From Parabacteroides massiliensis (GTDB taxonomy: Bacteria > Bacteroidota > Bacteroidia > Bacteroidales > Tannerellaceae): a stretch of DNA of 64,000 nt. The stretch lies in contig NZ_LT700191.1 of the NCBI RefSeq assembly GCF_900155425.1, positions 669,918 through 733,917 on the forward strand. Reading direction: 5' to 3'. The notes beneath the pieces were generated by a model. It did no database searches and was not told the DNA's origin. It saw only the letters and a program-made list of their open reading frames with translations. Each line of letters opens with the position of its first letter. Position 1 is the stretch's first letter. The translations under genes and the position numbers were made by a program. Of this stretch, positions 1-64,000 are shown piece by piece.

Positions 1-1
1 A

Positions 2-1267
2 CTTCTCGATATCAACAAGATGTTGCATAAGGCAGGAGCCGACTGCACCATCCTATCCGCATTGGACGAAGTAGCCTGGACTTTCAATATCAGGGGGACG
101 GACGTTGCCTATAATCCGGTCGCCATCAGTTACGCATTCGTTTCCGAAAAGGAAAGCGTGCTGTTCGTCAATCCGAAGAAACTCCCGGCCGAAATAGCCG
201 AACATCTAAAAAAAGAAGGAGTGACACTGGCCGACTACGGCATGTTGGCGACCTTCCTGTCACGGCTGCCTGAACGGACACGGGTGTTTGTCGACAGTAA
301 ACGGACCAACGTGGCCATCTACAACGCACTGCCCGAAAGCTGCATCCTGGTAGAAGGCATCTCGCCCGCCAACCATCTGAAAAGCATCAAGAACGAAACA
401 GAGATAAAAGGATTCCGCAACGCTGTCCTGAAAGACGGCATCGCCATGACCAAATTCTATTTTTGGCTGGAAAAGATGCTTAAAGCCGGAGAGAAGGTAA
501 CAGAACTGAGTGCCGCCGCCAAACTGACGGCACTGCGTGCCGAACAGCCTCAATATGTCATGGACAGCTTTGCCAGCATATCCAGCTACGGCCCTCACGG
601 AGCAGTCGTACACTATTCTCCCACACCCGAAACGGACACGGAGCTGAAAACAGACAGTTTGTACCTGCTCGATTCCGGAGCCCAATATCTGGACGGAACA
701 ACCGACATCACCCGCACGATCGCCCTTTGCGACGAGCCAAGCGAACAGATGAAAAAAGATTTCACCCGCGCTCTGAAAGGCACGATCGGAATTGCCAAAT
801 GCAAATTTCCTGCCGGCATACGGGGTTGCCTGATCGACGCTTTCGCCCGTAAAGCCTTGTGGGATGCCGGCATCAACTATCTGCACGGGACCTGCCACGG
901 CATCGGTCATTGCCTGAACGTGCACGAAGGGCCACAAAGCATCCGCATGGAAGAAAACCCGGTAATCTTGGAACCGGGCATGGTGATGAGCGACGAACCG
1001 GCCTTGTACCGCCCCGGCGAATATGGCATCCGTACCGAGAATATGGTTCTGATCCGTGAAGACAGTGAAACGGAATTTGGAAAATTCCTCGGTTTCGAGA
1101 CATTAACGTTATGCTACATCGACACGAAGCTGGTCATCCCGTCCATGCTCTCCGTACGCGAACATGCCTGGCTGAACAAATACCACCAAATGGTATACGA
1201 CCTGATAAGCCCGCATCTGGACGAAGAAGAGAAGGCTTGGTTAAAAGAAAAAACGGCAGAAATTTAA
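2..1267 (+). CDS. Xaa-Pro aminopeptidase (M24 family), 5' end outside window
   Basis: This metallopeptidase removes an N-terminal residue preceding proline from peptides, probably in the cytoplasm. The frame is open from base 2, so the gene starts upstream; about 421 residues are visible and the family in this group is usually near 590. Counting from the Met codon at 20, the five expected dinuclear metal ligands are present: D218 and D229 (in LLDSGAQYLDGTTDIT), H293 (HGTCHGIGH), E326 (SDEPALY) and E340 (GIRTEN). A C-terminal extension of the M24C type follows. The stop is followed by a repeat-rich gap and then a gamma-carbonic-anhydrase-like gene on the same strand. Confidence 0.93.
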   Translation, partial: LLDINKMLHKAGADCTILSALDEVAWTFNIRGTDVAYNPVAISYAFVSEKESVLFVNPKKLPAEIAEHLKKEGVTLADYGMLATFLSRLPERTRVFVDSKRTNVAIYNALPESCILVEGISPANHLKSIKNETEIKGFRNAVLKDGIAMTKFYFWLEKMLKAGEKVTELSAAAKLTALRAEQPQYVMDSFASISSYGPHGAVVHYSPTPETDTELKTDSLYLLDSGAQYLDGTTDITRTIALCDEPSEQMKKDFTRALKGTIGIAKCKFPAGIRGCLIDAFARKALWDAGINYLHGTCHGIGHCLNVHEGPQSIRMEENPVILEPGMVMSDEPALYRPGEYGIRTENMVLIREDSETEFGKFLGFETLTLCYIDTKLVIPSMLSVREHAWLNKYHQMVYDLISPHLDEEEKAWLKEKTAEI

Positions 1268-1268
1268 T

Positions 1269-1349
1269 CAACGGACGATTGACAATTGACAATAGGTTTG
1301 TCGTTCTCCCCTTAAATTGTCAATTGTCAATTATTAATTGTCAATTAAA
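1269..1349. repeat. Inverted repeat built from ATTGACAATT units
   Basis: The gap between the aminopeptidase stop and the next start is nearly filled by copies of a unit read as ATTGACAATT on one side and AATTGTCAATT on the other, separated by a short GC-richer centre. It could fold into a long AT-rich hairpin. The same unit recurs upstream of gltX near 21.4 kb. Confidence 0.8.
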
Positions 1350-1354
1350 AAGTT

Positions 1355-1873
1355 ATGGCTTTAATAAAATCAGTAAGAGGCTTTACACCCAAAATAGGTA
1401 AAGACACGTTTTTAGCAGACAACGCCACCATTATCGGCGATGTTGAGATAGGCGAAGGTTGCAGCATCTGGTTTGGGACCGTGCTGCGAGGTGATGTAAA
1501 CTCCATCCGGATCGGTAACGGGGTGAATATACAGGACGGCTCTGTCTTGCACACCTTATACGAGAAATCGACAATCGAGATAGGAGACGACGTTTCGGTC
1601 GGACACAATGTCACGATCCACGGGGCAAAGATATGCAACGGCGCCCTGATCGGGATGGGATCGGTCGTACTGGACCACGCCATGATCGGTGAAGGTGCGA
1701 TCGTCGCTGCCGGATCGGTCGTGTTGAGCAAGACCATCGTCGAGCCGGGAAGCATCTACGCCGGCGTACCGGCAAAGTTCGTAAAGAAAGTAGACCCGGA
1801 ACAGGCAAAGGAGATCAACCAGAAGATAGCCAAGAACTATCACATGTACTCATCATGGTATAAAGAAGAATAA
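1355..1873 (+). CDS. Gamma-carbonic anhydrase family protein (hexapeptide-repeat fold)
   Basis: A 172-residue left-handed beta-helix protein of the gamma-carbonic anhydrase/YrdA type. Hexapeptide-like repeats run from about residue 20 to 150. Three histidines, H66 (SVLHTL), H84 and H89 (VGHNVTIHG), match the metal-binding triad of the family, so a bound Zn or Fe is likely. Whether it hydrates CO2 is not certain, because many YrdA-like members have no proven activity. The start Met at 1355 directly follows the repeat-rich gap. The stop abuts the ATG of the next gene with no spacer, which suggests co-translation. Confidence 0.9.
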   Translation: MALIKSVRGFTPKIGKDTFLADNATIIGDVEIGEGCSIWFGTVLRGDVNSIRIGNGVNIQDGSVLHTLYEKSTIEIGDDVSVGHNVTIHGAKICNGALIGMGSVVLDHAMIGEGAIVAAGSVVLSKTIVEPGSIYAGVPAKFVKKVDPEQAKEINQKIAKNYHMYSSWYKEE

Positions 1874-2530
1874 ATGAAAGAGTACAAATACATCCTGCTG
1901 GATCTGGACGGCACGATTACGGATCCGATGATCGGCATCACCCGATGCGTCGAATACGCATTGAACCATTTCGGCATACAGGTAAACGACCTTCGCGAGT
2001 TATGTCCTTTTATCGGTCCTCCCCTTCTGGATTCGTTCCGCGAGTTCTACCATTTCACGGACGAACAAGCCAAAGAGGCTGCGGAAAAGTACCGGGAACG
2101 TTATACCGACACCGGCATTTATGAGAACAAACTGTATGACGGCATGAAAGACTTTTTAGAAGAGGCGACCCGGCAAGGACGTATCCTGATGCTGGCGACA
2201 TCCAAACCGACAGTCTTTGCCAAACGCATACTGGACTATTTCGATATCGCCCGCTACTTCACTTTCGTTGCCGGCAGCGGCTTAGACGGTTCTTTCTATA
2301 CGAAAGGAGATGTAATCCGCCATGTATTGGAAAGCAATGACATGGCGGACCATTCATCAGTTGTCATGATCGGCGACCGCAAACATGATATCATCGGGGC
2401 CAAAGAGAACAAACTCAATTCGATCGGTGTGCTTTACGGCTACGGCAACCGGGAAGAGTTATCACAAGCCGGAGCCGACTATATCGTCAAGGATATTGCC
2501 GGACTGCGCGACCTGCTGTTCCATATATAA
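1874..2530 (+). CDS. HAD-superfamily phosphatase, phosphoglycolate phosphatase-like
   Basis: A 218-residue haloacid dehalogenase-type hydrolase with a cap domain. Motif I is DLDGT with D10 as nucleophile and D12 as acid/base, motif II is ATSKP near residue 110 with K111 beyond it, and motif IV is IGDRKHD with D168 and D172 for Mg binding. The fold and length fit the Gph/PgmB-like subgroup (pyrophosphatase PpaX or phosphoglycolate phosphatase), but the substrate cannot be read from the sequence. It starts at the base after the stop of the carbonic-anhydrase-like gene. Confidence 0.88.
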   Translation: MKEYKYILLDLDGTITDPMIGITRCVEYALNHFGIQVNDLRELCPFIGPPLLDSFREFYHFTDEQAKEAAEKYRERYTDTGIYENKLYDGMKDFLEEATRQGRILMLATSKPTVFAKRILDYFDIARYFTFVAGSGLDGSFYTKGDVIRHVLESNDMADHSSVVMIGDRKHDIIGAKENKLNSIGVLYGYGNREELSQAGADYIVKDIAGLRDLLFHI

Positions 2531-2541
2531 AGAAATTAAAC

Positions 2542-2549
2542 TACTTTTG
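2542..2549 (+). promoter_or_regulatory. Bacteroidetes -7 promoter box for the C1 peptidase
   Basis: TACTTTTG matches the TAnnTTTG consensus and lies 34 bases before the ATG at 2584. No clear TTTG box is visible about 20 bases further upstream. Confidence 0.55.
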
Positions 2550-2583
2550 TAACAGAACACTTAAAAACTAAACGAATTATATC

Positions 2584-3981
2584 ATGAGAAAGAAGAATCT
2601 GTGGATAACGGCTCTTGCATTCGGGCTATCGTTATCGGCTTACGGGCAGGACAAGCCGGCAGGCGGTATCTCTTCCGGAATGTTGCAGGAAATCAAGCAA
2701 GCCTACAAAGGAACGCCAGCCGACAAAGCCATTCACAACGCGATCGCAGGCAACGACATCAACCGCCTGGCAGTCAACAACGACAGTAAAAACAATTTTG
2801 ACACTTACTTTTCCAATAAAGTGAACAGTAAAGGCATCACGAACCAAAAATCATCCGGTCGTTGCTGGTTGTTTACGGGGCTGAATGTGATACGTGCGCA
2901 GGTCATCGCCAAGTACAACCTGCCGGAATTCGAACTCTCGCAGAACTATAACTTCTTCTGGGACCAGCTTGAGAAGGCAAACCTTTTCCTGCAAGGGATT
3001 ATCGACACACGGGAAAAGCCGATCAACGACAAGATGGTGGAATGGCTGTTCAAGAACCCGATCGGAGACGGCGGACAGTTTACCGGCATATCCGACAACC
3101 TGATGAAATACGGTATCGTTCCTTCCGATGTCATGGTCGAAACCTACAGTAGCGAAAATACCAGCCGCATGTCCAACCTGATCGGCCTGAAACTGAAAGA
3201 ATACGGATTGGAACTGCGCGATGCAAAAGGCTTGAAACCGGAAGCGCTGGCAAAACGTAAAACCGAGATGTTAGGCGAAATCTACCGTATGTTGGTCCTC
3301 AACCTCGGAGAACCTCCTACGAAATTCACCTGGACACGCAAAGACGCAAGCGGCAAACCGGTCGAGACAAAAGAATACACCCCGCAATCGTTCTATCAGA
3401 AATTCGTGGGTGAAGATTTGAAAGACAACTATGTCATGCTGATGAACGATCCGAGCCGCGACTACTACAAACTATACGAGATCGACTTTGACCGCCATGC
3501 CTATGACGGCAAGAACTGGACATATGTCAACCTTCCGATAGAAGATATCAAAAAAATGGCGATCGCCTCTATCAAGGACAGCACCATGATGTATTTCTCC
3601 TGCGATGTAGGCAAATTTTTCGACCGTACCCGCGGAATACTCGATGTCAACTATTACGACTATGGTTCGCTGATGGGCACGACTTTCGGCATGGACAAGA
3701 AACAGCGTATCCAGACATTCGCCAGCGGTTCTTCCCACGCCATGACGCTGATGGCGGTAGATTTGGATGCCAACGGCCAACCGAAGAAATGGATGGTGGA
3801 AAACAGTTGGGGACCGGGTGCCAACAACGGTCATCTGATCATGACGGACGAATGGTTCAACGAATACATGTTCCGCCTGGTTGTCAACAAAAAATTCATT
3901 ACCGACAAGGTTAAGGAAGTATTAAAACAAACACCGACCCGGCTACCGGCTTGGGACCCGATGTTTGCGGAAGAAGAGTAA
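2584..3981 (+). CDS. pepC: C1-family cysteine peptidase (aminopeptidase C / bleomycin hydrolase type)
   Basis: A 465-residue papain-fold peptidase of the bleomycin hydrolase subfamily, which acts as an aminopeptidase inside a hexameric barrel in known members. The triad is readable: C94 in SSGRCWLF, H385 in SSHAMTL and N407 in VENSWG. Unlike cytoplasmic PepC it begins with a signal peptide (residues 1-22, ending AYGQ), so it is predicted to be exported to the periplasm or surface, as is common in Bacteroidales. It has its own -7 box and ends facing susD, with a repeat hairpin between the two stops. Confidence 0.93.
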   Translation: MRKKNLWITALAFGLSLSAYGQDKPAGGISSGMLQEIKQAYKGTPADKAIHNAIAGNDINRLAVNNDSKNNFDTYFSNKVNSKGITNQKSSGRCWLFTGLNVIRAQVIAKYNLPEFELSQNYNFFWDQLEKANLFLQGIIDTREKPINDKMVEWLFKNPIGDGGQFTGISDNLMKYGIVPSDVMVETYSSENTSRMSNLIGLKLKEYGLELRDAKGLKPEALAKRKTEMLGEIYRMLVLNLGEPPTKFTWTRKDASGKPVETKEYTPQSFYQKFVGEDLKDNYVMLMNDPSRDYYKLYEIDFDRHAYDGKNWTYVNLPIEDIKKMAIASIKDSTMMYFSCDVGKFFDRTRGILDVNYYDYGSLMGTTFGMDKKQRIQTFASGSSHAMTLMAVDLDANGQPKKWMVENSWGPGANNGHLIMTDEWFNEYMFRLVVNKKFITDKVKEVLKQTPTRLPAWDPMFAEEE

Positions 3982-4066
3982 AAAAGAGTTGAAAGTGGAG
4001 AGTTGAGAGTTGAAAGTTTTTTGTTGTTATTTCAACTTTTCACTTTTAACTCTCAACTTTCAACTA
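3982..4066. repeat. Inverted repeat built from GAGAGTTGAAAGTT units
   Basis: Between two converging stops, the left arm is made of GTTGAAAG and GAGAGTTG units and the right arm of their complements (CAACTTTTCAC, CTCAACTTTCAAC). It could serve as a bidirectional terminator, but it is built like the other tandem-unit hairpins in this window. Confidence 0.75.
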
Positions 4067-5932
4067 TTAATAGTATCCTTCATTCTGCGCTTCTTCGACA
4101 GCCGGTTTCGGAGACAGGCGGTCGATATGGTTTTGCGGGATCGGGCGAAGTTTGTGATATTCCTTTATGTTCGGGGCGGCATCCGGGTTAAGCTTCTTCA
4201 CACGCTCATATAAAGTTTCCGTACGTACCAAATCCACCCATCGGTTCATTTCGCCGTAAGTTTCACGGGCACGTTCATCCAGGATAAAACCGACAAAATC
4301 GTTACTGAGCTCTGCCGGAGTCACCAGCATTGACTTTTCAGTCGAACCGGCCAAGTCAGCCACATTGCCACCATCGATCTGCCACCACTCCTGCGGTTTG
4401 TCCTCTCCTTCCTTATAAGCAGCACGTTTACGAACGATGTTGATCAGCGCGGCCGCCTTCTCGAAATCGCCCTTTCTGCCATAAGCTTCGGCAGCAGTCA
4501 GATAAGTCTCACCCAAACGCATACGGACAAAGTTACGTCCTCCCTGTTCGTAGTTCATATCCGGACGTTGCGTATCGAGCCATTTCTTCAGGCAAGGGAA
4601 AAAGTGGTTCGTATTTTCATCTACCGGGATCAATGTATAACGGGCTTTCGCTATATCCAACTGCATCTGGCGGTTTTTCGCCTTGTCAATCACTGCTCCT
4701 TTATAATCCTTGGCTCCATAATATTTCGGAGTGAAGTAAACCGCAGTATCACCCAACTCAAATTTCGGTTTTCCGACTAATCCGGTTGGCGTTTCATAAA
4801 GCAAATCATCCGTTTCCTTACCATCTTCATCAATGTAATAATACCTGTCTTTCCAGACCGGAATAGAAGATGCTTTGTTTGCATAGAACACCCAGCTAAA
4901 CGTCTTATACATACGCGAGTCATTCAAATGGTCAAACAACTCGGTCTGCAAAAATGGAGTAGGCCGCATACGTTTCCAAGCGCGTCCTTGCTGTAGGTCA
5001 CGCTCCATTCCCGGCAATTTCTCGTATGTCGGAACCCAATACAAATGCATCTTATTTCCTTCCGAACCGTTAAACAACACATCATTCGTAAACTCGACAC
5101 CCCAAATCGTTTCCGAAGACACTTTCTGCCTGTCCTGATCGAACGTCATGGAATAGTCCGGTTCCAAGGCAAACTTTCCGGAGTTGATCACAGCCTCGGC
5201 AAAATAGGCGGTACTATCCATGTCGGTCGGTTTCTGTCCGCGTTGGTCTTTCACGGCGCTGCCTCTTGTCAGGTAGACTTTAGAAAGCAAGTTGGCTGCC
5301 GCCCATTTGGTTGCACGGCCACGATCTGCCTGCATGGCAACATCGGGCAGGATATCGAACGAATAGCGCAGGTCACTAATGATAAAAGCATACACATCGG
5401 CAACCGACGCACGCGGAAAATCGGTTATGATCTGCGAAACATTTCCTTCGCTCAATAGCGGAATGCGTCCGAACTGCTGGACCAGGTCAAAATAGAAATA
5501 AGCACGCATGAAACGGAGTTCACCTTCTCGCGCCATTTTCTCGTTATCGGTCATATCTCCCACTTTCGGCAAATACATCAAAGCCGTATTAGCCCGGTTG
5601 ATTCCTTTGTAGCCATTTTCCCAAAATTCATACAACATGCCGAAAGAAGAGTTCAACTGATTGCCATATTTATTGAAAGCATCCTTATTTCCGCCATCTG
5701 CTCCTTCCCAGACATAATCCACACCATACTCGGTCAGGCAATAATAACGCTCGCCACCGACATACCAGCGCATGGTCGAATAGACACCGTTCACAGCAGT
5801 TTCTATACCGGTCTTTGTTTCCAGATAATCATACGACACACCGCTGACCACCTTTTCATTCAGGAATGATTCGCACGACACGCCGGCCGCTGCCACTAAA
5901 GACAGCAAACCATATTTTATTATATTTTTCAT
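4067..5932 (-). CDS. RagB/SusD family outer-membrane nutrient-binding lipoprotein
   Basis: A 621-residue surface lipoprotein that binds substrate and acts as the lid on its SusC partner. The signal peptide ends in a lipobox with lipidated C20 (AAGVSC). The N-terminal region has the SusD tetratricopeptide-like organisation (residues about 30-250), and the C-terminal RagB/SusD domain carries the typical FVRMRLGETYLTAAEAYGRKG segment. It follows susC by about 30 bases. No glycanase or sensor/regulator lies immediately next to it, so the substrate is unknown; a peptide or simple glycan substrate would fit the neighbouring exported peptidase, but that is a guess. Confidence 0.95.
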   Translation of the reverse strand: MKNIIKYGLLSLVAAAGVSCESFLNEKVVSGVSYDYLETKTGIETAVNGVYSTMRWYVGGERYYCLTEYGVDYVWEGADGGNKDAFNKYGNQLNSSFGMLYEFWENGYKGINRANTALMYLPKVGDMTDNEKMAREGELRFMRAYFYFDLVQQFGRIPLLSEGNVSQIITDFPRASVADVYAFIISDLRYSFDILPDVAMQADRGRATKWAAANLLSKVYLTRGSAVKDQRGQKPTDMDSTAYFAEAVINSGKFALEPDYSMTFDQDRQKVSSETIWGVEFTNDVLFNGSEGNKMHLYWVPTYEKLPGMERDLQQGRAWKRMRPTPFLQTELFDHLNDSRMYKTFSWVFYANKASSIPVWKDRYYYIDEDGKETDDLLYETPTGLVGKPKFELGDTAVYFTPKYYGAKDYKGAVIDKAKNRQMQLDIAKARYTLIPVDENTNHFFPCLKKWLDTQRPDMNYEQGGRNFVRMRLGETYLTAAEAYGRKGDFEKAAALINIVRKRAAYKEGEDKPQEWWQIDGGNVADLAGSTEKSMLVTPAELSNDFVGFILDERARETYGEMNRWVDLVRTETLYERVKKLNPDAAPNIKEYHKLRPIPQNHIDRLSPKPAVEEAQNEGYY

Positions 5933-5962
5933 ACTATCGTCTATTTATCATGTTAGTTATTA

Positions 5963-8900
5963 TCAAAAGCTCAGGTTCACACCAAACAGGTACGTCCTCG
6001 GCATCGGTTCGTTAAAGTCGCCTCCACTTTCGGGATCCGTTCCCGAATAGCCAGTAAAGACATGCGCGTTCTGTACGGTTGCATACACACGCAACTTTTG
6101 GATGCCGACATTCTGTGACAAGGCCTTCGGCAAGGTATAGCCCAACGTCACCTGCCCGATTCTCAGGAATGAAGCGTCTTCCTTGTAAAGGGAAGAAATG
6201 TAGTTTGGATTCTCGAAGTCGATATTCGGACGCGGAGCCTCGTTACTGCGGTTACTGATCGGATTGCCGTTTTCATCTTCTCCGACAATACGCCAGTAGT
6301 TCACTTTCGCACCATTATAACGTCCGTTTAAACTCCAGCCTCTATCAAAAGATTTTGTCTGTCCGAAAGCACCGTTCAGAAAGAAACTGAAATCAAAATC
6401 CTTATAATTAAAATAATTACTCATGCTCAACGTCACGGTCGGGTTCTCATGGCCAAGGATAAAGCGGTCTTCGGATGTGATCTTATAGTCGCCATTGCGG
6501 TCTACGATCTTGATATCGCCGGGTTTGAAGACACCGCCCCACTTTTCGAGTTCGGCTGCATCTTCCAATTGCCAGATACCGTCGGACTTATAATCATAGA
6601 ACACTTTCACGGGTTGGCCGATAAACCATTTATTCCCTTCGTCATCGACTTTCCCGTTATAGAGTTCCACGATCTCTTCCTTGTTGACGGAGAACATGAA
6701 GTCGGTCGTCCATTTGAAATCTTTCGTATCGATATTGACCGTATTCAAGGTTACTTCCAGACCTTTGTTGCGGATCTGCCCGATATTGGTCGTCACATTA
6801 CCGAAACCGGAAACAATCGGCAACTGGCGGTCCATCAAGAGATCGTTCGTGTTCTGAAGATACAAATCCACGCTACCTCCGATCCGGCCGTTCAAAAAAC
6901 CGAAATCGACGCCGGCATTCCATTGCTCGGTCTTTTCCCATGACAAGTTCGGGTTCGGCATCTCTTTCTGATAGAAGGCCAGCACACCGTTCGAGCCATA
7001 GCTGTAACGCCCGTATTCGAGGCTGCCCTGTGTCTTATAAGGATCGATGGCCGTGTTGCCGGTGATCCCCCAACCCAGCCGGAGTTTCAAATTACTCAGA
7101 TAGTCGACATCTTTCAGAAACGATTCTTCCTTGACACGCCATGCAAGAGCAGCAGAGGGGAACAACACCCATTTATGCCCCGGCGCCAAACGGGAAGAGC
7201 CGTCGTAACGGGCAGACACCGTCAGCAGATAGCGGTCTTTGTAGCTATAATTCACACGACCCATGAAAGAAGCCAGATTCCAACGTTGGTAATCGCTCGA
7301 CAAGGACTCGATCGTCTGGGCCGAACCGACATTGTTCCAAGTCTGATTCTCATAAGGAAGGTCTTTCACCTTGATTTCCGACTTCTCGTATGTCTCCTGC
7401 TGGATGGATTGCAAGAAAGTTAGGCCCAAGGTATGATCTTTTTTGAATGTCTTGTTATAGAACAACAGGTTTTCCCACGTGTACATACGACGGTTGTCAC
7501 GTGAATTGACAGCACGCGCCGGACTGCCGGAACGGTCCGAACTCAACGATCCGTAGAACTCGTTTCCATACCAAGGCCCAATGTCGATACCGACATTCGA
7601 ACGGTATTTGATGTCGAACGGAAGCGTAACATCCAGATAATAGCTCCCCAAGAAACGATCTTTCTTTATCTCCTTCTTCATGTTGTCCAAATTCAGGAAC
7701 TGATTCCAAAGCTGGGGGTCATTTCCCGGACGGGTAGTAATCAGGCGGCCGTCCGTATCGTGGATATCAGCCAAAGGATATACGCCTTTCACATCACTAT
7801 ACAAGTTACTTCCGTTATTCCTGTCGACATGGGAAAAAGAGGTCGAACCACCAACTTTGACAAACCTGTTCAGCGTCCAATCAAAATTGACACGGATCGA
7901 GTAGCGGCGGTAATCCTGTCCTTTTACAATTCCGTCTTGTCCGAAATAAGTAGCGGAAGCCAGCATCTTCAGTTTTTCCGTTCCGCCCCTTACACTGATC
8001 TCGTGGTTATGGATCGGAGCCACTCGCAACGCCTCATCCGTCCAGCTATTGTAAGGCAAACGTTCAGGACACCAATTCCCAGCTTCGTCATAGGCCTGTT
8101 CTATCTTTCCGATCACATTCGGATCGGCATTGAAATAACCGATTTTCCTATCCCAGTCCAATGTCGGGACAAGCGGGTACGGAGTAGTCTTCGATGTCGC
8201 CCGATTCGCTTCACGCACAAGATCGACCCATTCCGCCCCGTCGAACATTTCTATTTTACGGGCAGCTTGTTGTACACCCACATAACCGTTGTAATCAATC
8301 TGGACTCTTCCTTCTTTTCCTTTTTTAGTCGTTACCAGGATCACGCCATTCGCTCCACGCGAACCGTAGATAGCCGTCGCGGAAGCATCTTTCAAAACCT
8401 CGATCGATTCGATATCCGAAGGACTCAATTCGTTCAACCCGACTACGATCGGAATACCGTCGACAACATACAACGGTTCGTTTGTCGCCTTCAACGAACG
8501 GTTTCCGCGAACACGTATGCTCGCCTCTTCACCTGGCTTCGCACTTGTTTGTATAATCGTCACACCCGCTGCTCTCCCCTGCATCGCTTGTACGGCACTC
8601 AGCGAAGCGGTCTCTTTCAATTTTTCTCCTTTTACGGAGGCTACCGAACCAGTCAAGTCCCGCTTCTTGGCCACACCGTAACCGACGACCACGACTTCGT
8701 CCAGGTTTTGCAAGTCTTCTTTCAATGTGATGATCACATTTTCCTGCCCCTTGTAAGCATAATCTTGCGGCTGATAACCGATGTAGGAAACAGACAACGT
8801 AACCGCCGGTCTGGAGATGGGAAAAGAGAATTTACCGTCGATATCGGTAATGGAACCATTCGTAGTCCCTTTTTCGACTACATTCGCTCCGATGACAGGT

Positions 8901-9028
8901 TCACCGGTCACATCCTTGACAACACCCGAAACCACATGCTGGGCATAGGAAAGCGTGGTCATGCACACACAAAACAAAAAGACTAACATGATAGGATGCA
9001 GCCTTTTAAACGTTTTCGTTTTGTTCAT
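5963..9028 (-). CDS. SusC/RagA family TonB-dependent outer-membrane transporter
   Basis: A 1021-residue TonB-linked porin forming the import channel for its SusD partner. In order: signal peptide (about residues 1-29), a carboxypeptidase-regulatory-like domain with VVSGVVKDVTGEPVIGANV (about 31-110), the EVVVVGYG segment, a plug domain, and a large beta-barrel ending in phenylalanine (GVNLSF). There is no N-terminal STN signalling domain, so control by an anti-sigma factor is not indicated. It has a promoter about 330 bases upstream and a leader with a terminator-like hairpin, described separately. Confidence 0.96.
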   Translation of the reverse strand: MNKTKTFKRLHPIMLVFLFCVCMTTLSYAQHVVSGVVKDVTGEPVIGANVVEKGTTNGSITDIDGKFSFPISRPAVTLSVSYIGYQPQDYAYKGQENVIITLKEDLQNLDEVVVVGYGVAKKRDLTGSVASVKGEKLKETASLSAVQAMQGRAAGVTIIQTSAKPGEEASIRVRGNRSLKATNEPLYVVDGIPIVVGLNELSPSDIESIEVLKDASATAIYGSRGANGVILVTTKKGKEGRVQIDYNGYVGVQQAARKIEMFDGAEWVDLVREANRATSKTTPYPLVPTLDWDRKIGYFNADPNVIGKIEQAYDEAGNWCPERLPYNSWTDEALRVAPIHNHEISVRGGTEKLKMLASATYFGQDGIVKGQDYRRYSIRVNFDWTLNRFVKVGGSTSFSHVDRNNGSNLYSDVKGVYPLADIHDTDGRLITTRPGNDPQLWNQFLNLDNMKKEIKKDRFLGSYYLDVTLPFDIKYRSNVGIDIGPWYGNEFYGSLSSDRSGSPARAVNSRDNRRMYTWENLLFYNKTFKKDHTLGLTFLQSIQQETYEKSEIKVKDLPYENQTWNNVGSAQTIESLSSDYQRWNLASFMGRVNYSYKDRYLLTVSARYDGSSRLAPGHKWVLFPSAALAWRVKEESFLKDVDYLSNLKLRLGWGITGNTAIDPYKTQGSLEYGRYSYGSNGVLAFYQKEMPNPNLSWEKTEQWNAGVDFGFLNGRIGGSVDLYLQNTNDLLMDRQLPIVSGFGNVTTNIGQIRNKGLEVTLNTVNIDTKDFKWTTDFMFSVNKEEIVELYNGKVDDEGNKWFIGQPVKVFYDYKSDGIWQLEDAAELEKWGGVFKPGDIKIVDRNGDYKITSEDRFILGHENPTVTLSMSNYFNYKDFDFSFFLNGAFGQTKSFDRGWSLNGRYNGAKVNYWRIVGEDENGNPISNRSNEAPRPNIDFENPNYISSLYKEDASFLRIGQVTLGYTLPKALSQNVGIQKLRVYATVQNAHVFTGYSGTDPESGGDFNEPMPRTYLFGVNLSF

Positions 9029-9080
9029 AATAATACCAGAATTAAATTATTCAGTAATTCCCGAACTGAATGATTTTTTC

Positions 9081-9167
9081 ATAAAAAGAGGCGTGGGAAC
9101 TGTTGATATATCTAACATTGAGGCCTTCGACTGCCCGAATAACTGATATAAACAACAGCCCACGCCC
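9081..9167 (-). terminator. Terminator-like hairpin inside the susC leader (possible attenuator)
   Basis: On the minus strand GGCGTGGG plus CTGTTG (9167-9153) pairs with CAACAG and CCCACGCC (9105-9090), a 14-base-pair stem with a two-base bulge and a 47-base loop. It is followed at once by TCTTTTTAT. This is an intrinsic terminator layout lying about 50 bases upstream of the susC start and downstream of its promoter. Confidence 0.7.
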
Positions 9168-9355
9168 TTCTATTCTTGAAGACATACCCATGCCTGGCAT
9201 GAATATATATAACAAAGAAGGAACGTGAGCGTTCAGTTGTCTACTATCCAGTTATTCTGAAAGTGTCGAAGTTTCAATGTTAGGATAATATCTTTAAACG
9301 CTTCTCGTAATCAATAAAATGCAGGGACCTGCAACGCTATGCAAGTGTACGGACA

Positions 9356-9387
9356 CAAATATAGAGAGAAGAAACTACACGGGCAAA
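9356..9387 (-). promoter_or_regulatory. Promoter of the susCD operon
   Basis: On the minus strand TATATTTG (9363-9356) is preceded by TTTG (9387-9384) at a spacing of 20, an excellent match to the Bacteroidetes consensus. It predicts transcription starting near 9350 and so a 5' leader of about 320 bases. I see no feature in the remaining stretch 9388-9625 before the next gene. Confidence 0.75.
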
Positions 9388-9625
9388 CAAAAGCGTTTGT
9401 TTCTTGTGTATTGATTATTTTTTCCGGTTGTGATGCAAATTCTTTGAAAAAATTGTCTGCCATACAATAAAAACTCTTTAACTTTAGCCTCCAGAAATAT
9501 AGCAGCATTTGTTTTATTGTTATTTTTAATTTTATTAACTTAACATTTTTATCGCTAAGTTCCTATTATTCAACGAACTTTATTTGATACTTATATCGAC
9601 ACATGTTAACGTAAATAATTTGTTC

Positions 9626-10825
9626 ATGGACTCATTATACCTACTCCAGTTCGCATGTTTCATTTTCATGCTCATCAACGCCTTCGTAGTCGCAATTCCT
9701 CATTTACATATAAGTTGGGAGAACAAACGGTATGAACGTTCACGTTGGATGATATTCACCGCCATAATAGGCATGGCAATACAGTATTTGATACAGATGG
9801 TATTCGGATTCCGCGCCACGGACGATGATTTGGGCGCAGTTGTAAACATCCTCATCTACACTCCATGTTTCTCGCTCATCTCTATGGGAATCTACAATCT
9901 TGAAACCACTCGTGCCAATCGCAAGAAGATGAATCTGGTCTGCGGAATCATTTATGCAGCCATCATCATTGCCTTTTGCATAGGGACAAAACTACATCAT
10001 AGCTTGCACATTGGAGCATGGCTCTATGTGATGCTGGCATTGTTTTGCGTGAGCGTGGCCTATTGCATATACATGATAGTCCGCGAGATGATCAAGCGTA
10101 AAAACATGTTGGAGACTATGGCGGCAACAGATATGCTGCCATACGTGCGATATTCCAGAGCAAGCATTGTCATTCTCTGGCTTGCAACCATCGCCATGCC
10201 GTTTGCCATCCTTTCCACCTCCTTATTGTTTATTGTGGGTCCTATGGCATTGCTCGCTCTGCTGTTCTTTAACCTCACCTTTATCGCTCTCGGCAGCAAC
10301 TACGTCCCTACAGAAGAACTTTTGGACAAGGAAGAGGAAAACAAAGCTGCAATGAAAACGAATAAAGTGAATCATAGGGAAGCATGGACGCATCTCGGCA
10401 AGCAACAGGAGACAGCCGAGAAAGGAACAGAATCTCTACAGCAGCAATTGTCGGAAGAGCGTAAAAACTTTATCCAGAAAAGCCTTGACAAATGGTGTGC
10501 AGACTTAGGGTATAAGGACAGTGCCGTAAATATGCTGACGCTTTCCCGTTCTCTCTGTATCTCCAAAGATGAATTAACAATGTTCTTCAGCCAATGCTTG
10601 AAATCTACATTCAGGATATGGCTCAGTGATATACGTTTCGACGCGGCCAAAAAGATGATGTTAGAATATCCGGACTATAGCAATGACATCATTTCTGCTG
10701 AATGCGGCTTCTCTTCCCGAACCTATCTATACCGGATTTTTAAATCAAGAGAAGGATGCACACCGACAGAATGGAGAGACCTGCGACCGATAAATGCCCT
10801 CAAAAAAGACTCAAATCAGGAATAA
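9626..10825 (+). CDS. Membrane-bound AraC-family transcriptional regulator
   Basis: About 399 residues. The N-terminal half (to about residue 215) contains several hydrophobic segments, probably six or seven membrane helices. A charged linker follows (about 225-285), then a C-terminal AraC-type helix-turn-helix domain with SNDIISAECGFSSRTYLYRIFKSREGCTPTEW, the second recognition-helix region typical of the family. I prefer the ATG at 9626; an earlier TTG at 9584 is in frame but weak. It lies directly upstream of the fimbrial cluster in the same direction and is probably its regulator, as such regulators are often found beside Mfa/FimA loci. Confidence 0.85.
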   Translation: MDSLYLLQFACFIFMLINAFVVAIPHLHISWENKRYERSRWMIFTAIIGMAIQYLIQMVFGFRATDDDLGAVVNILIYTPCFSLISMGIYNLETTRANRKKMNLVCGIIYAAIIIAFCIGTKLHHSLHIGAWLYVMLALFCVSVAYCIYMIVREMIKRKNMLETMAATDMLPYVRYSRASIVILWLATIAMPFAILSTSLLFIVGPMALLALLFFNLTFIALGSNYVPTEELLDKEEENKAAMKTNKVNHREAWTHLGKQQETAEKGTESLQQQLSEERKNFIQKSLDKWCADLGYKDSAVNMLTLSRSLCISKDELTMFFSQCLKSTFRIWLSDIRFDAAKKMMLEYPDYSNDIISAECGFSSRTYLYRIFKSREGCTPTEWRDLRPINALKKDSNQE

Positions 10826-10849
10826 TCATTGTCGCATTCATAGGAAAGC

Positions 10850-10926
10850 GACACCTTTTTGGATAGGAAGTAGACACATGAACAGGGCAAGTGGACACCT
10901 TTTTTTCAACCAAAACACTATTTTCG
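10850..10926 (+). promoter_or_regulatory. Direct GACAC repeats and -7 box upstream of the fimbrial genes
   Basis: GACAC occurs at 10850, 10873 and 10894, spaced 23 and 21 bases (about two helical turns). The first and third are both followed by CTTTTT. A near-consensus -7 box, TATTTTCG, lies at 10919-10926. The arrangement suggests activator sites on one face of the DNA reaching the -33 region; the AraC-type regulator just upstream is the obvious candidate. Confidence 0.5.
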
Positions 10927-11009
10927 CGCCGTATCATTTTCTGACATGCCATAAGTGACAATGCTACTCAAATAACCATAATCAGTAACCCATAAAAGCA
11001 CAAGATAAA

Positions 11010-11897
11010 ATGAAAGTAAAAAGTATATTTACTATTTGGTCGTGGATGCTGCTATGTGTCCCATGCCTATTGGCAAGTTGCGACCATCATGATGGCGAGG
11101 ATGAAAAAGGCTTGTCCATCTCGCTCACTTGGCAAGACGAGGCAGACCAAGGCACGAAAGTGGAGGATGTCAAGCTTTGGATATTCAATGCTGATAATGA
11201 TTCTTTAGTGGAAGAAGAAAATTATGGAAGTGCACAAGAAATAGCCAACCAACGTTTCTTTCTCGCAGAAGGCGACTATCGTATCTTGACGACAACCAAT
11301 CTCACGGAACCTTTCACCATCGGCGAAATAACAAAAACGTTGTCGAATTGGGACAACATCATGATAGGCTTGACGAACCCCAAGAATGTGAAGGACAATG
11401 CCTATTTTGGTGTAACCGATATCAGGATAGATCTCGAAGAAGGTTACTACGTGGTACAGAATCCTATGAAGAGCGTGCTTGCCGAATTGACCATCATCAT
11501 CGAAGACGTGCCGAAGGGCACAGAGATGAGTGGCAAGGCAATGGATGCTGCCCTATGCTTGTTTCCTACGCAGAAGAATGACGACGGCGACTATGGCTTG
11601 CCGAGTATCGAGCCTGTGGAAGTGGAACTTCCTACCATCCTGGCCACGGGGACGACCCTACAGTCGGAAGTCATCCGGCTCATGCCCACAACACCGGCCA
11701 GTGCAGCTTCTCATATTTATCTCCGCCTTTTGCTCCCTAACGAAACTCTGCAGGAATATGACATCACGGCTCCAATGATGAAGGTGGGAGGAAAATATGA
11801 GTTGCGGTTCAAGCACAACAAGATGCAACCCAAGATGAATCTCGATGCGACCATCAATAATTGGAAAGACCTCAACAACGAAGTAGAAATAAAATAA
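11010..11897 (+). CDS. FimB/Mfa2-family fimbrial anchor lipoprotein
   Basis: A 295-residue lipoprotein with a lipobox ending at C24 (CLLASC). The length, the two beta-sandwich-like halves and the position at the head of the cluster fit the FimB/Mfa2 family, which caps and anchors type V fimbriae to the outer membrane and limits their length. Unlike the following proteins it has no arginine cleavage motif about 25-30 residues after the lipid cysteine, in line with an anchor that keeps its lipid. About 25 bases separate it from the first fimbrillin. Confidence 0.85.
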   Translation: MKVKSIFTIWSWMLLCVPCLLASCDHHDGEDEKGLSISLTWQDEADQGTKVEDVKLWIFNADNDSLVEEENYGSAQEIANQRFFLAEGDYRILTTTNLTEPFTIGEITKTLSNWDNIMIGLTNPKNVKDNAYFGVTDIRIDLEEGYYVVQNPMKSVLAELTIIIEDVPKGTEMSGKAMDAALCLFPTQKNDDGDYGLPSIEPVEVELPTILATGTTLQSEVIRLMPTTPASAASHIYLRLLLPNETLQEYDITAPMMKVGGKYELRFKHNKMQPKMNLDATINNWKDLNNEVEIK

Positions 11898-11922
11898 CAA
11901 CAACTTTTAAAATATTTATATT

Positions 11923-12813
11923 ATGAGAAAGATAACAAAACTTTTCGCCTTTACACTCTTTGCTGGTGCTATGGTTTCGTGCAGCAGCGAAGACTCGCCT
12001 ATGACACAGAATGACAAGGTAGCCGTGCAGTTTACCGGTGGCATCAACGCAAGCACCCGTGCCGTTAATATTAATTGGTCTACAAATGACATAATCGGTA
12101 TCTTTATGATAGAAGCTAACAAGACTCTCTCGGCGGATGCAATCAAAGAGGGCGTCGACAATGTGGCTTATCAGACAGATGGTGGTTACACATTCTCACC
12201 TATCAGTGGAGGAAAGACCATTTACTTCCCTATTGACGGAGATGTGGACTTCTATTCTTACTATCCACAGACAACGGTCAACAATTACAAGGTGGCACTC
12301 AACGTAGCCGACCAAACAAATCAGGAAGCAATCGACTTCATGTATGCCAAGACTACTGGATGTAATAAAGCAACACCACAGGTTGAATTGAAGTTTAATC
12401 ATCAATTGAGCAACTTGATACTGAATGTTCAGGCTGGCAATGGATTGACTCAAGACGAACTCAAAGATATGACGGTCACTATAAAAGACCAAAATACAAC
12501 AGCCACCTACAATCTTGTAGATGGTACCATCTCTGACGAAGGAAATCCTACCGACATTACGATGAAGACTACTAAAGCAGGCGAGCAATACGAGGCAATC
12601 TTGCTTCCAACGACATCAACGACCAGAGAACTTGTGTTTGACTTGAAGAATGGTTATGATGCTCCGTTCGTTTGGACAATGGAGTCAGATCTCAAGGGGG
12701 GCAACCGATACTACTATACCACAGTGAAGCTTACTCGAACAGGTGTAGTTCTTACTGGTACTATCGAAGCTTGGAATGAGGTGCGAAATAACAATGAGAA
12801 TATAGCTGAATAA
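11923..12813 (+). CDS. Fimbrillin family protein, first copy
   Basis: A 296-residue fimbrillin-like lipoprotein precursor (Mfa-like family). The signal peptide ends with lipid cysteine C20 (GAMVSC). R46 in INASTRAVN stands where type V pilins such as P. gingivalis FimA are cut by an arginine-specific protease to expose the strand-exchange groove. The rest is rich in beta-strands and ends with ETYTTVKLTRTG-like final strands typical of the family (YYYTTVKLTRTGVVL). It is probably a structural or accessory pilin of the fimbria. Confidence 0.85.
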   Translation: MRKITKLFAFTLFAGAMVSCSSEDSPMTQNDKVAVQFTGGINASTRAVNINWSTNDIIGIFMIEANKTLSADAIKEGVDNVAYQTDGGYTFSPISGGKTIYFPIDGDVDFYSYYPQTTVNNYKVALNVADQTNQEAIDFMYAKTTGCNKATPQVELKFNHQLSNLILNVQAGNGLTQDELKDMTVTIKDQNTTATYNLVDGTISDEGNPTDITMKTTKAGEQYEAILLPTTSTTRELVFDLKNGYDAPFVWTMESDLKGGNRYYYTTVKLTRTGVVLTGTIEAWNEVRNNNENIAE

Positions 12814-12832
12814 CAACTTTTATACAACGATT

Positions 12833-13768
12833 ATGAAGACTTTCAAATTCTTATATATCACTGCCACAGCATTGCTGTTTGCAGCTTGCACTAATGACAA
12901 CGAGGAAGTGGACAACGGTAGTCTTGTTACAGCAACCGTACAAGCAGACATCTTCAAGACCATCACACGTGCTACTGTAAATAACTCATGGTCTGAAAAT
13001 GATGCCATAGGCGTATATGTAACTTCTGCGGGCTATACAACGGGAAACAATGTGAAATATACAACATCATTAGGCAATGGAATATTCGAGTCAAGTTCTC
13101 CGATATACTTTGCCGACGCAACGGAAAACACCGTTTTCAGTGCCTATTATCCATATCAAGAAAACGTTGACGACGACGGCACCATCTATAATTGGAGTAT
13201 GGCAATGGTAGAGGAAGGTGTTCCATGCCCGGCCGACTTCCTTTTTGCGTCAGGCGCAACTGCCAGTAAATCTTCTCCCCAAGTGAAGTTTACTGGAGAC
13301 AACAACTTCAAGCATTGCATGAGTATGATACAGCTGATTATTAAGGCTGGCAATGGTATTAATGCAGAATATGCAAATCTTAAAGGTGATTTAAGTTTGA
13401 AAAATATCTACACAAAAGGTTCTGTTAATACAAGAACAGGTGGAGTCACAACTACTGGGGAAAGAGACTCTTCTATCCCCTTCTCTGTAGATAATAAAAG
13501 CTTAAAAGATGATGCTACCTGTGAGTTTATATTATTTCCTCAGCCTTTGGAAAATAATAAAATGGATATTGAACTAAATGTAGCTGCGAATGGCACGATC
13601 AACACTTATACAACATCATTGAATTCACCGACCAACAATGAGTTTAAGGGTGGTAATAGGTACACATATATTATACGTGTCAACAATACTGGTATAGTAA
13701 TTGAAAATGCAGATATTACAGCATGGAGGTCCTATGACGGAGGCGATCTCGACGCCGAACAGCAATGA
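12833..13768 (+). CDS. Fimbrillin family protein, second copy
   Basis: A 311-residue paralogue of the preceding gene, 20 bases downstream. The signal peptide ends at lipid cysteine C19 (LLFAAC) and R46 in TITRATVN marks the probable maturation site. Shared landmarks with the first copy include NSWSENDAIGVY after the cleavage site, a YYPYQ segment, and a final GGNRYTYIIRVNNTGI strand. It is likely another subunit of the same fimbria; which copy is the main stalk pilin cannot be told from sequence. Confidence 0.85.
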   Translation: MKTFKFLYITATALLFAACTNDNEEVDNGSLVTATVQADIFKTITRATVNNSWSENDAIGVYVTSAGYTTGNNVKYTTSLGNGIFESSSPIYFADATENTVFSAYYPYQENVDDDGTIYNWSMAMVEEGVPCPADFLFASGATASKSSPQVKFTGDNNFKHCMSMIQLIIKAGNGINAEYANLKGDLSLKNIYTKGSVNTRTGGVTTTGERDSSIPFSVDNKSLKDDATCEFILFPQPLENNKMDIELNVAANGTINTYTTSLNSPTNNEFKGGNRYTYIIRVNNTGIVIENADITAWRSYDGGDLDAEQQ

Positions 13769-13801
13769 CGATGATAAAGAAAGTACGATAGGAAATACAG
13801 G

Positions 13802-13836
13802 GTTAGTGAGTTTGATCGCTCACTAACTCACTAACT
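13802..13836. repeat. Small hairpin of GTTAGTGAG / TCACTAAC units
   Basis: GTTAGTGAG (13802-13810) can pair with either of two adjacent copies of CTCACTAAC (13819-13827 and 13827-13835). It lies in the gap between two fimbrillin genes and has the same tandem-unit design as the larger intergenic inverted repeats in this window. Confidence 0.7.
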
Positions 13837-13854
13837 ACAAAAAAACAGATGATT

Positions 13855-14760
13855 ATGAAGAAGACAATACAAATTTCCTATGCAGTATTCGCATTGATGG
13901 CAATGAGCTTTGCTGCATGTACGCAAAATGAGGATATAACTCCCTTTCTAAGTGGGCAAGAAATTAACGCGACCTTCTCCATCGGGGGTGTACAGACTCG
14001 TGTTAACACATTGGATTATTATGGTAACCAGTGGGAAGATGGAAATCAAATTAATGTACAGGTGTTTACAGACGAGACTGCGCCAGGTGACTCTATCCAT
14101 CTTACTTATGATGGTAACAACAAGACATGGTCTCGTGATAGCCGTTTCCACTGGTTAGATAAGTCCGGCAAACATACGATATTGGCAGTATATCCATCAG
14201 AGTATAAATTTGATAAGTTTGATTTGCCTAAAAATCAAGACTCATCAGAGGCATTAAAGTCTGCCGATTTAATTAATGGCTATTGGCACGAAGACCCTGA
14301 TAGGTATGATAGGTATGTAGATATTCCAATGAAACATCGTATGGCTTTGGTTATGATAACATATCATGTTGGCACAGCTGATTATCCTAATATGGACATT
14401 AGTGAACCACAGGTATACTCTAAACATATGAATGTCACTTTTAAGATTGACCAAGAACAGGGAAAGCTTGTTATGGATCAGCCTACTGGCAATCCTGATT
14501 GGGTAACAGCTTGTAAGCACGATACCAACAAGTTTTCTGCAATAGTAATACCTGGCTCATACGCAACTGGAGAGATTTTCTTGAAATTCGAGTTAGACAA
14601 CAAGAATTTTTTTGTAAAAATGAAGACACCTACAGAATTTGAGGAAGGTTATCGCTACACTTATGAACTCAACATTGGAAAAAACAAAGTAGAACTAACC
14701 CAAATTAGTTCTGATGATTTGGCAGGTTGGGATAACGACAACGAAGAAGAACTCAAGTAA
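13855..14760 (+). CDS. Fimbrillin family protein, third copy
   Basis: About 301 residues from the ATG at 13855 (an in-frame ATG two codons earlier is possible). The signal peptide ends with a lipobox cysteine at position 22 (SFAAC) and R49 in GVQTRVNTL is the likely arginine maturation site. The body has GYRYTYELNIGKNKVEL, the closing strand region seen in Mfa-like fimbrillins. It is more AT-rich than the housekeeping genes around the cluster. It is probably a minor or accessory fimbrial subunit. Confidence 0.82.
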   Translation: MKKTIQISYAVFALMAMSFAACTQNEDITPFLSGQEINATFSIGGVQTRVNTLDYYGNQWEDGNQINVQVFTDETAPGDSIHLTYDGNNKTWSRDSRFHWLDKSGKHTILAVYPSEYKFDKFDLPKNQDSSEALKSADLINGYWHEDPDRYDRYVDIPMKHRMALVMITYHVGTADYPNMDISEPQVYSKHMNVTFKIDQEQGKLVMDQPTGNPDWVTACKHDTNKFSAIVIPGSYATGEIFLKFELDNKNFFVKMKTPTEFEEGYRYTYELNIGKNKVELTQISSDDLAGWDNDNEEELK

Positions 14761-14775
14761 TTAGAGAACAGGAAT

Positions 14776-16068
14776 ATGAAAAAGATATTTCAATACATCA
14801 TATTAGTTATCGCTACTATAGTAGCGGTATCATGTACAAGCGATATAGAAAATACAACCGTAAAAACAGGCAAGAGCAATATTCAGTTTGTTGTTGGTGA
14901 TTTCCCAACATTCGGAGATTCACAGACTCGTGCTGTAGGTACACCTGATGAAGGCAAGATTTCATGGGAAGCTGGAGATGAGCTGCTTTTGGAGGTAAAT
15001 AGCCGTACTTTAGGGGCTAAGTATGCAACTTTTACATATAATGGCAATAAATGGGAATTGACAAGTGGCGAGCCTGCTTATAAAGAAGACGAAGTGCCAT
15101 TTATACCTCATGTATATTATGCCCCTAATTACAAATGGGAATCTGGCAAATTAACTTTGAAAGAAGGCAAGGTCCCAGGAATGGATGAATACATTGAAGG
15201 AACAGCACAAATCACCCCTAATGGCGAGGGAATAACTGTATCTTTTTCTAATGCGACACGAAGCTATTCACGCCTCCGTATTGCGACGATTCCAAATAAA
15301 GCAATAACAGTTGTTACCAACAAGTTCGTTCCAGCCCAAGGTAGTGGTCCAATAGAAGTCACCTATAGTCTTACTTCAGACAATAATGGCAATGCCTTTT
15401 TGTATGGCAATTTTGAAGAGAGCTCGTCTGTTACCGTGAAATATGAGGGAACGTCTTTAGCTGCTTATAAATTCTCCCAAGCAACAGTAAAGGGTAAAAG
15501 TTATGCACTGGATGCTACTGTTGTTTCATTGGCAGATGAAGCTATCACTTTCGAGCAAATAGTGGAAGCCGTTAAGAATGAATTTGATGCGGGCAAGACA
15601 AACATCAATCTCACCCTTGCTCACGATACAGATAGTACTGTATTGGATGCAATACATTATGGGCTTGCAGAAGCTGGGTATTGCAGTATAAATCTTACAT
15701 TGATGGGATGTAAGAAGATTCCTTCAAAAGGATTTATGAGTTGGGGAATGCTAAAATCTATAGCTCTTCCAGATGTTACAGAAATCGAAGAAAATGCTTT
15801 TTCCGGTTGTGCATGGCTTCAGAAAGTTGTCTTTGGTAATCTTACTAAAGTATATGGAAAAGCAGATATAAACGGAATCTTTGAGGGGTGTACCACCAAA
15901 GACATCGACTTGGTTTTGTCAAAAGACCAAAAAGTCATGAATGGTGGCGATATAGAAGGTGGGCAATATTGCTGGACTCCTGATAATACAGAAAATTATA
16001 GGGGTAGCGATGACCACAATGCAATAGAGTTTCTCGGTTATAAGTTCAAGTCTATTACATGTGAATAA
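14776..16068 (+). CDS. Fimbrillin-like lipoprotein with a leucine-rich-repeat-like C-terminus (probable tip protein)
   Basis: A 430-residue lipoprotein precursor. Lipid cysteine C20 (VAVSC) and R52 in SQTRAVG repeat the pilin maturation layout. Residues about 30-265 resemble a fimbrillin domain. From about residue 265 the protein differs: IALPDVTEIEENAFSGCAWLQKVVFGNLTKV is a BspA-type (LRR_5) leucine-rich repeat motif, a fold used in adhesion. It is the last gene of the cluster, where tip adhesins are often encoded. The fusion is inferred from motif pattern only. The gene is AT-rich relative to its surroundings. Confidence 0.75.
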   Translation: MKKIFQYIILVIATIVAVSCTSDIENTTVKTGKSNIQFVVGDFPTFGDSQTRAVGTPDEGKISWEAGDELLLEVNSRTLGAKYATFTYNGNKWELTSGEPAYKEDEVPFIPHVYYAPNYKWESGKLTLKEGKVPGMDEYIEGTAQITPNGEGITVSFSNATRSYSRLRIATIPNKAITVVTNKFVPAQGSGPIEVTYSLTSDNNGNAFLYGNFEESSSVTVKYEGTSLAAYKFSQATVKGKSYALDATVVSLADEAITFEQIVEAVKNEFDAGKTNINLTLAHDTDSTVLDAIHYGLAEAGYCSINLTLMGCKKIPSKGFMSWGMLKSIALPDVTEIEENAFSGCAWLQKVVFGNLTKVYGKADINGIFEGCTTKDIDLVLSKDQKVMNGGDIEGGQYCWTPDNTENYRGSDDHNAIEFLGYKFKSITCE

Positions 16069-16090
16069 TATCGAGTTCCATAAAATATTA

Positions 16091-18415
16091 TCACTCTTTT
16101 CCCCAATCCGAAGGTTTTGCACCCATTTGGAGAACAAGCGTTCCGCCTGCCGCCAGATCGGCGTGCGTCAGGTAATATTTATCATACTTCTTACCGTTGA
16201 GCGTCGCACTCTGGATATAGATATTCTCCGGACTGTTGTCGCGGGCTTCGATCACAAAAGAACCGCCAGTCGCATAAGTCGGGTCCAGACGAAACTCCAC
16301 CCGGTCGAATACGGGGCTGGTGATCTCATAGCGGCCATCGCCCGGACATATCGGATGTATGCCGGAAGCCGCCAACACATACCACGCCGACATCTGCCCG
16401 ACGTCTTCGTTCCCCACCAAACCGGTCACTTTGTCGTGATAAGCATTCCGGCAAATGTCGCGTGTCCATTTCTGGGTAAGCGAAGGCACTCCCAACCGGT
16501 TGAACAGGAAAGGAACATGATGGACCGGTTCATTGGCATGGTTATAATAGTCATTCCAAAGATAGTCGCCCGGTGTTTTCTCAAACATATCCTCCAGGTC
16601 GGCCAAAGCCTTTTCACGGCCACCCATCAGACGGACCATCCCTTCGACATCGTGCGGCACGAACCACCCCTGCTGGTAAGGATTGGATTCCACGCAACCA
16701 TAGCCCTCTTGCAAACGCCCTTTTTCAGGCAAAGAAGAAAAAGCGCCTTTCTCGTCACGCGGACGGAACCACCCCGATTCAGGATCGAAGATAGTTGCAT
16801 ACGACAAGGCTCGTTTGTCAAACTCCGCCCGGTCGCCCTCTTTTCCCAACCACTCGGCCAGACGAGCCATGCACCAGTCCGTATAATCATATTCCAACGT
16901 GCAGGAAATATTGCCGGGCGTATAGCCGTCGTCATTGTTGCCAAAGCGCCGGGAAGTGTTCAGAGCATAGCGGTAGGCTTTCTCCACGTCATAATCCCGA
17001 ATACCTTTCTGGTAGGCATCGCACAAAACCGAAATGGCGGGATTGCCCACCATGCAACCGGAGTAAGCATTCAAGAGCTCCCACCGTTCGAGATATTCGT
17101 TGCCGCTCTGGTCGGCTATCTCCACAAGCGAATTGACAAGATCGTTCACCATCGTCGGGTTGATGATGGTCTGAAGAGGCATCTGGCTACGGAAGACGTC
17201 CCATCCGCTGAAGATAGTCCGCTTACGGAACTTGCCGGTCTGATGGATCTTTTTATCCGCCCCGAGGTATTCGCCGTTGACATCGCTACACAGGCGCGGG
17301 TCGATCAACGTATGATAAAGAGCCGTGTAGAAAATTCTCTTTTCCTCATCGGTTCCTCCCTTGATAGAAACTTTCGCCAACTCGTCATTCCAAAGATGGA
17401 CACACTCGGCATGCGTCCGGTCAAAATCAAAGTCTTTCATCTCCGCCGCCAGATTTTCTTCTGCGTTTTTCAAACTGGTATAAGAGATGCCGCTCTTTAA
17501 CAAGATCACCTCATCGGGTTTGGTTTCAAAATTGGCATAAAAACCTAAATGTTTGCCTTCAAAAGAAGAAACAGAAGGATGGACGGCTGCCTGCCGAATC
17601 GCTTCGCGATAGCGCTCGCTACAAACATCTTCACGCTTACGCCCCCAATCGTCCGGAATATCGGCAGACCAAACGCCATGCCCGGAAAATGGCCGGGAAA
17701 ATTGAGCATAGAAATAGACCGTATAATCAGCCTTGCCGTCTCCGTTTCCCCAACCGCCTCCATCAGGCGTGCATTGCATCCAACCTTTGATGGTATGGTC
17801 GTCCACCACCTCTATGCTTTGAAATGTCGATGTCCCTCCCACCCGGCGTGCCAGATCGACCTGGATACGAGCTTCCTTGCTTTCCGGGAAGGTAAAACGA
17901 AGCATTCCGCTATGAGGTAAAGCGGTAGCTTCCGCCTGAATCTTATAATCGGAAAGAAAAACAGAGTAATAGCCCGCCGAAGCCTTTTCGGTTTTCTTGT
18001 CATAGCGCGAACGGTAACCTTCTTCCGGCCGATCTTCCGTCCCGGCAAATGTATGAAGAGGACCAACGGCCGGCATCACCAGAAAGTTCCCCAAATCGCC
18101 GTACCAACCGATGCCGGACATTTGTGTAAAAGCAAAACCTTCGATGGTCGTATGTTCATAACTATAGCCAGGGCCGTTGTCGCCTCCGGTAATCGTGTTG
18201 GGACTGACCTGCACCATACCGAAAGGAGCGGTCGCTCCGGGAAACGTTTTTCCAAGTCCATGACTCGCGCCCGCCAGTTCCGTATTCGTTGAAGCACCCA
18301 CAAACGGATTTACATAAGAAGACAAAGGGCCTTCTGCTGCTTCATGCCTTCCTGTATGGCAAGACATTAGAGAAATGACGGAGAATAAACCAATCGAAAA
18401 TAGCCTAAAATTCAT
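16091..18415 (-). CDS. Glycoside hydrolase family 92 protein (alpha-mannosidase)
   Basis: About 774 residues. GH92 enzymes are Ca-dependent inverting exo-alpha-mannosidases acting on mannans and N-glycans. Family landmarks are SSYVNPFVG at the mature N-terminus, GGWGNGDGKADY, TLEYDYTDWCMA, NDYYNHANEPVHH and GNEDVGQMSAWYVLAASG, which make up the two-domain active site. I place the start at 18415 because the resulting N-terminus is a lipoprotein signal (ISLMSC); an upstream in-frame Met at 18496 would bury it. It is predicted to be on the cell surface or in the periplasm. It faces the fimbrial cluster and is not next to a SusCD pair. Confidence 0.93.
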   Translation of the reverse strand: MNFRLFSIGLFSVISLMSCHTGRHEAAEGPLSSYVNPFVGASTNTELAGASHGLGKTFPGATAPFGMVQVSPNTITGGDNGPGYSYEHTTIEGFAFTQMSGIGWYGDLGNFLVMPAVGPLHTFAGTEDRPEEGYRSRYDKKTEKASAGYYSVFLSDYKIQAEATALPHSGMLRFTFPESKEARIQVDLARRVGGTSTFQSIEVVDDHTIKGWMQCTPDGGGWGNGDGKADYTVYFYAQFSRPFSGHGVWSADIPDDWGRKREDVCSERYREAIRQAAVHPSVSSFEGKHLGFYANFETKPDEVILLKSGISYTSLKNAEENLAAEMKDFDFDRTHAECVHLWNDELAKVSIKGGTDEEKRIFYTALYHTLIDPRLCSDVNGEYLGADKKIHQTGKFRKRTIFSGWDVFRSQMPLQTIINPTMVNDLVNSLVEIADQSGNEYLERWELLNAYSGCMVGNPAISVLCDAYQKGIRDYDVEKAYRYALNTSRRFGNNDDGYTPGNISCTLEYDYTDWCMARLAEWLGKEGDRAEFDKRALSYATIFDPESGWFRPRDEKGAFSSLPEKGRLQEGYGCVESNPYQQGWFVPHDVEGMVRLMGGREKALADLEDMFEKTPGDYLWNDYYNHANEPVHHVPFLFNRLGVPSLTQKWTRDICRNAYHDKVTGLVGNEDVGQMSAWYVLAASGIHPICPGDGRYEITSPVFDRVEFRLDPTYATGGSFVIEARDNSPENIYIQSATLNGKKYDKYYLTHADLAAGGTLVLQMGAKPSDWGKE

Positions 18416-18539
18416 TACTAATAATGATTTAAGAAATACACTAAAAACAAAAAGCACGCTGATACGACAGACCCGTCCGGCCTTCACCATCAGCATGCCA
18501 TATTCATATAAACTTCGGAAACTGCCGGAGACACACCGC

Positions 18540-19778
18540 CTACAAAGCCATTTCCTTCAATATACCATCCGTCGCACCCGCATTGCCTTTCACGAACCGT
18601 CCGGCACTCTCGCCGGCAGCCTCCAAGACTTCAGCGTAGGTCAGCAGCTCGTCCATTTTGGCCACGAACTCGTCTTTCGATGCAACCGAGAATCCTCCGC
18701 CCACCTTGATCAGGTCACGGGCCTCCTTGAACTTCTGATACCGGGGACCGAACAACACCGGAATACCATAAACCGCCGCTTCCAGCGTATTATGGATGCC
18801 GGCGCCGAAACCGCCGCCGATATAAGCAATCGTCCCATACCGATAGATGGAAGACAGCAATCCGAAACTATCCACGATCAGGCAATCTTTCCCTTCAAGC
18901 AGGCTCTTGTCCTGCATCACATCGGACAGACGGACAGACGGGCGTTTCAGCAACGACTCGATATACATCAGATGTTCCCGGTGGATTTCGTGCGGAGCGA
19001 TGATCAGCTTCATCTCCGGATGTTCGTTGAAATAAGGGATCAGAATCTCCTCATCCTGTGGCCAGGAACTTCCGGCGATCAAGGCCAGGCTTCTTTCTCC
19101 TGTTTCACCGGTGACGAATCGTTCGACTTCGGGCAACTCACGCGCCTGATTACGCACATCCAAGACACGGTCGAAACGGGTATCGCCGCAGACCGTCACG
19201 TTACGGATGCCATATTGCCCGAGCAGTTCCTTCGAACGTTCGTCCTGCACGAACAAATGCGTAAAGCTGTACAGCATCTTCCGGTAAGAGGCTCCGAACC
19301 ATTGAAAGAACAACTGGTCGGGACGAAAGATCGCCGAAATGATATAGACCGGAATACCCCGCTTCTTCAACTCATGCAAATAGTTTCCCCAAAACTCATA
19401 CTTGATGAAAACAGCCACTGCCGGATTCGCCAGATTCAGGAACTTCTTCACCCGGTAAGGCGTATCGAAAGGCAGGTAGCAGATAACATCCACCCCGTTA
19501 TAGTTTTTCCGTACTTCATAGCCGGAGGGAGAAAAGAAAGTAAGCAATATCTTATATTCCGGATATTGCGCCTTGATCTTTTCAATCATGGGACGTCCCT
19601 GTTCGAACTCGCCCAACGAAGAAGCATGGAACCAGATGTACTTTGCATTCCGGTCTATCTTCTCCCGTAAAATGCTATTTGTCTTCCACTGGCCGAAACG
19701 CATCAGACGCGCCTTCTGGTGGAAAGGAGAAATCAAAGCGACAATAAAGGCATAAAAATGTATGAGTAAGCTGTACAT
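18540..19778 (-). CDS. waaA: 3-deoxy-D-manno-octulosonic acid (Kdo) transferase
   Basis: A 412-residue GT30 enzyme that transfers Kdo from CMP-Kdo to lipid A precursor at the inner face of the cytoplasmic membrane. It has a single N-terminal membrane anchor (residues about 3-18), the ASSLGEFEQGRP motif with the catalytic-base glutamate E57, a Rossmann domain with NPAVAVFIKYEFW, and the C-terminal nucleotide-binding GGGFGAGIHNTLEAAVYGIPV segment. It lies downstream of gltX on the same strand, separated by a repeat hairpin. Confidence 0.94.
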   Translation of the reverse strand: MYSLLIHFYAFIVALISPFHQKARLMRFGQWKTNSILREKIDRNAKYIWFHASSLGEFEQGRPMIEKIKAQYPEYKILLTFFSPSGYEVRKNYNGVDVICYLPFDTPYRVKKFLNLANPAVAVFIKYEFWGNYLHELKKRGIPVYIISAIFRPDQLFFQWFGASYRKMLYSFTHLFVQDERSKELLGQYGIRNVTVCGDTRFDRVLDVRNQARELPEVERFVTGETGERSLALIAGSSWPQDEEILIPYFNEHPEMKLIIAPHEIHREHLMYIESLLKRPSVRLSDVMQDKSLLEGKDCLIVDSFGLLSSIYRYGTIAYIGGGFGAGIHNTLEAAVYGIPVLFGPRYQKFKEARDLIKVGGGFSVASKDEFVAKMDELLTYAEVLEAAGESAGRFVKGNAGATDGILKEMAL

Positions 19779-19784
19779 GGTAAA

Positions 19785-19858
19785 ACAATTTATAATTTAT
19801 GATTTATGATTTATCATCGATACATAAATCATAAATCATAAATCTGAAATCATAATTT
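19785..19858. repeat. Inverted repeat built from TTTATGATT units
   Basis: The gap between the gltX stop and the waaA start holds tandem TTTATGA units on one arm and tandem TAAATCA units on the other (19788-19814 and 19823-19853). The same unit fills the mutA-mutB gap near 39 kb, and a single copy occurs near 24.49 kb. Confidence 0.8.
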
Positions 19859-21364
19859 CTCTATCGCTCTCTGGATACGGCGGATCGACTCTTCCTTTCC
19901 CAAGGCTTCTGTTATGTCGAAAATATGCGGTCCTTTGCCTTCGCCGACAAGGGCCAGGCGGGTTGCATTCATTATATTTCCCAAATGGTAACCTTTGCTT
20001 TCAATCCAGGCTTTCACCTCTTCTTCCGTACCTTCGATATCGAACGGTTCGCGTGCGCGAAGCACTTCGATCAGCTCGGTAAGTTGGGCGGCACTGTCTT
20101 CCTTCCAGCGTTTTTTACGCGTCTTTTCGTCATACTCTGTCGGAGCAATGAAGAAAAACGAACAGAGATCCCACAAATCCTTGATAAAGGTAGCACGGTC
20201 TTTCATCATCGCCACGACCTTCTCCACATACGCCGGGTCGGCTTTCACACCGTGGCTTTCGAGGATCGGCATAAAGAGGGCGGCCGCTTTCTTGTTGTCC
20301 ATTGCCTGGATATAGTGATGGTTGAACCATTTTCCCTTTTCGTAATCGAACTTGGCTCCGCTCTTGCTGCAACGGCTCAGGTCGAAGCAGCGGATCAGCT
20401 CGTCCATGCTCATCACTTCCTGGTCATTGCCCGGATTCCATCCTAACAGGGCCAGGAAGTTGACAACAGCTTCGGGCAGGTAGCCGCTCTCGCGATAGCC
20501 AGAAGAAATCTCGCCGCTCTTCGGGTCATGCCATTCCAACGGGAACACGGGGAAACCTAGACGGTCGCCGTCACGCTTGCTCAGCTTGCCGTTGCCTTCC
20601 GGTTTCAAGAGCAAAGCCAGGTGTGCGAACCGGGGCATCGTCTCTTCCCAACCGAAATAGCGGTACAACAGTACGTGGAGCGGGGCGCTCGGCAACCATT
20701 CTTCACCTCGGATCACATGCGTAACTTCCATCAAATGGTCGTCCACGATATTGGCCAGGTGATAAGTAGGCAGCTGGTCGGCCGATTTATACAAGACTTT
20801 ATCATCCAAGATAGAAGAGTTGATAACCACTTCGCCACGGATCAGGTCGTTCACATGAATGTCTTCATTGGGTTCGATCTTAACACGGACCACATACTGG
20901 GCTCCGGCAGCGATCAAGGATTTCACCTCTTCGTCGGAAAGAGTCAGCGAGTTGCGCATCTGCATGCGGGTGGATGCATCATACTGGAAATTGGGTATTT
21001 CTTTCCGTTTGGCATCCAACTCTTCGGGCGTGTCGAACGCGATATAAGCCTTACCGGCCTTCAACAACTGATCGACATACTTTTTGTAAATATCCCGGCG
21101 TTCACTCTGACGGTAAGGGCCATACTCGCCTCCGAAACCGACACCTTCGTCAAATTTGATTCCCAACCAGGTCAACGCCTCTATAATATAAGCTTCCGCT
21201 CCGGGAACAAAACGCTGCGAATCGGTATCTTCAATACGGAGAATCAGATCTCCACCATTCTGTTTGGCAAACAGATAATTGTATAAAGCTGTACGAACAC
21301 CTCCGATATGCAAGGGTCCTGTAGGACTCGGTGCAAACCGTACTCTTACTTTTCTTTGAGTCAT
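19850..21364 (-). CDS. gltX: Glutamate--tRNA ligase
   Basis: A 504-residue class I aminoacyl-tRNA synthetase charging tRNA-Glu. The HIGH-type motif is PLHIGG (H19) and the KMSKS-type motif is KLSKRDGD. The anticodon-binding domain fills the C-terminal third. I choose the ATG at 21364; a TTG at 21385 in frame lies inside the upstream repeat array and would put extra residues before [16 protein letters not shown], the normal N-terminus. A -7 box about 140 bases upstream implies that the repeat array is transcribed as its leader. Confidence 0.96.
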
Positions 21365-21490
21365 AATCTTTTTAACAATTGACAATTAACAATTGACAAT
21401 TGACAATTAAGGTTGATAATTGACAATTATCAGGAAGACCGGAAGTCTCCTAATCATCAATTGCCAATCGTCCTTTGTCAATTGCCTGCG
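21365..21490. repeat. Array of ATTGACAATT units in the gltX leader
   Basis: At least five copies of ATTGACAATT or a one-base variant occur between 21374 and 21437, followed by diverged reverse copies (CATCAATTGCCAATC, GTCAATTGCC) to about 21487. The same unit forms the repeat at 1.3 kb. Confidence 0.8.
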
Positions 21491-21501
21491 TTTTTAATTT
21501 G

Positions 21502-21509
21502 CAAAAGTA
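21502..21509 (-). promoter_or_regulatory. -7 promoter box for gltX
   Basis: TACTTTTG on the minus strand matches TAnnTTTG. It predicts a transcript start near 21496 and a leader of about 130 bases that contains the ATTGACAATT array. Confidence 0.55.
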
Positions 21510-21629
21510 GCCCTTTTTTTTCTCTTAGTAAACTTTTTTATGTACATTTCGCCAATCAATACATAACTGTATTTTTTATAAGAAGTAAATGATAATTTAT
21601 CGGTGTAAAATAAAATAATGGCGATCCGT

Positions 21630-21712
21630 GTAGGGGCGAGGTTCTACTCCGCCCTATGCAATCAACATTCCTCTATTGAATGACAATGGGCAGAGCAGAG
21701 CCCTGCCCCTAC
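21630..21712. repeat. MITE-like element with GTAGGGGC inverted ends
   Basis: GTAGGGGC at 21630-21637 and its exact complement GCCCCTAC at 21705-21712 enclose 67 bases containing further partial symmetry (CTCCGCCC and GGGCAGAG). There is no coding capacity. Part of its interior resembles sequence near 55.49-55.53 kb. The rest of the gap 21491-21801 shows only AT-rich sequence. Confidence 0.6.
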
Positions 21713-21801
21713 GAAACGACAATCATTTTTGTATAACCATGCCATCCATGTTTTACACAGATAAATCTGTATTTAAAGAATGATCAATAAAACAAAACAG
21801 T

Positions 21802-23832
21802 ATGAAGGTAAAAAACTATAGCATACATCCGAGTGTCTATTTTATCGTAGCCGCCTTGCTGATCGCTTACTTCTTCCCGCGGGAAGGGAAGTTCCGCTAC
21901 CAGTTTCATGAAGGGAAACCCTGGCGATACGGATTGCTTACCGCTCCGGGCGACTTTCCTATCTACAAGACAGATGCGGAAGTACAAGCCGAACGCGACA
22001 GCGCTCTCAAGAAGTTCGAACCTTATTACCGGCTGGATGCCACAATCGAATCCAAAGAAATAGACAAACTCCGCACCGACTATCAGGGTACGCTGAAAAA
22101 GCGGGCGACCCCGGCCTATATGCAGTATATCGAAAACAGCTTGCAGAAGCTATACCGGGACGGAATCATTTCCACCCAGGAAATGGAAGAACTCAGGAAA
22201 GAGGAATATCCCCGCATCAACCTGCTCGCGGGCAGCGTCGCACAACCCCACTACAGCAGCGAGTTCTTTACGGTCAAGACGGCGTATGAGTTCATCATCA
22301 ACAATTGCCCTTCCTACCTGGACAAGTCGGCCTTGCAATCCTGCGATATCAATAACTACCTGGTGGAAAATGTCACATACGACAAGGCAATGTCGGATAA
22401 AGTCAAAGAAGACATCCTGAACAGTGTCCCGCTGGCCAACGGCATGATACAAGCGGGAGAGCGCATCGTCGACCGGGGCGAGATCATCGACAACCACACT
22501 TACAACGTGCTTCGCTCCCTTAAGATCGTACATGAGACCAAGTCCGGAGGCGCCCAGCGGCAAGGGATCATCATGGGAGGTCTGTCTGTGTTGGTATTCG
22601 GGATTCTCTTCTGCTTCTGGCTGTACCTATGGTCCTTCCGGTTGAAGATACTGCATAACAGGAAGAATACGCTTTTCCTCGTGCTCTGCATATTCGTAAG
22701 TTGCATCTTGACAGAGCTTTGCGTGACGTACGGGTTGTTCAATGTCTATATCCTTCCGTTCGCCATCGTGCCGATTGTCGTACGCACGTTCTTCGACTCG
22801 CGTACGGCACTGTTCACACATCTGATCATCGTGCTGATCTGCTCGCTGATGGTGCCTTTTCCACACGAATTTCTGTTGCTCCAGGTGATTGCCGGCATGG
22901 TCGTGACATTCAGTTTGAAAGACTTATATGAACGTTCGCAGTTGATCCGTTGCGCATTTTTCATCTTCATGTCCTACGTTCTCTGCTACATCAGCCTGTC
23001 CATCTACCAGGAAGCGGACTTCAAGAAGATCAACTGGATGATGATGCTCTATTTCGGCATCAACTTCATCCTGCTGATGTTTACATATATATTGGTCTAT
23101 ATGTTGGAAAAGACATTCGGCTATGTGTCCAGCATTACACTGGTCGAACTCTCCAACATCAACACGCCGATCCTAAAGAAATTGTCTGAAATATCTCCGG
23201 GCACTTTCCAACATTCCCTGCAAGTGTCGATCTTAGCGTCTGAAGCAGCAGCCGCCATCGGGGCAAATGCGCAACTCGTGCGTACAGGAGCCATGTTTCA
23301 TGATATCGGGAAGATGGCGAACCCGGCGTTCTTCACCGAAAACCAGAGCAGCATCAACCCGCACAGCCAGCTATCGTTCGACCAGAGTGCGAGAATCATC
23401 ATCAACCACGTGAACGATGGTGTCAAGATCGCAGAAAAAGCGATGTTGCCTAAAGCCATCATCGACTTTATCCGAACCCATCACGGACGCGGAAAAGCCA
23501 AATACTTCTACAACTCTTTCAAAAACCAATATCCCGACCGCGAGATAGACGAAGAGGCTTTCACCTATCCGGGACCGAACCCGTTCTCGAAAGAGACAGC
23601 CGTCCTGATGATGGCCGACTCCGTCGAAGCGGCCTCCCGCAGCCTGAAAGAACACACGGAAGAAAACATACGTGCCTTAGTCGACAAGATCATAGACGGA
23701 CAGATCGCCGACGGACTGATGCGCAACGCCCCGTTGACATTCAAAGATGTGGAAACAATCAAGAATGTCTTTGTGGAAAAGCTGAAGATCATGTACCATA
23801 CGCGGATCAGTTATCCGGATTTGAAGAAGTAG
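21802..23832 (+). CDS. 7TM receptor with cytoplasmic HD domain (probable cyclic-di-AMP phosphodiesterase)
   Basis: A 676-residue protein of the 7TMR-HD (PgpH) family. In order: an N-terminal membrane helix (about 10-27), an extracytoplasmic 7TMR-HDED domain (about 30-250), a block of seven membrane helices (about 255-450), and a cytoplasmic HD domain with GAMFHDIGKM (H500, D501), INPHSQLS and RTHHGRGK. Characterised members hydrolyse c-di-AMP to pApA; here that is by family. It is monocistronic and converges with the phosphatase gene downstream. Confidence 0.9.
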   Translation: MKVKNYSIHPSVYFIVAALLIAYFFPREGKFRYQFHEGKPWRYGLLTAPGDFPIYKTDAEVQAERDSALKKFEPYYRLDATIESKEIDKLRTDYQGTLKKRATPAYMQYIENSLQKLYRDGIISTQEMEELRKEEYPRINLLAGSVAQPHYSSEFFTVKTAYEFIINNCPSYLDKSALQSCDINNYLVENVTYDKAMSDKVKEDILNSVPLANGMIQAGERIVDRGEIIDNHTYNVLRSLKIVHETKSGGAQRQGIIMGGLSVLVFGILFCFWLYLWSFRLKILHNRKNTLFLVLCIFVSCILTELCVTYGLFNVYILPFAIVPIVVRTFFDSRTALFTHLIIVLICSLMVPFPHEFLLLQVIAGMVVTFSLKDLYERSQLIRCAFFIFMSYVLCYISLSIYQEADFKKINWMMMLYFGINFILLMFTYILVYMLEKTFGYVSSITLVELSNINTPILKKLSEISPGTFQHSLQVSILASEAAAAIGANAQLVRTGAMFHDIGKMANPAFFTENQSSINPHSQLSFDQSARIIINHVNDGVKIAEKAMLPKAIIDFIRTHHGRGKAKYFYNSFKNQYPDREIDEEAFTYPGPNPFSKETAVLMMADSVEAASRSLKEHTEENIRALVDKIIDGQIADGLMRNAPLTFKDVETIKNVFVEKLKIMYHTRISYPDLKK

Positions 23833-23881
23833 GGTTGCACATCTTCTTGCAATCCTTTGTTCCCGCAATCAAAGCAAAAGT

Positions 23882-23999
23882 ATCTGCGGTCGAAACTTTA
23901 GCTTCATGGCTCGAAACTCAAGTGTCTGCGGTCGAAACTTTAGTCTCTGCGGTCGAAACAGAAGTTTCGACCGAGGAAACTAAAGTTACTAGAATGAAA
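23882..23999. repeat. Exact 21-base-period tandem array with an inverted end
   Basis: TCGAAAC recurs at 23890, 23911, 23932 and 23953, spaced exactly 21 bases, mostly inside TCTGCGGTCGAAACTTTAG. It is followed by the inverse motif GTTTCGACC (23964-23972) and by ACTAAAG copies. It lies between the converging stops of the 7TM-HD gene and the phosphatase gene. A forward frame reads as a 7-residue repeat (VSAVETL), but I do not consider it a gene. Confidence 0.8.
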
Positions 24000-24476
24000 C
24001 TAAAGCTTTTCCAGCAACCCCGCACAAGCATCTTCCAGTAGATCGAGGACCAGTTCGAAACCTTCCGCTCCGCTATAGTACGGATCGGGAACATAGTCAT
24101 ACAGCTTGTTCCGGGAATATTCCGTCATCTGATGTATCTTTCCCACGGATTCCAAATCCGGAGCTTTCCGTTTGAGATCGTCAATATTACGGTTGTCCAT
24201 GCCGATGATCAGGTCGAAGTCGAAAAAGTCGTCCGTACATACCGGACGGGAGACCGAATCCAACTTATATCCCCTACGGGCTGCATGCGAACGCATACGC
24301 GGATCAGCCTTTTCTCCTGCGTGATACCCGATGATACCGGCCGAATCGACCTTGATCCGCCCGTCTAATCCCGCATCATGCACCAATTTCTTCATCACAG
24401 CCTCAGCCGACGGTGACCGGCAAATATTCCCCAGACACACAAACAATATCTTATATTCTCCTTTCTTTTCTTCCAT
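24000..24476 (-). CDS. Low-molecular-weight protein-tyrosine phosphatase
   Basis: A 158-residue cytoplasmic phosphatase. The P-loop is VCLGNICRSP with nucleophile C14, R20 and S21; the general acid is D131 in VPDPYYSG. The length is typical of the family. In bacteria such enzymes often act on tyrosine kinases for exopolysaccharide or on arginine phosphates, but no kinase is near. The stop overlaps the edge of the 21-base array. Upstream, 32 bases separate it from priA on the same strand, including one TTTATGATT unit. Confidence 0.93.
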   Translation of the reverse strand: MEEKKGEYKILFVCLGNICRSPSAEAVMKKLVHDAGLDGRIKVDSAGIIGYHAGEKADPRMRSHAARRGYKLDSVSRPVCTDDFFDFDLIIGMDNRNIDDLKRKAPDLESVGKIHQMTEYSRNKLYDYVPDPYYSGAEGFELVLDLLEDACAGLLEKL

Positions 24477-24508
24477 CTTTCTTAATTTTTTGATTTATGA
24501 TTTTTCTC

Positions 24509-26971
24509 TTACGCCGGATCCACATCATAGTGCACGATCAGTTGCTTAAATGGCAAGTAGCGTTGCATATCGGCATGTACCGATTCCAGTATCTCGCGTA
24601 CCGGAGCGATCGCAGCGGCAATCTCTATCTTTAAAACAATCTTCCGGATATGAAGAGTCTGTACGCGCGTTATCGGCGGTGTGACAGGCCCAAGCACACG
24701 TTCGCCCAGGCGGCGGCGCAGGTTTTCGGCGTATAAAGCCGATAGCTCTTGCAAAACAGAATCATTCCGGCTACGCAAGACAATCACGATCAAACGGTAG
24801 TAAGGCGGATAGCGGAACATGCTCCGCTCACTCAATTGAAAGCGCACCATCCCCTTATAGTCAAAACATTCCACCATACGGATCAACGGATGGTTGGGCT
24901 GAGACGTTTGCAGGACAACCGTTCCCCGCTTATCCCGCCTTCCGGCACGGCCGCTCACCTGTACCATCAGCTGGAAGGCACGTTCATGAGCCCGGAAATC
25001 CGGAAAGTTCATCAGGTTGTCGGCATTCAGGATGCCGACAACACCGACGTTGCCGAAATCCAGGCCTTTCGACAGCATCTGGGTTCCGATCAATATCTGC
25101 GTTTTACCTTTCTCAAAGTCTGCAATGATCCGCTCATAGGCCGTACGGGTACGGGCGGTATCGAAATCCAGGCGCTCGACTTTGGCAGAAGGGAAGAGAG
25201 CTGCGATCTCCTCCTCCACCATCTCGGTCCCAAACCCCATCGTACGAAGTTCCGGACTCTGGCATTCCGGACATTGGCGGGGCAACTGGATTTTATATCC
25301 GCAATAGTGGCATACCAGCTCGTTGCGAAACTTATGATACGTCAGGCTGACATCGCAATTGACGCAATGGGGAACCCAACCGCAGCTCTTGCACTCGATC
25401 ACCGGAGCGAATCCACGGCGGTTCTGGAACAGGATCGCCTGCTCTCCTTTCCTTAACGCTTCGCCCAACTTTTCCACCAGAACCGGCGAAAAGAGCGTAT
25501 CTTTCATGATCTTCTTACGTCTCAACTCCTTGATATCGACCGTCAGTATTTCCGGCATCAGCCGATCGCCATAACGGGTAGTGAGTTCCACCAAACCGTA
25601 TTTGCCGGTAGTGGCATTAAAATAGGAATCGATGGATGGAGTGGCAGAGCCCAACAATGTTTTCGCCCCATGCATACCAGCCAACACCAAAGCCGCATTC
25701 CGGGCATGATAACGCGGAGCCGGATCTTGCTGCTTATAGGTATTCTCATGCTCTTCGTCCACAATGATCAAACCTAAATCCTTGAATGGCAAAAACAAAG
25801 AGGAACGGACACCTAACACTAACATCGGTTCGCCCGCATGCAGCAAACGGTTCCAGACTTCCACCCGCTCGTTATCGGAGAATTTGGAATGATAGACCAG
25901 CAACTTATCTCCGAACAACTTAGCAAGCCGTTCCGTGATCTGGGTCGTGATGGCGATCTCAGGCAACATATACAAAACCTGGCGTCCCATTTTCAGCACC
26001 TCGTCGATCAGCCGCACGTAGACTTCCGTCTTTCCACTGGATGTAACGCCGTGCAGCAGGCAGACTTCTTTCTCCCGGAAGACATCATGTATCTCCCCGT
26101 AGGCCTTCTCCTGCGCCGCACTTAAAGGGTTAAGGGGTTGCAAACGGCAAACCGGAATTTGCAAACGTCCCACCTCTTTTTCATAACTTTCCAGCACACC
26201 CCGCTTCAGCACACCGTCCAGTATGGCCGCAGAACAACCGCTGCTCTCCAACAGTTCTTTCTTCGACAATTCGCGTACCAGTACCGGATTAAGCGCATGA
26301 CTGAGTTCAAGGAAACAGATCAACAGGTGTTCCTGCTTCTTCGCCCGCTTGAAATCTGCAAACACGGCCTGTAGTTTTTCTTCATCTTTATACGCCTCTG
26401 CAAGACGGATAAAGGTCTGCATCTTCGGCACAAAGCCCCGCTTCAGTTCCTCGCTCACCTCAACCGCACCCTTAGCCATCAGGGAAGCGACAACAGGCAC
26501 GACATTCCGTAGCCCGGTTTTCTTTTCCAGTTCGGAAACCGTCAGCTTCAAAACACCGGTAAAGGCATCCAACACAGCCTGCTCATTCGGCCGCAAAGGT
26601 CCGTCGGCTTCGAACTCTTCATTGTAGGTGACAGCCGTTTCACTCTCTAACTTCAAGCCGGAAGGCAAAGCCGCCTTATAAACATCTCCTAACTTGCACA
26701 AGTAATAGGAGGCGATCCATTTCCAGAAACGAAGTTGCGGACGACGGAGCACCGGCGTGGCGTCCAACAAGGCGTAAATCTCTTTCGTCTCATACTGGCT
26801 GTCGGTTACACGGTCGTGCACATCCATGACGATAGCCGTATAGTAACGCTTCTTTCCGAAATGGACGATCACCCGGCAACCGGGTATCACCGTCTGTTCC
26901 AGATCGGGCGGTATGCTATAGGTATAGCTGTTCTCTAACGGAAGCGGGAGTATAACGTCTGCGTACTTCAT
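24509..26971 (-). CDS. priA: Primosomal protein N' (replication restart helicase PriA)
   Basis: About 820 residues. PriA recognises stalled forks and loads the replicative helicase. In order: DNA-binding N-terminal domain, winged-helix region, helicase domain 1 with Walker A GVTSSGKTEVY and DEEH box (IIVDEEHENTYKQQ), a zinc-binding insert with eight cysteines (CKSC, CVNC, CHYC, CPEC), and helicase domain 2 with GTQMLSKGLDF and QVSGRAGRRD. I place the start at 26971 (MKYADVILPLPLE), since an in-frame GTG/ATG at 26995 adds a non-conserved leader and sits closer to the promoter. Confidence 0.96.
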   Translation of the reverse strand: MKYADVILPLPLENSYTYSIPPDLEQTVIPGCRVIVHFGKKRYYTAIVMDVHDRVTDSQYETKEIYALLDATPVLRRPQLRFWKWIASYYLCKLGDVYKAALPSGLKLESETAVTYNEEFEADGPLRPNEQAVLDAFTGVLKLTVSELEKKTGLRNVVPVVASLMAKGAVEVSEELKRGFVPKMQTFIRLAEAYKDEEKLQAVFADFKRAKKQEHLLICFLELSHALNPVLVRELSKKELLESSGCSAAILDGVLKRGVLESYEKEVGRLQIPVCRLQPLNPLSAAQEKAYGEIHDVFREKEVCLLHGVTSSGKTEVYVRLIDEVLKMGRQVLYMLPEIAITTQITERLAKLFGDKLLVYHSKFSDNERVEVWNRLLHAGEPMLVLGVRSSLFLPFKDLGLIIVDEEHENTYKQQDPAPRYHARNAALVLAGMHGAKTLLGSATPSIDSYFNATTGKYGLVELTTRYGDRLMPEILTVDIKELRRKKIMKDTLFSPVLVEKLGEALRKGEQAILFQNRRGFAPVIECKSCGWVPHCVNCDVSLTYHKFRNELVCHYCGYKIQLPRQCPECQSPELRTMGFGTEMVEEEIAALFPSAKVERLDFDTARTRTAYERIIADFEKGKTQILIGTQMLSKGLDFGNVGVVGILNADNLMNFPDFRAHERAFQLMVQVSGRAGRRDKRGTVVLQTSQPNHPLIRMVECFDYKGMVRFQLSERSMFRYPPYYRLIVIVLRSRNDSVLQELSALYAENLRRRLGERVLGPVTPPITRVQTLHIRKIVLKIEIAAAIAPVREILESVHADMQRYLPFKQLIVHYDVDPA

Positions 26972-27010
26972 TCTTATCCTTTTTACACGAACCAATGTTC
27001 ATAGCGATGC

Positions 27011-27018
27011 CAAAAGTA
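27011..27018 (-). promoter_or_regulatory. -7 promoter box for priA
   Basis: TACTTTTG on the minus strand, about 40 bases before the chosen priA start and immediately after the terminator of the upstream barrel gene. Confidence 0.55.
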
Positions 27019-27020
27019 AC

Positions 27021-27052
27021 AAAAAAGGCCGGACTGTTAAAGCCCGACCTTT
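27021..27052 (-). terminator. Intrinsic terminator of the barrel-protein gene
   Basis: On the minus strand AGGTCGG pairs with CCGGCCT (one G-T or mismatch inside) around a TTTAAC-containing loop, followed by TTTTTT. It separates the barrel gene from priA. Confidence 0.7.
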
Positions 27053-27084
27053 GTTTATCTGATCGCAAATATTCTGTATTCCTT

Positions 27085-27672
27085 TTAGAACAGGATGGCA
27101 GCCGTAATCGACCAACCCCGGTTCTTACCGTTTAATTCGAACTTTGACGCACTATAATCATCCGTCAAGCCGAGAGCATAATTGAAACCAACCTGCAAAT
27201 GTTTGATCAGTTCCACACCGCCGCCCAAATTCAAACCGGCATTAAAGCTTTTTGCCTTCAACTGCTCTCCGACCGATCCCGGAATATCCCAGAACTTATC
27301 ACCGCCCACACGGAAACCGACATACGGGCCGGCAGCCAGATATCCTTTGATAATAGGCAGGCCGAATTTCCATTTCAAATTAACCGGGACATCGATATAG
27401 TCATTCTTAATGTCTTTCTCGCTCTTCACGCCTATCCCTTTTTGAGAATACAGGATAGCCGCATCAAAACCGACTCCCATTACCGGGGCCATCACTTCCA
27501 CCATCGGACCGATGTTAAATCCGGTCACATTATCCTTTTCTACAATATCCTTGTTGAAATGAACAGACGAAATATTCAAACCGCCTTTTATACCGAACTT
27601 AATCTGGGATTTCGCAGGAACGGCTATCAATGCCATCACTGCCAATAATATAAGCCCTACAATCTTTTTCAT
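27085..27672 (-). CDS. Small outer-membrane beta-barrel protein (PorT-like / porin family)
   Basis: A 195-residue protein with a signal peptide (residues 1-22, ending PAKSQ) and alternating amphipathic beta-strands (FGIKGGLNISSVHF, FNIGPMVEVMAPV, FDAAILYSQKG, YIDVPVNLKWKFG, YLAAGPYVGFRVGG, NAGLNLGGGVEL, QVGFNYALGL, GWSITAAILF), which suggests an eight-stranded barrel of the OMP_b-brl_2 type common in Bacteroidetes. The specific role is unknown. It is the first gene downstream of the cobalamin riboswitch on this strand, but about 285 bases and two hairpins lie between, so B12 control is uncertain. Confidence 0.85.
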   Translation of the reverse strand: MKKIVGLILLAVMALIAVPAKSQIKFGIKGGLNISSVHFNKDIVEKDNVTGFNIGPMVEVMAPVMGVGFDAAILYSQKGIGVKSEKDIKNDYIDVPVNLKWKFGLPIIKGYLAAGPYVGFRVGGDKFWDIPGSVGEQLKAKSFNAGLNLGGGVELIKHLQVGFNYALGLTDDYSASKFELNGKNRGWSITAAILF

Positions 27673-27778
27673 ACTTTTCCTTTAATTAGTTAATACGAAT
27701 TACAAATAAACGCACTTTTCCATTAATAAACAAATATCACCGCCTAAGTGTTGCCAATGTTACCATCCGTAAAAGGAA

Positions 27779-27824
27779 AGCATGAACCGAAGGCGGAGCT
27801 CATCCCGCAAACAGATTCATGCCT
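27779..27824 (-). terminator. Hairpin between the riboswitch and the barrel gene
   Basis: GCATGAA (27780-27786) is complementary to TTCATGC (27816-27822), with an inner GCGG/CCGC stem. On the minus strand the stem is followed by TTTCCTTTT. It may act as a terminator for transcripts coming from the riboswitch. Confidence 0.5.
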
Positions 27825-27955
27825 CTTTTCCTAATTATTATGGCAAAATAATTAAAAACAAACAGATAGGCTACGGGAAACGGGAATAAAGAAAGGCAAA
27901 AACCTGCGGCTTTACTGTTCTCTTCCGGCCTTTCCTCGAAGCCGTCGAAAAAAAT

Positions 27956-28131
27956 ATGCGTTGCAGGTCTTCTGACTTACTTCCGGTATGAGCGCCTTCC
28001 CAACTTGCGTCAGTGGCATAAAAGAATTGCCCAATCCGTTTTTTGAAGCTTACAGCAGCGGGACTGTCCGGGATTTGCACCCGATTCCCTTTTAATCCTT
28101 TTCCGCAGATTGCGAAACAGGAACAATGCAT
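27956..28131 (-). ncRNA. Cobalamin riboswitch
   Basis: On the minus strand the conserved core is clear: GGGAATCGGGTGCAAATCCC, then GGACAGTCCCGCTGCTGTAA, then the loop GCCACTG, then GGGAAGGCGC and AAGTCAGAAGACCTGC. The ends can pair as P1 (ATGC with GCAT, GTT with AAC). A run of seven T follows the aptamer at once, and CGGCTT/AAGCCG plus five T (to about 27905) could form an expression-platform terminator. No B12 uptake gene follows. The gap 27673-28202 otherwise holds only hairpins and AT-rich sequence. Confidence 0.92.
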
Positions 28132-28135
28132 GGGA

Positions 28136-28143
28136 CAAATATA
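28136..28143 (-). promoter_or_regulatory. -7 promoter box of the riboswitch transcript
   Basis: TATATTTG on the minus strand, a full TAnnTTTG match. It places the transcript start at about 28130, right at the 5' end of the riboswitch P1 stem, so the RNA has its own promoter between the esterase stop and the aptamer. Confidence 0.6.
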
Positions 28144-28202
28144 GAAATATTTTCCATATATTTCTCATCTTACTACAGGAAAAAGATGATCGGGAAACAT
28201 AT

Positions 28203-29483
28203 CTACTTGCCACATTGGCTTTTCAGCCATTTAAGATGTTCCGCCTGCTGTTCCGGGTATGTCCAATGACCGGTTTCAAGATAAAGATGCAATTCCTTCA
28301 CTCCCGGAATAACATTGTAAGCCGAATATGTGGAAGTCGGCGGGCAGACCACATCATTATACCCCCAGCTATACCAACCCGGAGCTTTCACACGACGGGC
28401 AAAATTCACCACATCGAAATAAGCAAGCGTTTCCACTTCATTCGCGACAGGTTGTGTATTCAGGAAATAGTGCGGCCAACCTCCTGCCCGTTTATGCAAA
28501 TAACCGGCATAATCGCACAAAGCCGGATGAAAAGCAGCAAGGAATTTAATGCGCGGGTCCAAAGCGGCCGTAACAATAGACAAAGCACCACCTTGGCTTC
28601 CACCGGTCACACCGACCGTATTCCCGTCAAACTCCGGTAACGAATAGAGAAAGTCCACCGCACGCACGCAACCGAGATAGACCCGCTTATAGTAATGTGC
28701 ATCACGATTATTTTTATTCAACGCATTATATCTTCTCAATGCCCCTACAGCCAAATTGTTATACACTTCCTGCGGCATCGTTACAGGAATACCATGTATT
28801 CCAATCTCCAGCGTAATGATATTTTCTCCCAGATAGAATCCGCCGTAAGGACGTATGCCGGCCCCGGGAACTTGGAGGATTGCCGGATATTTGCCGGGTT
28901 TCTTCGGAACGACCAAAATGCCGTACATACGGGAACCGGGACGTTCATTCTGGAAACTGACATGATAAACATTCTGTGTGGAAGTACATCTTTCCGGCAG
29001 CAATGTCATCTTGGGATCGAGCGGTTGCTTACGGGCCTCTGCAATCGCATCGGTCCAGAACACATCAAAATCTTCCGGATTGGCCGTTGTCGGCTGAATC
29101 TTTGTCTCATCCACGCCTACAGTCGCCATTCCTTCATATATTCGCCCGTCCACTTTGGCCGTCACTTTACAACGCAGGAATCCGGGTTCATTCATCTTCG
29201 CTTTCAGCGTCGTTTTCCCATCCGCCAAACGAACGTCCTTTTTTACTATCGTTGGAAAATATTCCGGCCCCAACTCATAGTCGACAACTACATCTTTCAA
29301 CAAATTTTCATTCTTGAAAACCTGCACCGTAAACTTCACTTCTTCCTTCGCCTTGCATTTCCAATCGACACGATCAGGCGAAACCACCACATTGATCAAC
29401 TTCTGAGCCGGTTGTGCCAACACCAATGCACAATTTCCCAACATTACCAGAAGCAAGCACAATAAGAATAAAGATTTTTTCAT
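28203..29483 (-). CDS. Carbohydrate esterase family 7 (acetyl xylan esterase / deacetylase)
   Basis: A 426-residue exported alpha/beta-hydrolase that removes acetyl groups from acetylated sugars. In order: signal peptide (about 1-23, LVLAQ), an N-terminal immunoglobulin-like beta domain (about 28-125), then an AXE1/CE7 catalytic domain. The triad is S296 in GGSQGG, D377 in GYNDVVCPP and H406 in ETGHWTYP, all in the family's expected contexts. It lies about 30 bases downstream of the sugar kinase gene on the same strand, so it may be the last gene of that operon. Confidence 0.92.
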   Translation of the reverse strand: MKKSLFLLCLLLVMLGNCALVLAQPAQKLINVVVSPDRVDWKCKAKEEVKFTVQVFKNENLLKDVVVDYELGPEYFPTIVKKDVRLADGKTTLKAKMNEPGFLRCKVTAKVDGRIYEGMATVGVDETKIQPTTANPEDFDVFWTDAIAEARKQPLDPKMTLLPERCTSTQNVYHVSFQNERPGSRMYGILVVPKKPGKYPAILQVPGAGIRPYGGFYLGENIITLEIGIHGIPVTMPQEVYNNLAVGALRRYNALNKNNRDAHYYKRVYLGCVRAVDFLYSLPEFDGNTVGVTGGSQGGALSIVTAALDPRIKFLAAFHPALCDYAGYLHKRAGGWPHYFLNTQPVANEVETLAYFDVVNFARRVKAPGWYSWGYNDVVCPPTSTYSAYNVIPGVKELHLYLETGHWTYPEQQAEHLKWLKSQCGK

Positions 29484-29512
29484 GATAAAAACCGAATAAA
29501 ATAATATTATAA

Positions 29513-30364
29513 TTATAAAACACTATGATATACAACCAGACCTTGAATCGGGCTTTGAACGATCGAGCCTAACCGAAGCCCGAACTCACGGGCTATATCT
29601 TTCAATATATCCTGATAATACCAGGCAATGGAGCCTACCAGGTGGACCGGATGATCCCGGCAATCATACTGCATGACATTGCGGGCAAAGAACGCCCGGA
29701 AACTATTACTCACCAAATTATATATGGCCGGTTCTTCTATATGCCGAAGTAAAAAAGGAGACAGACTTGCCAAAAAACGATTCGGAAAAGGTTGCTTATA
29801 AACCTTTTCCATAATCATGGCCGGTGTCAGGCCGGTCTCTGCAAAGAAAGCCTCTTGCAAGGTTACCGGCAATTGGTTCTTCAACACATCCCCGACCAGC
29901 CATTTTCCAAGTACGGCACCGCTCCCCTCATCTCCTAAGATAAAACCTAACGGGGATATGTTCCTGACAATATCCTTCCCGTCATACAGGCAGGAATTGG
30001 ACCCGGTCCCCAAAATACAGGCAATACCGGGATTGTGGGCACAAAGAGAGCGGGCTGCAGCCAACAAGTCACTGCCGACTTCCACCGGAACCGGAAGATA
30101 ATGCGCGATCGCCCGGCGTACAATTTCATTCTTCTCCGGGAAAGCACATCCGGCCCCATAAAAGTAAACAGCTTCGATAGGATCATACTTCTTTATCCGG
30201 GGAATCAGATTGTCCCCTATTTCAGCCGAGATATCTTCTTCCGTCTGGAAAAACGGATTAATCCCGCGCGTCTTGATCCGTTCTATTTCCTGATTGCCGG
30301 ACACAATGCTCCAATCCGTTTTCGTAGAGCCGCCATCCGCAATCAATATCGTTTTCAACACCAT
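29513..30364 (-). CDS. BadF/BadG-type sugar kinase (N-acetylglucosamine / N-acetylmuramic acid kinase-like)
   Basis: About 283 residues of the ASKHA fold. The phosphate motif ADGGSTKTDW is at the N-terminus and ILGTGSNSCLYDG and LGDEGSGAVLGK follow, as in eukaryotic-type GlcNAc kinases and the MurK group. It phosphorylates an amino sugar with ATP in the cytoplasm; which one is not decided by sequence. I choose the ATG at 30364, since the longer form overlaps the upstream gene. It sits directly after an AmpG-like transporter, so MurNAc or GlcNAc from wall turnover is the likely substrate. Confidence 0.85.
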   Translation of the reverse strand: MVLKTILIADGGSTKTDWSIVSGNQEIERIKTRGINPFFQTEEDISAEIGDNLIPRIKKYDPIEAVYFYGAGCAFPEKNEIVRRAIAHYLPVPVEVGSDLLAAARSLCAHNPGIACILGTGSNSCLYDGKDIVRNISPLGFILGDEGSGAVLGKWLVGDVLKNQLPVTLQEAFFAETGLTPAMIMEKVYKQPFPNRFLASLSPFLLRHIEEPAIYNLVSNSFRAFFARNVMQYDCRDHPVHLVGSIAWYYQDILKDIAREFGLRLGSIVQSPIQGLVVYHSVL

Positions 30365-30381
30365 ATACAAAACAAAACTAT

Positions 30382-31692
30382 TTAGCAATCCCCCTGTTTT
30401 TTCTTTTTCCCGAATTCAGGATCGATCTTCAGACAAGCCGTGACAAACAACGTCACCAGGCAGCATCCCATCACCCACCAGAAGAAGTTTTCATAACCCA
30501 TCTGTTCCTGTAACCATCCGGCTGCCATTCCGGGAAGCATCAAGCCTAAAGCCATAAAAGCGGTACAGATCGCATAATGTGCCGTTTTATGTTCTCCGTC
30601 GGAATAATAAATCAGATACAACATATAGGCCGTAAAACCGAAGCCATACCCGAACTGTTCGACAAATACGCAAAGATTGACTATCCACAGATTATCAGGC
30701 AACGCGCTGCTCAAATAAATAAAGACAGCGTCAGGCAGGGAAATCGCCAACGCCATCGGCCAGATCCATTTCTTCAATCCTCCCGCCGAAGCGGCGACAC
30801 CTCCCAGTATTCCGCCCAATGTCAAACCGATTGTACCGATCGTCCCGTACACCAGCCCGATTTCAGTCGTCGAAAGCCCCAAACCTCCTACTTCGCGAGG
30901 ATCGACAAGGAAAGGCGTTACCAATTTTGCCAACTGGGCCTCCGGGAAACGATACAGCAACATGAACAGGATCGCGACAAAAGCCTGTTTCTTTTTGAAA
31001 AAAGAGGCAAATGTCGCGAAAAATTCTTTTAATATCGTGGAAGGAGTCACCGTCGCCGATGGCTTATCTCCATCCGGAAAAGGAAGTATATACCGGTGAT
31101 ACAGGAACAATGCTAAAAACAGTCCGCCTAAAATAAAGAAAGTAATAGACCAGGCAAGCGGAATATTTCCCGTACTGTTTTCCAAGAATCCGGCAAACAT
31201 CACCAATGCGCCCTGTCCGGCAATAATCGCAATCCGATAAAAGGTACTCCGGATACCGACAAAGAAAGCCTGCTCATGCGAATCGAGGGCCAGCATATAA
31301 AATCCATCCGCTGCAATATCATGCGTGGCGGAACTGAAAGCCAGCAACCAGAAGACGGCCAACGACGCTTGGAAAAAGAATGTCGCCGGGATCGTAAACG
31401 CCACACCGGCAAGTCCTGCCCCTATCAATAATTGCATAGTGACCACCCACCAACGTTTGGTCTTCAGCAAATCCACAAAAGGACTCCAAAAAGGTTTGAT
31501 CACCCAAGGCAGATTCAACCAACTCGTATAAAGGGCAATGTCGGTATTGGAAACTCCCAGACGCTTATACATCAAGACAGAGATGATCATCACCGCGACA
31601 TAGGGTATCCCTTGCGCAAAATATAGGGAAGGGACCCAAAACCAGGGAGACCGTGCAGATGGTTTATCAGATAAAGGCATATGTGGCATCAT
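30382..31692 (-). CDS. AmpG-like major facilitator transporter
   Basis: A 436-residue MFS protein with about twelve predicted membrane helices. The first segment SPWFWVPSLYFAQGIPYVAV and the motif SWLNLPWVIKPFWSPFVD are typical of the AmpG/PAT family, whose best-known members import anhydromuropeptides across the inner membrane for wall recycling. Its start overlaps the stop of the HIT-like gene by four bases (ATGA), and the kinase follows 17 bases downstream, so all belong to one operon. The exact cargo is inferred. Confidence 0.87.
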   Translation of the reverse strand: MMPHMPLSDKPSARSPWFWVPSLYFAQGIPYVAVMIISVLMYKRLGVSNTDIALYTSWLNLPWVIKPFWSPFVDLLKTKRWWVVTMQLLIGAGLAGVAFTIPATFFFQASLAVFWLLAFSSATHDIAADGFYMLALDSHEQAFFVGIRSTFYRIAIIAGQGALVMFAGFLENSTGNIPLAWSITFFILGGLFLALFLYHRYILPFPDGDKPSATVTPSTILKEFFATFASFFKKKQAFVAILFMLLYRFPEAQLAKLVTPFLVDPREVGGLGLSTTEIGLVYGTIGTIGLTLGGILGGVAASAGGLKKWIWPMALAISLPDAVFIYLSSALPDNLWIVNLCVFVEQFGYGFGFTAYMLYLIYYSDGEHKTAHYAICTAFMALGLMLPGMAAGWLQEQMGYENFFWWVMGCCLVTLFVTACLKIDPEFGKKKKQGDC

Positions 31693-32624
31693 ACTTCTTT
31701 TTCTATTTTCCGTATGAGTTCGTTTTTCTCTTCTTCAGTTATACTTACCTCCTTCCATATTTTTTCCAAGTCTGCAAATGTCACTTTCTTAAAGTCTTTT
31801 TCCAAAGGGGCAACAAACAGTCCGGCCATCTCGACTGTTGCCGGACTGATCAGGATATTGGCATCCCCTTCGGCATAATAGCAGGAAGGACGTAGTTCCC
31901 GCCGGGGAAAGACACAAGTAAGCCAAACCTCATCCTCCATCCAGACCAACAGGTTCATCATCGGTTCGTAATCATCCGGTCCCACAGGCATCACATCATA
32001 TAACAAATCGAAAGCAGCCGCAGCCTCATCCTTATCTCTCGACGCAAGGATGAAACAAACCGGAAGGAGATCGTCTGATGCATAAATACTTGCCCGTTCA
32101 CTTTCCCAGACCATCAGTTTCGAGAAATTCAGCCAATTTCTCACAACCGGAAATTCATATTTCTTTCCAGCCTGGAAATGCATATGGTCCGGAGCAGAAG
32201 CGCCACATTTCGGTCCATTATAAAACAAGGCATAATCGGACAAATCCGAGACGATGTCCAACATATCCTCATAATAAGGTTTTATCTGTTGCTTTTCATG
32301 CCAACGCAGAGGCACGGTCAGATGTTCTTCGAAAATAGGGTATGGATTAACCAGTATATCAAACATACTGTTATACGCCACACTCCTTTGTTCTTTCGGG
32401 CGATGACAGAATAAACAAGGACGCATCCGTAAGGATGTCTTGTCTATCTTTGCACAAGAAGAACGAATCCGTTCCGGGTTATACTGAAGGATCGTCGTCC
32501 TGTAATCACCCTGAAAATAGCGTGTCTGCGTATTTGCCAAAGAAGCATAATTCTCCTCTGCCAATTTCCAATCCTGCTTTTGACTCAACAGCAGGTACTC
32601 GATTTCTCGTTCCAAATCATTCAT
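31689..32624 (-). CDS. HIT-like nucleotide phosphorylase/transferase family protein (DUF4922 type)
   Basis: A 311-residue cytoplasmic protein. The segment ASAPDHMHFQAG contains the H-x-H-x-Q signature of the branch of the HIT superfamily that includes Ap4A phosphorylase, GalT and GDP-L-galactose phosphorylase. Other landmarks are LFCHRPKEQRSV and ILVNPYPIFEEHLTVP, as in those enzymes. The family is probably DUF4922; its substrate is not established to my knowledge. It overlaps the glycosyltransferase stop by eight bases and the transporter start by four, which indicates translational coupling and a shared pathway. Confidence 0.75.
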   Translation of the reverse strand: MNDLEREIEYLLLSQKQDWKLAEENYASLANTQTRYFQGDYRTTILQYNPERIRSSCAKIDKTSLRMRPCLFCHRPKEQRSVAYNSMFDILVNPYPIFEEHLTVPLRWHEKQQIKPYYEDMLDIVSDLSDYALFYNGPKCGASAPDHMHFQAGKKYEFPVVRNWLNFSKLMVWESERASIYASDDLLPVCFILASRDKDEAAAAFDLLYDVMPVGPDDYEPMMNLLVWMEDEVWLTCVFPRRELRPSCYYAEGDANILISPATVEMAGLFVAPLEKDFKKVTFADLEKIWKEVSITEEEKNELIRKIEKEV

Positions 32625-34086
32625 GGTCTTTTCTGTTTAATGCGATCCGCGCCTGCAATTCCCAAGTGCGGATACGGTCTTTGTAAGTATTATATCTGTT
32701 CATTTTCACAACATCGAGCGCTGCATCCGAATTGTCTTCCCAACGACGGCAAAGGTAAAGGACATCATAGATGCGTCCGATCCGCCAAGTACGTGAGATA
32801 CGCAACCCCAAAGCATAGTCTTCTCCATAGCTGGTATTCGGAAGATTGATTTTCCGGAGTATAGGCGTATAGAACGCACGGGGAGCGCCCAAACCGTTAA
32901 TACGGAGAGCATTGTTGCGCCCGTTTTCCAGAGTCCACTCCCGGTGGTCGATGACGCCGGGAGGTAGTTCGTTCATTTTGAAATCGGTCATCCGATAGGT
33001 CCCGACAACCATTGCACAGTTCTGTTCGTAAAAAGCATCGACGATCTTCTGCAACGTATCAGGGTTGCTGTACACATCGTCACTATCGAGCTGGACGGCA
33101 AACTTGCCGCAAGCCGGATGATGCACACCCACATTCCAACAACCGCCGATCCCCAGGTCGAAACGTTCCGGAACCAAATGGACCACACGTTCGTCAGTCG
33201 TATATTTTCCGATTGCTTCGGTAGTTCCGTCTGTCGAATGGTTATCCACGATGATCAGGTTAAAGCGGAAGGTCGTTTTCTGTGCCAACACGGAGCGGAT
33301 AGCATCTTCTATCGTACGAATGCGGTTACGGACCGGAATGATGACGGAGGCTTCCTGCTCGAAAGTTCCGGCATCGAAGGCTATCGGTTCAAAGTCCGGA
33401 GCAAGATAACCGCCAATCCGCTTCAAGTAGGCCGTGCAAACAGCCTCCATTTCGATCTGCACCGCCCGGTTCTTCGGATCGACATAATCGAACAGCTTCT
33501 CTCCGCTCTTGCGGGTGTCTGCCTCCACCTCCGAGTACAAATATTCATTGACATGAACCAGTTCGGCCAAATCCGACACACGAAGGCGAAGATCATACAA
33601 TCCGGCGAAACGATAATCGGCATCCATAGCCGCAACAGCCTGTTTCAAGACGGATGAACGAAAGAACAAGAGAGAGCCGAAATCAAAATCATCACGCAGG
33701 CTTCCTTTCTGATAATCTATGACAGGGGCCGGTTGGCTGTTCCCGTCTTTTACCAGATAGCGATCTGCATAGAGCATTCCGGCATTCGTATCGCCGGCAA
33801 TAGCCAACAAGCGCTCGAAGGCGAACTGCCCTGGCTCGAAAGCCGTATATTTAGTATATAGTAATGTATAAGCCGTATCTGCAAGTAAAGCGATCGCCCG
33901 GAAAGTGGCGGTACCGGTGGGCGAATCGATCATTAGAACCTCACACCCCTCGACCTCATCCGGAACTTTTCCCGTTGCCAACAGATAGATATTCTTTATC
34001 CGGCCACATTGCCTCAACGCCTTTATGGTTTGCCTGGTCCGAGATGAAGAGAGATATGGAATAAAACAATTTATTGTGTCCATCAT
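32617..34086 (-). CDS. Two-domain family 2 glycosyltransferase
   Basis: About 489 residues. The N-terminal half (to about residue 245) looks like a degenerate GT-A domain (SSSRTRQTIKALRQCGRIKNI, MLYADRYLVKDG). The C-terminal half is a typical GT2 domain: EASVIIPVRNRIRTIEDAIRS, LIIVDNHSTDGT, and LDSDD as the metal-binding DxD-type motif, then GEDYALGLRISRTW. There are no membrane helices. I use the Met at 34086 because the promoter -7 box lies just upstream, inside the longer possible reading frame. It is the first gene of a four- or five-gene operon. Confidence 0.82.
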   Translation of the reverse strand: MMDTINCFIPYLSSSRTRQTIKALRQCGRIKNIYLLATGKVPDEVEGCEVLMIDSPTGTATFRAIALLADTAYTLLYTKYTAFEPGQFAFERLLAIAGDTNAGMLYADRYLVKDGNSQPAPVIDYQKGSLRDDFDFGSLLFFRSSVLKQAVAAMDADYRFAGLYDLRLRVSDLAELVHVNEYLYSEVEADTRKSGEKLFDYVDPKNRAVQIEMEAVCTAYLKRIGGYLAPDFEPIAFDAGTFEQEASVIIPVRNRIRTIEDAIRSVLAQKTTFRFNLIIVDNHSTDGTTEAIGKYTTDERVVHLVPERFDLGIGGCWNVGVHHPACGKFAVQLDSDDVYSNPDTLQKIVDAFYEQNCAMVVGTYRMTDFKMNELPPGVIDHREWTLENGRNNALRINGLGAPRAFYTPILRKINLPNTSYGEDYALGLRISRTWRIGRIYDVLYLCRRWEDNSDAALDVVKMNRYNTYKDRIRTWELQARIALNRKDHE

Positions 34087-34106
34087 GTAATTAGTTGATA
34101 CCGGAA

Positions 34107-34114
34107 CAAATATA
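34107..34114 (-). promoter_or_regulatory. -7 promoter box of the glycosyltransferase operon
   Basis: TATATTTG on the minus strand, with TTTG about 23 bases upstream (34141-34138). It lies about 20 bases before the chosen start and within the frame of an upstream Met at 34140, which argues for the shorter protein. Confidence 0.6.
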
Positions 34115-34168
34115 CGGATAAAATATGAGCTTTTGCCCAAAGAGGGAAAGCTTCTTTAACAAGAGGTC

Positions 34169-35587
34169 TTATTTTTCGGATTCGAAGACAAGGCCTTTTG
34201 TTTGTTTTCTTTCGAGAGACGACGGGGCGAGTAAAATGCGGCCTTCACTTTCCGTACGTACCGACCGGCTCTTCAATCCGGTTATCTGCGAAAGAGCTTC
34301 GCTTAACAATATCTCGCCGGTATCTCCGAAAGGCAACAGTTCATTTCCTATAACCAGTTCTTCAAGCTTCACGTCCGGTTCAAAACCGTTCGCATAGTCG
34401 GCATTGTGATCGGCATTATAAATGCGTAATGTAATCGGATGCAACAGCCAGCCATATTCCTCCTTGGTTCCGAAAGTGTTGCCGCCGACCCGTTTGCCAA
34501 TCGTTTTTTCACCTATGATCGTGATGTTACTACGGGTAAGATAAGGGATCAGACAGTTGATCACGGCCTCCGAAGCAGAAGCAGTCACACCTCCCGTCAG
34601 CACATAAATGCGTTTCAAATCCAAGTTGGCATTCCCTATCTCGGCATTCTTTTTCAACAGCAAAGCTTCATCTCTTTTAGATTGCTTTTTGTTATGCTCC
34701 ATGATGCAGAAGGTCTTACCCAAAGCATCCGCCGGAGCCAAAAGAGAGGTCATAAGTTGTGCACAAGTAACCAATCCTCCCTGGTTATATCGCAAATCCA
34801 ATACAAACTCGCTCACATTTTCAGCCTTAAACTCCGCAAAGATTTGTTTCATCCGATCGTCATAGGCAGTACTTTCATCGTCCGGCCCGGAAGAAAAGTT
34901 GTTGTAAACCAGATAACCTATTTTCTTGCCATTGATCGTATAAACGGAATCCTTCAGAAAAGGGGTGTCTTCTACAGCCCGGGAAGCCGCGATCGAAATA
35001 GATCTTCTCTTATAGAAAGTGACCTCGTTACCTTTCCTTACCACATCAGCCAATAAGAAAGTGGTCTCACTCCCGCTATAAAAAGCAGACGTGTTTGTCA
35101 CGTTCGGAGTCTCGCTACCGACAGCAATGATCCAATCCCCCCGTTTCAGTCCGGCTTCGGCAGCAGGAGAACCGGGCAATACGTATAAAACCCAGGCATA
35201 ATAAAGATTCCCGTTTTTATACGACGCAAACTCAAAACCATACGAATCGGCTGCTGTAACAGCTTTCGTTTCTTCTTCTTTTTTCTCTATCCGGGAAAAA
35301 GTGAGCCATCCGTCTCCGTATTTTACGCCATCCTGGTCAGACAACAATGATTCGAAGAACTTGTCAGGAGATTGCGAGAAGTTCAGGTTCCCTTTGTCAG
35401 GCACATCCTCATTCCACAAATAGTAGTCCGTCATGACCTTATAGATCCAATCATTCGTCCCCTCATCGGAGAGATCAGGAACCTTATCATCCGTCGAACA
35501 AGACGGTACAAGCAAAAGGACAGCCAGCAATCCCATGAGGACGGTAAACGTCTTTTTCTCTAATGCAAACTTCTGTTTCATTTTCAT
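34169..35587 (-). CDS. S41-family peptidase lipoprotein (C-terminal processing protease-like)
   Basis: About 472 residues. The signal peptide ends with a lipobox (LLLVPSC), so the protein is probably anchored to the outer membrane. A helical N-terminal domain (YKVMTDYYLWNEDVP), a PDZ domain (GSPAAEAGLKRGDWIIAVG), and an S41 domain follow. The catalytic Ser lies in GVTASASEAV and the Lys in GEKTIGKRVGG, the usual Ser-Lys dyad. It resembles the secreted Bacteroidetes S41 proteases rather than cytoplasmic CtpA. It is separate from the operon downstream, which has its own promoter. Confidence 0.9.
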   Translation of the reverse strand: MKMKQKFALEKKTFTVLMGLLAVLLLVPSCSTDDKVPDLSDEGTNDWIYKVMTDYYLWNEDVPDKGNLNFSQSPDKFFESLLSDQDGVKYGDGWLTFSRIEKKEEETKAVTAADSYGFEFASYKNGNLYYAWVLYVLPGSPAAEAGLKRGDWIIAVGSETPNVTNTSAFYSGSETTFLLADVVRKGNEVTFYKRRSISIAASRAVEDTPFLKDSVYTINGKKIGYLVYNNFSSGPDDESTAYDDRMKQIFAEFKAENVSEFVLDLRYNQGGLVTCAQLMTSLLAPADALGKTFCIMEHNKKQSKRDEALLLKKNAEIGNANLDLKRIYVLTGGVTASASEAVINCLIPYLTRSNITIIGEKTIGKRVGGNTFGTKEEYGWLLHPITLRIYNADHNADYANGFEPDVKLEELVIGNELLPFGDTGEILLSEALSQITGLKSRSVRTESEGRILLAPSSLERKQTKGLVFESEK

Positions 35588-35603
35588 ATTCAAACTATTC
35601 AAA

Positions 35604-36560
35604 TTACAAAGAACGTATTAGCTCTTCGCTTAAACCGGTGTATTTTGCAATGGTGGCCATATCGACCTCCATCCGTTTCATATTGGCGGCCACTTGGCAC
35701 ATACCTTTTGTTTCCCCCTCAACAAGCCCTTCGGCGTGTCCTTCAGCGTGTCCTTCAGCATGCCCTTCGATCCGTCCTTCCCATTTAGCAGTGTCGATGA
35801 CATCATTTTGGATCATGACGGCGTCGAGATGATTATCGTAAGCGAGACGTTCCTGGGGAGACATGGAGTAATACTTCAACTTCTCACGGGCTTCTTTCAA
35901 ACCGGGCGCAGTCGTGTTCGGACGGATCGTACCGTCTTTCAAGTATTCAATCCATTCGTCCAAAGGAGTAAGAGCGACCTTATCAAATTCGCTTACCCGG
36001 ATCAGTATATATTCGGGAAAGATTTCGGCCGGCAGATGCGAGACGAGGAGATTTCGCTCGCGTGTGTTGACACGCAGATGGTCACCCGTATGCACGCCAA
36101 TAAAATGATTCTGTCCGTGATAAAAATAATCCGTACCAATCCCGATATCGAAATAGAGGATACTGATGGAGTAGACTTTCTTTATTTTCATATAGCCTTC
36201 GCCAAGCGAGATATGCTCAGTGATAGCTTTGGCCACACCATAGAGGATGCGTTCCAAGTAGTGTAATTCGCGTGTGTTCTGGATTTCGACGAGGATGATC
36301 TCACCTTTGCTGTTCAAGGCTTTGATGTCGACACGGTTAAACTTGTCGTCGGCACTTTCCTGATTGCCTTCGCTTTCGAGGATTTCGATAATCCGGACCT
36401 TTTCATTCAGCATGACGGTCAAGAAACCATCAAGCACATCAAAGTTGGCCTTCTGGCGCAACAAACGCTTGATAGCCCAGTCAAAGCGAATATACCTGTC
36501 CTGCAACTCTTTTCTTTCCATCTCCTCCATAATTTTCAAACCCGACTCTTTCTTTTTCAT
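35604..36560 (-). CDS. Rpn-family recombination-promoting nuclease (PD-(D/E)XK, often annotated as transposase)
   Basis: A 318-residue protein. The N-terminal segment YIRFDWAIKRLLRQKANFDVLDGFL and the core VDIKALNSKGEIILVEIQN give the nuclease signature (D near residue 74 and E-x-Q in LVEIQ). RpnA-type enzymes are Mg/Ca-dependent DNA endonucleases that raise RecA-independent recombination. The C-terminal third has the repeat EGHAEGHAEGHAEG before a short helical end. Despite the common label it carries no insertion sequence ends. An ATG at 36530 (MEEMERKEL) is an alternative start. Confidence 0.88.
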   Translation of the reverse strand: MKKKESGLKIMEEMERKELQDRYIRFDWAIKRLLRQKANFDVLDGFLTVMLNEKVRIIEILESEGNQESADDKFNRVDIKALNSKGEIILVEIQNTRELHYLERILYGVAKAITEHISLGEGYMKIKKVYSISILYFDIGIGTDYFYHGQNHFIGVHTGDHLRVNTRERNLLVSHLPAEIFPEYILIRVSEFDKVALTPLDEWIEYLKDGTIRPNTTAPGLKEAREKLKYYSMSPQERLAYDNHLDAVMIQNDVIDTAKWEGRIEGHAEGHAEGHAEGLVEGETKGMCQVAANMKRMEVDMATIAKYTGLSEELIRSL

Positions 36561-36592
36561 AGTTACTGTTTTATTCGTTATTACTTATTCCA

Positions 36593-36600
36593 CAAATATA
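36593..36600 (-). promoter_or_regulatory. -7 promoter box of the Rpn gene
   Basis: TATATTTG on the minus strand, 33 bases before the start codon at 36560. Confidence 0.55.
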
Positions 36601-36698
36601 GGGAATTATTTATGAGCAGGCAACGAAAACCACACGATTCGACATAACAAAAAAGGCAGCGTACAAAACAAGGGATTCTGCTTGCTAATAGACATAAT

Positions 36699-36762
36699 TT
36701 AGGCACGAACCACATGGAAAACACGAAATTTATCCGTGTAAAACCATGAAATCCGTGCCTAA
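36699..36762. repeat. Nested hairpin downstream of mutB
   Basis: TTAGGCACG (36699-36707) is the exact complement of CGTGCCTAA (36754-36762). Inside it CATGG pairs with CCATG and ACACG with CGTGT, giving three stacked stems separated by A-rich bulges. It lies just past the mutB stop and may terminate or stabilise the mutAB transcript, though no long T run follows on the minus strand. Confidence 0.6.
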
Positions 36763-36783
36763 AAAGAGAAAGATTCTTTCTTA

Positions 36784-38931
36784 TTATTCACCTAACAGTA
36801 TTTCCAGGATCTGGACAGCTGCTTTCGTTACAGATGTACCCGGACCGAAGATGGCGGCAACACCAGCTTTGTACAGGAAGTCATAGTCCTGTGCAGGGAT
36901 AACGCCTCCGGCGATCACGATAATATCGGGACGACCCAATTTCTTCAGTTCTTCGATAACCTGCGGAATCAAAGTCTTGTGTCCGGCGGCCAAAGAAGAA
37001 ACACCCATTACGTGAACGTCGTTCTCTACAGCCTGGCGGGCAGCTTCGGCCGGAGTCTGGAACAGGGGCCCCATATCCACATCGAAACCACAGTCTGCAT
37101 AACCTGTAGCCACAACTTTAGCACCACGGTCGTGCCCGTCCTGACCCATCTTAGCGATCATGATACGCGGCTGGCGACCCTCTTTCTTGGCAAACTCGGC
37201 AGTCAGCTCACAAGCCTTCTGGAAGTCTGCGTCTTTCTTCGTTTCTGATGAATACACGCCTGATATAGTTCTGATGATTGCTTTATAACGACCTACTACA
37301 ACTTCGCAAGCATCGGAGATTTCTCCCAGTGATGCACGCAAGCCGGCTGCTTTGACTGCCAGTTCGAGCAGGTTGCCTTTCTTCGTACGGACGCATTCCG
37401 TGATGTCGGCCAACGCTTTCTGCACGGCTTCTTCGTCACGGTTGGCACGCAGTTCTTTCAACAGTTCGATCTGCTCGTTACGAACGGCTGTATTGTCGAT
37501 TTCAAGGATATCGATCGGGTCTTCTTTCGGCAGGCGGTATTTGTTCACACCGACGATTGTCTGGACGCCAGAGTCGATACGAGCCTGCGTACGGGCAGCA
37601 GCCTCTTCGATACGCATCTTGGGCAGACCTGTTTCGATCGCTTTCGCCATACCGCCCATGCTTTCGATTTCCTGGATCAAAGCCCAGCCTTTATGAACGA
37701 GTTCGTTTGTCAGAGATTCCACATAGTAAGAACCGGCCCACGGGTCGATCTCCTTGCATATCTTCGTTTCTTCCTGGATATAAATCTGGGTGTTACGGGC
37801 GATACGTGCAGAGAAGTCTGTCGGCAAAGCAATGGCTTCGTCCAATGCGTTCGTATGCAGAGACTGTGTGTGGCCCAAAGCGGCAGCCATAGCTTCGATA
37901 CAAGTACGGCCTACGTTGTTGAACGGGTCCTGCTCGGTCAGTGACCAACCTGAAGTCTGGCAGTGAGTACGCAGAGCCAGAGATTTCGGATTCTTGGCAC
38001 CGAAGCTCTTCACGATCTTCGCCCACAACATACGTGCGGCACGCATCTTGGCGATTTCCATGAAGTGGTTCACTCCGATAGCCCAGAAGAATGACAGACG
38101 CGGAGCGAAAGCATCGATATCGATACCGGCGTTCACACCGGCACGAAGATATTCAAGGCCGTCGCAAAGCGTATAAGCCATTTCGATATCGGCTGTCGCA
38201 CCTGCTTCCTGCATGTGGTAACCGGAGATGGAGATGGAGTTGAACTTCGGCATCTTCTGGGAAGTATATTCGAAGATATCGGCGATGATACGCATGGAGA
38301 ATTCAGGCGGGTAGATATAAGTGTTACGTACCATGAACTCTTTCAGGATATCGTTCTGGATTGTTCCGGCCATCTCTTCCAATTTGGCACCCTGTTCCAA
38401 ACCTGCATTGATATAGAAAGCCAATACAGGAAGTACGGCACCGTTCATTGTCATGGAAACAGACATCTTGTTCAAAGGAATGCCATCGAACAAAACCTTC
38501 ATGTTCTCCAACGAACAGATAGAAACACCGGCTTTACCGACGTCACCGACCACACGTTCGTTGTCAGCATCGTAACCACGGTGTGTCGGAAGGTCGAAAG
38601 CGACAGACAGACCTTTCTGGCCGGAAGCCAGGTTACGGCGATAGAATGCGTTAGACTCTTCTGCTGTAGAGAAACCTGCATACTGGCGGATCGTCCAGGG
38701 GCGCATAGCGTACATGCCGCTATACGGGCCACGCAGATAAGGAGGCAGACCGGAAGCATAGTTCAAATGTTCCATCCCTTCCAGGTCTTCTTTTGTATAT
38801 ACGGGTTTCACCTCGATGTGCTCGGGTGTTTTCCAATTGGCCTCGATGCCATTGGCTTTTGCCCATTCGGCAGCGTTGGTTGCTGCAAAACCGGCATTCT
38901 TTATATCTATGTTTTTAAAATTTGGTCTCAT
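36784..38931 (-). CDS. mutB: Methylmalonyl-CoA mutase, large (catalytic) subunit
   Basis: About 715 residues. With mutA it interconverts succinyl-CoA and (R)-methylmalonyl-CoA using adenosylcobalamin, the step that leads to propionate in Bacteroidales. The N-terminal TIM barrel carries the substrate segment [21 protein letters not shown], and the C-terminal domain carries DGHDRGAKV, with H599 as the lower cobalt ligand, plus [10 protein letters not shown] and VIAGGVIP of the B12 fold. I choose 38931 ([10 protein letters not shown]) over an upstream ATG at 38970 that lies in the repeat-rich gap. Confidence 0.97.
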
Positions 38932-38937
38932 TTCTCT

Positions 38938-39019
38938 GATGATTTGAGATTCACCATTTATGATTTGCAATTTATGATTTACGGCAACGAACTGCCAATC
39001 ATAAATTATAAATCATAAA
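38938..39019. repeat. Inverted repeat built from TTTATGATT units between mutA and mutB
   Basis: The left arm has TTTATGATTTGCAATTTATGATTT and the right arm has ATAAATTATAAATCATAAATC-type units, around a GC-richer centre with GGCAACGAACTGCC. This is the same unit as in the gltX-waaA gap. It lies inside one operon, so it must be transcribed. Confidence 0.8.
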
Positions 39020-40885
39020 TCAATTAATTCCTAATTTTACGTTGAAAGCTTTCAATGTTTCAAGCACGTTGCTCTTTACATTTACATATTGGTCGATACC
39101 CACTGCTTTCAGGTCTTCCATACAAGCAGGCATACCGGCTACAACAAACTCAGCTCTTCCGGCCAAAGCCTTGTAAGCCGCAGGAGCCAATTCTGCATAT
39201 TCATCATCGCTTGAGCAAAGAACCACGATTTCAGCACCGGCTTCGACAGCTGCTTCCACACCCGCTTCAACCGTATCGAAACCTAAATTATCAATCACCT
39301 TATATCCTGCACAAGCAAAGAAGTTGCTTGAGAACTGAGAACGAGCCAGGCGCATAGCCAGGTTACCGATCGTCAGCATGAATACTTTCGGAGTCTTGCC
39401 GCTCTTTTCCGTTGCCAGGCGCAATGCTTCAAATTCCGAAGCGCCACGGGAGAAATCAAGCGCGGTGACAGTAGCTTCGCCACAATCGTGACCGCCGCCA
39501 CAGCAACAACCGCCGGCCTCGGTCTTGATCTTTTCGGCTGCCACTTCGTTGAAGTTCGGGAACTGGTTGGTTCCTAACAGGATTTCACGACGGGTAGCGA
39601 CTGCTTTCTTACGGGCTTCGTTGGAGGCGTTAACGGCTTTCTGGATTTCACCGGAAGCGACTTCCGCACCAAAACCGCCTTTATCTTCCACTTCAAGGAA
39701 CAACTTCCAAGCAACATCAGCCAAGGAATTCGTCAGAACCTCTACATAATAAGAACCGGCAGAAGGATCGACAACCTTATCCAAATGGCATTCTTCCTTC
39801 AACAGCAACTGCTGGTTGCGGGCAATACGCTCGGAGAAATCGTCCGGAGTCTGATAAGTCTTGTCGAACGGACGAACCGTGATCGAATCGACACCGGCAA
39901 GAGCAGCCGACATGGCTTCTGTCTGTGAACGCAGCAAGTTTACGTGAGCATCATAAACTGTCATGTTCCATTCCGAAGTCTGCGCATGGATATGCATCTT
40001 GCAAGCGCACTGGCAAGCCGGATTGTAAGCGGCAACGATTTCAGCCCACAACCAACGAGCGGCACGGAACTTGGCGATTTCCATGAAGTAGTTGGAACTG
40101 ATACCGAAATTGAATTTGATCTTCTTGGCAACTTCCGTAACGTCCAGGCCGGCTTCAGCCAGCTTAGCCAACAGTTCGTTACCCCAAGCCAATGCATACC
40201 CTAACTCCTGAGAGATATAGGCTCCTGCATTATTGAAGTAGAAGGCATTTACTGCCAACACTTTGTAACCCGGCAGAGCAGCACCCGCTTTGAGCACAGC
40301 GGCGGCAGCTTCCACCCAGTTTTCGTTTTCCTTACCTTTCACCAGAGGTTTCTTGAACGGGTCGTAGTTTACAGAACCTTTGCATTTTTCCAGGTCTGCG
40401 CCTTTGCCTTTGAAGTAGTCGGCAAGAATGCCGATCAACATTTCAGCCTTGCAATTGCAAGTGTCGAAATTCAGTTCCACACATTCAGGACAAATACCGT
40501 CAAGCAAGGCAGCAATGTTTTCTGCGTTTACGTCGCTTCCCTTAATGATGAAGCCAAGAGAGGTCACACCCTTATTCAGAATGTCAAGGGCTTTTTCATT
40601 AGCACCTTTGAAACAGGTGACTTCGATGTTCTGGCGCACCTTCCAATCGTTGTCCTTCTTTGTTCCGCGAACGTAAGGGAATTCACCGGGAAGAGACTCG
40701 GTTGTCTTCAATCCTTCGATGTCTTCTGCACGATAGAAAGGATTTACATTAAATCCTTCGCCTGTCTTCCAAACAAGCTTTTTCTCAAACGGAACCCCTT
40801 TCAGGTCGGCCGTAATCTTCGCCATCCACTCTTCAGTAGACACAGGGGCAAATTCTGAGAAAAGTTTTTCTTTTAATTCTGCCAT
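39020..40885 (-). CDS. mutA: Methylmalonyl-CoA mutase, small subunit
   Basis: A 621-residue partner of mutB. It keeps the TIM barrel and the B12-like fold but lacks the DxHxxG cobalt ligand, as expected for the non-catalytic subunit. An unusual Cys/Gly-rich stretch, GGCCCGGGHDCG, lies near residues 486-497 in the linker between the two domains. It is the first gene of the pair and has an excellent promoter. About 90 bases, filled by a repeat, separate it from mutB. Confidence 0.96.
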   Translation of the reverse strand: MAELKEKLFSEFAPVSTEEWMAKITADLKGVPFEKKLVWKTGEGFNVNPFYRAEDIEGLKTTESLPGEFPYVRGTKKDNDWKVRQNIEVTCFKGANEKALDILNKGVTSLGFIIKGSDVNAENIAALLDGICPECVELNFDTCNCKAEMLIGILADYFKGKGADLEKCKGSVNYDPFKKPLVKGKENENWVEAAAAVLKAGAALPGYKVLAVNAFYFNNAGAYISQELGYALAWGNELLAKLAEAGLDVTEVAKKIKFNFGISSNYFMEIAKFRAARWLWAEIVAAYNPACQCACKMHIHAQTSEWNMTVYDAHVNLLRSQTEAMSAALAGVDSITVRPFDKTYQTPDDFSERIARNQQLLLKEECHLDKVVDPSAGSYYVEVLTNSLADVAWKLFLEVEDKGGFGAEVASGEIQKAVNASNEARKKAVATRREILLGTNQFPNFNEVAAEKIKTEAGGCCCGGGHDCGEATVTALDFSRGASEFEALRLATEKSGKTPKVFMLTIGNLAMRLARSQFSSNFFACAGYKVIDNLGFDTVEAGVEAAVEAGAEIVVLCSSDDEYAELAPAAYKALAGRAEFVVAGMPACMEDLKAVGIDQYVNVKSNVLETLKAFNVKLGIN

Positions 40886-40950
40886 AATATTAGTTGTTTT
40901 AATACTGGTATTAGTAATTGTTCAATAGTATATTGTTCAATAACAGTAGG

Positions 40951-40981
40951 CAAAGGTAGAATAAATAAACTTGAACACAAA
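40951..40981 (-). promoter_or_regulatory. Promoter of the mutAB operon
   Basis: On the minus strand TTTG (40981-40978) is separated by 19 bases from TACCTTTG (40958-40951), a full consensus match. It gives a leader of about 60 bases. No B12 riboswitch is present in this leader. Confidence 0.75.
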
Positions 40982-41147
40982 TGAAATACAAACGAATTTG
41001 ACACCTCTTTTAACGCCTTTTAGTGGAGATACGAAGAATTTGATACCAAAATGACAGGGGATAATCATTTTCTTCAAAAAAAATTCTTCAAATGATACAC
41101 CGAAATAAAATATTTACTATTTTCGCAGCGTCAAACAAAGACTATCC

Positions 41148-41220
41148 GGTGCATTCGTCTAGTGGTCTAGGACGCCGCCCTCTCACGGCGGAAACTCGGG
41201 TTCGAACCCCGGACGCACTA
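41148..41220 (+). tRNA. tRNA-Glu (anticodon CTC)
   Basis: A 73-base cloverleaf. The D-arm region is TCGTCTAGTGGTCTAGGAC, the anticodon stem CCGCC/GGCGG closes loop CTCTCAC (anticodon CTC), and the T-loop is TTCGAAC. The acceptor ends GTGC/GCAC pair; one A-C mismatch is seen lower in the stem. The sequence closely follows bacterial tRNA-Glu. The near-consensus -7 box TATTTTCG lies about 30 bases upstream. CCA is not encoded. Confidence 0.93.
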
Positions 41221-41222
41221 CA

Positions 41223-41254
41223 AAAGCCTGCAATTCACTTGCGGGCTTTTTTCT
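41223..41254 (+). terminator. Terminator after tRNA-Glu
   Basis: AAAGCCTGCAA pairs with TTGCGGGCTTT around a five-base loop and is followed by a T run. It separates the tRNA from the converging helicase gene. Confidence 0.85.
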
Positions 41255-41266
41255 TTCTATGGCCGC

Positions 41267-43273
41267 TTATCTGCTTTTATTCTCATTACGAAGTTCATCG
41301 GCAATATCCCGGTGTTGCCGCGCCAGCTCCTCCTCTCCTATATGCAGGAATGCTTCGGCAAGATATTCATGGGCTGCTGCATGCTTCGGCTTCAGGTCGA
41401 CAGCTTTCATGAAGTCAGAAACAGCCTCGTCATAATATTTCAGTTGAAGATAGGATTTTCCACGATTATAACGCGCTTTAAAAGATTTCGGGTTCAGCCG
41501 CACAGCTTCGTTCAGGCAAGTAACCGCCTGGAAACCGTCACCCAAATCGAGAAGAGTCACTCCTTTCCGCACCCAGGCATCCACAAATTCGGGATAAAGC
41601 TTAAGCGCTTTGTCGAAAGAGCGGATAGCCGCATTCGGATCATGCGCTTTCGTGATACATTCATTTCCCATCAAATAGTATTCGTGGGCATATTCTTTCT
41701 GAATCTCCCGCTGGGCGTGTATCTCCTCCCTGAGTTTCTTGATCTGCGCCCGTTGAGTGTTCATCGTTTGCAATTTCATACGGAGCAACCGTTGCACTTC
41801 CGGCTTTTCCAACTCATTCCGCTTACTGACGGCCGCTGCAAAGGCCTCGACCGTCTCTTTCACATTGCCGGACTTAAAGCTATGAGCGGCACGCGCGTAC
41901 AACAATTCGGCTTCACTTTCACGCAAACTCTTTTCAATCAGTTGCCGGTCATTAAACATCTGGCTGAACTGGACGATTTCTTTCCGCACAAAGATGTCAT
42001 GCGGAGAAATGCGGCTTTTCAAGACCAATCCTTCCAAAGACGTGCAACGACTCAGAGCGACATACGTCTGGCCGCCGGCAAACACGCCGCCTGTCAAATC
42101 CACCACGACACGGCTGAACGTCAGCCCCTGGCTCTTATGCACGGTGATCGCCCAGGCAAGGCGGATCGGCAACTGCTCGAATGTACCGACTATTTCCTCT
42201 TCGACCTTTTTTTCTTTTTCGTTGTACTTATATTTATAGTTGCGCCAGGAAGTCGGCTCGACCAGATATTCCCTCCCGTCCTCCAGCAGGACATAGACAT
42301 TTCCATTCTCGTCGATCCCCGATACCATGCCGATCGTACCATTGACCCAACGCCGTTCATAATCATTATCGATAAAGATGACCTGTGCCTGTTCCTTGAT
42401 GGACAGGTTCAATTGTGTCGGCAGCGACGATTCGGGGAAATCGCCTTCGATCTTGCCTCGGGAGACAAACTCTTCACCGGGCAATTCCCCTAACTTTCGT
42501 TCATTGATAAAATCCACCTGATCCCGTCGCGTCGCAAGCGTGATGTACATATCTTCGTTTCGAGGCGTAAAATCAGGGAAACAGCGGGCATTCAACGTAT
42601 CCAACTCCTGTTTTCGGGCGGCATTGCTACGGATACGGTCCAAAATATTGATAAACACCGGATCTGTCTGCCGGTACACTTTCTGCAATTCGATCGGAAC
42701 CAGGTTTATATCCTTGAAGACACGGGCCGAAAAGAAAAACGGGCTGGCATAGAAAAGACTCAATATTTCTTTCTGGTCGGAAGGGACAACCGGTTCCAAC
42801 TGGAAGACGTCGCCGACAAACAAGAGCTGCTTCCCTCCGAACGGCAAACGCATATTGCCGGAAAAGACACGCAAGATACGGTCGACACAATCGATGATAT
42901 CTGCCCTCACCATCGAAATCTCGTCGATAATGATCAATTCAACTTCCGAAATCAGCTTCCGATGTTCTTTCCTATACTTGAAAAACTCGAAGATACGTCC
43001 GTTCTTCAGGCTCAAATCCGGATCATCGGGCAACATCGGGCGAAAAGGCAACTTGAAAAACGAATGAAGCGTCACCCCTTCCGCATTAATCGCCGCTATC
43101 CCTGTCGGCGCCAATACGACATACTTCTTTTTCGTATGTGCGCAGATGTATTTCAGGAACGTGGATTTACCCGTTCCGGCCTTCCCGGTCAGAAAGACGG
43201 ACTGGCGCGTATGGGAGATCAGTTGCAGGGCATCCTGAAACTCCTTATTATCTGTATCTAATTGAAATTCCAA
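41267..43273 (-). CDS. PIF1/RecD-like DNA helicase with C-terminal TPR repeats
   Basis: A 668-residue SF1B helicase. Walker A is GKAGTGKST (residues 30-38), Walker B IIIDEISM, then QLLFVGDVFQLEP (motif III), and AITVHKSQGLTFSRVVVD with YVALSRCTSLEGL (motifs V-VI). After about residue 440 comes a coiled-coil-like segment and then TPR repeats (AIRSFDKALKLYPEFVDAWVRKGVTLLDLG, NEAVRLNPKSFKARYNRGKSY, AVDLKPKHAAAHEYLAEAFL). This helicase-TPR arrangement is common in Bacteroidetes. Its job is likely genome maintenance, with the TPRs as a protein-binding platform. Confidence 0.92.
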   Translation of the reverse strand: MEFQLDTDNKEFQDALQLISHTRQSVFLTGKAGTGKSTFLKYICAHTKKKYVVLAPTGIAAINAEGVTLHSFFKLPFRPMLPDDPDLSLKNGRIFEFFKYRKEHRKLISEVELIIIDEISMVRADIIDCVDRILRVFSGNMRLPFGGKQLLFVGDVFQLEPVVPSDQKEILSLFYASPFFFSARVFKDINLVPIELQKVYRQTDPVFINILDRIRSNAARKQELDTLNARCFPDFTPRNEDMYITLATRRDQVDFINERKLGELPGEEFVSRGKIEGDFPESSLPTQLNLSIKEQAQVIFIDNDYERRWVNGTIGMVSGIDENGNVYVLLEDGREYLVEPTSWRNYKYKYNEKEKKVEEEIVGTFEQLPIRLAWAITVHKSQGLTFSRVVVDLTGGVFAGGQTYVALSRCTSLEGLVLKSRISPHDIFVRKEIVQFSQMFNDRQLIEKSLRESEAELLYARAAHSFKSGNVKETVEAFAAAVSKRNELEKPEVQRLLRMKLQTMNTQRAQIKKLREEIHAQREIQKEYAHEYYLMGNECITKAHDPNAAIRSFDKALKLYPEFVDAWVRKGVTLLDLGDGFQAVTCLNEAVRLNPKSFKARYNRGKSYLQLKYYDEAVSDFMKAVDLKPKHAAAHEYLAEAFLHIGEEELARQHRDIADELRNENKSR

Positions 43274-43293
43274 TCGTGTAATTTTTGATCTGA

Positions 43294-43301
43294 CAAAGCT
43301 A
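43294..43301 (-). promoter_or_regulatory. -7 promoter box of the helicase gene
   Basis: TAGCTTTG on the minus strand, 21 bases before the start codon; a TTTG lies about 24 bases upstream. Confidence 0.5.
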
Positions 43302-43407
43302 TAGAATATTTTATATATCTGCTTACAAAAAGTTCATAATTTATTTGCAGAAGTCCGGGACTTTGCTTTACTTTGTGATATCAAAATAATATCAAATAAC
43401 GATCATT

Positions 43408-44283
43408 ATGAAAACACAGGAAAAGAACTTCGACGGCATTAAATTATCCGGTTTTACGGCTATATTTATCATGCTTGCTTTAACAGGGACAGCCATATAT
43501 CTACTATCGCTGCCACAAACAACGAGTACCATCGCCGGCGTCATCTGCGGGATATGCGTCGTTGTCATGTTTCCCGGATTCATGATCATCCAGCCAAACA
43601 ATTCGCGCGTACTGACTTTTTTCGGCAGATATGCCGGAACAGTCATGAGTAATGGTTTCTATTGGGTAAATCCGCTTTTCCTGAAATCAACCGTAACATT
43701 ACGCATCTTAAACCTGAACATCGACCCGATCAAAGTCAACGACAAAGTCGGTAATCCGATCATGATCGGAGCCGTAGTCGTCTGGAGAATAAAAGACACC
43801 TATAAAGCCAGTTTCGATATATCCGGAGACATCCGGGAGTTTGTTCAAATACAAAGCGACGCCGCTCTTCGGCAAGTTGCAGGCATGTATGCTTACGACA
43901 CAAACGAAGCGATTGATAAAGTCACACTCCGTTCCGATGAAAGCGGAGAAATAACCCAACGCCTGGAAGACGAGCTCAACAGCCGTCTTGCCATCGCCGG
44001 AATCGAAATCGTGGAAGCCCGTATCAACTACCTGGCTTATGCATCCGAAATCGCCAGCGTGATGTTGCGCCGCCAGCAGGCAGACGCCATCATCTCTGCC
44101 CGCGAACGGATCGTGGAAGGAGCCGTCAGCATGGTCCACCTGGCATTGGAAAAGTTAGAGAAAGACGGCGTTGTCGAACTGGATGAAGAACGGAAAGCGG
44201 CGATGGTCAGCAACCTGTTGGTAGTCCTTTGTGCGGACGAGTCCGCGCAACCTGTTGTCAATACAGGTACTTTATATCAGTAA
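43408..44283 (+). CDS. SPFH (band 7 / stomatin-like) membrane protein
   Basis: A 291-residue protein with two N-terminal membrane helices (about 14-35 and 40-60) and then an SPFH domain starting at FMIIQPNNSRVLTFFGRYAGTV. A helical segment rich in Ala, Glu and Arg (SVMLRRQQADAIISARERIVEGAV) follows, as in flotillin-like scaffolds. Such proteins organise membrane microdomains. A small ribbon-helix-helix protein follows 21 bases downstream, a pairing seen in Bacteroidetes, but the link in function is not known. Confidence 0.9.
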   Translation: MKTQEKNFDGIKLSGFTAIFIMLALTGTAIYLLSLPQTTSTIAGVICGICVVVMFPGFMIIQPNNSRVLTFFGRYAGTVMSNGFYWVNPLFLKSTVTLRILNLNIDPIKVNDKVGNPIMIGAVVVWRIKDTYKASFDISGDIREFVQIQSDAALRQVAGMYAYDTNEAIDKVTLRSDESGEITQRLEDELNSRLAIAGIEIVEARINYLAYASEIASVMLRRQQADAIISARERIVEGAVSMVHLALEKLEKDGVVELDEERKAAMVSNLLVVLCADESAQPVVNTGTLYQ

Positions 44284-44304
44284 TTTTTACAGTTAGAATA
44301 AAAT

Positions 44305-44511
44305 ATGGCCAAAAAGGAAAATGGAAATGCGATCAAAAGTTTCATCTTGCGTGTGGACGCAGAAATGATGGAAGCGATCGAAGCCTGGGCTGCCGATGAG
44401 TTTCGGAGCACAAACGGCCAGATACAATACATTTTGGATCAAGCCTTACGCAAGGCTGGACGGCTCAAAAAGAAACGAAAAATGAAATCAGAAGAAAATG
44501 ATAAAGAGTAG
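44305..44511 (+). CDS. Small Arc-like ribbon-helix-helix protein
   Basis: A 68-residue basic protein. SFILRVDAEMMEAIEAWAADEFRSTNGQIQYILDQALRKAG matches the Arc/MetJ ribbon-helix-helix layout, with the beta-strand SFILRVD and two helices; the C-terminal tail is a run of Lys, Arg and Glu. It probably binds DNA as a dimer, although proteins of this type next to SPFH genes could have another role. It shares a transcript with the SPFH gene and is followed by a terminator. Confidence 0.82.
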   Translation: MAKKENGNAIKSFILRVDAEMMEAIEAWAADEFRSTNGQIQYILDQALRKAGRLKKKRKMKSEENDKE

Positions 44512-44548
44512 AAAACAATAATAACGAAAACCTGTCCGGACGTTTTTT

Positions 44549-44598
44549 AAATATCCTTCGGTAGAAAACAATTTTCTCCCCGAAGGATATTTCTTTTT
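44549..44598. terminator. Bidirectional terminator between the Arc-like and SPOR genes
   Basis: AAATATCCTTCGG pairs with CCGAAGGATATTT around an 18-base loop, followed by CTTTTT on the plus strand and preceded by T-rich sequence read from the minus strand. The two genes converge here. Confidence 0.8.
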
Positions 44599-44607
44599 AT
44601 ACATAAA

Positions 44608-45600
44608 TCAACGGCTGATAAACAACCAAGCATCCTTATATCTCGGATTGGAACGGAGAGTCTGCATATAAGATTCTGCCGCTTCGCGGTTATCGAACTT
44701 ATCCGCATAGATACGATATTTCCCATCGCGCACAACCTTGCTGACATGCTTGCATTCGTTACGGTCTACACCGGCAATAAATTCGTCCGCCTGCGACTCG
44801 GAGGGGAAACTGGCAATTACGATATGGTACATTTTTTTAGGCTGGACAACTACAGGCTTGGACACAGCCGCTTTCTTTTCCGCAACCGGAGCAGACGCAG
44901 CTTTTTTCACTTCACGGGCAATCACCTCTTCCGATGATTCCTGCTTCGTATCCGCTTCCGCCACTGTACTGTCCGGCAAAACCGCTTCAAGAAGAACCGG
45001 CTTTTGCACAACCATCCCGGTCGGAACAAAACTGGCTGTATAGGCCTCCTGGTTGACTTCTTTCACCGGAGTGGAGACCAACAGGAACAATGCTACTGCG
45101 GCAGCCGAGACCATAGCTGTACGGATCAGCTTACGGCTGATCGGAATATAAAGGGTGTCTTTCTTTTCTTTTTGAACGGAAAGAAGAGCCGGGAAATGGA
45201 ACACGGGCAAACCATACGAACCGACACTGAAAAGGTCAGTTTCACCCGGATGGAAAATCATCTGCCCCTCTTCTCCTACCGTGAACGAACCTAACACGCC
45301 TAACGATAGTTTTCCATACCGTTGCAGGGTGTTCTTCATATCCTCCACATCTTCGTCCAACATCAGTTGTGCCCGGCGATAGCTCACCGCATACATCTGC
45401 ATATATGATTCAGGCAAAAGCCCGTCGTTATGCTGCAGCGTCATATTGAAGCCGATCTCTTTGCGCAAAGGACAAAACGTATGTTCCTCCACACGCCGCA
45501 CAGCCGGAACAACCTGCAGGACAAAACCTCCGAACTTCGGTACAATCACACAATCATGCACCAGAAGCAAACGTTCAATATGTGTTACAATTCTAAGCAT
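44608..45600 (-). CDS. SPOR-domain membrane protein with HU-like N-terminal domain
   Basis: About 330 residues. The N-terminus (LRIVTHIERLLLVHDCVIVPKFGGFV) is the HU-CCDC81-type domain found in Bacteroidetes. A membrane helix follows (about 167-185, MVSAAAVALFLLVS), then an Ala/Lys/Glu-rich linker. The C-terminal SPOR domain (MYHIVIASFPSESQADEFIAG ... KYRIYADKFDNREAAESYM) binds denuded peptidoglycan glycans at the division septum in known members. I choose the start at 45600, which lies just after a full promoter; a longer frame to 45696 would run through it. Confidence 0.87.
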   Translation of the reverse strand: MLRIVTHIERLLLVHDCVIVPKFGGFVLQVVPAVRRVEEHTFCPLRKEIGFNMTLQHNDGLLPESYMQMYAVSYRRAQLMLDEDVEDMKNTLQRYGKLSLGVLGSFTVGEEGQMIFHPGETDLFSVGSYGLPVFHFPALLSVQKEKKDTLYIPISRKLIRTAMVSAAAVALFLLVSTPVKEVNQEAYTASFVPTGMVVQKPVLLEAVLPDSTVAEADTKQESSEEVIAREVKKAASAPVAEKKAAVSKPVVVQPKKMYHIVIASFPSESQADEFIAGVDRNECKHVSKVVRDGKYRIYADKFDNREAAESYMQTLRSNPRYKDAWLFISR

Positions 45601-45604
45601 ACAA

Positions 45605-45635
45605 CAAAGGTAAATCTTTTGCACGGATTGCCAAA
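45605..45635 (-). promoter_or_regulatory. Promoter of the SPOR gene, almost touching the start codon
   Basis: TTTG (45635-45632), 19 bases, TACCTTTG (45612-45605) on the minus strand is a full consensus. The ATG at 45600 begins four bases after the box, so the mRNA may be leaderless. Confidence 0.7.
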
Positions 45636-45733
45636 AAATTTCATTATCTTTCGAACACTTTTCAACGCGAACCGCATCCGGGTTCACCTTGTTCACGATA
45701 AAATCTTTTTTCCGATGTTGTCAAGCATATTTT

Positions 45734-45796
45734 CGACATTGCCGAAAACATACTCGACAACCCCGGAAACATTCCCGACAATGCCGAAAACAGATT
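45734..45796. repeat. Exact 21-base-period tandem array between SPOR and cbiB
   Basis: CGACA begins at 45734, 45755 and 45776, each heading a 21-base unit with CCGAAAAC or CCGGAAAC about ten bases later. It lies between two divergent genes. The period and the CGAAA core recall the array near 23.9 kb. Confidence 0.75.
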
Positions 45797-45899
45797 ACAT
45801 GCAGACAAAATCCACACGGCATGCAGACCCGACTACAATTTCACTCCGATAAATCATGAGGAATATAAGCAATGGATTCCATAACTGGAATTATATTTT

Positions 45900-45907
45900 T
45901 ACCTTTG
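45900..45907 (+). promoter_or_regulatory. -7 promoter box of the cobalamin operon
   Basis: TACCTTTG matches TAnnTTTG and ends eight bases before the chosen cbiB start at 45916. No matching TTTG is seen at the usual -33 spacing, so expression may need an activator. No B12 riboswitch is present upstream. Confidence 0.55.
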
Positions 45908-45915
45908 CCACTATT

Positions 45916-46869
45916 ATGTATTACTGGTTTCATCATTCATTTTACCTGGCAAAAGCCCTCCCGTTCATCGGCGGATGGCTGGCAGACCGCCTGTTGGGCG
46001 ATCCTGAGGGATGGCCGCATCCGGTTGTGGGGTTCGGCAAAGTGATTTCATTGGGAGAAAAGACTTTGAACAAAGGGAATAACCGGGCTGCCAAGGGGGG
46101 TGTCATGGCGCTCGTTTTGATTGTCGGGACCTACTTGCTTTGCGAACGGATACTGGCGCTCGCAGGATACTTTTACCCGCTGTTCGCTTCAGTTCTGGTT
46201 GGGGTTGGCGTCTTTTACTGCCTGGCAGGAAAAACACTGATCAAAGAGGTGAAAGCCGTTTTCGAAGCCGTGAACTGCAGCACGGAAGAAGGGCGCAAGC
46301 AGGTCGGACGAATCGTTGGCCGCGACACTTCCCGCCTTTCCCCACAAGAGATACGGGCCGCCGCACTGGAAACGCTCGCGGAAAACCTGAGCGACGGAGT
46401 GATCGCTCCCATGTTTTGGTTTGCCCTGCTCGGACTTCCTGGTATGATGGCTTATAAGATGGTGAACACGCTCGATTCGATGATCGGCTATAAAAACGAA
46501 CGCTATTTAGAATTCGGGCAGATTGCAGCAAGGCTCGACGATCTGGCCAATTATATTCCTGCCCGGCTGACTGCATGGCTGATGCTGGCTGTCTCCGGTA
46601 ACCTGGATAAAATGGATTTTGTAAAACGTTTCGGTCCGGCTCATGCAAGCCCGAATTCCGGCTACCCGGAATCCGCCCTTGCTGCCATATTGAATTGCCG
46701 GTTCGGGGGGACACACGACTATTTCGGGAAGCCGGTGGAAAAACCTTATATCGGGACTAACGAACGGGCTTTCAATACGGAAGATATGCTAATTGCCATC
46801 AAAATAAACAGTAATGCCGAACTTGCCATGGGGCTTATTGTTTGTTTAATATCAATGATTATCCACTAA
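45916..46869 (+). CDS. cbiB: Adenosylcobinamide-phosphate synthase
   Basis: About 317 residues, an integral membrane protein that attaches aminopropanol phosphate to adenosylcobyric acid to make adenosylcobinamide phosphate. Family landmarks are GWLADRLLGDPEGWPHPVVGFGKVI near the N-terminus, GRDTSRLSPQEIRAAALETLAENLSDGVIAPMFW, and NTLDSMIGYKNERY. I choose the Met at 45916 because a -7 box lies just upstream inside the longer open frame from 45856. It heads the nucleotide-loop operon. Confidence 0.92.
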   Translation: MYYWFHHSFYLAKALPFIGGWLADRLLGDPEGWPHPVVGFGKVISLGEKTLNKGNNRAAKGGVMALVLIVGTYLLCERILALAGYFYPLFASVLVGVGVFYCLAGKTLIKEVKAVFEAVNCSTEEGRKQVGRIVGRDTSRLSPQEIRAAALETLAENLSDGVIAPMFWFALLGLPGMMAYKMVNTLDSMIGYKNERYLEFGQIAARLDDLANYIPARLTAWLMLAVSGNLDKMDFVKRFGPAHASPNSGYPESALAAILNCRFGGTHDYFGKPVEKPYIGTNERAFNTEDMLIAIKINSNAELAMGLIVCLISMIIH

Positions 46870-46884
46870 ATAAATACGCACAGA

Positions 46885-47493
46885 ATGGAAGTAAGATTAA
46901 ATAAACTCATCAGTGATTCCGGCCTTTGTTCACGCAGGGAAGCCGACAAATTCATCGAAGAAGGACGTGTCACCGTAAACGGCAGCCTGCCTCATGTCGG
47001 ACAGAAAGTAACCGAAGCCGACATTGTCATGCTGGATGACATACGGATCAAAGCCGGGAAGCATGCGTCCGAGCATGCGTCTGTCGCACGTGGCAAGACA
47101 CAGGAACTGGTATTCGGCGATCAGGAGAAAAAAACAAAGAAAGAGAAGCCTCAGGCAACGGCAGCATCCGAAAAGAAAACGACCTCTCCGTCGTCAACCG
47201 GTTCAAAAGGCCTGCGCCCCGGCAAATATGTAAAATACAATAAATACGCAGCCGCCCGTCATGCAGCCCGCAATGGGGATAGTGCTAAAAAAGAGACAAA
47301 GGCAACCGGCCTCGACTATGGAGCACTGAAAGAAGCTCTACAACCCAAATTCGGCAAATCCTTAGGCCGGTCGGCCGTTGCGCAACGCCTGGCTTCTTCT
47401 CCGAAATCGGCAGCTTTGCGCAAGACGAGCAAGAACAACCCGCTCAACAAGGCTAAACGGGCAGCAAACCGAAACAAACCGAAAGGAGAATAA
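46885..47493 (+). CDS. S4-domain RNA-binding protein with a basic tail (no pseudouridine synthase domain)
   Basis: A 202-residue protein. Residues 3-60 (VRLNKLISDSGLCSRREADKFIEEGRVTVNG) are an S4 domain like that at the N-terminus of RsuA/RluF pseudouridine synthases. No catalytic GRLD motif follows; the rest is a low-complexity Lys/Ala/Ser/Arg tail. It could be a stand-alone S4 protein or a shortened synthase. It lies 15 bases after cbiB and 4 bases before cobU, so it shares the B12 operon although nothing links S4 proteins to B12. Confidence 0.82.
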   Translation: MEVRLNKLISDSGLCSRREADKFIEEGRVTVNGSLPHVGQKVTEADIVMLDDIRIKAGKHASEHASVARGKTQELVFGDQEKKTKKEKPQATAASEKKTTSPSSTGSKGLRPGKYVKYNKYAAARHAARNGDSAKKETKATGLDYGALKEALQPKFGKSLGRSAVAQRLASSPKSAALRKTSKNNPLNKAKRAANRNKPKGE

Positions 47494-47497
47494 GGGC

Positions 47498-48013
47498 ATG
47501 GCAGAAAAGCATATCGTTTTGGTGACAGGCGGTCAACGATCCGGGAAAAGCGGATATGCGCAAAAGCTCGCTTTGTCACTGACGGCCAATCCTGTTTACC
47601 TGGCGACTTCGCGCGTTTGGGACGATGAGTTTCGCGAGCGTGTGCTTCGCCATCAAGCCGACCGGGGACCGGAATGGACAAACATAGAGGAAGAGAAATA
47701 CCTGAGCCGCCACGATCTGAATGGGCGTGTGGTCGTCATAGATTGTGTCACGCTCTGGAGCACGAACTTTTTCTTCGACAATGAAAGCGACACGAATCGT
47801 TCATTGGCCGAGTTAAAAGAAGAATTCAACAAATTCACGAAGCAGGAGGCCTATTTGATCTTCGTCACAAACGAAATCGGGTTAGGTGGCGTTTCTCCCG
47901 ATGCGGTGCAACGCCGGTTCACAGACCTGCAAGGGTGGATCAACCAATACATCGCATCCCGTGCCGACGAAGTTATCCTCATGGTAAGCGGCATCCCTAT
48001 GAAAGTGAAATAA
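47498..48013 (+). CDS. cobU: Adenosylcobinamide kinase / adenosylcobinamide-phosphate guanylyltransferase
   Basis: A 171-residue bifunctional enzyme that phosphorylates adenosylcobinamide and then adds GMP to give AdoCbi-GDP. The P-loop TGGQRSGKS is at residues 10-18, followed by VYLATSRVWDDEFRERVLRHQADRGPEW and VVIDCVTLWSTN, and FVTNEIGLGGVSPDAVQRRF, all diagnostic. The ATG at 47498 is preceded by a purine-rich AAAGGAG, one of the few SD-like sites in this window, and is four bases from the previous stop. Confidence 0.95.
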   Translation: MAEKHIVLVTGGQRSGKSGYAQKLALSLTANPVYLATSRVWDDEFRERVLRHQADRGPEWTNIEEEKYLSRHDLNGRVVVIDCVTLWSTNFFFDNESDTNRSLAELKEEFNKFTKQEAYLIFVTNEIGLGGVSPDAVQRRFTDLQGWINQYIASRADEVILMVSGIPMKVK

Positions 48014-48031
48014 CAATAAAAACACGATACA

Positions 48032-49069
48032 ATGATCTCTTTCAACATTAAAAAACCTGACATCGCTATTGCCTCCACTCTGCTGGACAAAATAGATAAT
48101 CTAACGAAACCCAAAGGATCATTGGGTACGCTCGAAGAAATTGCACTTCAAATCGGCCTGATCCAACAAACATTATCTCCGGCACTTCGTCATCCGGTTA
48201 ACGTAATATACGCTTCTGACCACGGGATCGCCGACGAAGGAGTCAGCAAATCGCCCAAAGAAGTGACACGCCAGGTGATACATAATTTTCTGAACGGGGG
48301 AGCCGGCATCTGTTTCCTTTCCCGCCAGCATGGTTTCGAAATCAAGATTGTCGACGGTGGCGTGGATTTCGATTTCCCGGCCATTCCACAGTTGATCGAC
48401 CGGAAAATCAGAAAAGGGACCCGCAACTTCCTGCATGAAGCAGCCATGACGCAGGATGAAATGGAATTGGCCCTCCAATACGGTGCCGACATTGTCACGG
48501 ATTGCCACGACGAAGGGTGCAACGTGATCAGTTTCGGTGAGATGGGAATCGGGAACACCGCCGCTTCGAGCATGTGGATGACCTGTCTGACAGGAATCCC
48601 TCTGATCGATTGCGTAGGCGCCGGAAGTGGTTTGGATAACGAAGGTGTCAGACATAAATACAATGTCTTAAAAAAGGCACTCGAAAACTACAAGGGAGAC
48701 AACAGCCCGTTGGATGTAATCCGCTATTTCGGCGGTTACGAGATGGTGATGGCTGTGGGAGGCATGCTCCGTGCGGCCGAATTGAAGATGGTGATTTTGG
48801 TGGATGGCTTCATTATGACGAATTGCGTACTGGCTGCTTCACGGCTGTACCCGGACATGCTCTCTTACTGCATATTCGGACACTGCGGAGACGAGGCCGG
48901 ACATAAGCGTGTATTGGATGTCTTACAAGCCAAACCTTTGCTGAATCTCGGCTTACGCCTGGGCGAAGGTTCCGGCTCCGTATGCGCCTATCCGATTGTA
49001 GACTCGGCAGTCCGCATGATCAACGAGATGCACAGCTTCCAGCAAGCCTCCATCACCAAATATTTCTAA
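48032..49069 (+). CDS. cobT: Nicotinate-nucleotide--dimethylbenzimidazole phosphoribosyltransferase
   Basis: A 345-residue enzyme making alpha-ribazole phosphate from the lower-ligand base and nicotinate mononucleotide. Landmarks are [16 protein letters not shown] near the N-terminus, [38 protein letters not shown], and the C-terminal [17 protein letters not shown] containing the catalytic-base glutamate. It follows cobU by 18 bases. Confidence 0.96.
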
Positions 49070-49106
49070 TTCAGTTATTCCATCATTCATAATTTGCAAA
49101 TTCTTC

Positions 49107-49859
49107 ATGCTTCGTATCCTTGCCGCTTTCATATTTTTCACCCGCCTGCCATTCTGGCGACTGGCAGAAGTTCCTTCTGAATATTTCAAGAATGTAGTCT
49201 GCCGCTGGGCGTTAGTCGGTTGGCTCACTGCCGGACTTTCCGTGATCGTGCTCTATGCTGCCTCACTGATACTTCCGGCAAGCGTTGCCGTACTATTGGC
49301 AATCGTCACCCGCCTGCTGATAACCGGTTGCCTGCACGAAGACGGGCTTGCCGATTTCTTCGACGGTTTCGGGGGAGGGACTTCACGCGAACGTATTCTT
49401 TCAATCATGAAGGATTCACATATCGGAAGCTACGGGGTGATCGGGTTGATTCTTTATTTTGCACTTCTATACACGTTGTTGAGCAGCCTGCCGCTGGCTC
49501 TTGCCGGAAGTGCGATACTGGCGGGCGATCCTTTTTCCAAAGGAGTTGCCGGAATGATCATCAACCGGCTTTCCTATGCCCGCAAGGAAGAAGAGGCCAA
49601 AAACAAAACGGTCTACAGCCGGATGACAACAGGTGAGTATACATGCTGCCTTTTCTCCGCCCTTATTCCGATGTGTTGGCTACCGAAACCCATCTATTTC
49701 CTGGCAGGCCTGTTGCCTGTCACAGTCTTCTATTTTCTCACTTCACTAATGAAAAAGAAAATACAAGGTTATACAGGCGATTGCTGCGGAGCGACATTTC
49801 TGCTTTGCGAACTAAGCTTTTATCTGGGAATAGCTGTTATTTATACAACAAGCACATAA
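49107..49859 (+). CDS. cobS: Adenosylcobinamide-GDP ribazoletransferase (cobalamin synthase)
   Basis: A 250-residue membrane protein that joins AdoCbi-GDP and alpha-ribazole (phosphate). The signature is LHEDGLADFFDGFGGGTSRERILSIMKDSHIGSYGVIGL with its acidic metal-binding residues, and the C-terminal GYTGDCCGATFLLCEL. Six to seven membrane helices are predicted. It lies about 37 bases after cobT. Confidence 0.95.
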   Translation: MLRILAAFIFFTRLPFWRLAEVPSEYFKNVVCRWALVGWLTAGLSVIVLYAASLILPASVAVLLAIVTRLLITGCLHEDGLADFFDGFGGGTSRERILSIMKDSHIGSYGVIGLILYFALLYTLLSSLPLALAGSAILAGDPFSKGVAGMIINRLSYARKEEEAKNKTVYSRMTTGEYTCCLFSALIPMCWLPKPIYFLAGLLPVTVFYFLTSLMKKKIQGYTGDCCGATFLLCELSFYLGIAVIYTTST

Positions 49860-49873
49860 AAATACACTATTAT

Positions 49874-50407
49874 ATGGAAATTTATCTGGTCAGACATACC
49901 TCCGTCGACGTCCCTGCCGGCTATGCGTACGGGCAAACCGACGTTCCACTTCGCTCTTCATTCGAAGATGAAGCCGAAGTCGTAAAAAAAAACTTATCCG
50001 GCCACACATTCGACAAGGTGTGGAGCAGCCCGCTTACACGTTGCGTCCGCCTTGCAAACTATTGCGGTTACCCGAATGCAGAAAAGGAAGACCGTATTAA
50101 AGAAATCAGCTTTGGGGAATGGGAAATGAAATCTTGGGACGAACTATCCTCTGACCCTCGCTCGGAAGCTTGGTTCAACGATTGGATCAACGTTCCGGCT
50201 CCATCGGGCGAGTCCCTGCAAGACCAATACAACCGTGTCAGTCGTTTTCTGGATGAAATAAGAGAAAGCGGCCTACAGAAAGTATGCCTCTTTGCGCATG
50301 GCGGCGTCTTAGCCTGTGCCCATGTCTATGCCGGAGAGTATGAGCTGAAAGACGCTTTCAAAAATGTCCCTTCATACGGAGCAGTCATCAAGTTAGAGTT
50401 GGATTAA
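49874..50407 (+). CDS. cobC: Alpha-ribazole phosphatase (histidine phosphatase family)
   Basis: A 177-residue phosphatase of the phosphoglycerate-mutase superfamily. The N-terminal RHT motif (YLVRHTSVD) contains the catalytic His, with R and the second His in FAHGGVL. The position 14 bases after cobS at the end of a cobalamin operon supports alpha-ribazole-5'-phosphate as substrate. The start at 49874 (MEIYLVRHTS) is set by the conserved N-terminus; the longer frame overlaps cobS. A strong terminator follows. Confidence 0.92.
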   Translation: MEIYLVRHTSVDVPAGYAYGQTDVPLRSSFEDEAEVVKKNLSGHTFDKVWSSPLTRCVRLANYCGYPNAEKEDRIKEISFGEWEMKSWDELSSDPRSEAWFNDWINVPAPSGESLQDQYNRVSRFLDEIRESGLQKVCLFAHGGVLACAHVYAGEYELKDAFKNVPSYGAVIKLELD

Positions 50408-50474
50408 GGGCGGTGTGCCGAAACAAAATCTGTGCCTAAAAGATTGGTGATAAGATGTCTTGACTTTCCGCCAT

Positions 50475-50520
50475 AAAAAAACTCCGCATAGTCCTGAAAG
50501 GTTCTATGCGGAGTTTTTTA
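50475..50520. terminator. Bidirectional terminator between cobC and asnS
   Basis: AAAAAACTCCGCATAG pairs with CTATGCGGAGTTTTTT around a 12-base loop, with A and T runs on both sides, so it can stop transcripts from both converging genes. Confidence 0.9.
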
Positions 50521-50540
50521 TTTTCCTATTCTATGTGAAT

Positions 50541-51947
50541 TTAGAAATCGGCATTTTTCGGTGTACGCGGGAAAGGTATTACGTCGCGAATATTTGTCAT
50601 ACCTGTCACAAACAACAACAAACGTTCAAAACCCAAACCGAAACCGGAATGAGGAACTGTACCGAAGCGGCGGGTATCCAAATACCACCACATGTCCTTC
50701 ATCGGAATACCCATTTCGTTGATACGGTTCAACAGTTTGTCATAATCGGCTTCACGTTCGGAACCTCCGATAATTTCACCGATTTTCGGGAACAACACAT
50801 CCATCGCACGAACTGTTTTGCCATCTTCGTTCTGCTTCATATAGAACGCCTTGATCTCTTTCGGGTAGTCAGTCAGGATTACCGGACGTTTGAAATGCTC
50901 CTCGACCAGGAAGCGTTCATGCTCTGAAGCCAAGTCGACACCCCAATACACCGGGAACTCAAACGTATGGCCTTTAGCTACGGCCTCTTCCAGAATCTTG
51001 ATTCCTTCCGTATAAGACAAACGGACGAAATCGTCTTTCAACACACCCTGCAAACGTTCGATCAAACCCTTATCGAACATATCGTTCAAGAATTTGACAT
51101 CGTCCATGCAATTGTCCAAAGCCCATTGTACACAATACTTGATGAACTCTTCCGCCAACTGCATATTGTCCAGGATATCATTGAAAGCCACTTCCGGCTC
51201 GATCATCCAAAACTCGGCCAAGTGGCGTGGCGTATTGGAGTTTTCCGCACGGAAAGTCGGGCCGAACGTATAAATCTGCCCCAAGGCCGTAGCCGCCAAC
51301 TCACCTTCCAACTGTCCGGAAACGGTCAGGCTCGTCTGTTTGCCGAAGAAATCGTTATCATAAATGATAGATCCGTTTTCATCCTTCTTCAGATCGTACA
51401 GGTTCATGGTTGTCACCTGGAACATCTGGCCTGCACCTTCACAGTCAGAAGCTGTGATCAGCGGTGTATGGAAATAGAAGAAGCCTCTGTCATGGAAAAA
51501 TTTATGAATGGCATAAGCCATGTTATGACGAATACGGAACACTGCTCCGAATGTATTCGTACGTGGACGGAGATGAGCGATCTCACGCAAGAATTCCATC
51601 GAATGGCCTTTCTTCTGCAAAGGATAAGTATTCGGATCGGCAGAACCGTAAATTTCTATCTCCGTAGCTTGGATTTCCACATTCTGGCCTTTACCCTGCG
51701 ACTGCACCAACGTACCGTTTACGCTGATACTCGCACCTGTCGTTATCGGCTTCAGAAATTCTTCACCCAGCTTATCCACGTCTACAACGATCTGAACATT
51801 ATTTATTGTAGAACCGTCATTCAGGGCGATGAAACTAACCTGTTTACTACCACGGCGGGTACGTACCCAACCTTTCACGTTAACGGTCGTGCCGAAAGCA
51901 TCGCTTTTCAGTACGTCTACAACCTTTGTTCTTTTAATTGCTTCCAT
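50541..51947 (-). CDS. asnS: Asparagine--tRNA ligase
   Basis: A 468-residue class II synthetase charging tRNA-Asn. It has an N-terminal OB-fold anticodon-binding domain ([25 protein letters not shown]), motif 2 in [21 protein letters not shown], and motif 3 [16 protein letters not shown]. The start at 51947 ([10 protein letters not shown]) avoids overlap with the upstream stop. It shares direction with the pseudouridine synthase gene 20 bases upstream. Confidence 0.96.
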
Positions 51948-51966
51948 GTTCAATTTTGAGTTTATA

Positions 51967-53472
51967 TTATTCAAAAGCACCCATACGGAGCGCGTTCACT
52001 TCGCGTTCGTTCAGATAACGCCACTTTCCACGTCCCAGGTTCTTTTTCGTAAGACCGGCAAAATATACACGATCCAGTTTAACCACATGATAACCCAGTG
52101 ATTCGAATATACGACGGACGATACGATTACGTCCGGAGTGAATTTCGATACCGACCTGGCTTTTGTCATCTTCGCTTGCATAACTGATAGCATCTGCATG
52201 GATTTCTCCGTCTTCAAGCTCCAGCCCGTTAGCGATCTTTTCCATATCTTCGATAGATACGTTCTTATCCAACCATACATGGTAGATCTTTTTCTTCTTG
52301 AAAGAAGGATGTGTCAGCTTGGAAGCCAGATCACCATCGTTAGTCAGCAGCAGTACACCTGTCGTGTTACGGTCCAGACGGCCCACCGGATAAATACGTT
52401 CCTGGCAAGCATTCTTTACCAAATCCATGACAGTCAGACGTTCCTGAGGATCATCAGAAGTCGTCACACAATTCTTCGGCTTATTCAGAACGATATATAC
52501 TTTACTTTCGATCTGAACCGGCTGTCCTTTGAACAGCACCTTGTCCTGACGGGTAATCTTCGTCCCCAATTCAGTTACAACCTGATCATTTACCTGAACA
52601 ACACCTGCCTGGATAAATTCATCAGCTTCGCGACGCGAACAAACACCTGCATTAGACAAGAACTTATTCAAGCGGATCGGTTCGTTCGGGTCAGCCAGCA
52701 CTTCCTTATACTTCAACTGTTTCTGGAAGTTATACTTGGCATTCGGATTGTAATCACCGGTACGATGATTATTGTTCGGGCGTCTGTTGTTATTGTAGCC
52801 GCCGCGTCCACCGCCACCATTTCCATAACGATTGTTGTTATTGCCGTATGAAGGTCTGCCGCCACGATTATCGCGGTTGTCGTAAGACGAACTTACGCGG
52901 GTATCACCTACACGCGGTCTTCTTTTCTTTACGCCATCACCCGAAACACCCTCACCGGACGGAGTGGCCGAATAAGCCTTTCCTCTGTCTTCATAGCTCG
53001 GACGAGACGGACGATTATACGGACGATCGTTTCCATAAGAACGGTCATTGCCGTAAGAAGGACGATCGTTGTTACCATAAGACGGACGATCGTTGTTGCC
53101 ATAAGGGCGATTGTTGCCATAAGAAGGCCGGCTGTTATAGCCTCCTTCACGATTAGAGTTGCCATAGCTACGGTTTCCACCATTATCGCGGTTATACGGT
53201 TTATTGTAACCGCCATCACGGTTATCATACGTACGCGGACGACTCGGTCTGTCTCCATAGGAAGAGCGGTTGTCCCCATAAGAATTATAACCTCCGCGGT
53301 CATCCCGGTTAGGACGGTTATATGGTCTCCGTTCATAGTTGTTTCCCTCAGGTCTGTTATAACCTTGACTGTAAGGTCTTCTTTCAGAATCCTGGTCTGT
53401 GTTTTCCCGTCTGATACTTGGTATCACCTTTCTTGGACGCGGTTGAGATTCATCTCTTTCTTCTGTGCTCAT
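51967..53472 (-). CDS. Pseudouridine synthase (RsuA/RluB type) with a long disordered N-terminal region
   Basis: A 501-residue protein in two parts. Residues about 1-235 are a low-complexity region rich in Asn, Tyr, Gly, Arg and Ser, with repeats such as [17 protein letters not shown]. Residues about 245-305 are an S4 domain ([25 protein letters not shown]), and the rest is the synthase domain with catalytic Asp in GRLDRNTTG and the segment [19 protein letters not shown]. It isomerises a uridine in 23S or 16S rRNA; the site is not predictable here. The tail is far longer than in E. coli RluB. Confidence 0.92.
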
Positions 53473-53532
53473 TTGATGTAAATTAAATGATAATTAACTA
53501 CTTGGTAACCTCACGGCTACCCATTTTACTCA

Positions 53533-54882
53533 CTAAATACCTGTATAATTATGCGGCGTTATCGCCTTTAATTCAGCTTTAACGGCATCGCTAACCTGCA
53601 ATGTGTCGATAAAATTACTGATTGATTCGGCGGTGATGCCTTCATTTGTACGGGTCAAGGCCTTCAATGCTTCATAAGGTTTCGGATATCCTTCACGACG
53701 AAGAACAGTCTGAATACCTTCGGCTACAACAGCCCAGCAGTTATCCAAATCCCGATACAATGCTTTTTCGTTTAATAACAACTTACCCAGTCCTTTTGTT
53801 AAACTTTTGAATGCAATTTCGATATGAGCCATCGGTACGCCAACATTACGAAGGACTGTAGAGTCTGTCAAGTCACGCTGCAAACGTGAAATCGGCAATT
53901 TACCAGCCAAGTGTGTCAAGATAGCATTTGCCATACCCAAATTTCCTTCCGCATTTTCGAAGTCGATCGGATTCACTTTGTGCGGCATGGCAGAAGAACC
54001 GACCTCACCGGCTTTGATCTTCTGTTTAAAATACTCCATGGAAACATATTGCCAGAAATCGCGACACAAATCGATCAGGATCGTATCGATACGTTTCATT
54101 CCGTCAAAAATAGCCGCCATGTTATCATAGTTGGAAATCTGTGTTGTCCATTCCTCACGGCTCAGCCCCAACACTTCATTCACAAATTTATTTCCGAAAG
54201 CTTTCCAGTCATACTCAGGATAAGCGACATGGTGCGCATTGAAATTACCGGTTGCACCACCAAACTTAGCAGAAACAGGAGTTGCCTTCAACAACTTCAC
54301 CTGCTGTTCCAAACGGTAAACAAACACCATCACTTCTTTTCCCAAACGGGTTGGAGAAGCCGGCTGTCCATGTGTTTTGGCCAACATGGGAATATCCGCC
54401 CAGTCTTCGGCATATTTTTTCAACATGTCGATCACTTCCTGCAAACCCGGGAAATACACTTCATTCAGTGCATCCTTGATAGACAATGGAACAGATGTAT
54501 TGTTAATATCCTGAGAAGTCAATCCGAAATGGATAAATTCCTTGTATTCTTGCAAAGACAACAAATCGAATTTTTCTTTTATAAAATATTCAACAGCCTT
54601 TACATCATGATTTGTCACACTCTCGATTTCTTTAATACGGGTAGCGTCTTCAATCGAAAACTCGCGGTAAATTTTCCGCAAAGCCTCTTTATTCTCCACA
54701 GTCGCCAACGCATGAAGCTGCGGTAAGAATTCAGACAGAGTAATAAAATACTCGATTTCAACCTGCACTCTGTATTTAATGAGCGCATACTCTGAAAAGT
54801 AAGCCGCCAGGTTCTCGGCTTTATTTCTGTATCGCCCGTCTACAGGCGAAATTGCTGTCAGTGTCGAAAATATCATATACAT
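53533..54882 (-). CDS. purB: Adenylosuccinate lyase
   Basis: A 449-residue homotetrameric enzyme acting twice in purine synthesis (SAICAR to AICAR, adenylosuccinate to AMP). The superfamily signature is GSSAMPHKVNPIDFENAEGN, with the catalytic Ser loop, and KTHGQPASPTRLGKE and LTSQDINNTSVPLSIKD are further landmarks. The start may be at 54876 (MIFSTLTAISPVDGRY) instead of 54882. Confidence 0.96.
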   Translation of the reverse strand: MYMIFSTLTAISPVDGRYRNKAENLAAYFSEYALIKYRVQVEIEYFITLSEFLPQLHALATVENKEALRKIYREFSIEDATRIKEIESVTNHDVKAVEYFIKEKFDLLSLQEYKEFIHFGLTSQDINNTSVPLSIKDALNEVYFPGLQEVIDMLKKYAEDWADIPMLAKTHGQPASPTRLGKEVMVFVYRLEQQVKLLKATPVSAKFGGATGNFNAHHVAYPEYDWKAFGNKFVNEVLGLSREEWTTQISNYDNMAAIFDGMKRIDTILIDLCRDFWQYVSMEYFKQKIKAGEVGSSAMPHKVNPIDFENAEGNLGMANAILTHLAGKLPISRLQRDLTDSTVLRNVGVPMAHIEIAFKSLTKGLGKLLLNEKALYRDLDNCWAVVAEGIQTVLRREGYPKPYEALKALTRTNEGITAESISNFIDTLQVSDAVKAELKAITPHNYTGI

Positions 54883-54898
54883 TATTAATATGGAGTTG

Positions 54899-54906
54899 CA
54901 AAGTTA
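54899..54906 (-). promoter_or_regulatory. -7 promoter box of purB
   Basis: TAACTTTG on the minus strand, 17 bases before the start at 54882. Confidence 0.5.
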
Positions 54907-54966
54907 CTATAAATCTTAATACATATAGGCAGAGACGAAGTTTTTTTCCACTTTTTCTCAAAAATA

Positions 54967-54997
54967 TTTGGAGGTAACAAAAAAAGCCGTATCTTTG
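54967..54997 (+). promoter_or_regulatory. Promoter of the tRNA-Val cluster
   Basis: TTTG (54967-54970), a 19-base spacer, then TATCTTTG (54990-54997), a full consensus. Transcription should begin near 55002, about 45 bases before the first tRNA. Confidence 0.75.
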
Positions 54998-55045
54998 CAG
55001 CGCTTTAGAGAGATAGAGCGTATCTAACTTAATGTATAAATGAAA

Positions 55046-55120
55046 GGGCGTTTAGCTCAGCTGGTTCAGAGCATCTGCCTTACAAGCAGAGGGTCGGCGG
55101 TTCGAATCCGTCAACGCCCA
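55046..55120 (+). tRNA. tRNA-Val (anticodon TAC), copy 1
   Basis: A 75-base cloverleaf. The acceptor stem is GGGCGTT/AACGCCC, the anticodon stem TCTGC/GCAGA closes loop CTTACAA (anticodon TAC), and the T-loop is TTCGAAT. CCA is not encoded. Confidence 0.97.
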
Positions 55121-55147
55121 CCTTTCATAACGAATTGATTTCACTTT

Positions 55148-55222
55148 GGGCGTTTAGCTCAGCTGGTTCAGAGCATCTGCCTTACAAGCAGAGGGTCGGC
55201 GGTTCGAATCCGTCAACGCCCA
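55148..55222 (+). tRNA. tRNA-Val (anticodon TAC), copy 2
   Basis: Identical in all 75 bases to the first copy, 27 bases downstream of it. Confidence 0.97.
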
Positions 55223-55248
55223 CTCATTACCAAAATGATTTCACATTC

Positions 55249-55323
55249 GGGCGTTTAGCTCAGCTGGTTCAGAGCATCTGCCTTACAAGCAGAGGGTCGG
55301 CGGTTCGAATCCGTCAACGCCCA
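55249..55323 (+). tRNA. tRNA-Val (anticodon TAC), copy 3
   Basis: Identical to the other two copies, 26 bases after copy 2. The spacers before copies 2 and 3 share a GATTTCAC stretch, which suggests tandem duplication. Confidence 0.97.
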
Positions 55324-55336
55324 CCTCTTTTTAAAG

Positions 55337-55367
55337 AGCAATCATGGTCAACATGGTTGCTTTTTTT
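55337..55367 (+). terminator. Terminator of the tRNA-Val cluster
   Basis: AGCAATCATG pairs with CATGGTTGCT (one G-T pair) around GTCAA and is followed by seven T. Confidence 0.88.
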
Positions 55368-55436
55368 ATTTTCCCAACCAACACAAAAAAGACACCTTAT
55401 TCTCTCACTATTTTTTTAAGAGAAGGCTAACACAAC

Positions 55437-55471
55437 AAAAAAGGCAGGAATAACAACTCCCGCCTTTTTTG
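55437..55471. terminator. Second hairpin with flanking A and T runs
   Basis: AAAAAAGGCAGGA and TCCCGCCTTTTTT pair with one mismatch around about 8 bases. It could terminate transcription in either direction. Confidence 0.65.
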
Positions 55472-55485
55472 TTTCCTGACGTCGT

Positions 55486-55530
55486 GCATCTCTACTCCGC
55501 CTGACACAATCAACGTTTCACTATTGAATG
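55486..55530. repeat. Remnant related to the interior of the 21.6-kb element
   Basis: CTACTCCGCC, then CAATCAAC, then CTATTGAATG appear in the same order and nearly the same spacing as at 21648-21684. The GTAGGGGC ends are missing, so this looks like a decayed copy. Confidence 0.5.
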
Positions 55531-55544
55531 CCTTTTTTTGCAAA

Positions 55545-55649
55545 CAACCATCATACTATCATAGTTCGTTATCAATCCTTTGAAAACAAACGGATATACA
55601 GAATGATAGGTTGCATGACGGTTGTTTTTTCAACCATCATACTATCATA
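55545..55649. repeat. Perfect 19-base direct repeat with a hairpin
   Basis: CAACCATCATACTATCATA occurs at 55545-55563 and again at 55631-55649. A GGTTG-T6-CAACC hairpin overlaps the second copy. The rest of the gap between the tRNA cluster and doxX (to 55779) shows no convincing gene; a weak plus-strand frame from 55650 could encode about 52 residues but has no recognisable features. Confidence 0.7.
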
Positions 55650-55779
55650 ATGACAAAAGCACCTTATCCGAAACTATATAGATTATTATCAAGCGATTAC
55701 CCACCTGTCACCTTTGACTTCCGGACACCGAAACCTTCGAAATTCGAATCCCAACATCATACAGATAGAGGCAAAAACC

Positions 55780-56214
55780 TCATTGTTTCTTTAATGCAGA
55801 AGATATGATATGATCAACAGAATATTTACCGGGCCCAGCTATATACATCAGAACAAATACCACCAGATAAATAAAAGCCAGTTCCTTCACGGCAAACGGA
55901 TCATTCCCGTGTATCACAAAAAAAGCCATTCCCATCGTAAAGATCATCGGAATCATAGCCAGACGATAGAACGCCCCTAATATAAAACCTACGGAGCAAA
56001 ACACCTCACCGAAAATCGCCAGCCCTAATGACATAGTGCTTCCTACGCCCAACGGATCCGGAAAAGATCCTGACACAGCACTAAAATTCATCCATTTCTG
56101 GACACCATGTAAAAGCAGCAATACTCCGAAAAGTATACGCAACGCCAACAGAAAAAGGGAAAACGCATTCCCTTCCGGCCTGGAAGGAAAAAGAAATTTA
56201 TAAACCACTGACAT
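55780..56214 (-). CDS. DoxX family membrane protein
   Basis: A 144-residue protein with four predicted membrane helices. The DoxX-type features are LFLLALRILFGVLLLLHGVQKWMNF in helix one and SLGLAIFGEVFCSVGFILGAFYRLAMIPMIFTMGMAFFVIHG in the middle. The family covers quinol-oxidase-like and thiol-stress proteins, so the function is undecided. It has no obvious operon partner, and about 400 bases upstream hold only gene remnants. Confidence 0.88.
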   Translation of the reverse strand: MSVVYKFLFPSRPEGNAFSLFLLALRILFGVLLLLHGVQKWMNFSAVSGSFPDPLGVGSTMSLGLAIFGEVFCSVGFILGAFYRLAMIPMIFTMGMAFFVIHGNDPFAVKELAFIYLVVFVLMYIAGPGKYSVDHIISSALKKQ

Positions 56215-56283
56215 AATCTTTCTTTAATTTAGTTGTTCACTTATGAAACATAAACAAAAAAAGAAAAGTTTACACGCAAGCCC

Positions 56284-56527
56284 ACAAAAAAAGCGCTGTA
56301 CTCATTTCGAACGGTCACATCTTTTTGAACGGAACGGAAGCCTTTATCAACAATACCAATGAAGAAGTAAAAAACCAATTACTATCCGGAAACTCAGAAC
56401 TCAATTATCTCATCGGCCGGTGCAAACTCTTACATTTATAGAAACTGCCAATGTCATTAAAGTTGAAAACTATTCCAAACTAATCGAAAAATTTACAGAT
56501 GCTGGCACATTCTACGAGGCCAAATAA
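56284..56527 (+). pseudogene. Frameshifted remnant of an unidentified gene
   Basis: Two plus-strand frames read like protein in succession. From about 56290 to 56442 one frame gives SNGHIFLNGTEAFINNTNEE, then QLLSGNSELNYLIG, and stops. A second frame from about 56429 gives IETANVIKVENYSKLIEKF, then DAGTFYEAK, and stops at 56527. No start or other part of the gene is visible. I do not recognise the family. The rest of 56215-56618 holds only the hicAB promoter region. Confidence 0.5.
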
Positions 56528-56531
56528 AAAA

Positions 56532-56585
56532 GAACAAATTTGTTACTTTTTCATTTGGCCATCTGGAACAAATATGTTACTTTTG
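56532..56585 (+). promoter_or_regulatory. hicAB promoter with two palindromic operator-like sites
   Basis: TTTG (56554-56557), 20 bases, TACTTTTG (56578-56585) is a full promoter. The palindrome AACAAATTTGTT (56533-56544) lies upstream of it, and a near-copy AACAAATATGTT (56567-56578) abuts the -7 box. Both sit in a longer direct repeat GAACAAATnTGTTACTTTT, 34 bases apart. HicB antitoxins repress their own promoters, so these are likely its operators. Confidence 0.65.
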
Positions 56586-56618
56586 CAGTGTTCAATTAAA
56601 TAATAGTTCTTTTACACA

Positions 56619-56804
56619 ATGAAGTATTCCGAGTTCTACAAACTGATTGAAGCCGCAGGCTGGACAATCAGAAAAGGGAAGAAACATCACAAGTATGTTC
56701 ACCCGGACTTCGACTATTTCATTCCTGTCGGACGTCATCCGAGTAAAGAAATACCGAAAGATACGCTTGAATCGATGATGAAGGATGCCGGACTGAAAAA
56801 GTAA
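56619..56804 (+). CDS. hicA: HicA-family toxin
   Basis: A 61-residue protein with the HicA double-stranded-RNA-binding-like fold. The segment GWTIRKGKKHHKYVHP contains the family's active-site histidine (H24 or H23), and VGRHPSKEIPKDTLESMMKDAGLKK is the typical C-terminal half. HicA toxins cleave mRNA. It has its own promoter and lies 62 bases before hicB. Confidence 0.9.
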   Translation: MKYSEFYKLIEAAGWTIRKGKKHHKYVHPDFDYFIPVGRHPSKEIPKDTLESMMKDAGLKK

Positions 56805-56866
56805 AAGTTCTGCCACTCCCTTCGGGGAGTGACTTTAATTGGACTAAACCTCAAAAAATCTGTTGT

Positions 56867-57271
56867 ATGAAAACAATTGTAGCAATTATCGAAAAAGCAG
56901 AAGACGGCGGCTATGGTGTTTACACGAAATCTGTACAAGGTGCGTACGGGTACGGTCTGACTGAGCAAGAGGCTAAAAATGACTTTGTAGACGTACTAAA
57001 CGAACAAGCCGAATTTTACAAAGAAAAGAAAGGTGTGTTTCCGAAATGGTATACGGAAAATCTATCGATAGATTACAAATATGACTTTTCCGGATTTTTC
57101 AAAACCTTTCCTTTTTTCAATGTATCGCAATTTGCGCAAGCTGTTGGGATAAATCCATCATTGATGCGTAAATATAAAGAAGGTCTGGCTTTTGCTTCCG
57201 AAAAACAAAAGGCGATCATACAAGATAAATTCAATGAGATAGTAACTAAAATGAGTCTGGTCCAGTTTTAA
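56867..57271 (+). CDS. hicB: HicB-family antitoxin with C-terminal helix-turn-helix
   Basis: A 134-residue antitoxin. The N-terminal HicB domain (TIVAIIEKAEDGGYGVYTKSVQGAYGYGLTEQEAKNDF) folds like a partly degraded RNase H and neutralises the toxin. The C-terminal part (FNVSQFAQAVGINPSLMRKYKEGLAFASEKQKAIIQDKF) is an HTH DNA-binding domain that probably represses the operon. Confidence 0.9.
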   Translation: MKTIVAIIEKAEDGGYGVYTKSVQGAYGYGLTEQEAKNDFVDVLNEQAEFYKEKKGVFPKWYTENLSIDYKYDFSGFFKTFPFFNVSQFAQAVGINPSLMRKYKEGLAFASEKQKAIIQDKFNEIVTKMSLVQF

Positions 57272-57314
57272 AAAGAGCTATTTTTAATTGAACACCTGTA
57301 CCGCTCACATAACT

Positions 57315-57344
57315 AAGGGGAACCGATTGGTTCCTCTTTTTTGT
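57315..57344 (+). terminator. Terminator of hicAB
   Basis: AGGGGAACC pairs with GGTTCCTCT around GATT, followed by a T run. Confidence 0.88.
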
Positions 57345-57412
57345 TAAACTGTGTTACATACGAACGCACTAAAACTCTCCCATTTTATAGCAAGTGTTTC
57401 AAAAATTTTGAC

Positions 57413-57420
57413 TATACTTT
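57413..57420 (+). promoter_or_regulatory. -7 promoter box upstream of the antirepressor remnant
   Basis: TACTTTTG matches TAnnTTTG, preceded by a TTTTGAC stretch too close to be the usual -33 box. It starts the leader that contains the structured region below. Confidence 0.5.
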
Positions 57421-57423
57421 TGC

Positions 57424-57511
57424 AGCACGTTAATGAAAAGCGTGCTGATCGGGATGCAAACGACAGCATCAGAAAGAAATTTTAAAGGTATTGGGAGTAA
57501 GCGTTGCATCC
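57424..57511 (+). ncRNA. Candidate structured leader RNA
   Basis: Two stems are visible: AGCACG (57424-57429) with CGTGCT (57441-57446), and GGATGCAA (57452-57459) with TTGCATCC (57504-57511), extended by CG/CG with one bulged A. About 45 purine-rich bases lie inside the second stem. It precedes the antirepressor-like start by 28 bases. Confidence 0.45.
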
Positions 57512-57538
57512 ACCGAAACCATACCTCTTTTTTATATT

Positions 57539-57667
57539 ATGGGAACAAAGATTATCGCTAAAGTAAACAACATCGCTATCATTGCAAGTAACGAACCTGA
57601 AAAATTTGTACCGATCAAACCTATTTGTGACATTTTAGGTGTTGATGTCGATTCACAAAGAATATGA
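57539..57667 (+). pseudogene. Truncated phage antirepressor N-terminal fragment
   Basis: An ATG-initiated frame of 42 codons, MGTKIIAKVNNIAIIASNEP then EKFVPIKPICDILGVDVDSQ, matches the beginning of the P22_AR_N-type antirepressor proteins common in Bacteroidetes mobile elements (the VPIKPICxxLGxDxxxQ stretch). It stops abruptly where the family continues for 100-200 more residues. It is probably a leftover of a prophage or integrated element. Confidence 0.6.
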
Positions 57668-57782
57668 AATCAAAATTTTCCTCCAACAGAACATTCATTT
57701 GCAATGCGTTGATACACATATAAAACGCAAATGGCGACACCCCTAAAAGAGGCATCGCCATTTACAAAAATACTTTAAATCG

Positions 57783-57856
57783 TGACCAGGGTGGGATTCA
57801 AACCCACGACCTTCAGAACCGGAATCTGACGCTCTATTCAGCTAAGCTACCCAGCC
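57783..57856 (-). tRNA. tRNA-Arg (anticodon CCG)
   Basis: On the minus strand the acceptor GGCTGGG pairs with CCTGGTC (with G-T pairs), the anticodon stem TCAGA/TCTGA closes loop TTCCGGT (anticodon CCG), and the T-loop is TTTGAAT in a GTGGG/CCCAC stem. It is 74 bases long, without encoded CCA. tRNA genes are common integration sites and remnants lie just downstream of it, but I see no att duplication. Confidence 0.93.
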
Positions 57857-58008
57857 AAAGACAGTGCAAAAGTATATATAATCTTGCAGGAAAACAAATG
57901 AATAGACGAAAAAAGATTATTTTTGATATTTTGAAAGCTTCTTAACGGAAATTGCTTCCATTTTGCAAATAAAACAAGGCTCACAATTGTTATTTTGCCA
58001 TTAATTAG

Positions 58009-58016
58009 TATCTTTG
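58009..58016 (+). promoter_or_regulatory. -7 promoter box of asnA
   Basis: TATCTTTG, a full TAnnTTTG match, 37 bases before the asnA start. The TTTG nearest upstream is only 11 bases away, so the -33 element is unclear. Confidence 0.5.
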
Positions 58017-58053
58017 CCACGCATTATTCATAAACATAAAACAAAACAAATAT

Positions 58054-59091
58054 ATGAGTTACTTAATTAAACCTGCAGGATATAAGGCTTTATTGAACCT
58101 ATCGCAGACCGAGATGGGTATCAAAAAGATCAAAGACTTTTTCCAGCAAAACCTGTCTTCTGAATTACGGTTACGACGCGTCACCGCTCCGTTGTTCGTT
58201 TTAAAAGGGATGGGGATCAATGACGATCTGAACGGTACGGAACGTGCTGTCACGTTTCCAATCAAGGATTTAGGCGATGCAAAAGCCGAAATCGTCCATT
58301 CGCTTGCCAAATGGAAACGCCTTACTCTCGCTGATTATAAAATCGAAAAAGATTATGGTATCTATACCGATATGAATGCTATCCGCTCCGATGAAGAGTT
58401 GGGGAATCTCCATTCTTTATATGTCGACCAGTGGGACTGGGAACGTGTCATGGGAGTCGAAGAACGCAATGTGGACTTTCTGAAAGAAATCGTACGCCGC
58501 ATCTATGCAGCCATGGTCCGTACCGAATATTTAGTTTATGAGATGTTCCCCGAAATCCGCCCGACATTGCCGCAGCAAATCCATTTCATACACTCCGAAG
58601 ATTTGCTGCAAAAATACCCGACCTTCACACCTAAAGAGCGGGAAGATGCGATTACGAAAGAATACGGAGCCGTTTTCATCATCGGCATCGGTTGCAAGTT
58701 AAGTAACGGAGAGAGACACGACGGACGCGCCCCGGACTACGATGACTGGTCGACTGTTGCGGAAAACGGACAAGTCGGGCTAAACGGCGACCTGCTCGTT
58801 TGGGACGAAGTGCTGAACCGCTCGCTCGAACTCTCTTCTATGGGTATTCGCGTGGATAAAGAAGCCTTGCTCCGCCAGTTGAAGATATGCAATGCGGAAG
58901 AAAAGAAAGAACTATACTTCCATAAACGCCTGCTGAACGGCGAACTGCCTTTAAGCATCGGAGGTGGTATCGGACAAAGCCGTCTATGTATGTTTTATCT
59001 CCGCAAAGCCCATATCGGGGAAATCCAGGCAAGCATATGGCCGGAAGAAATGCGCCGTGAAGCCCGTGCAGCCGGCATGTACTTGATTTAA
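58054..59091 (+). CDS. asnA: Aspartate--ammonia ligase
   Basis: A 345-residue ATP-dependent enzyme making asparagine from aspartate and ammonia. It is related to class II synthetases. Landmarks are LRLRRVTAPLFVLKGMGINDDLNGTERAV, YTDMNAIRSDEELGNLHSLYVDQWDWE, and the C-terminal GGGIGQSRLCMFYLRKAHIGEIQ, all characteristic of AsnA. It lies 6 kb from asnS, so both free asparagine synthesis and charging of tRNA-Asn are covered here. Confidence 0.97.
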   Translation: MSYLIKPAGYKALLNLSQTEMGIKKIKDFFQQNLSSELRLRRVTAPLFVLKGMGINDDLNGTERAVTFPIKDLGDAKAEIVHSLAKWKRLTLADYKIEKDYGIYTDMNAIRSDEELGNLHSLYVDQWDWERVMGVEERNVDFLKEIVRRIYAAMVRTEYLVYEMFPEIRPTLPQQIHFIHSEDLLQKYPTFTPKEREDAITKEYGAVFIIGIGCKLSNGERHDGRAPDYDDWSTVAENGQVGLNGDLLVWDEVLNRSLELSSMGIRVDKEALLRQLKICNAEEKKELYFHKRLLNGELPLSIGGGIGQSRLCMFYLRKAHIGEIQASIWPEEMRREARAAGMYLI

Positions 59092-59200
59092 TTGAAAATT
59101 AATAATTGAAAATTGAAAATTAAGGATGGATTATTGATAATTATTTCTGATATTCGCGTGATAAAGATAATTTTCAATTCCTAATTTTCAATTTTCAATT
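59089..59200. repeat. Inverted repeat built from AATTGAAAATT units
   Basis: Between asnA and ung, the left arm has three tandem AATTGAAAATT units and the right arm two or three CAATTTTCAATT/AATTTTCAATTCC units, around a centre with GATATTCGCGTGATAAAG. It has the same design as the other tandem-unit hairpins, with a third unit sequence. Confidence 0.8.
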
Positions 59201-59863
59201 ATGGACGTCAAGATAGAACAGAGCTGGAAAGAACGATTAAGTTCAGAGTTTGAAAAGGATTATTTCAGCCGGTTGATCACATTTGTCAAAGAAGAATACC
59301 GCCAAAGAACCATCTATCCTCCCGGTCCCTGTATCTTCAGCGCGTTCGAACACTGCCCGTTCGATAAGGTCAAAGTAGTCATTCTCGGACAAGACCCCTA
59401 CCATGAACCCGGACAGGCACACGGACTCTGCTTCTCCGTTCAAGACGGGACACCTTTCCCCCCGTCACTTGTCAACATCTTCAAAGAAATCGAAAGCGAT
59501 TTAGGCAAACCCATTCCGCCAACCGGCAATCTGCTCCGTTGGGCAGACCAAGGTGTCCTGCTTCTCAATGCAACCCTGACGGTCCGTGCACACCAAGCCG
59601 GTTCACACCAGAATAAAGGATGGGAAGAATTTACGGATGCCGTGATTCATCGCCTGGCCGAAGAACGAAACCACATCGTTTACATTCTGTGGGGTTCGTA
59701 TGCACAACGGAAAGGCGCTTTCATCGATCCCTCCCGCAACTTGATATTGAAATCGGCCCACCCGTCTCCCCTCTCCGCTTACCGCGGATTCTTCGGGAAC
59801 AAGCATTTCAGCAAAGCAAACGATTATCTGATCGCAACCGGACAGACACCTATAGATTGGTAA
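59201..59863 (+). CDS. ung: Uracil-DNA glycosylase
   Basis: A 220-residue family 1 UDG that removes uracil from DNA. The water-activating motif is [18 protein letters not shown] with D65, and the leucine-loop motif is [13 protein letters not shown] with H187, the same residue number as in E. coli. The stop abuts the lptD stop with no spacer, so the two genes converge tightly. Confidence 0.97.
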
Positions 59864-62626
59864 TTACTCCCACTTCTGCCCGTCACGATAGTTGCTGCTC
59901 TGGCGCCATTTCAGGTCTTTCAGCAAAGACGAACTTACTGCGATATTGAAGGTATAGGACTTATAAGGCCCCACCGGCACAAAGCTGGCAGTCATTTGCC
60001 AGCAATGCAGGTCGCGGGTTATGTTGCAAGTCATATAGGATATCTTATGCGTATCGAAGTCATAAGTGGCATTAAAGTTAAAACGCCAGTTCTTCGTCGG
60101 CTGGAGATTTCCGTTAAAGCTCAACGCGTGTGTCAGTTTGTACTTATATTCGAGCTTGCTCGGATCAAAGTCTCCATAACGCAGCTGCATGCTATAGCTG
60201 AATGAAAGGCTCCAAGGAACCTTATTGATCATATAGCCATACGAATCGAAGTCACCCGTCTCTTTCTTGGCGCCACGCAAACGCCCGCCTTCCGTTTTAT
60301 CTTGTTGATCGCCTTCTCCCGGAGATATCTGTTCGAATTCCGGATCGTTCGATGCATTGGAGTCTGCCGGAGGATTATTGGAATCATCGTTGTTTCCTTT
60401 CTTGCCGAACCATTTGCCGAACGTATCATTATTGAATGTATAGGAGAAGCTCGTACCTGTCTGCCGCAAACGGCCTAATCCCTTACCGGCCTGCCAACGC
60501 GGAATATCCAACCGGCGAACACTCTTCGTCGCTTCATCGTAGCCATAGGTATAAGTATCGAACGTACCGTTCAGGTTCAACGTATAGCTCTTCGAGAACT
60601 TGAGACGCAAGCCTACGCTCAAGTCACTCCACTTGAACGAATCGGCCGCCATATTATAGCTCATACCCAACGACAACTTATCGATCAGGCTGATCTTGCG
60701 TTCTCCCGTCGAATCGCGATCCGATTTGATCTTCATCTCAAGGTTGTTATCCAACTGAAAACTCAGACTCCCCGACTTCCCGTTAGGGGCCGTCCCGAAC
60801 ATACCGCTTTCAAACGGCGAGTAAGTGGCATACTGCATCTGTCCATATTGATCTTCATACATAAGATCTTTCCAGAAGCCATATTTGGAAGCGCCAAAGT
60901 CTGGCGTATAGCTCAAGGTTACCGAAGGTTCGAAACGATGGCGGATCATTTTGATCTTATCGCCCAAGAACGGCAACGGTTTATAGAAACCATACAGCGT
61001 GGTGGAAGCAGAAACCGACGTGCTGTAATCGAATACGCGGTAGAAACCATAAGTCGTATCACGTGCAACCACCTGCTTCTTCTGCATATCGTATGCTTTT
61101 TCCACCTTATTGGTGTACCAACGTTCGGTATAGTTGAACGACGGCGAGATATTCAGATACTTGAACAAAGAGAAAGTCGCACTCACCGGAATCTGGTGCT
61201 GCATGGCATTCCGCCAATCCTTCACCAGGCTCGACTTGAACAGTTTGTCTTCTTTCGTATCGATGCTGTTACGCAGGTAACCGTTGTAACTCATGGAAAT
61301 CTTCTCATACCACCGCTCCTTGCCTACCGCTTTCTTCCGCTTGAACGGGAAGATACGGCTCATCGTAATCGTAATATCAGGCAACGTCAACGATATCGTC
61401 GAGTCTTTCGAACGCTGGTTCACATTCATGGTGGCCGAAAGGCTGAACGGGTTATTCGGGAAACGCTGCGTTATACTGATACTGGACCCTTTGGTATTCT
61501 GGTTCGCATCCGCAAACCCCTGCGAGCCAGGATAGAAACTGTTCAGGTTGTTACGGTCATAACTGCTGGTCGCGAAGTTCACGCTTGCCGAGAATGTCCG
61601 GTAGGGATTAGCCTTCGGGTCCTGCGAGTGTGTCCAGTTCAGTTTGAAGTCCTTAGACAAGCTATAGTCGGGAAGCCCCTTGTCGCCCAAACGGGTGACA
61701 AGATAAGAGGCATTGAAACTACCCGAAAACTTATACCGTTTCCGGTAAGAAGAACGGGCCGACAATCCCCAAGATCCTTTCGTATAGATTTCACCGGTCA
61801 GAGCCAGGTCCATATAATCGCTCAACGCAAAATAATACCCGCCGTCGCGCAGATAGAAACCACGCGAACTTTCATCCCCGAAAGTAGGCATGATAATCCC
61901 CGAAGAATAAGTACTCGAGAACGGGAAGAAACAGAAAGGCAGGCCGATCGGATAAAGCGGGACATCTTCAAACACCATATAGACAGGTCCCGTCACGATA
62001 TTTTTCTTCGGACGGACTTTCGCTTTTGTCATCTGGATATAGAAGTGGGGATGATCGTGCTCATCGCAAGTCGTATACCGTCCACCCACCATATTCAAGA
62101 CATCGTTGTCCATCTTTTTAGTACGGCCGGCCGTCACGTAGCCTTCGCCTTGTTGCGTGATCACATCCGTAATGTATCCTTTTTTCGTGCCGAAGTTATA
62201 GCGCATCGTCTTGGACTCATACTGCTGGTCGCCATCTTTGAAAAGAGGATAGCCGAATTCCTCCCCGATCGAGTCGAGGCCGAAAGTGGCATACACCAAG
62301 CTGCTGTCCATATTCATCTCGATTTTCTCGGACTGAAGTTCGATCTGTTGATATTTCACATCGCTTTCCCCGAACAGGTAAGCCCAGTTCGCCCCAGTCA
62401 TGATGATGGAGTCTTTCGCCTGGTAGGTAACCGGAGCGTCCAACCCTGTCTGCTTCTTCGGTACGCTGTCCAACGCAAGCACACTATCCTGTCCGGCGGG
62501 GACGAGCGTATCACCCACAACGGCCATCACGGTATCGGTCGGGGCAATAAGTTCCTGCGCCTCAGTCATCATGTTTCCTGTGAGGAAAAGCAACAAAATA
62601 ATCAGGCATTTGTATTTCAAAAACAT
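59864..62626 (-). CDS. LptD/OstA-like LPS assembly outer-membrane protein
   Basis: A 920-residue protein. The signal peptide is residues 1-23 (MTEAQ). An N-terminal OstA-type beta-jellyroll (about 60-230; VYATFGLDSIGEEFGYPLFKDGDQQYESKTMRYNFGTKKGYI) takes LPS from the periplasmic bridge, and a large C-terminal barrel domain (about 235-920; FYLRDGGYYFALSDYMDLALTG, PFCFFPF) inserts it into the outer membrane. A Pro/Asn/Asp-rich insertion lies around residues 745-790 (GKKGNNDDSNNPPADSNASN). This is the divergent Bacteroidetes form. Confidence 0.9.
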   Translation of the reverse strand: MFLKYKCLIILLLFLTGNMMTEAQELIAPTDTVMAVVGDTLVPAGQDSVLALDSVPKKQTGLDAPVTYQAKDSIIMTGANWAYLFGESDVKYQQIELQSEKIEMNMDSSLVYATFGLDSIGEEFGYPLFKDGDQQYESKTMRYNFGTKKGYITDVITQQGEGYVTAGRTKKMDNDVLNMVGGRYTTCDEHDHPHFYIQMTKAKVRPKKNIVTGPVYMVFEDVPLYPIGLPFCFFPFSSTYSSGIIMPTFGDESSRGFYLRDGGYYFALSDYMDLALTGEIYTKGSWGLSARSSYRKRYKFSGSFNASYLVTRLGDKGLPDYSLSKDFKLNWTHSQDPKANPYRTFSASVNFATSSYDRNNLNSFYPGSQGFADANQNTKGSSISITQRFPNNPFSLSATMNVNQRSKDSTISLTLPDITITMSRIFPFKRKKAVGKERWYEKISMSYNGYLRNSIDTKEDKLFKSSLVKDWRNAMQHQIPVSATFSLFKYLNISPSFNYTERWYTNKVEKAYDMQKKQVVARDTTYGFYRVFDYSTSVSASTTLYGFYKPLPFLGDKIKMIRHRFEPSVTLSYTPDFGASKYGFWKDLMYEDQYGQMQYATYSPFESGMFGTAPNGKSGSLSFQLDNNLEMKIKSDRDSTGERKISLIDKLSLGMSYNMAADSFKWSDLSVGLRLKFSKSYTLNLNGTFDTYTYGYDEATKSVRRLDIPRWQAGKGLGRLRQTGTSFSYTFNNDTFGKWFGKKGNNDDSNNPPADSNASNDPEFEQISPGEGDQQDKTEGGRLRGAKKETGDFDSYGYMINKVPWSLSFSYSMQLRYGDFDPSKLEYKYKLTHALSFNGNLQPTKNWRFNFNATYDFDTHKISYMTCNITRDLHCWQMTASFVPVGPYKSYTFNIAVSSSLLKDLKWRQSSNYRDGQKWE

Positions 62627-62691
62627 TCCGTCGTTATTTGCAGTGTGTTACAGCGGGCAAATGTATAACAATTTAGCGAGTCAATCCTTTT

Positions 62692-63234
62692 TTATTCCCC
62701 TAAAAAGAGTTTACACCAGTTATCAAACCGTTCGACTGTTTCGCTTCCATACTTGGAAAGACTCAGTTTTACCTTTTCGACAGATTTTTCTTTGTCCAGC
62801 TTCGTTTTGCTGTAAAATTTGTCGGCGAAACAAATCAGTTGTTCTTCCAGTGTTTCGGGCATAAAGTCTCGGTGCGGAAGAGGCAGATTACGTTCTTCGA
62901 TCATTGCCAGCGTGATACCCGTTCCGGTATGTCGTTCGCATACACGGGCATGGCGGGGATAGCCTTCCGCCCGCATCAGTTCGGCCCCCAGATAACCGTG
63001 GCAAATATATTCCGCATCGCCATGGCAATCGATATCGGGTGCATTACAACGGAAAATACCGATATCGTGCAGCATGGCTGCTTCTTCTATAAAGGAAAGG
63101 TCAAGATTCATCTCCGGATGCATCCGGGCTATAGCCAAAGCTTTATCAGCCACACTTCTACTATGAATAACCAAAATCCGGTACGCCTCCGAACCTACCG
63201 GGTAATATTTGGCAATAATATCTAAAGGGTTCAT
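62692..63234 (-). CDS. HD-domain phosphohydrolase
   Basis: About 180 residues. The metal-binding set is readable: H24 (VIHSRSV), H56 and D57 in AAMLHDIGIF, and later histidines in ICHGYLGAELM and CERHTGTGI. Small HD proteins of this kind are often uncharacterised phosphohydrolases; a nucleotide substrate is possible. I choose the Met at 63234 (MNPLDIIAKYYP), since a -7 box lies upstream inside the longer frame. Confidence 0.85.
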   Translation of the reverse strand: MNPLDIIAKYYPVGSEAYRILVIHSRSVADKALAIARMHPEMNLDLSFIEEAAMLHDIGIFRCNAPDIDCHGDAEYICHGYLGAELMRAEGYPRHARVCERHTGTGITLAMIEERNLPLPHRDFMPETLEEQLICFADKFYSKTKLDKEKSVEKVKLSLSKYGSETVERFDNWCKLFLGE

Positions 63235-63259
63235 AACATTCAATCGCTTTATTGAGACA

Positions 63260-63267
63260 CAAAGATA
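63260..63267 (-). promoter_or_regulatory. -7 promoter box of the HD gene
   Basis: TATCTTTG on the minus strand, 26 bases before the chosen start. It is divergent from the next promoter. Confidence 0.55.
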
Positions 63268-63289
63268 CGCAATAAACAAAAAGAATCGT

Positions 63290-63297
63290 TACTTTTG
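63290..63297 (+). promoter_or_regulatory. -7 promoter box of the NamZ-like gene
   Basis: TACTTTTG on the plus strand, 28 bases before the ATG at 63325. Confidence 0.55.
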
Positions 63298-63324
63298 CAG
63301 AAACAAATAGTAAGGAATGAATCT

Positions 63325-64000
63325 ATGAGAACAGTTATCAGGTGTGCCTTCTGGCTGTTAAGCCTGTTCTTGATGTCCGGGATCCAGGCCGTCACTCCAC
63401 AGAAAGAGCCTCTAAAACTGGGGGCCGAACGTATGGATGTCGTTACCCGTCTGTTGAAAGACAAACAGGTCGGATTAGTCGTGAACCAAACCTCCATCCT
63501 CGAAAAACAGCAGAAACATTTGCTGGATGCTTTGCTGGAAGAAGGCGTCAACGTAAAGAAAGTGTTCGCTCCCGAACACGGTTTCCGCGGGACGGCCGAT
63601 GCAGGCGCAGAGGTTCAAGACAGCCGCGATATAAAAACAGGAGTTCCCATCATATCCTTATACGGGAAAAACAAGAAACCGACAGCCGAGCAACTGGCCG
63701 GCCTGGACGTGATCGTATTCGACATCCAGGATGTCGGAGCCCGTTTCTATACCTACATCAGCACCATGCACTATGTGATGGAAGCCTGTGCCGAAAACAA
63801 TGTCGAGTTTATCGTCCTGGACCGTCCCAACCCGAACGACTTCGTCGACGGCCCTGTGCGCAAAAAAGGATTCGAATCGTTTGTCGGTGTAGATCCGTTA
63901 CCCATACTACATGGCCTGACGGTTGGCGAACTGGCATGGATGATCAATAAGGAAGGCTGGCTGAAAAGCACGCCCGACACCTGCAAACTGCATATCGTCA
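63325..64000 (+). CDS. DUF1343 / NamZ-type exo-beta-N-acetylmuramidase, 3' end outside window
   Basis: The first 225 residues are visible and the frame is still open at the window end; the family is about 400 residues. A signal peptide (residues 1-22) is followed by VGLVVNQTSIL, FAPEHGFRGTADAGAEV, ISLYGKNKKPT, DVIVFDIQDVGARFYTYISTM and VLDRPNPN, all landmarks of DUF1343 (GH171). NamZ releases MurNAc from the non-reducing end of wall fragments in characterised members. It fits the AmpG-like transporter and sugar kinase 30 kb away as part of wall recycling. Confidence 0.88.
   Translation, partial: MRTVIRCAFWLLSLFLMSGIQAVTPQKEPLKLGAERMDVVTRLLKDKQVGLVVNQTSILEKQQKHLLDALLEEGVNVKKVFAPEHGFRGTADAGAEVQDSRDIKTGVPIISLYGKNKKPTAEQLAGLDVIVFDIQDVGARFYTYISTMHYVMEACAENNVEFIVLDRPNPNDFVDGPVRKKGFESFVGVDPLPILHGLTVGELAWMINKEGWLKSTPDTCKLHIV

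Follow-up and report, generated by a model that had tools for sequence, protein, structure and literature searches.

EutX and Rli55 are free-standing sRNAs that contain a riboswitch and hold the ANTAR regulator EutV, the ANTAR protein binding to paired hexaloop hairpins. In Listeria, SreA and SreB are terminated SAM riboswitch fragments that act in trans. A further RNA, AspocR, was reportedly described by Mellin in 2013. This antisense RNA of Listeria monocytogenes is regulated by a cobalamin riboswitch and, according to the accessible sections of two papers, acts as a repressor that confines expression of B12-requiring functions to conditions with B12 (PMC9943018, PMC11575231). In those sections, the authors of the second paper favour activation by the cofactor itself. 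Small RNAs and TPP riboswitches have been reported in Bacteroides thetaiotaomicron, the accessible main text of that paper not containing the word 'cobalamin' (PMC7366714). In Tannerella and Porphyromonas, cobalamin riboswitches occur upstream of genes, as given in the available part of the source (PMC7160235). Another paper, in its available part, treats B12 and propionate without involving riboswitches (PMC10881866). The literature covered (titles and abstracts, with all bioRxiv preprints and the majority of subscription papers outside the scope) contained no cobalamin-riboswitch sRNA in Bacteroidota and no sRNA control of mutA.

The locus described here lies in a 64-kb stretch of DNA, the whole of which was analysed and is referred to as the window. 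We predict that it probably encodes a trans-acting sRNA of ~370 nt that is controlled by a B12 riboswitch and represses mutAB when B12 is scarce. Like EutX and Rli55, the predicted RNA is free-standing, with a cobalamin aptamer first and a regulatory module behind it. It differs in that the loops of its two 3' hairpins, SL1 and SL2, are not ANTAR-like: on inspection of the consensus fold, they have 7 and 8 bases (UUGCCAU and GAUGAGC[UG]) rather than forming hexaloops, and pairing with mRNA is indicated. As with SreA and SreB, a riboswitch-derived RNA would pair with a distant mRNA; in the Listeria RNAs a ligand-made aptamer fragment acts, whereas the predicted RNA would act through a dedicated 3' module, in the absence of ligand.

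The likeness to AspocR, as that RNA appears in the accessible sections of its descriptions, is that a cobalamin riboswitch gives rise not to an mRNA but to a regulatory RNA and that a B12-requiring function would be repressed without B12. According to the same sections, AspocR lies opposite its target, pocR. By contrast, the proposed target here is a locus of its own, not opposite the RNA but 13 kb from it on the same strand; the complementarity is short, and the product of the target is itself the B12 enzyme. By analogy, the predicted logic of a B12-controlled repressor RNA is that of AspocR, and the architecture differs: trans-acting, distant, base-pairing, and in Bacteroidota. Similarly, GibS of B. 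thetaiotaomicron is a trans-acting, base-pairing sRNA of the Bacteroidales with a conserved seed; its targets are different, and riboswitch control is not described for it in the accessible part of the source (PMC7366714). The first-pass annotation of the window had considered a short B12-responsive RNA acting in trans in the manner of eut and pocR control. The trans-acting part of that reading is supported, through base pairing with the mutA start, but the eut/pocR manner is not.

The Rfam check proposed in that annotation bore out its cobalamin aptamer. Specifically, cmscan matched RF00174 over the entire model at 28143-27945 on the minus strand (100.9 bits, E 4.6e-24; gathering score 31.5). 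By aptamer sequence and structure, the feature is an RF00174 cobalamin riboswitch; cobalamin binding and switching are predicted. The 5' part of the locus comprises:

28136..28143, minus strand: TATATTTG box, a Bacteroidota-type -7 promoter box immediately 5' of the aptamer, assigned from sequence

27945..28143, minus strand: cobalamin riboswitch aptamer (RF00174), assigned by cmscan

The motif TAnnTTTG, which we take to be the Bacteroidota -7 promoter consensus, stands ahead of the aptamer core in 29/30 homologous RNAs. The annotated promoter box at the 5' side of the aptamer (28143-28136), T7 run (27954-27948) and second hairpin (27824-27779) are all present. The annotated CGGCTT/AAGCCG hairpin can pair, but comparison favours CGGCTT-CGAGGAA-AGGCCG (27944-27926). 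Since the 64 kb contain a single cobalamin match above the gathering score, mutAB (36784-40885) and the cob genes have no aptamer of their own, as had been annotated.

The genome to which the window belongs (G000, 5.0 Mb, Parabacteroides-like) has nine cobalamin aptamers. Eight of them lie ~34-156 bases ahead of genes, which include TonB-receptor-like, lipoprotein-like and CbiK-like genes (by eye), a biotin carboxylase (above the cut-off for accC) and the gene of a small protein with an AspT/YidE-type transporter behind it. The window's aptamer is the exception: the next gene, encoding a beta-barrel protein, is distant, starting 273 bases past the end of the Rfam match. The riboswitches ahead of the biotin carboxylase and of the small protein with the AspT/YidE-type transporter (L007 and L008; G000:C2:572991-573195 and 581362-581570) suggest a wider B12 regulon, perhaps reaching the succinate/propionate branch.

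The anatomy of the RNA block was derived from alignments of 23 homologues and 30 extracted RNAs. In the homologues, the parts occur in the order promoter box, aptamer, CGAGG-loop hairpin, unconserved spacer, SL1, and SL2 with a U-rich tail. Behind the aptamer, the window has:

27926..27944, minus strand: P13-type hairpin with a constant CGAGG loop; the stem varies, the loop does not

27884..27913, minus strand: candidate early terminator, a weak hairpin and U-rich tract in the otherwise variable spacer

27831..27854, minus strand: SL1, a frozen, near-invariant hairpin, TAATTATTTTGCCATAATAATTAG, the proposed seed for the mutA start codon

27779..27824, minus strand: SL2, a covarying hairpin with a constant GGGATGAGC[TG]CCG tip and a U-rich tail

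The CGAGG-loop hairpin, presumably P13, was considered as a special L13 loop peculiar to the sRNA. This was rejected, as similar CGAGG hairpins lie behind aptamers that precede coding genes in other Bacteroidales; it is therefore an ordinary P13-type element. In the spacer, a hairpin with a U-rich stretch was present in 23/30 RNAs (the extraction pattern missed 5/35 RNA loci), above the level of dinucleotide shuffles (Fisher-combined p 7.5e-6 over 23 loci that are not fully independent, 7 near-copies having been dropped). The element is weak in the window itself (p 0.12), and the spacers overall were no more stable than shuffles (mean z 0.10). The spacer hairpin and U tract are a candidate B12-controlled terminator ahead of SL1.

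The key part of the block is SL1, which was absent from the first-pass annotation. Its stem letters are 0.986 constant, versus 0.883 in the SL2 stems; judged from the alignments, this letter-level freezing is beyond what structure alone requires. The hairpin is nearly self-complementary. Its palindrome has a single genomic occurrence when up to 3 mismatches are allowed, and a DNA operator was rejected on this ground. A small ORF was likewise rejected: open frames through the aptamer region vary in frame and length among relatives, and the ATG of the SL2 stem is altered in some species, while in others it falls out of register. SL2 is terminator-like and likely marks the end of the RNA. The covariation in SL1 and SL2 was reached by 0/500 shuffles, which ignore kinship, and is mostly an SL2 signal. 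A covariance model of the SL1+SL2 tail, R1, scores 105.3 bits at 27770-27856.

In the proposed mechanism, the 5' half of the RNA would serve as the cobalamin riboswitch, and the 3' half would combine the seed hairpin SL1 with the terminator-like SL2. Without B12, the RNA would be made in full, and SL1 would pair across the mutA start codon and block translation of methylmalonyl-CoA mutase. With B12, the riboswitch would end transcription in the spacer, or otherwise disarm the RNA, and mutAB would be expressed. We infer this direction of switching from the way this riboswitch class usually behaves, as an off-switch, and from the target's logic. In these gut bacteria, the step between succinate and propionate depends on methylmalonyl-CoA mutase, which requires B12; under the proposed mechanism, the cell would halt synthesis of the enzyme when the vitamin runs out. 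The target region comprises:

39020..40885, minus strand: mutA, methylmalonyl-CoA mutase small subunit (TIGR00642, 740 bits, above cut-off)

36784..38970, minus strand: mutB, methylmalonyl-CoA mutase large subunit, ORF as listed (NF006944, 1294 bits, above cut-off)

40876..40893, minus strand: proposed target, mutA mRNA from -8 to +10 around the AUG (A at 40885), 18 base pairs with SL1

By inspection, mutB likely starts at MRPNF, slightly inside the listed ORF. Through its loop and arms, SL1 is complementary to an AUGGCA start; the mutA start region that it matches lies 13 kb away. Pairing with the mutA start was among the checks proposed in the first-pass annotation. The SL1-mutA duplex has -18.5 kcal/mol, the lowest of the 48 listed window ORFs (next, -12.8); mutA also won in a 41-ORF subset. 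Among 307 mechanical ORFs sampled from 400 kb of the genome, the mean was -8.3 (sd 2.5), the lowest value -16.9, and none reached -17. The genome has 8 exact ATTATGGCARAA sites, and the mutA duplex is the strongest among those at ORF starts; at one site away from an ORF start (L236), SL1 pairs at -17.9. Randomised SL1 attained -18.5 in 10, 0 and 2 of 2000 trials under three null models. When each genome's SL1 was paired with its own mutA start, the energy ranged from -16.4 to -21.2 in 29/29 genomes, mostly at mRNA -8 to +10. These represent 29 of the 34 carriers; no mutA start was available for G021, G456 and G433, and SL1 was not extracted from G439 and G444.

SL1 provides the conserved, mRNA-complementary seed expected of a trans-encoded base-pairing sRNA. 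Net co-folding of the tail with the whole leader, with folding costs counted, was weaker, ranking mutA only 15th of 265 genes. The mutA starts of Parabacteroides lacking the sRNA could still pair with the window's SL1, at -15.0 to -18.8. Simple seed searches in the window and genus were uninformative, and a ranking by full-tail duplexes was set aside because it was dominated by length. Pairing of the SL2 tip with mutB was rejected: at the start chosen by eye it gave -8.7, with 174/264 sampled genes as good or better, an earlier value of -18.3 reflecting a misplaced start. None of 20 mutA loci in genomes lacking the sRNA carried a cobalamin aptamer. In another Bacteroidales family (G062, L309 1501-1898), a cobalamin aptamer is followed by a terminator-like hairpin and a convergent ORF, an apparent orphan. 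Its best mutA pairing, -14.3, was reached by 54/200 shuffles and so provides no evidence of a parallel case.

Because the protein dictates the AUGGCAGAA part of the site, there is no room for covariation over most of the duplex, and the informative part is the leader. Eight leader bases, CTAATATT at mutA -8 to -1, face the 3' arm of SL1. Within Parabacteroides, CTAATATT was kept in 20/21 genomes with the sRNA versus 5/14 without it (p 0.0002, Fisher test, which ignores kinship). A control leader element outside the duplex, CTAATACCA, was kept in 17/21 versus 11/14 (p 1.0). The counts leave out the carrier G021 and, among genomes lacking the sRNA, G029, in which mutA had no match, and G031, whose mutA start was not covered. 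With the lacking genomes limited to those at least 90% complete, the contrast was 20/21 versus 4/8 (p 0.013); outside Parabacteroides it was not significant (4/10, 1/10). The mutA leader (40886-40925, minus strand) also has a second conserved element, ACTAATACCAGTATTA-like, which Parabacteroides bearing the sRNA and those lacking it retain to a similar extent.

On a MutA tree of 36 rows, from which G003 and G024 are missing, presence of the RNA changes 8 times, at least 7 of these being forced by starred branches. Five sister comparisons agree, with members lacking the RNA having lost the leader site and members bearing it retaining the site. Given as RNA present/RNA absent, these are G035/G032; G000-G012-G014-G020/G006-G018-G019-G025; G007-G022-G030/G016; G036/G011; and G446/G241. 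In three of these comparisons, the genome without the RNA (G016, G011 and G241) has a completeness of 99%. In the other two, the lacking genomes are 76-88% complete, which makes absence of the RNA there less sure. For G018, absence rests on a DNA search, as this genome was not listed in the R1 search. Five genomes keep the site without the RNA (G008, G010, G015, G026 and G033), and the clade G010-G015-G026-G027-G033 has no RNA, with four of its five members retaining the site. As read from these comparisons, conservation of the leader site follows presence of the RNA.

A free-standing B12-controlled RNA might instead have another mode of action, targeting different mRNAs or using SL1 and SL2 to hold an RNA-binding protein, the mutA match being incidental. 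Such a role would account for an SL2 tip that is nearly invariant with no target found for it, for the freezing of SL1 in both arms, for the modest rank of mutA by net co-folding, and for G433, which retains the RNA with no mutA match. In contrast, SL1-mutA is the lowest-energy duplex among both the 48 window ORFs and the 307 sampled genes, and most lineages that lack the RNA show drift at the mutA leader site. The gene for the other B12 enzyme tested, metH, gave no strong duplex with SL1 (-5.2 to -9.7 across candidate starts). On balance, we regard action by such other routes as unlikely. At the RNA locus of G433 (L270), SL1 is slightly shifted and the SL2 tip intact.

The predicted trans-acting RNA also has to be set against an ordinary cis-acting riboswitch whose long leader would control the downstream gene by read-through:

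27085..27672, minus strand: outer-membrane beta-barrel gene (PF13568, above cut-off), judged not to be the target

In favour of this reading, block and barrel adjoin on one strand in many carriers. Among named organisms, the barrel gene has its closest relatives in Parabacteroides and farther ones in Massilibacteroides, Tannerella and others. The R1 tail was found at 14/33 named barrel loci in addition to the window, including those of P. acidifaciens, P. goldsteinii, P. gordonii, P. distasonis, P. chinchillae, P. bouchesdurhonensis and P. faecis. When 28250-27600 was compared with relatives by Blast, two conserved blocks emerged, one at ~28171-27770, ending at SL2, and one comprising the barrel upstream region from ~27754. 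The first has 89-94% identity in four near genomes, and the match stops at SL2 in three.

The two blocks are separable. In P. acidifaciens, an ATPase-like gene (by eye) lies between the RNA and the barrel; in G020, a peptidase-like gene and a SusC/SusD-like cluster (by eye) intervene; and in G014, the barrel occupies a different chromosomal position, with the RNA block intact. Identity of the RNA block in these three is 89.5, 91.2 and 93.8%, respectively. In another genus (G452), RNA and barrel are ~1.9 kb apart, with a minus-strand ORF between them, and both SL1 and the tip of SL2 are intact. None of 12 scanned barrel loci held a cobalamin aptamer; at the L011 barrel locus, the block lies 7 kb away, beyond the locus (the same block as at L075). 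A strict two-box, promoter-like pattern precedes the barrel in 14/24 regions, including those of G014 and P. acidifaciens, in both of which the RNA lies apart from the barrel.

With these synteny breaks, and with the terminator-like SL2 between riboswitch and barrel, we consider cis control of the barrel improbable. The distant B12 switch on the barrel gene that the first-pass annotation had entertained is accordingly disfavoured: a separate conserved region precedes the barrel, and block and barrel each occur without the other. As judged by comparison, the ~370-nt block (28143-27770) is a conserved unit of its own in Tannerellaceae, independent of its neighbours. The comparative features of a separate transcription unit encoding an sRNA in trans are present, namely promoter box, terminator and neighbour independence. 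ATPase-like genes (by eye) stand beside the block in two species, once after it and once before it (L074 6538-8097 and L075 4731-6278), hinting at an insertion hotspot.

The decayed btuB locus of the first-pass annotation, a reading to which the TonB-receptor-like genes (by eye) behind cobalamin riboswitches elsewhere in G000 lend some sense, has a negligible probability, as the 3' half is strongly constrained and the block is followed by the barrel or other genes at 15 relatives' loci (4 + 9 + 2), where no flanking ORF reads as btuB (G020 has a SusC/SusD-like pair further down).

At E ≤ 0.001, R1 matched 33/118 genomes of the family, 21 in Parabacteroides and 12 in five other genera; one extra Parabacteroides (G024), identified by DNA search, brings the carriers to 34. 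All 15 of the loci tested with Rfam had a cobalamin aptamer ahead of the SL1+SL2 tail. Across the order, and with stricter filters, R1 matched 3/393 sampled genomes, all Parabacteroides. One locus (L143 in G429, at ~7122 and ~9366) has a tandem pair of sRNA blocks in a repeated segment, either a biological duplication or an assembly effect. In six genomes, the sRNA lies up to ~3 kb downstream of mutB (G460:C117, G452:C90, G446:C56, G004:C1, G005:C77 and G023:C150), directly after it in G460; gene and regulator may be ancestral neighbours.

For the Tannerellaceae, a B12-riboswitch sRNA acting at a distance would provide a concrete, testable answer, with proximity being the wrong test. As the RNA was not found in other families among the 393 sampled genomes of the order, Xylanibacter is not accounted for. 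We lean slightly towards a fuller picture in which a metabolite-sensing sRNA is contained in one molecule: B12 would directly control synthesis of an RNA that pairs in trans with the mRNA of a B12-requiring enzyme encoded at a distance, causing a vitamin-sparing shift from propionate to succinate in gut Parabacteroides, with further targets reached through the SL2 tip. If the prediction is true, what looks like an 'orphan' riboswitch can turn out to be an sRNA, with a target that can be read from sequence.
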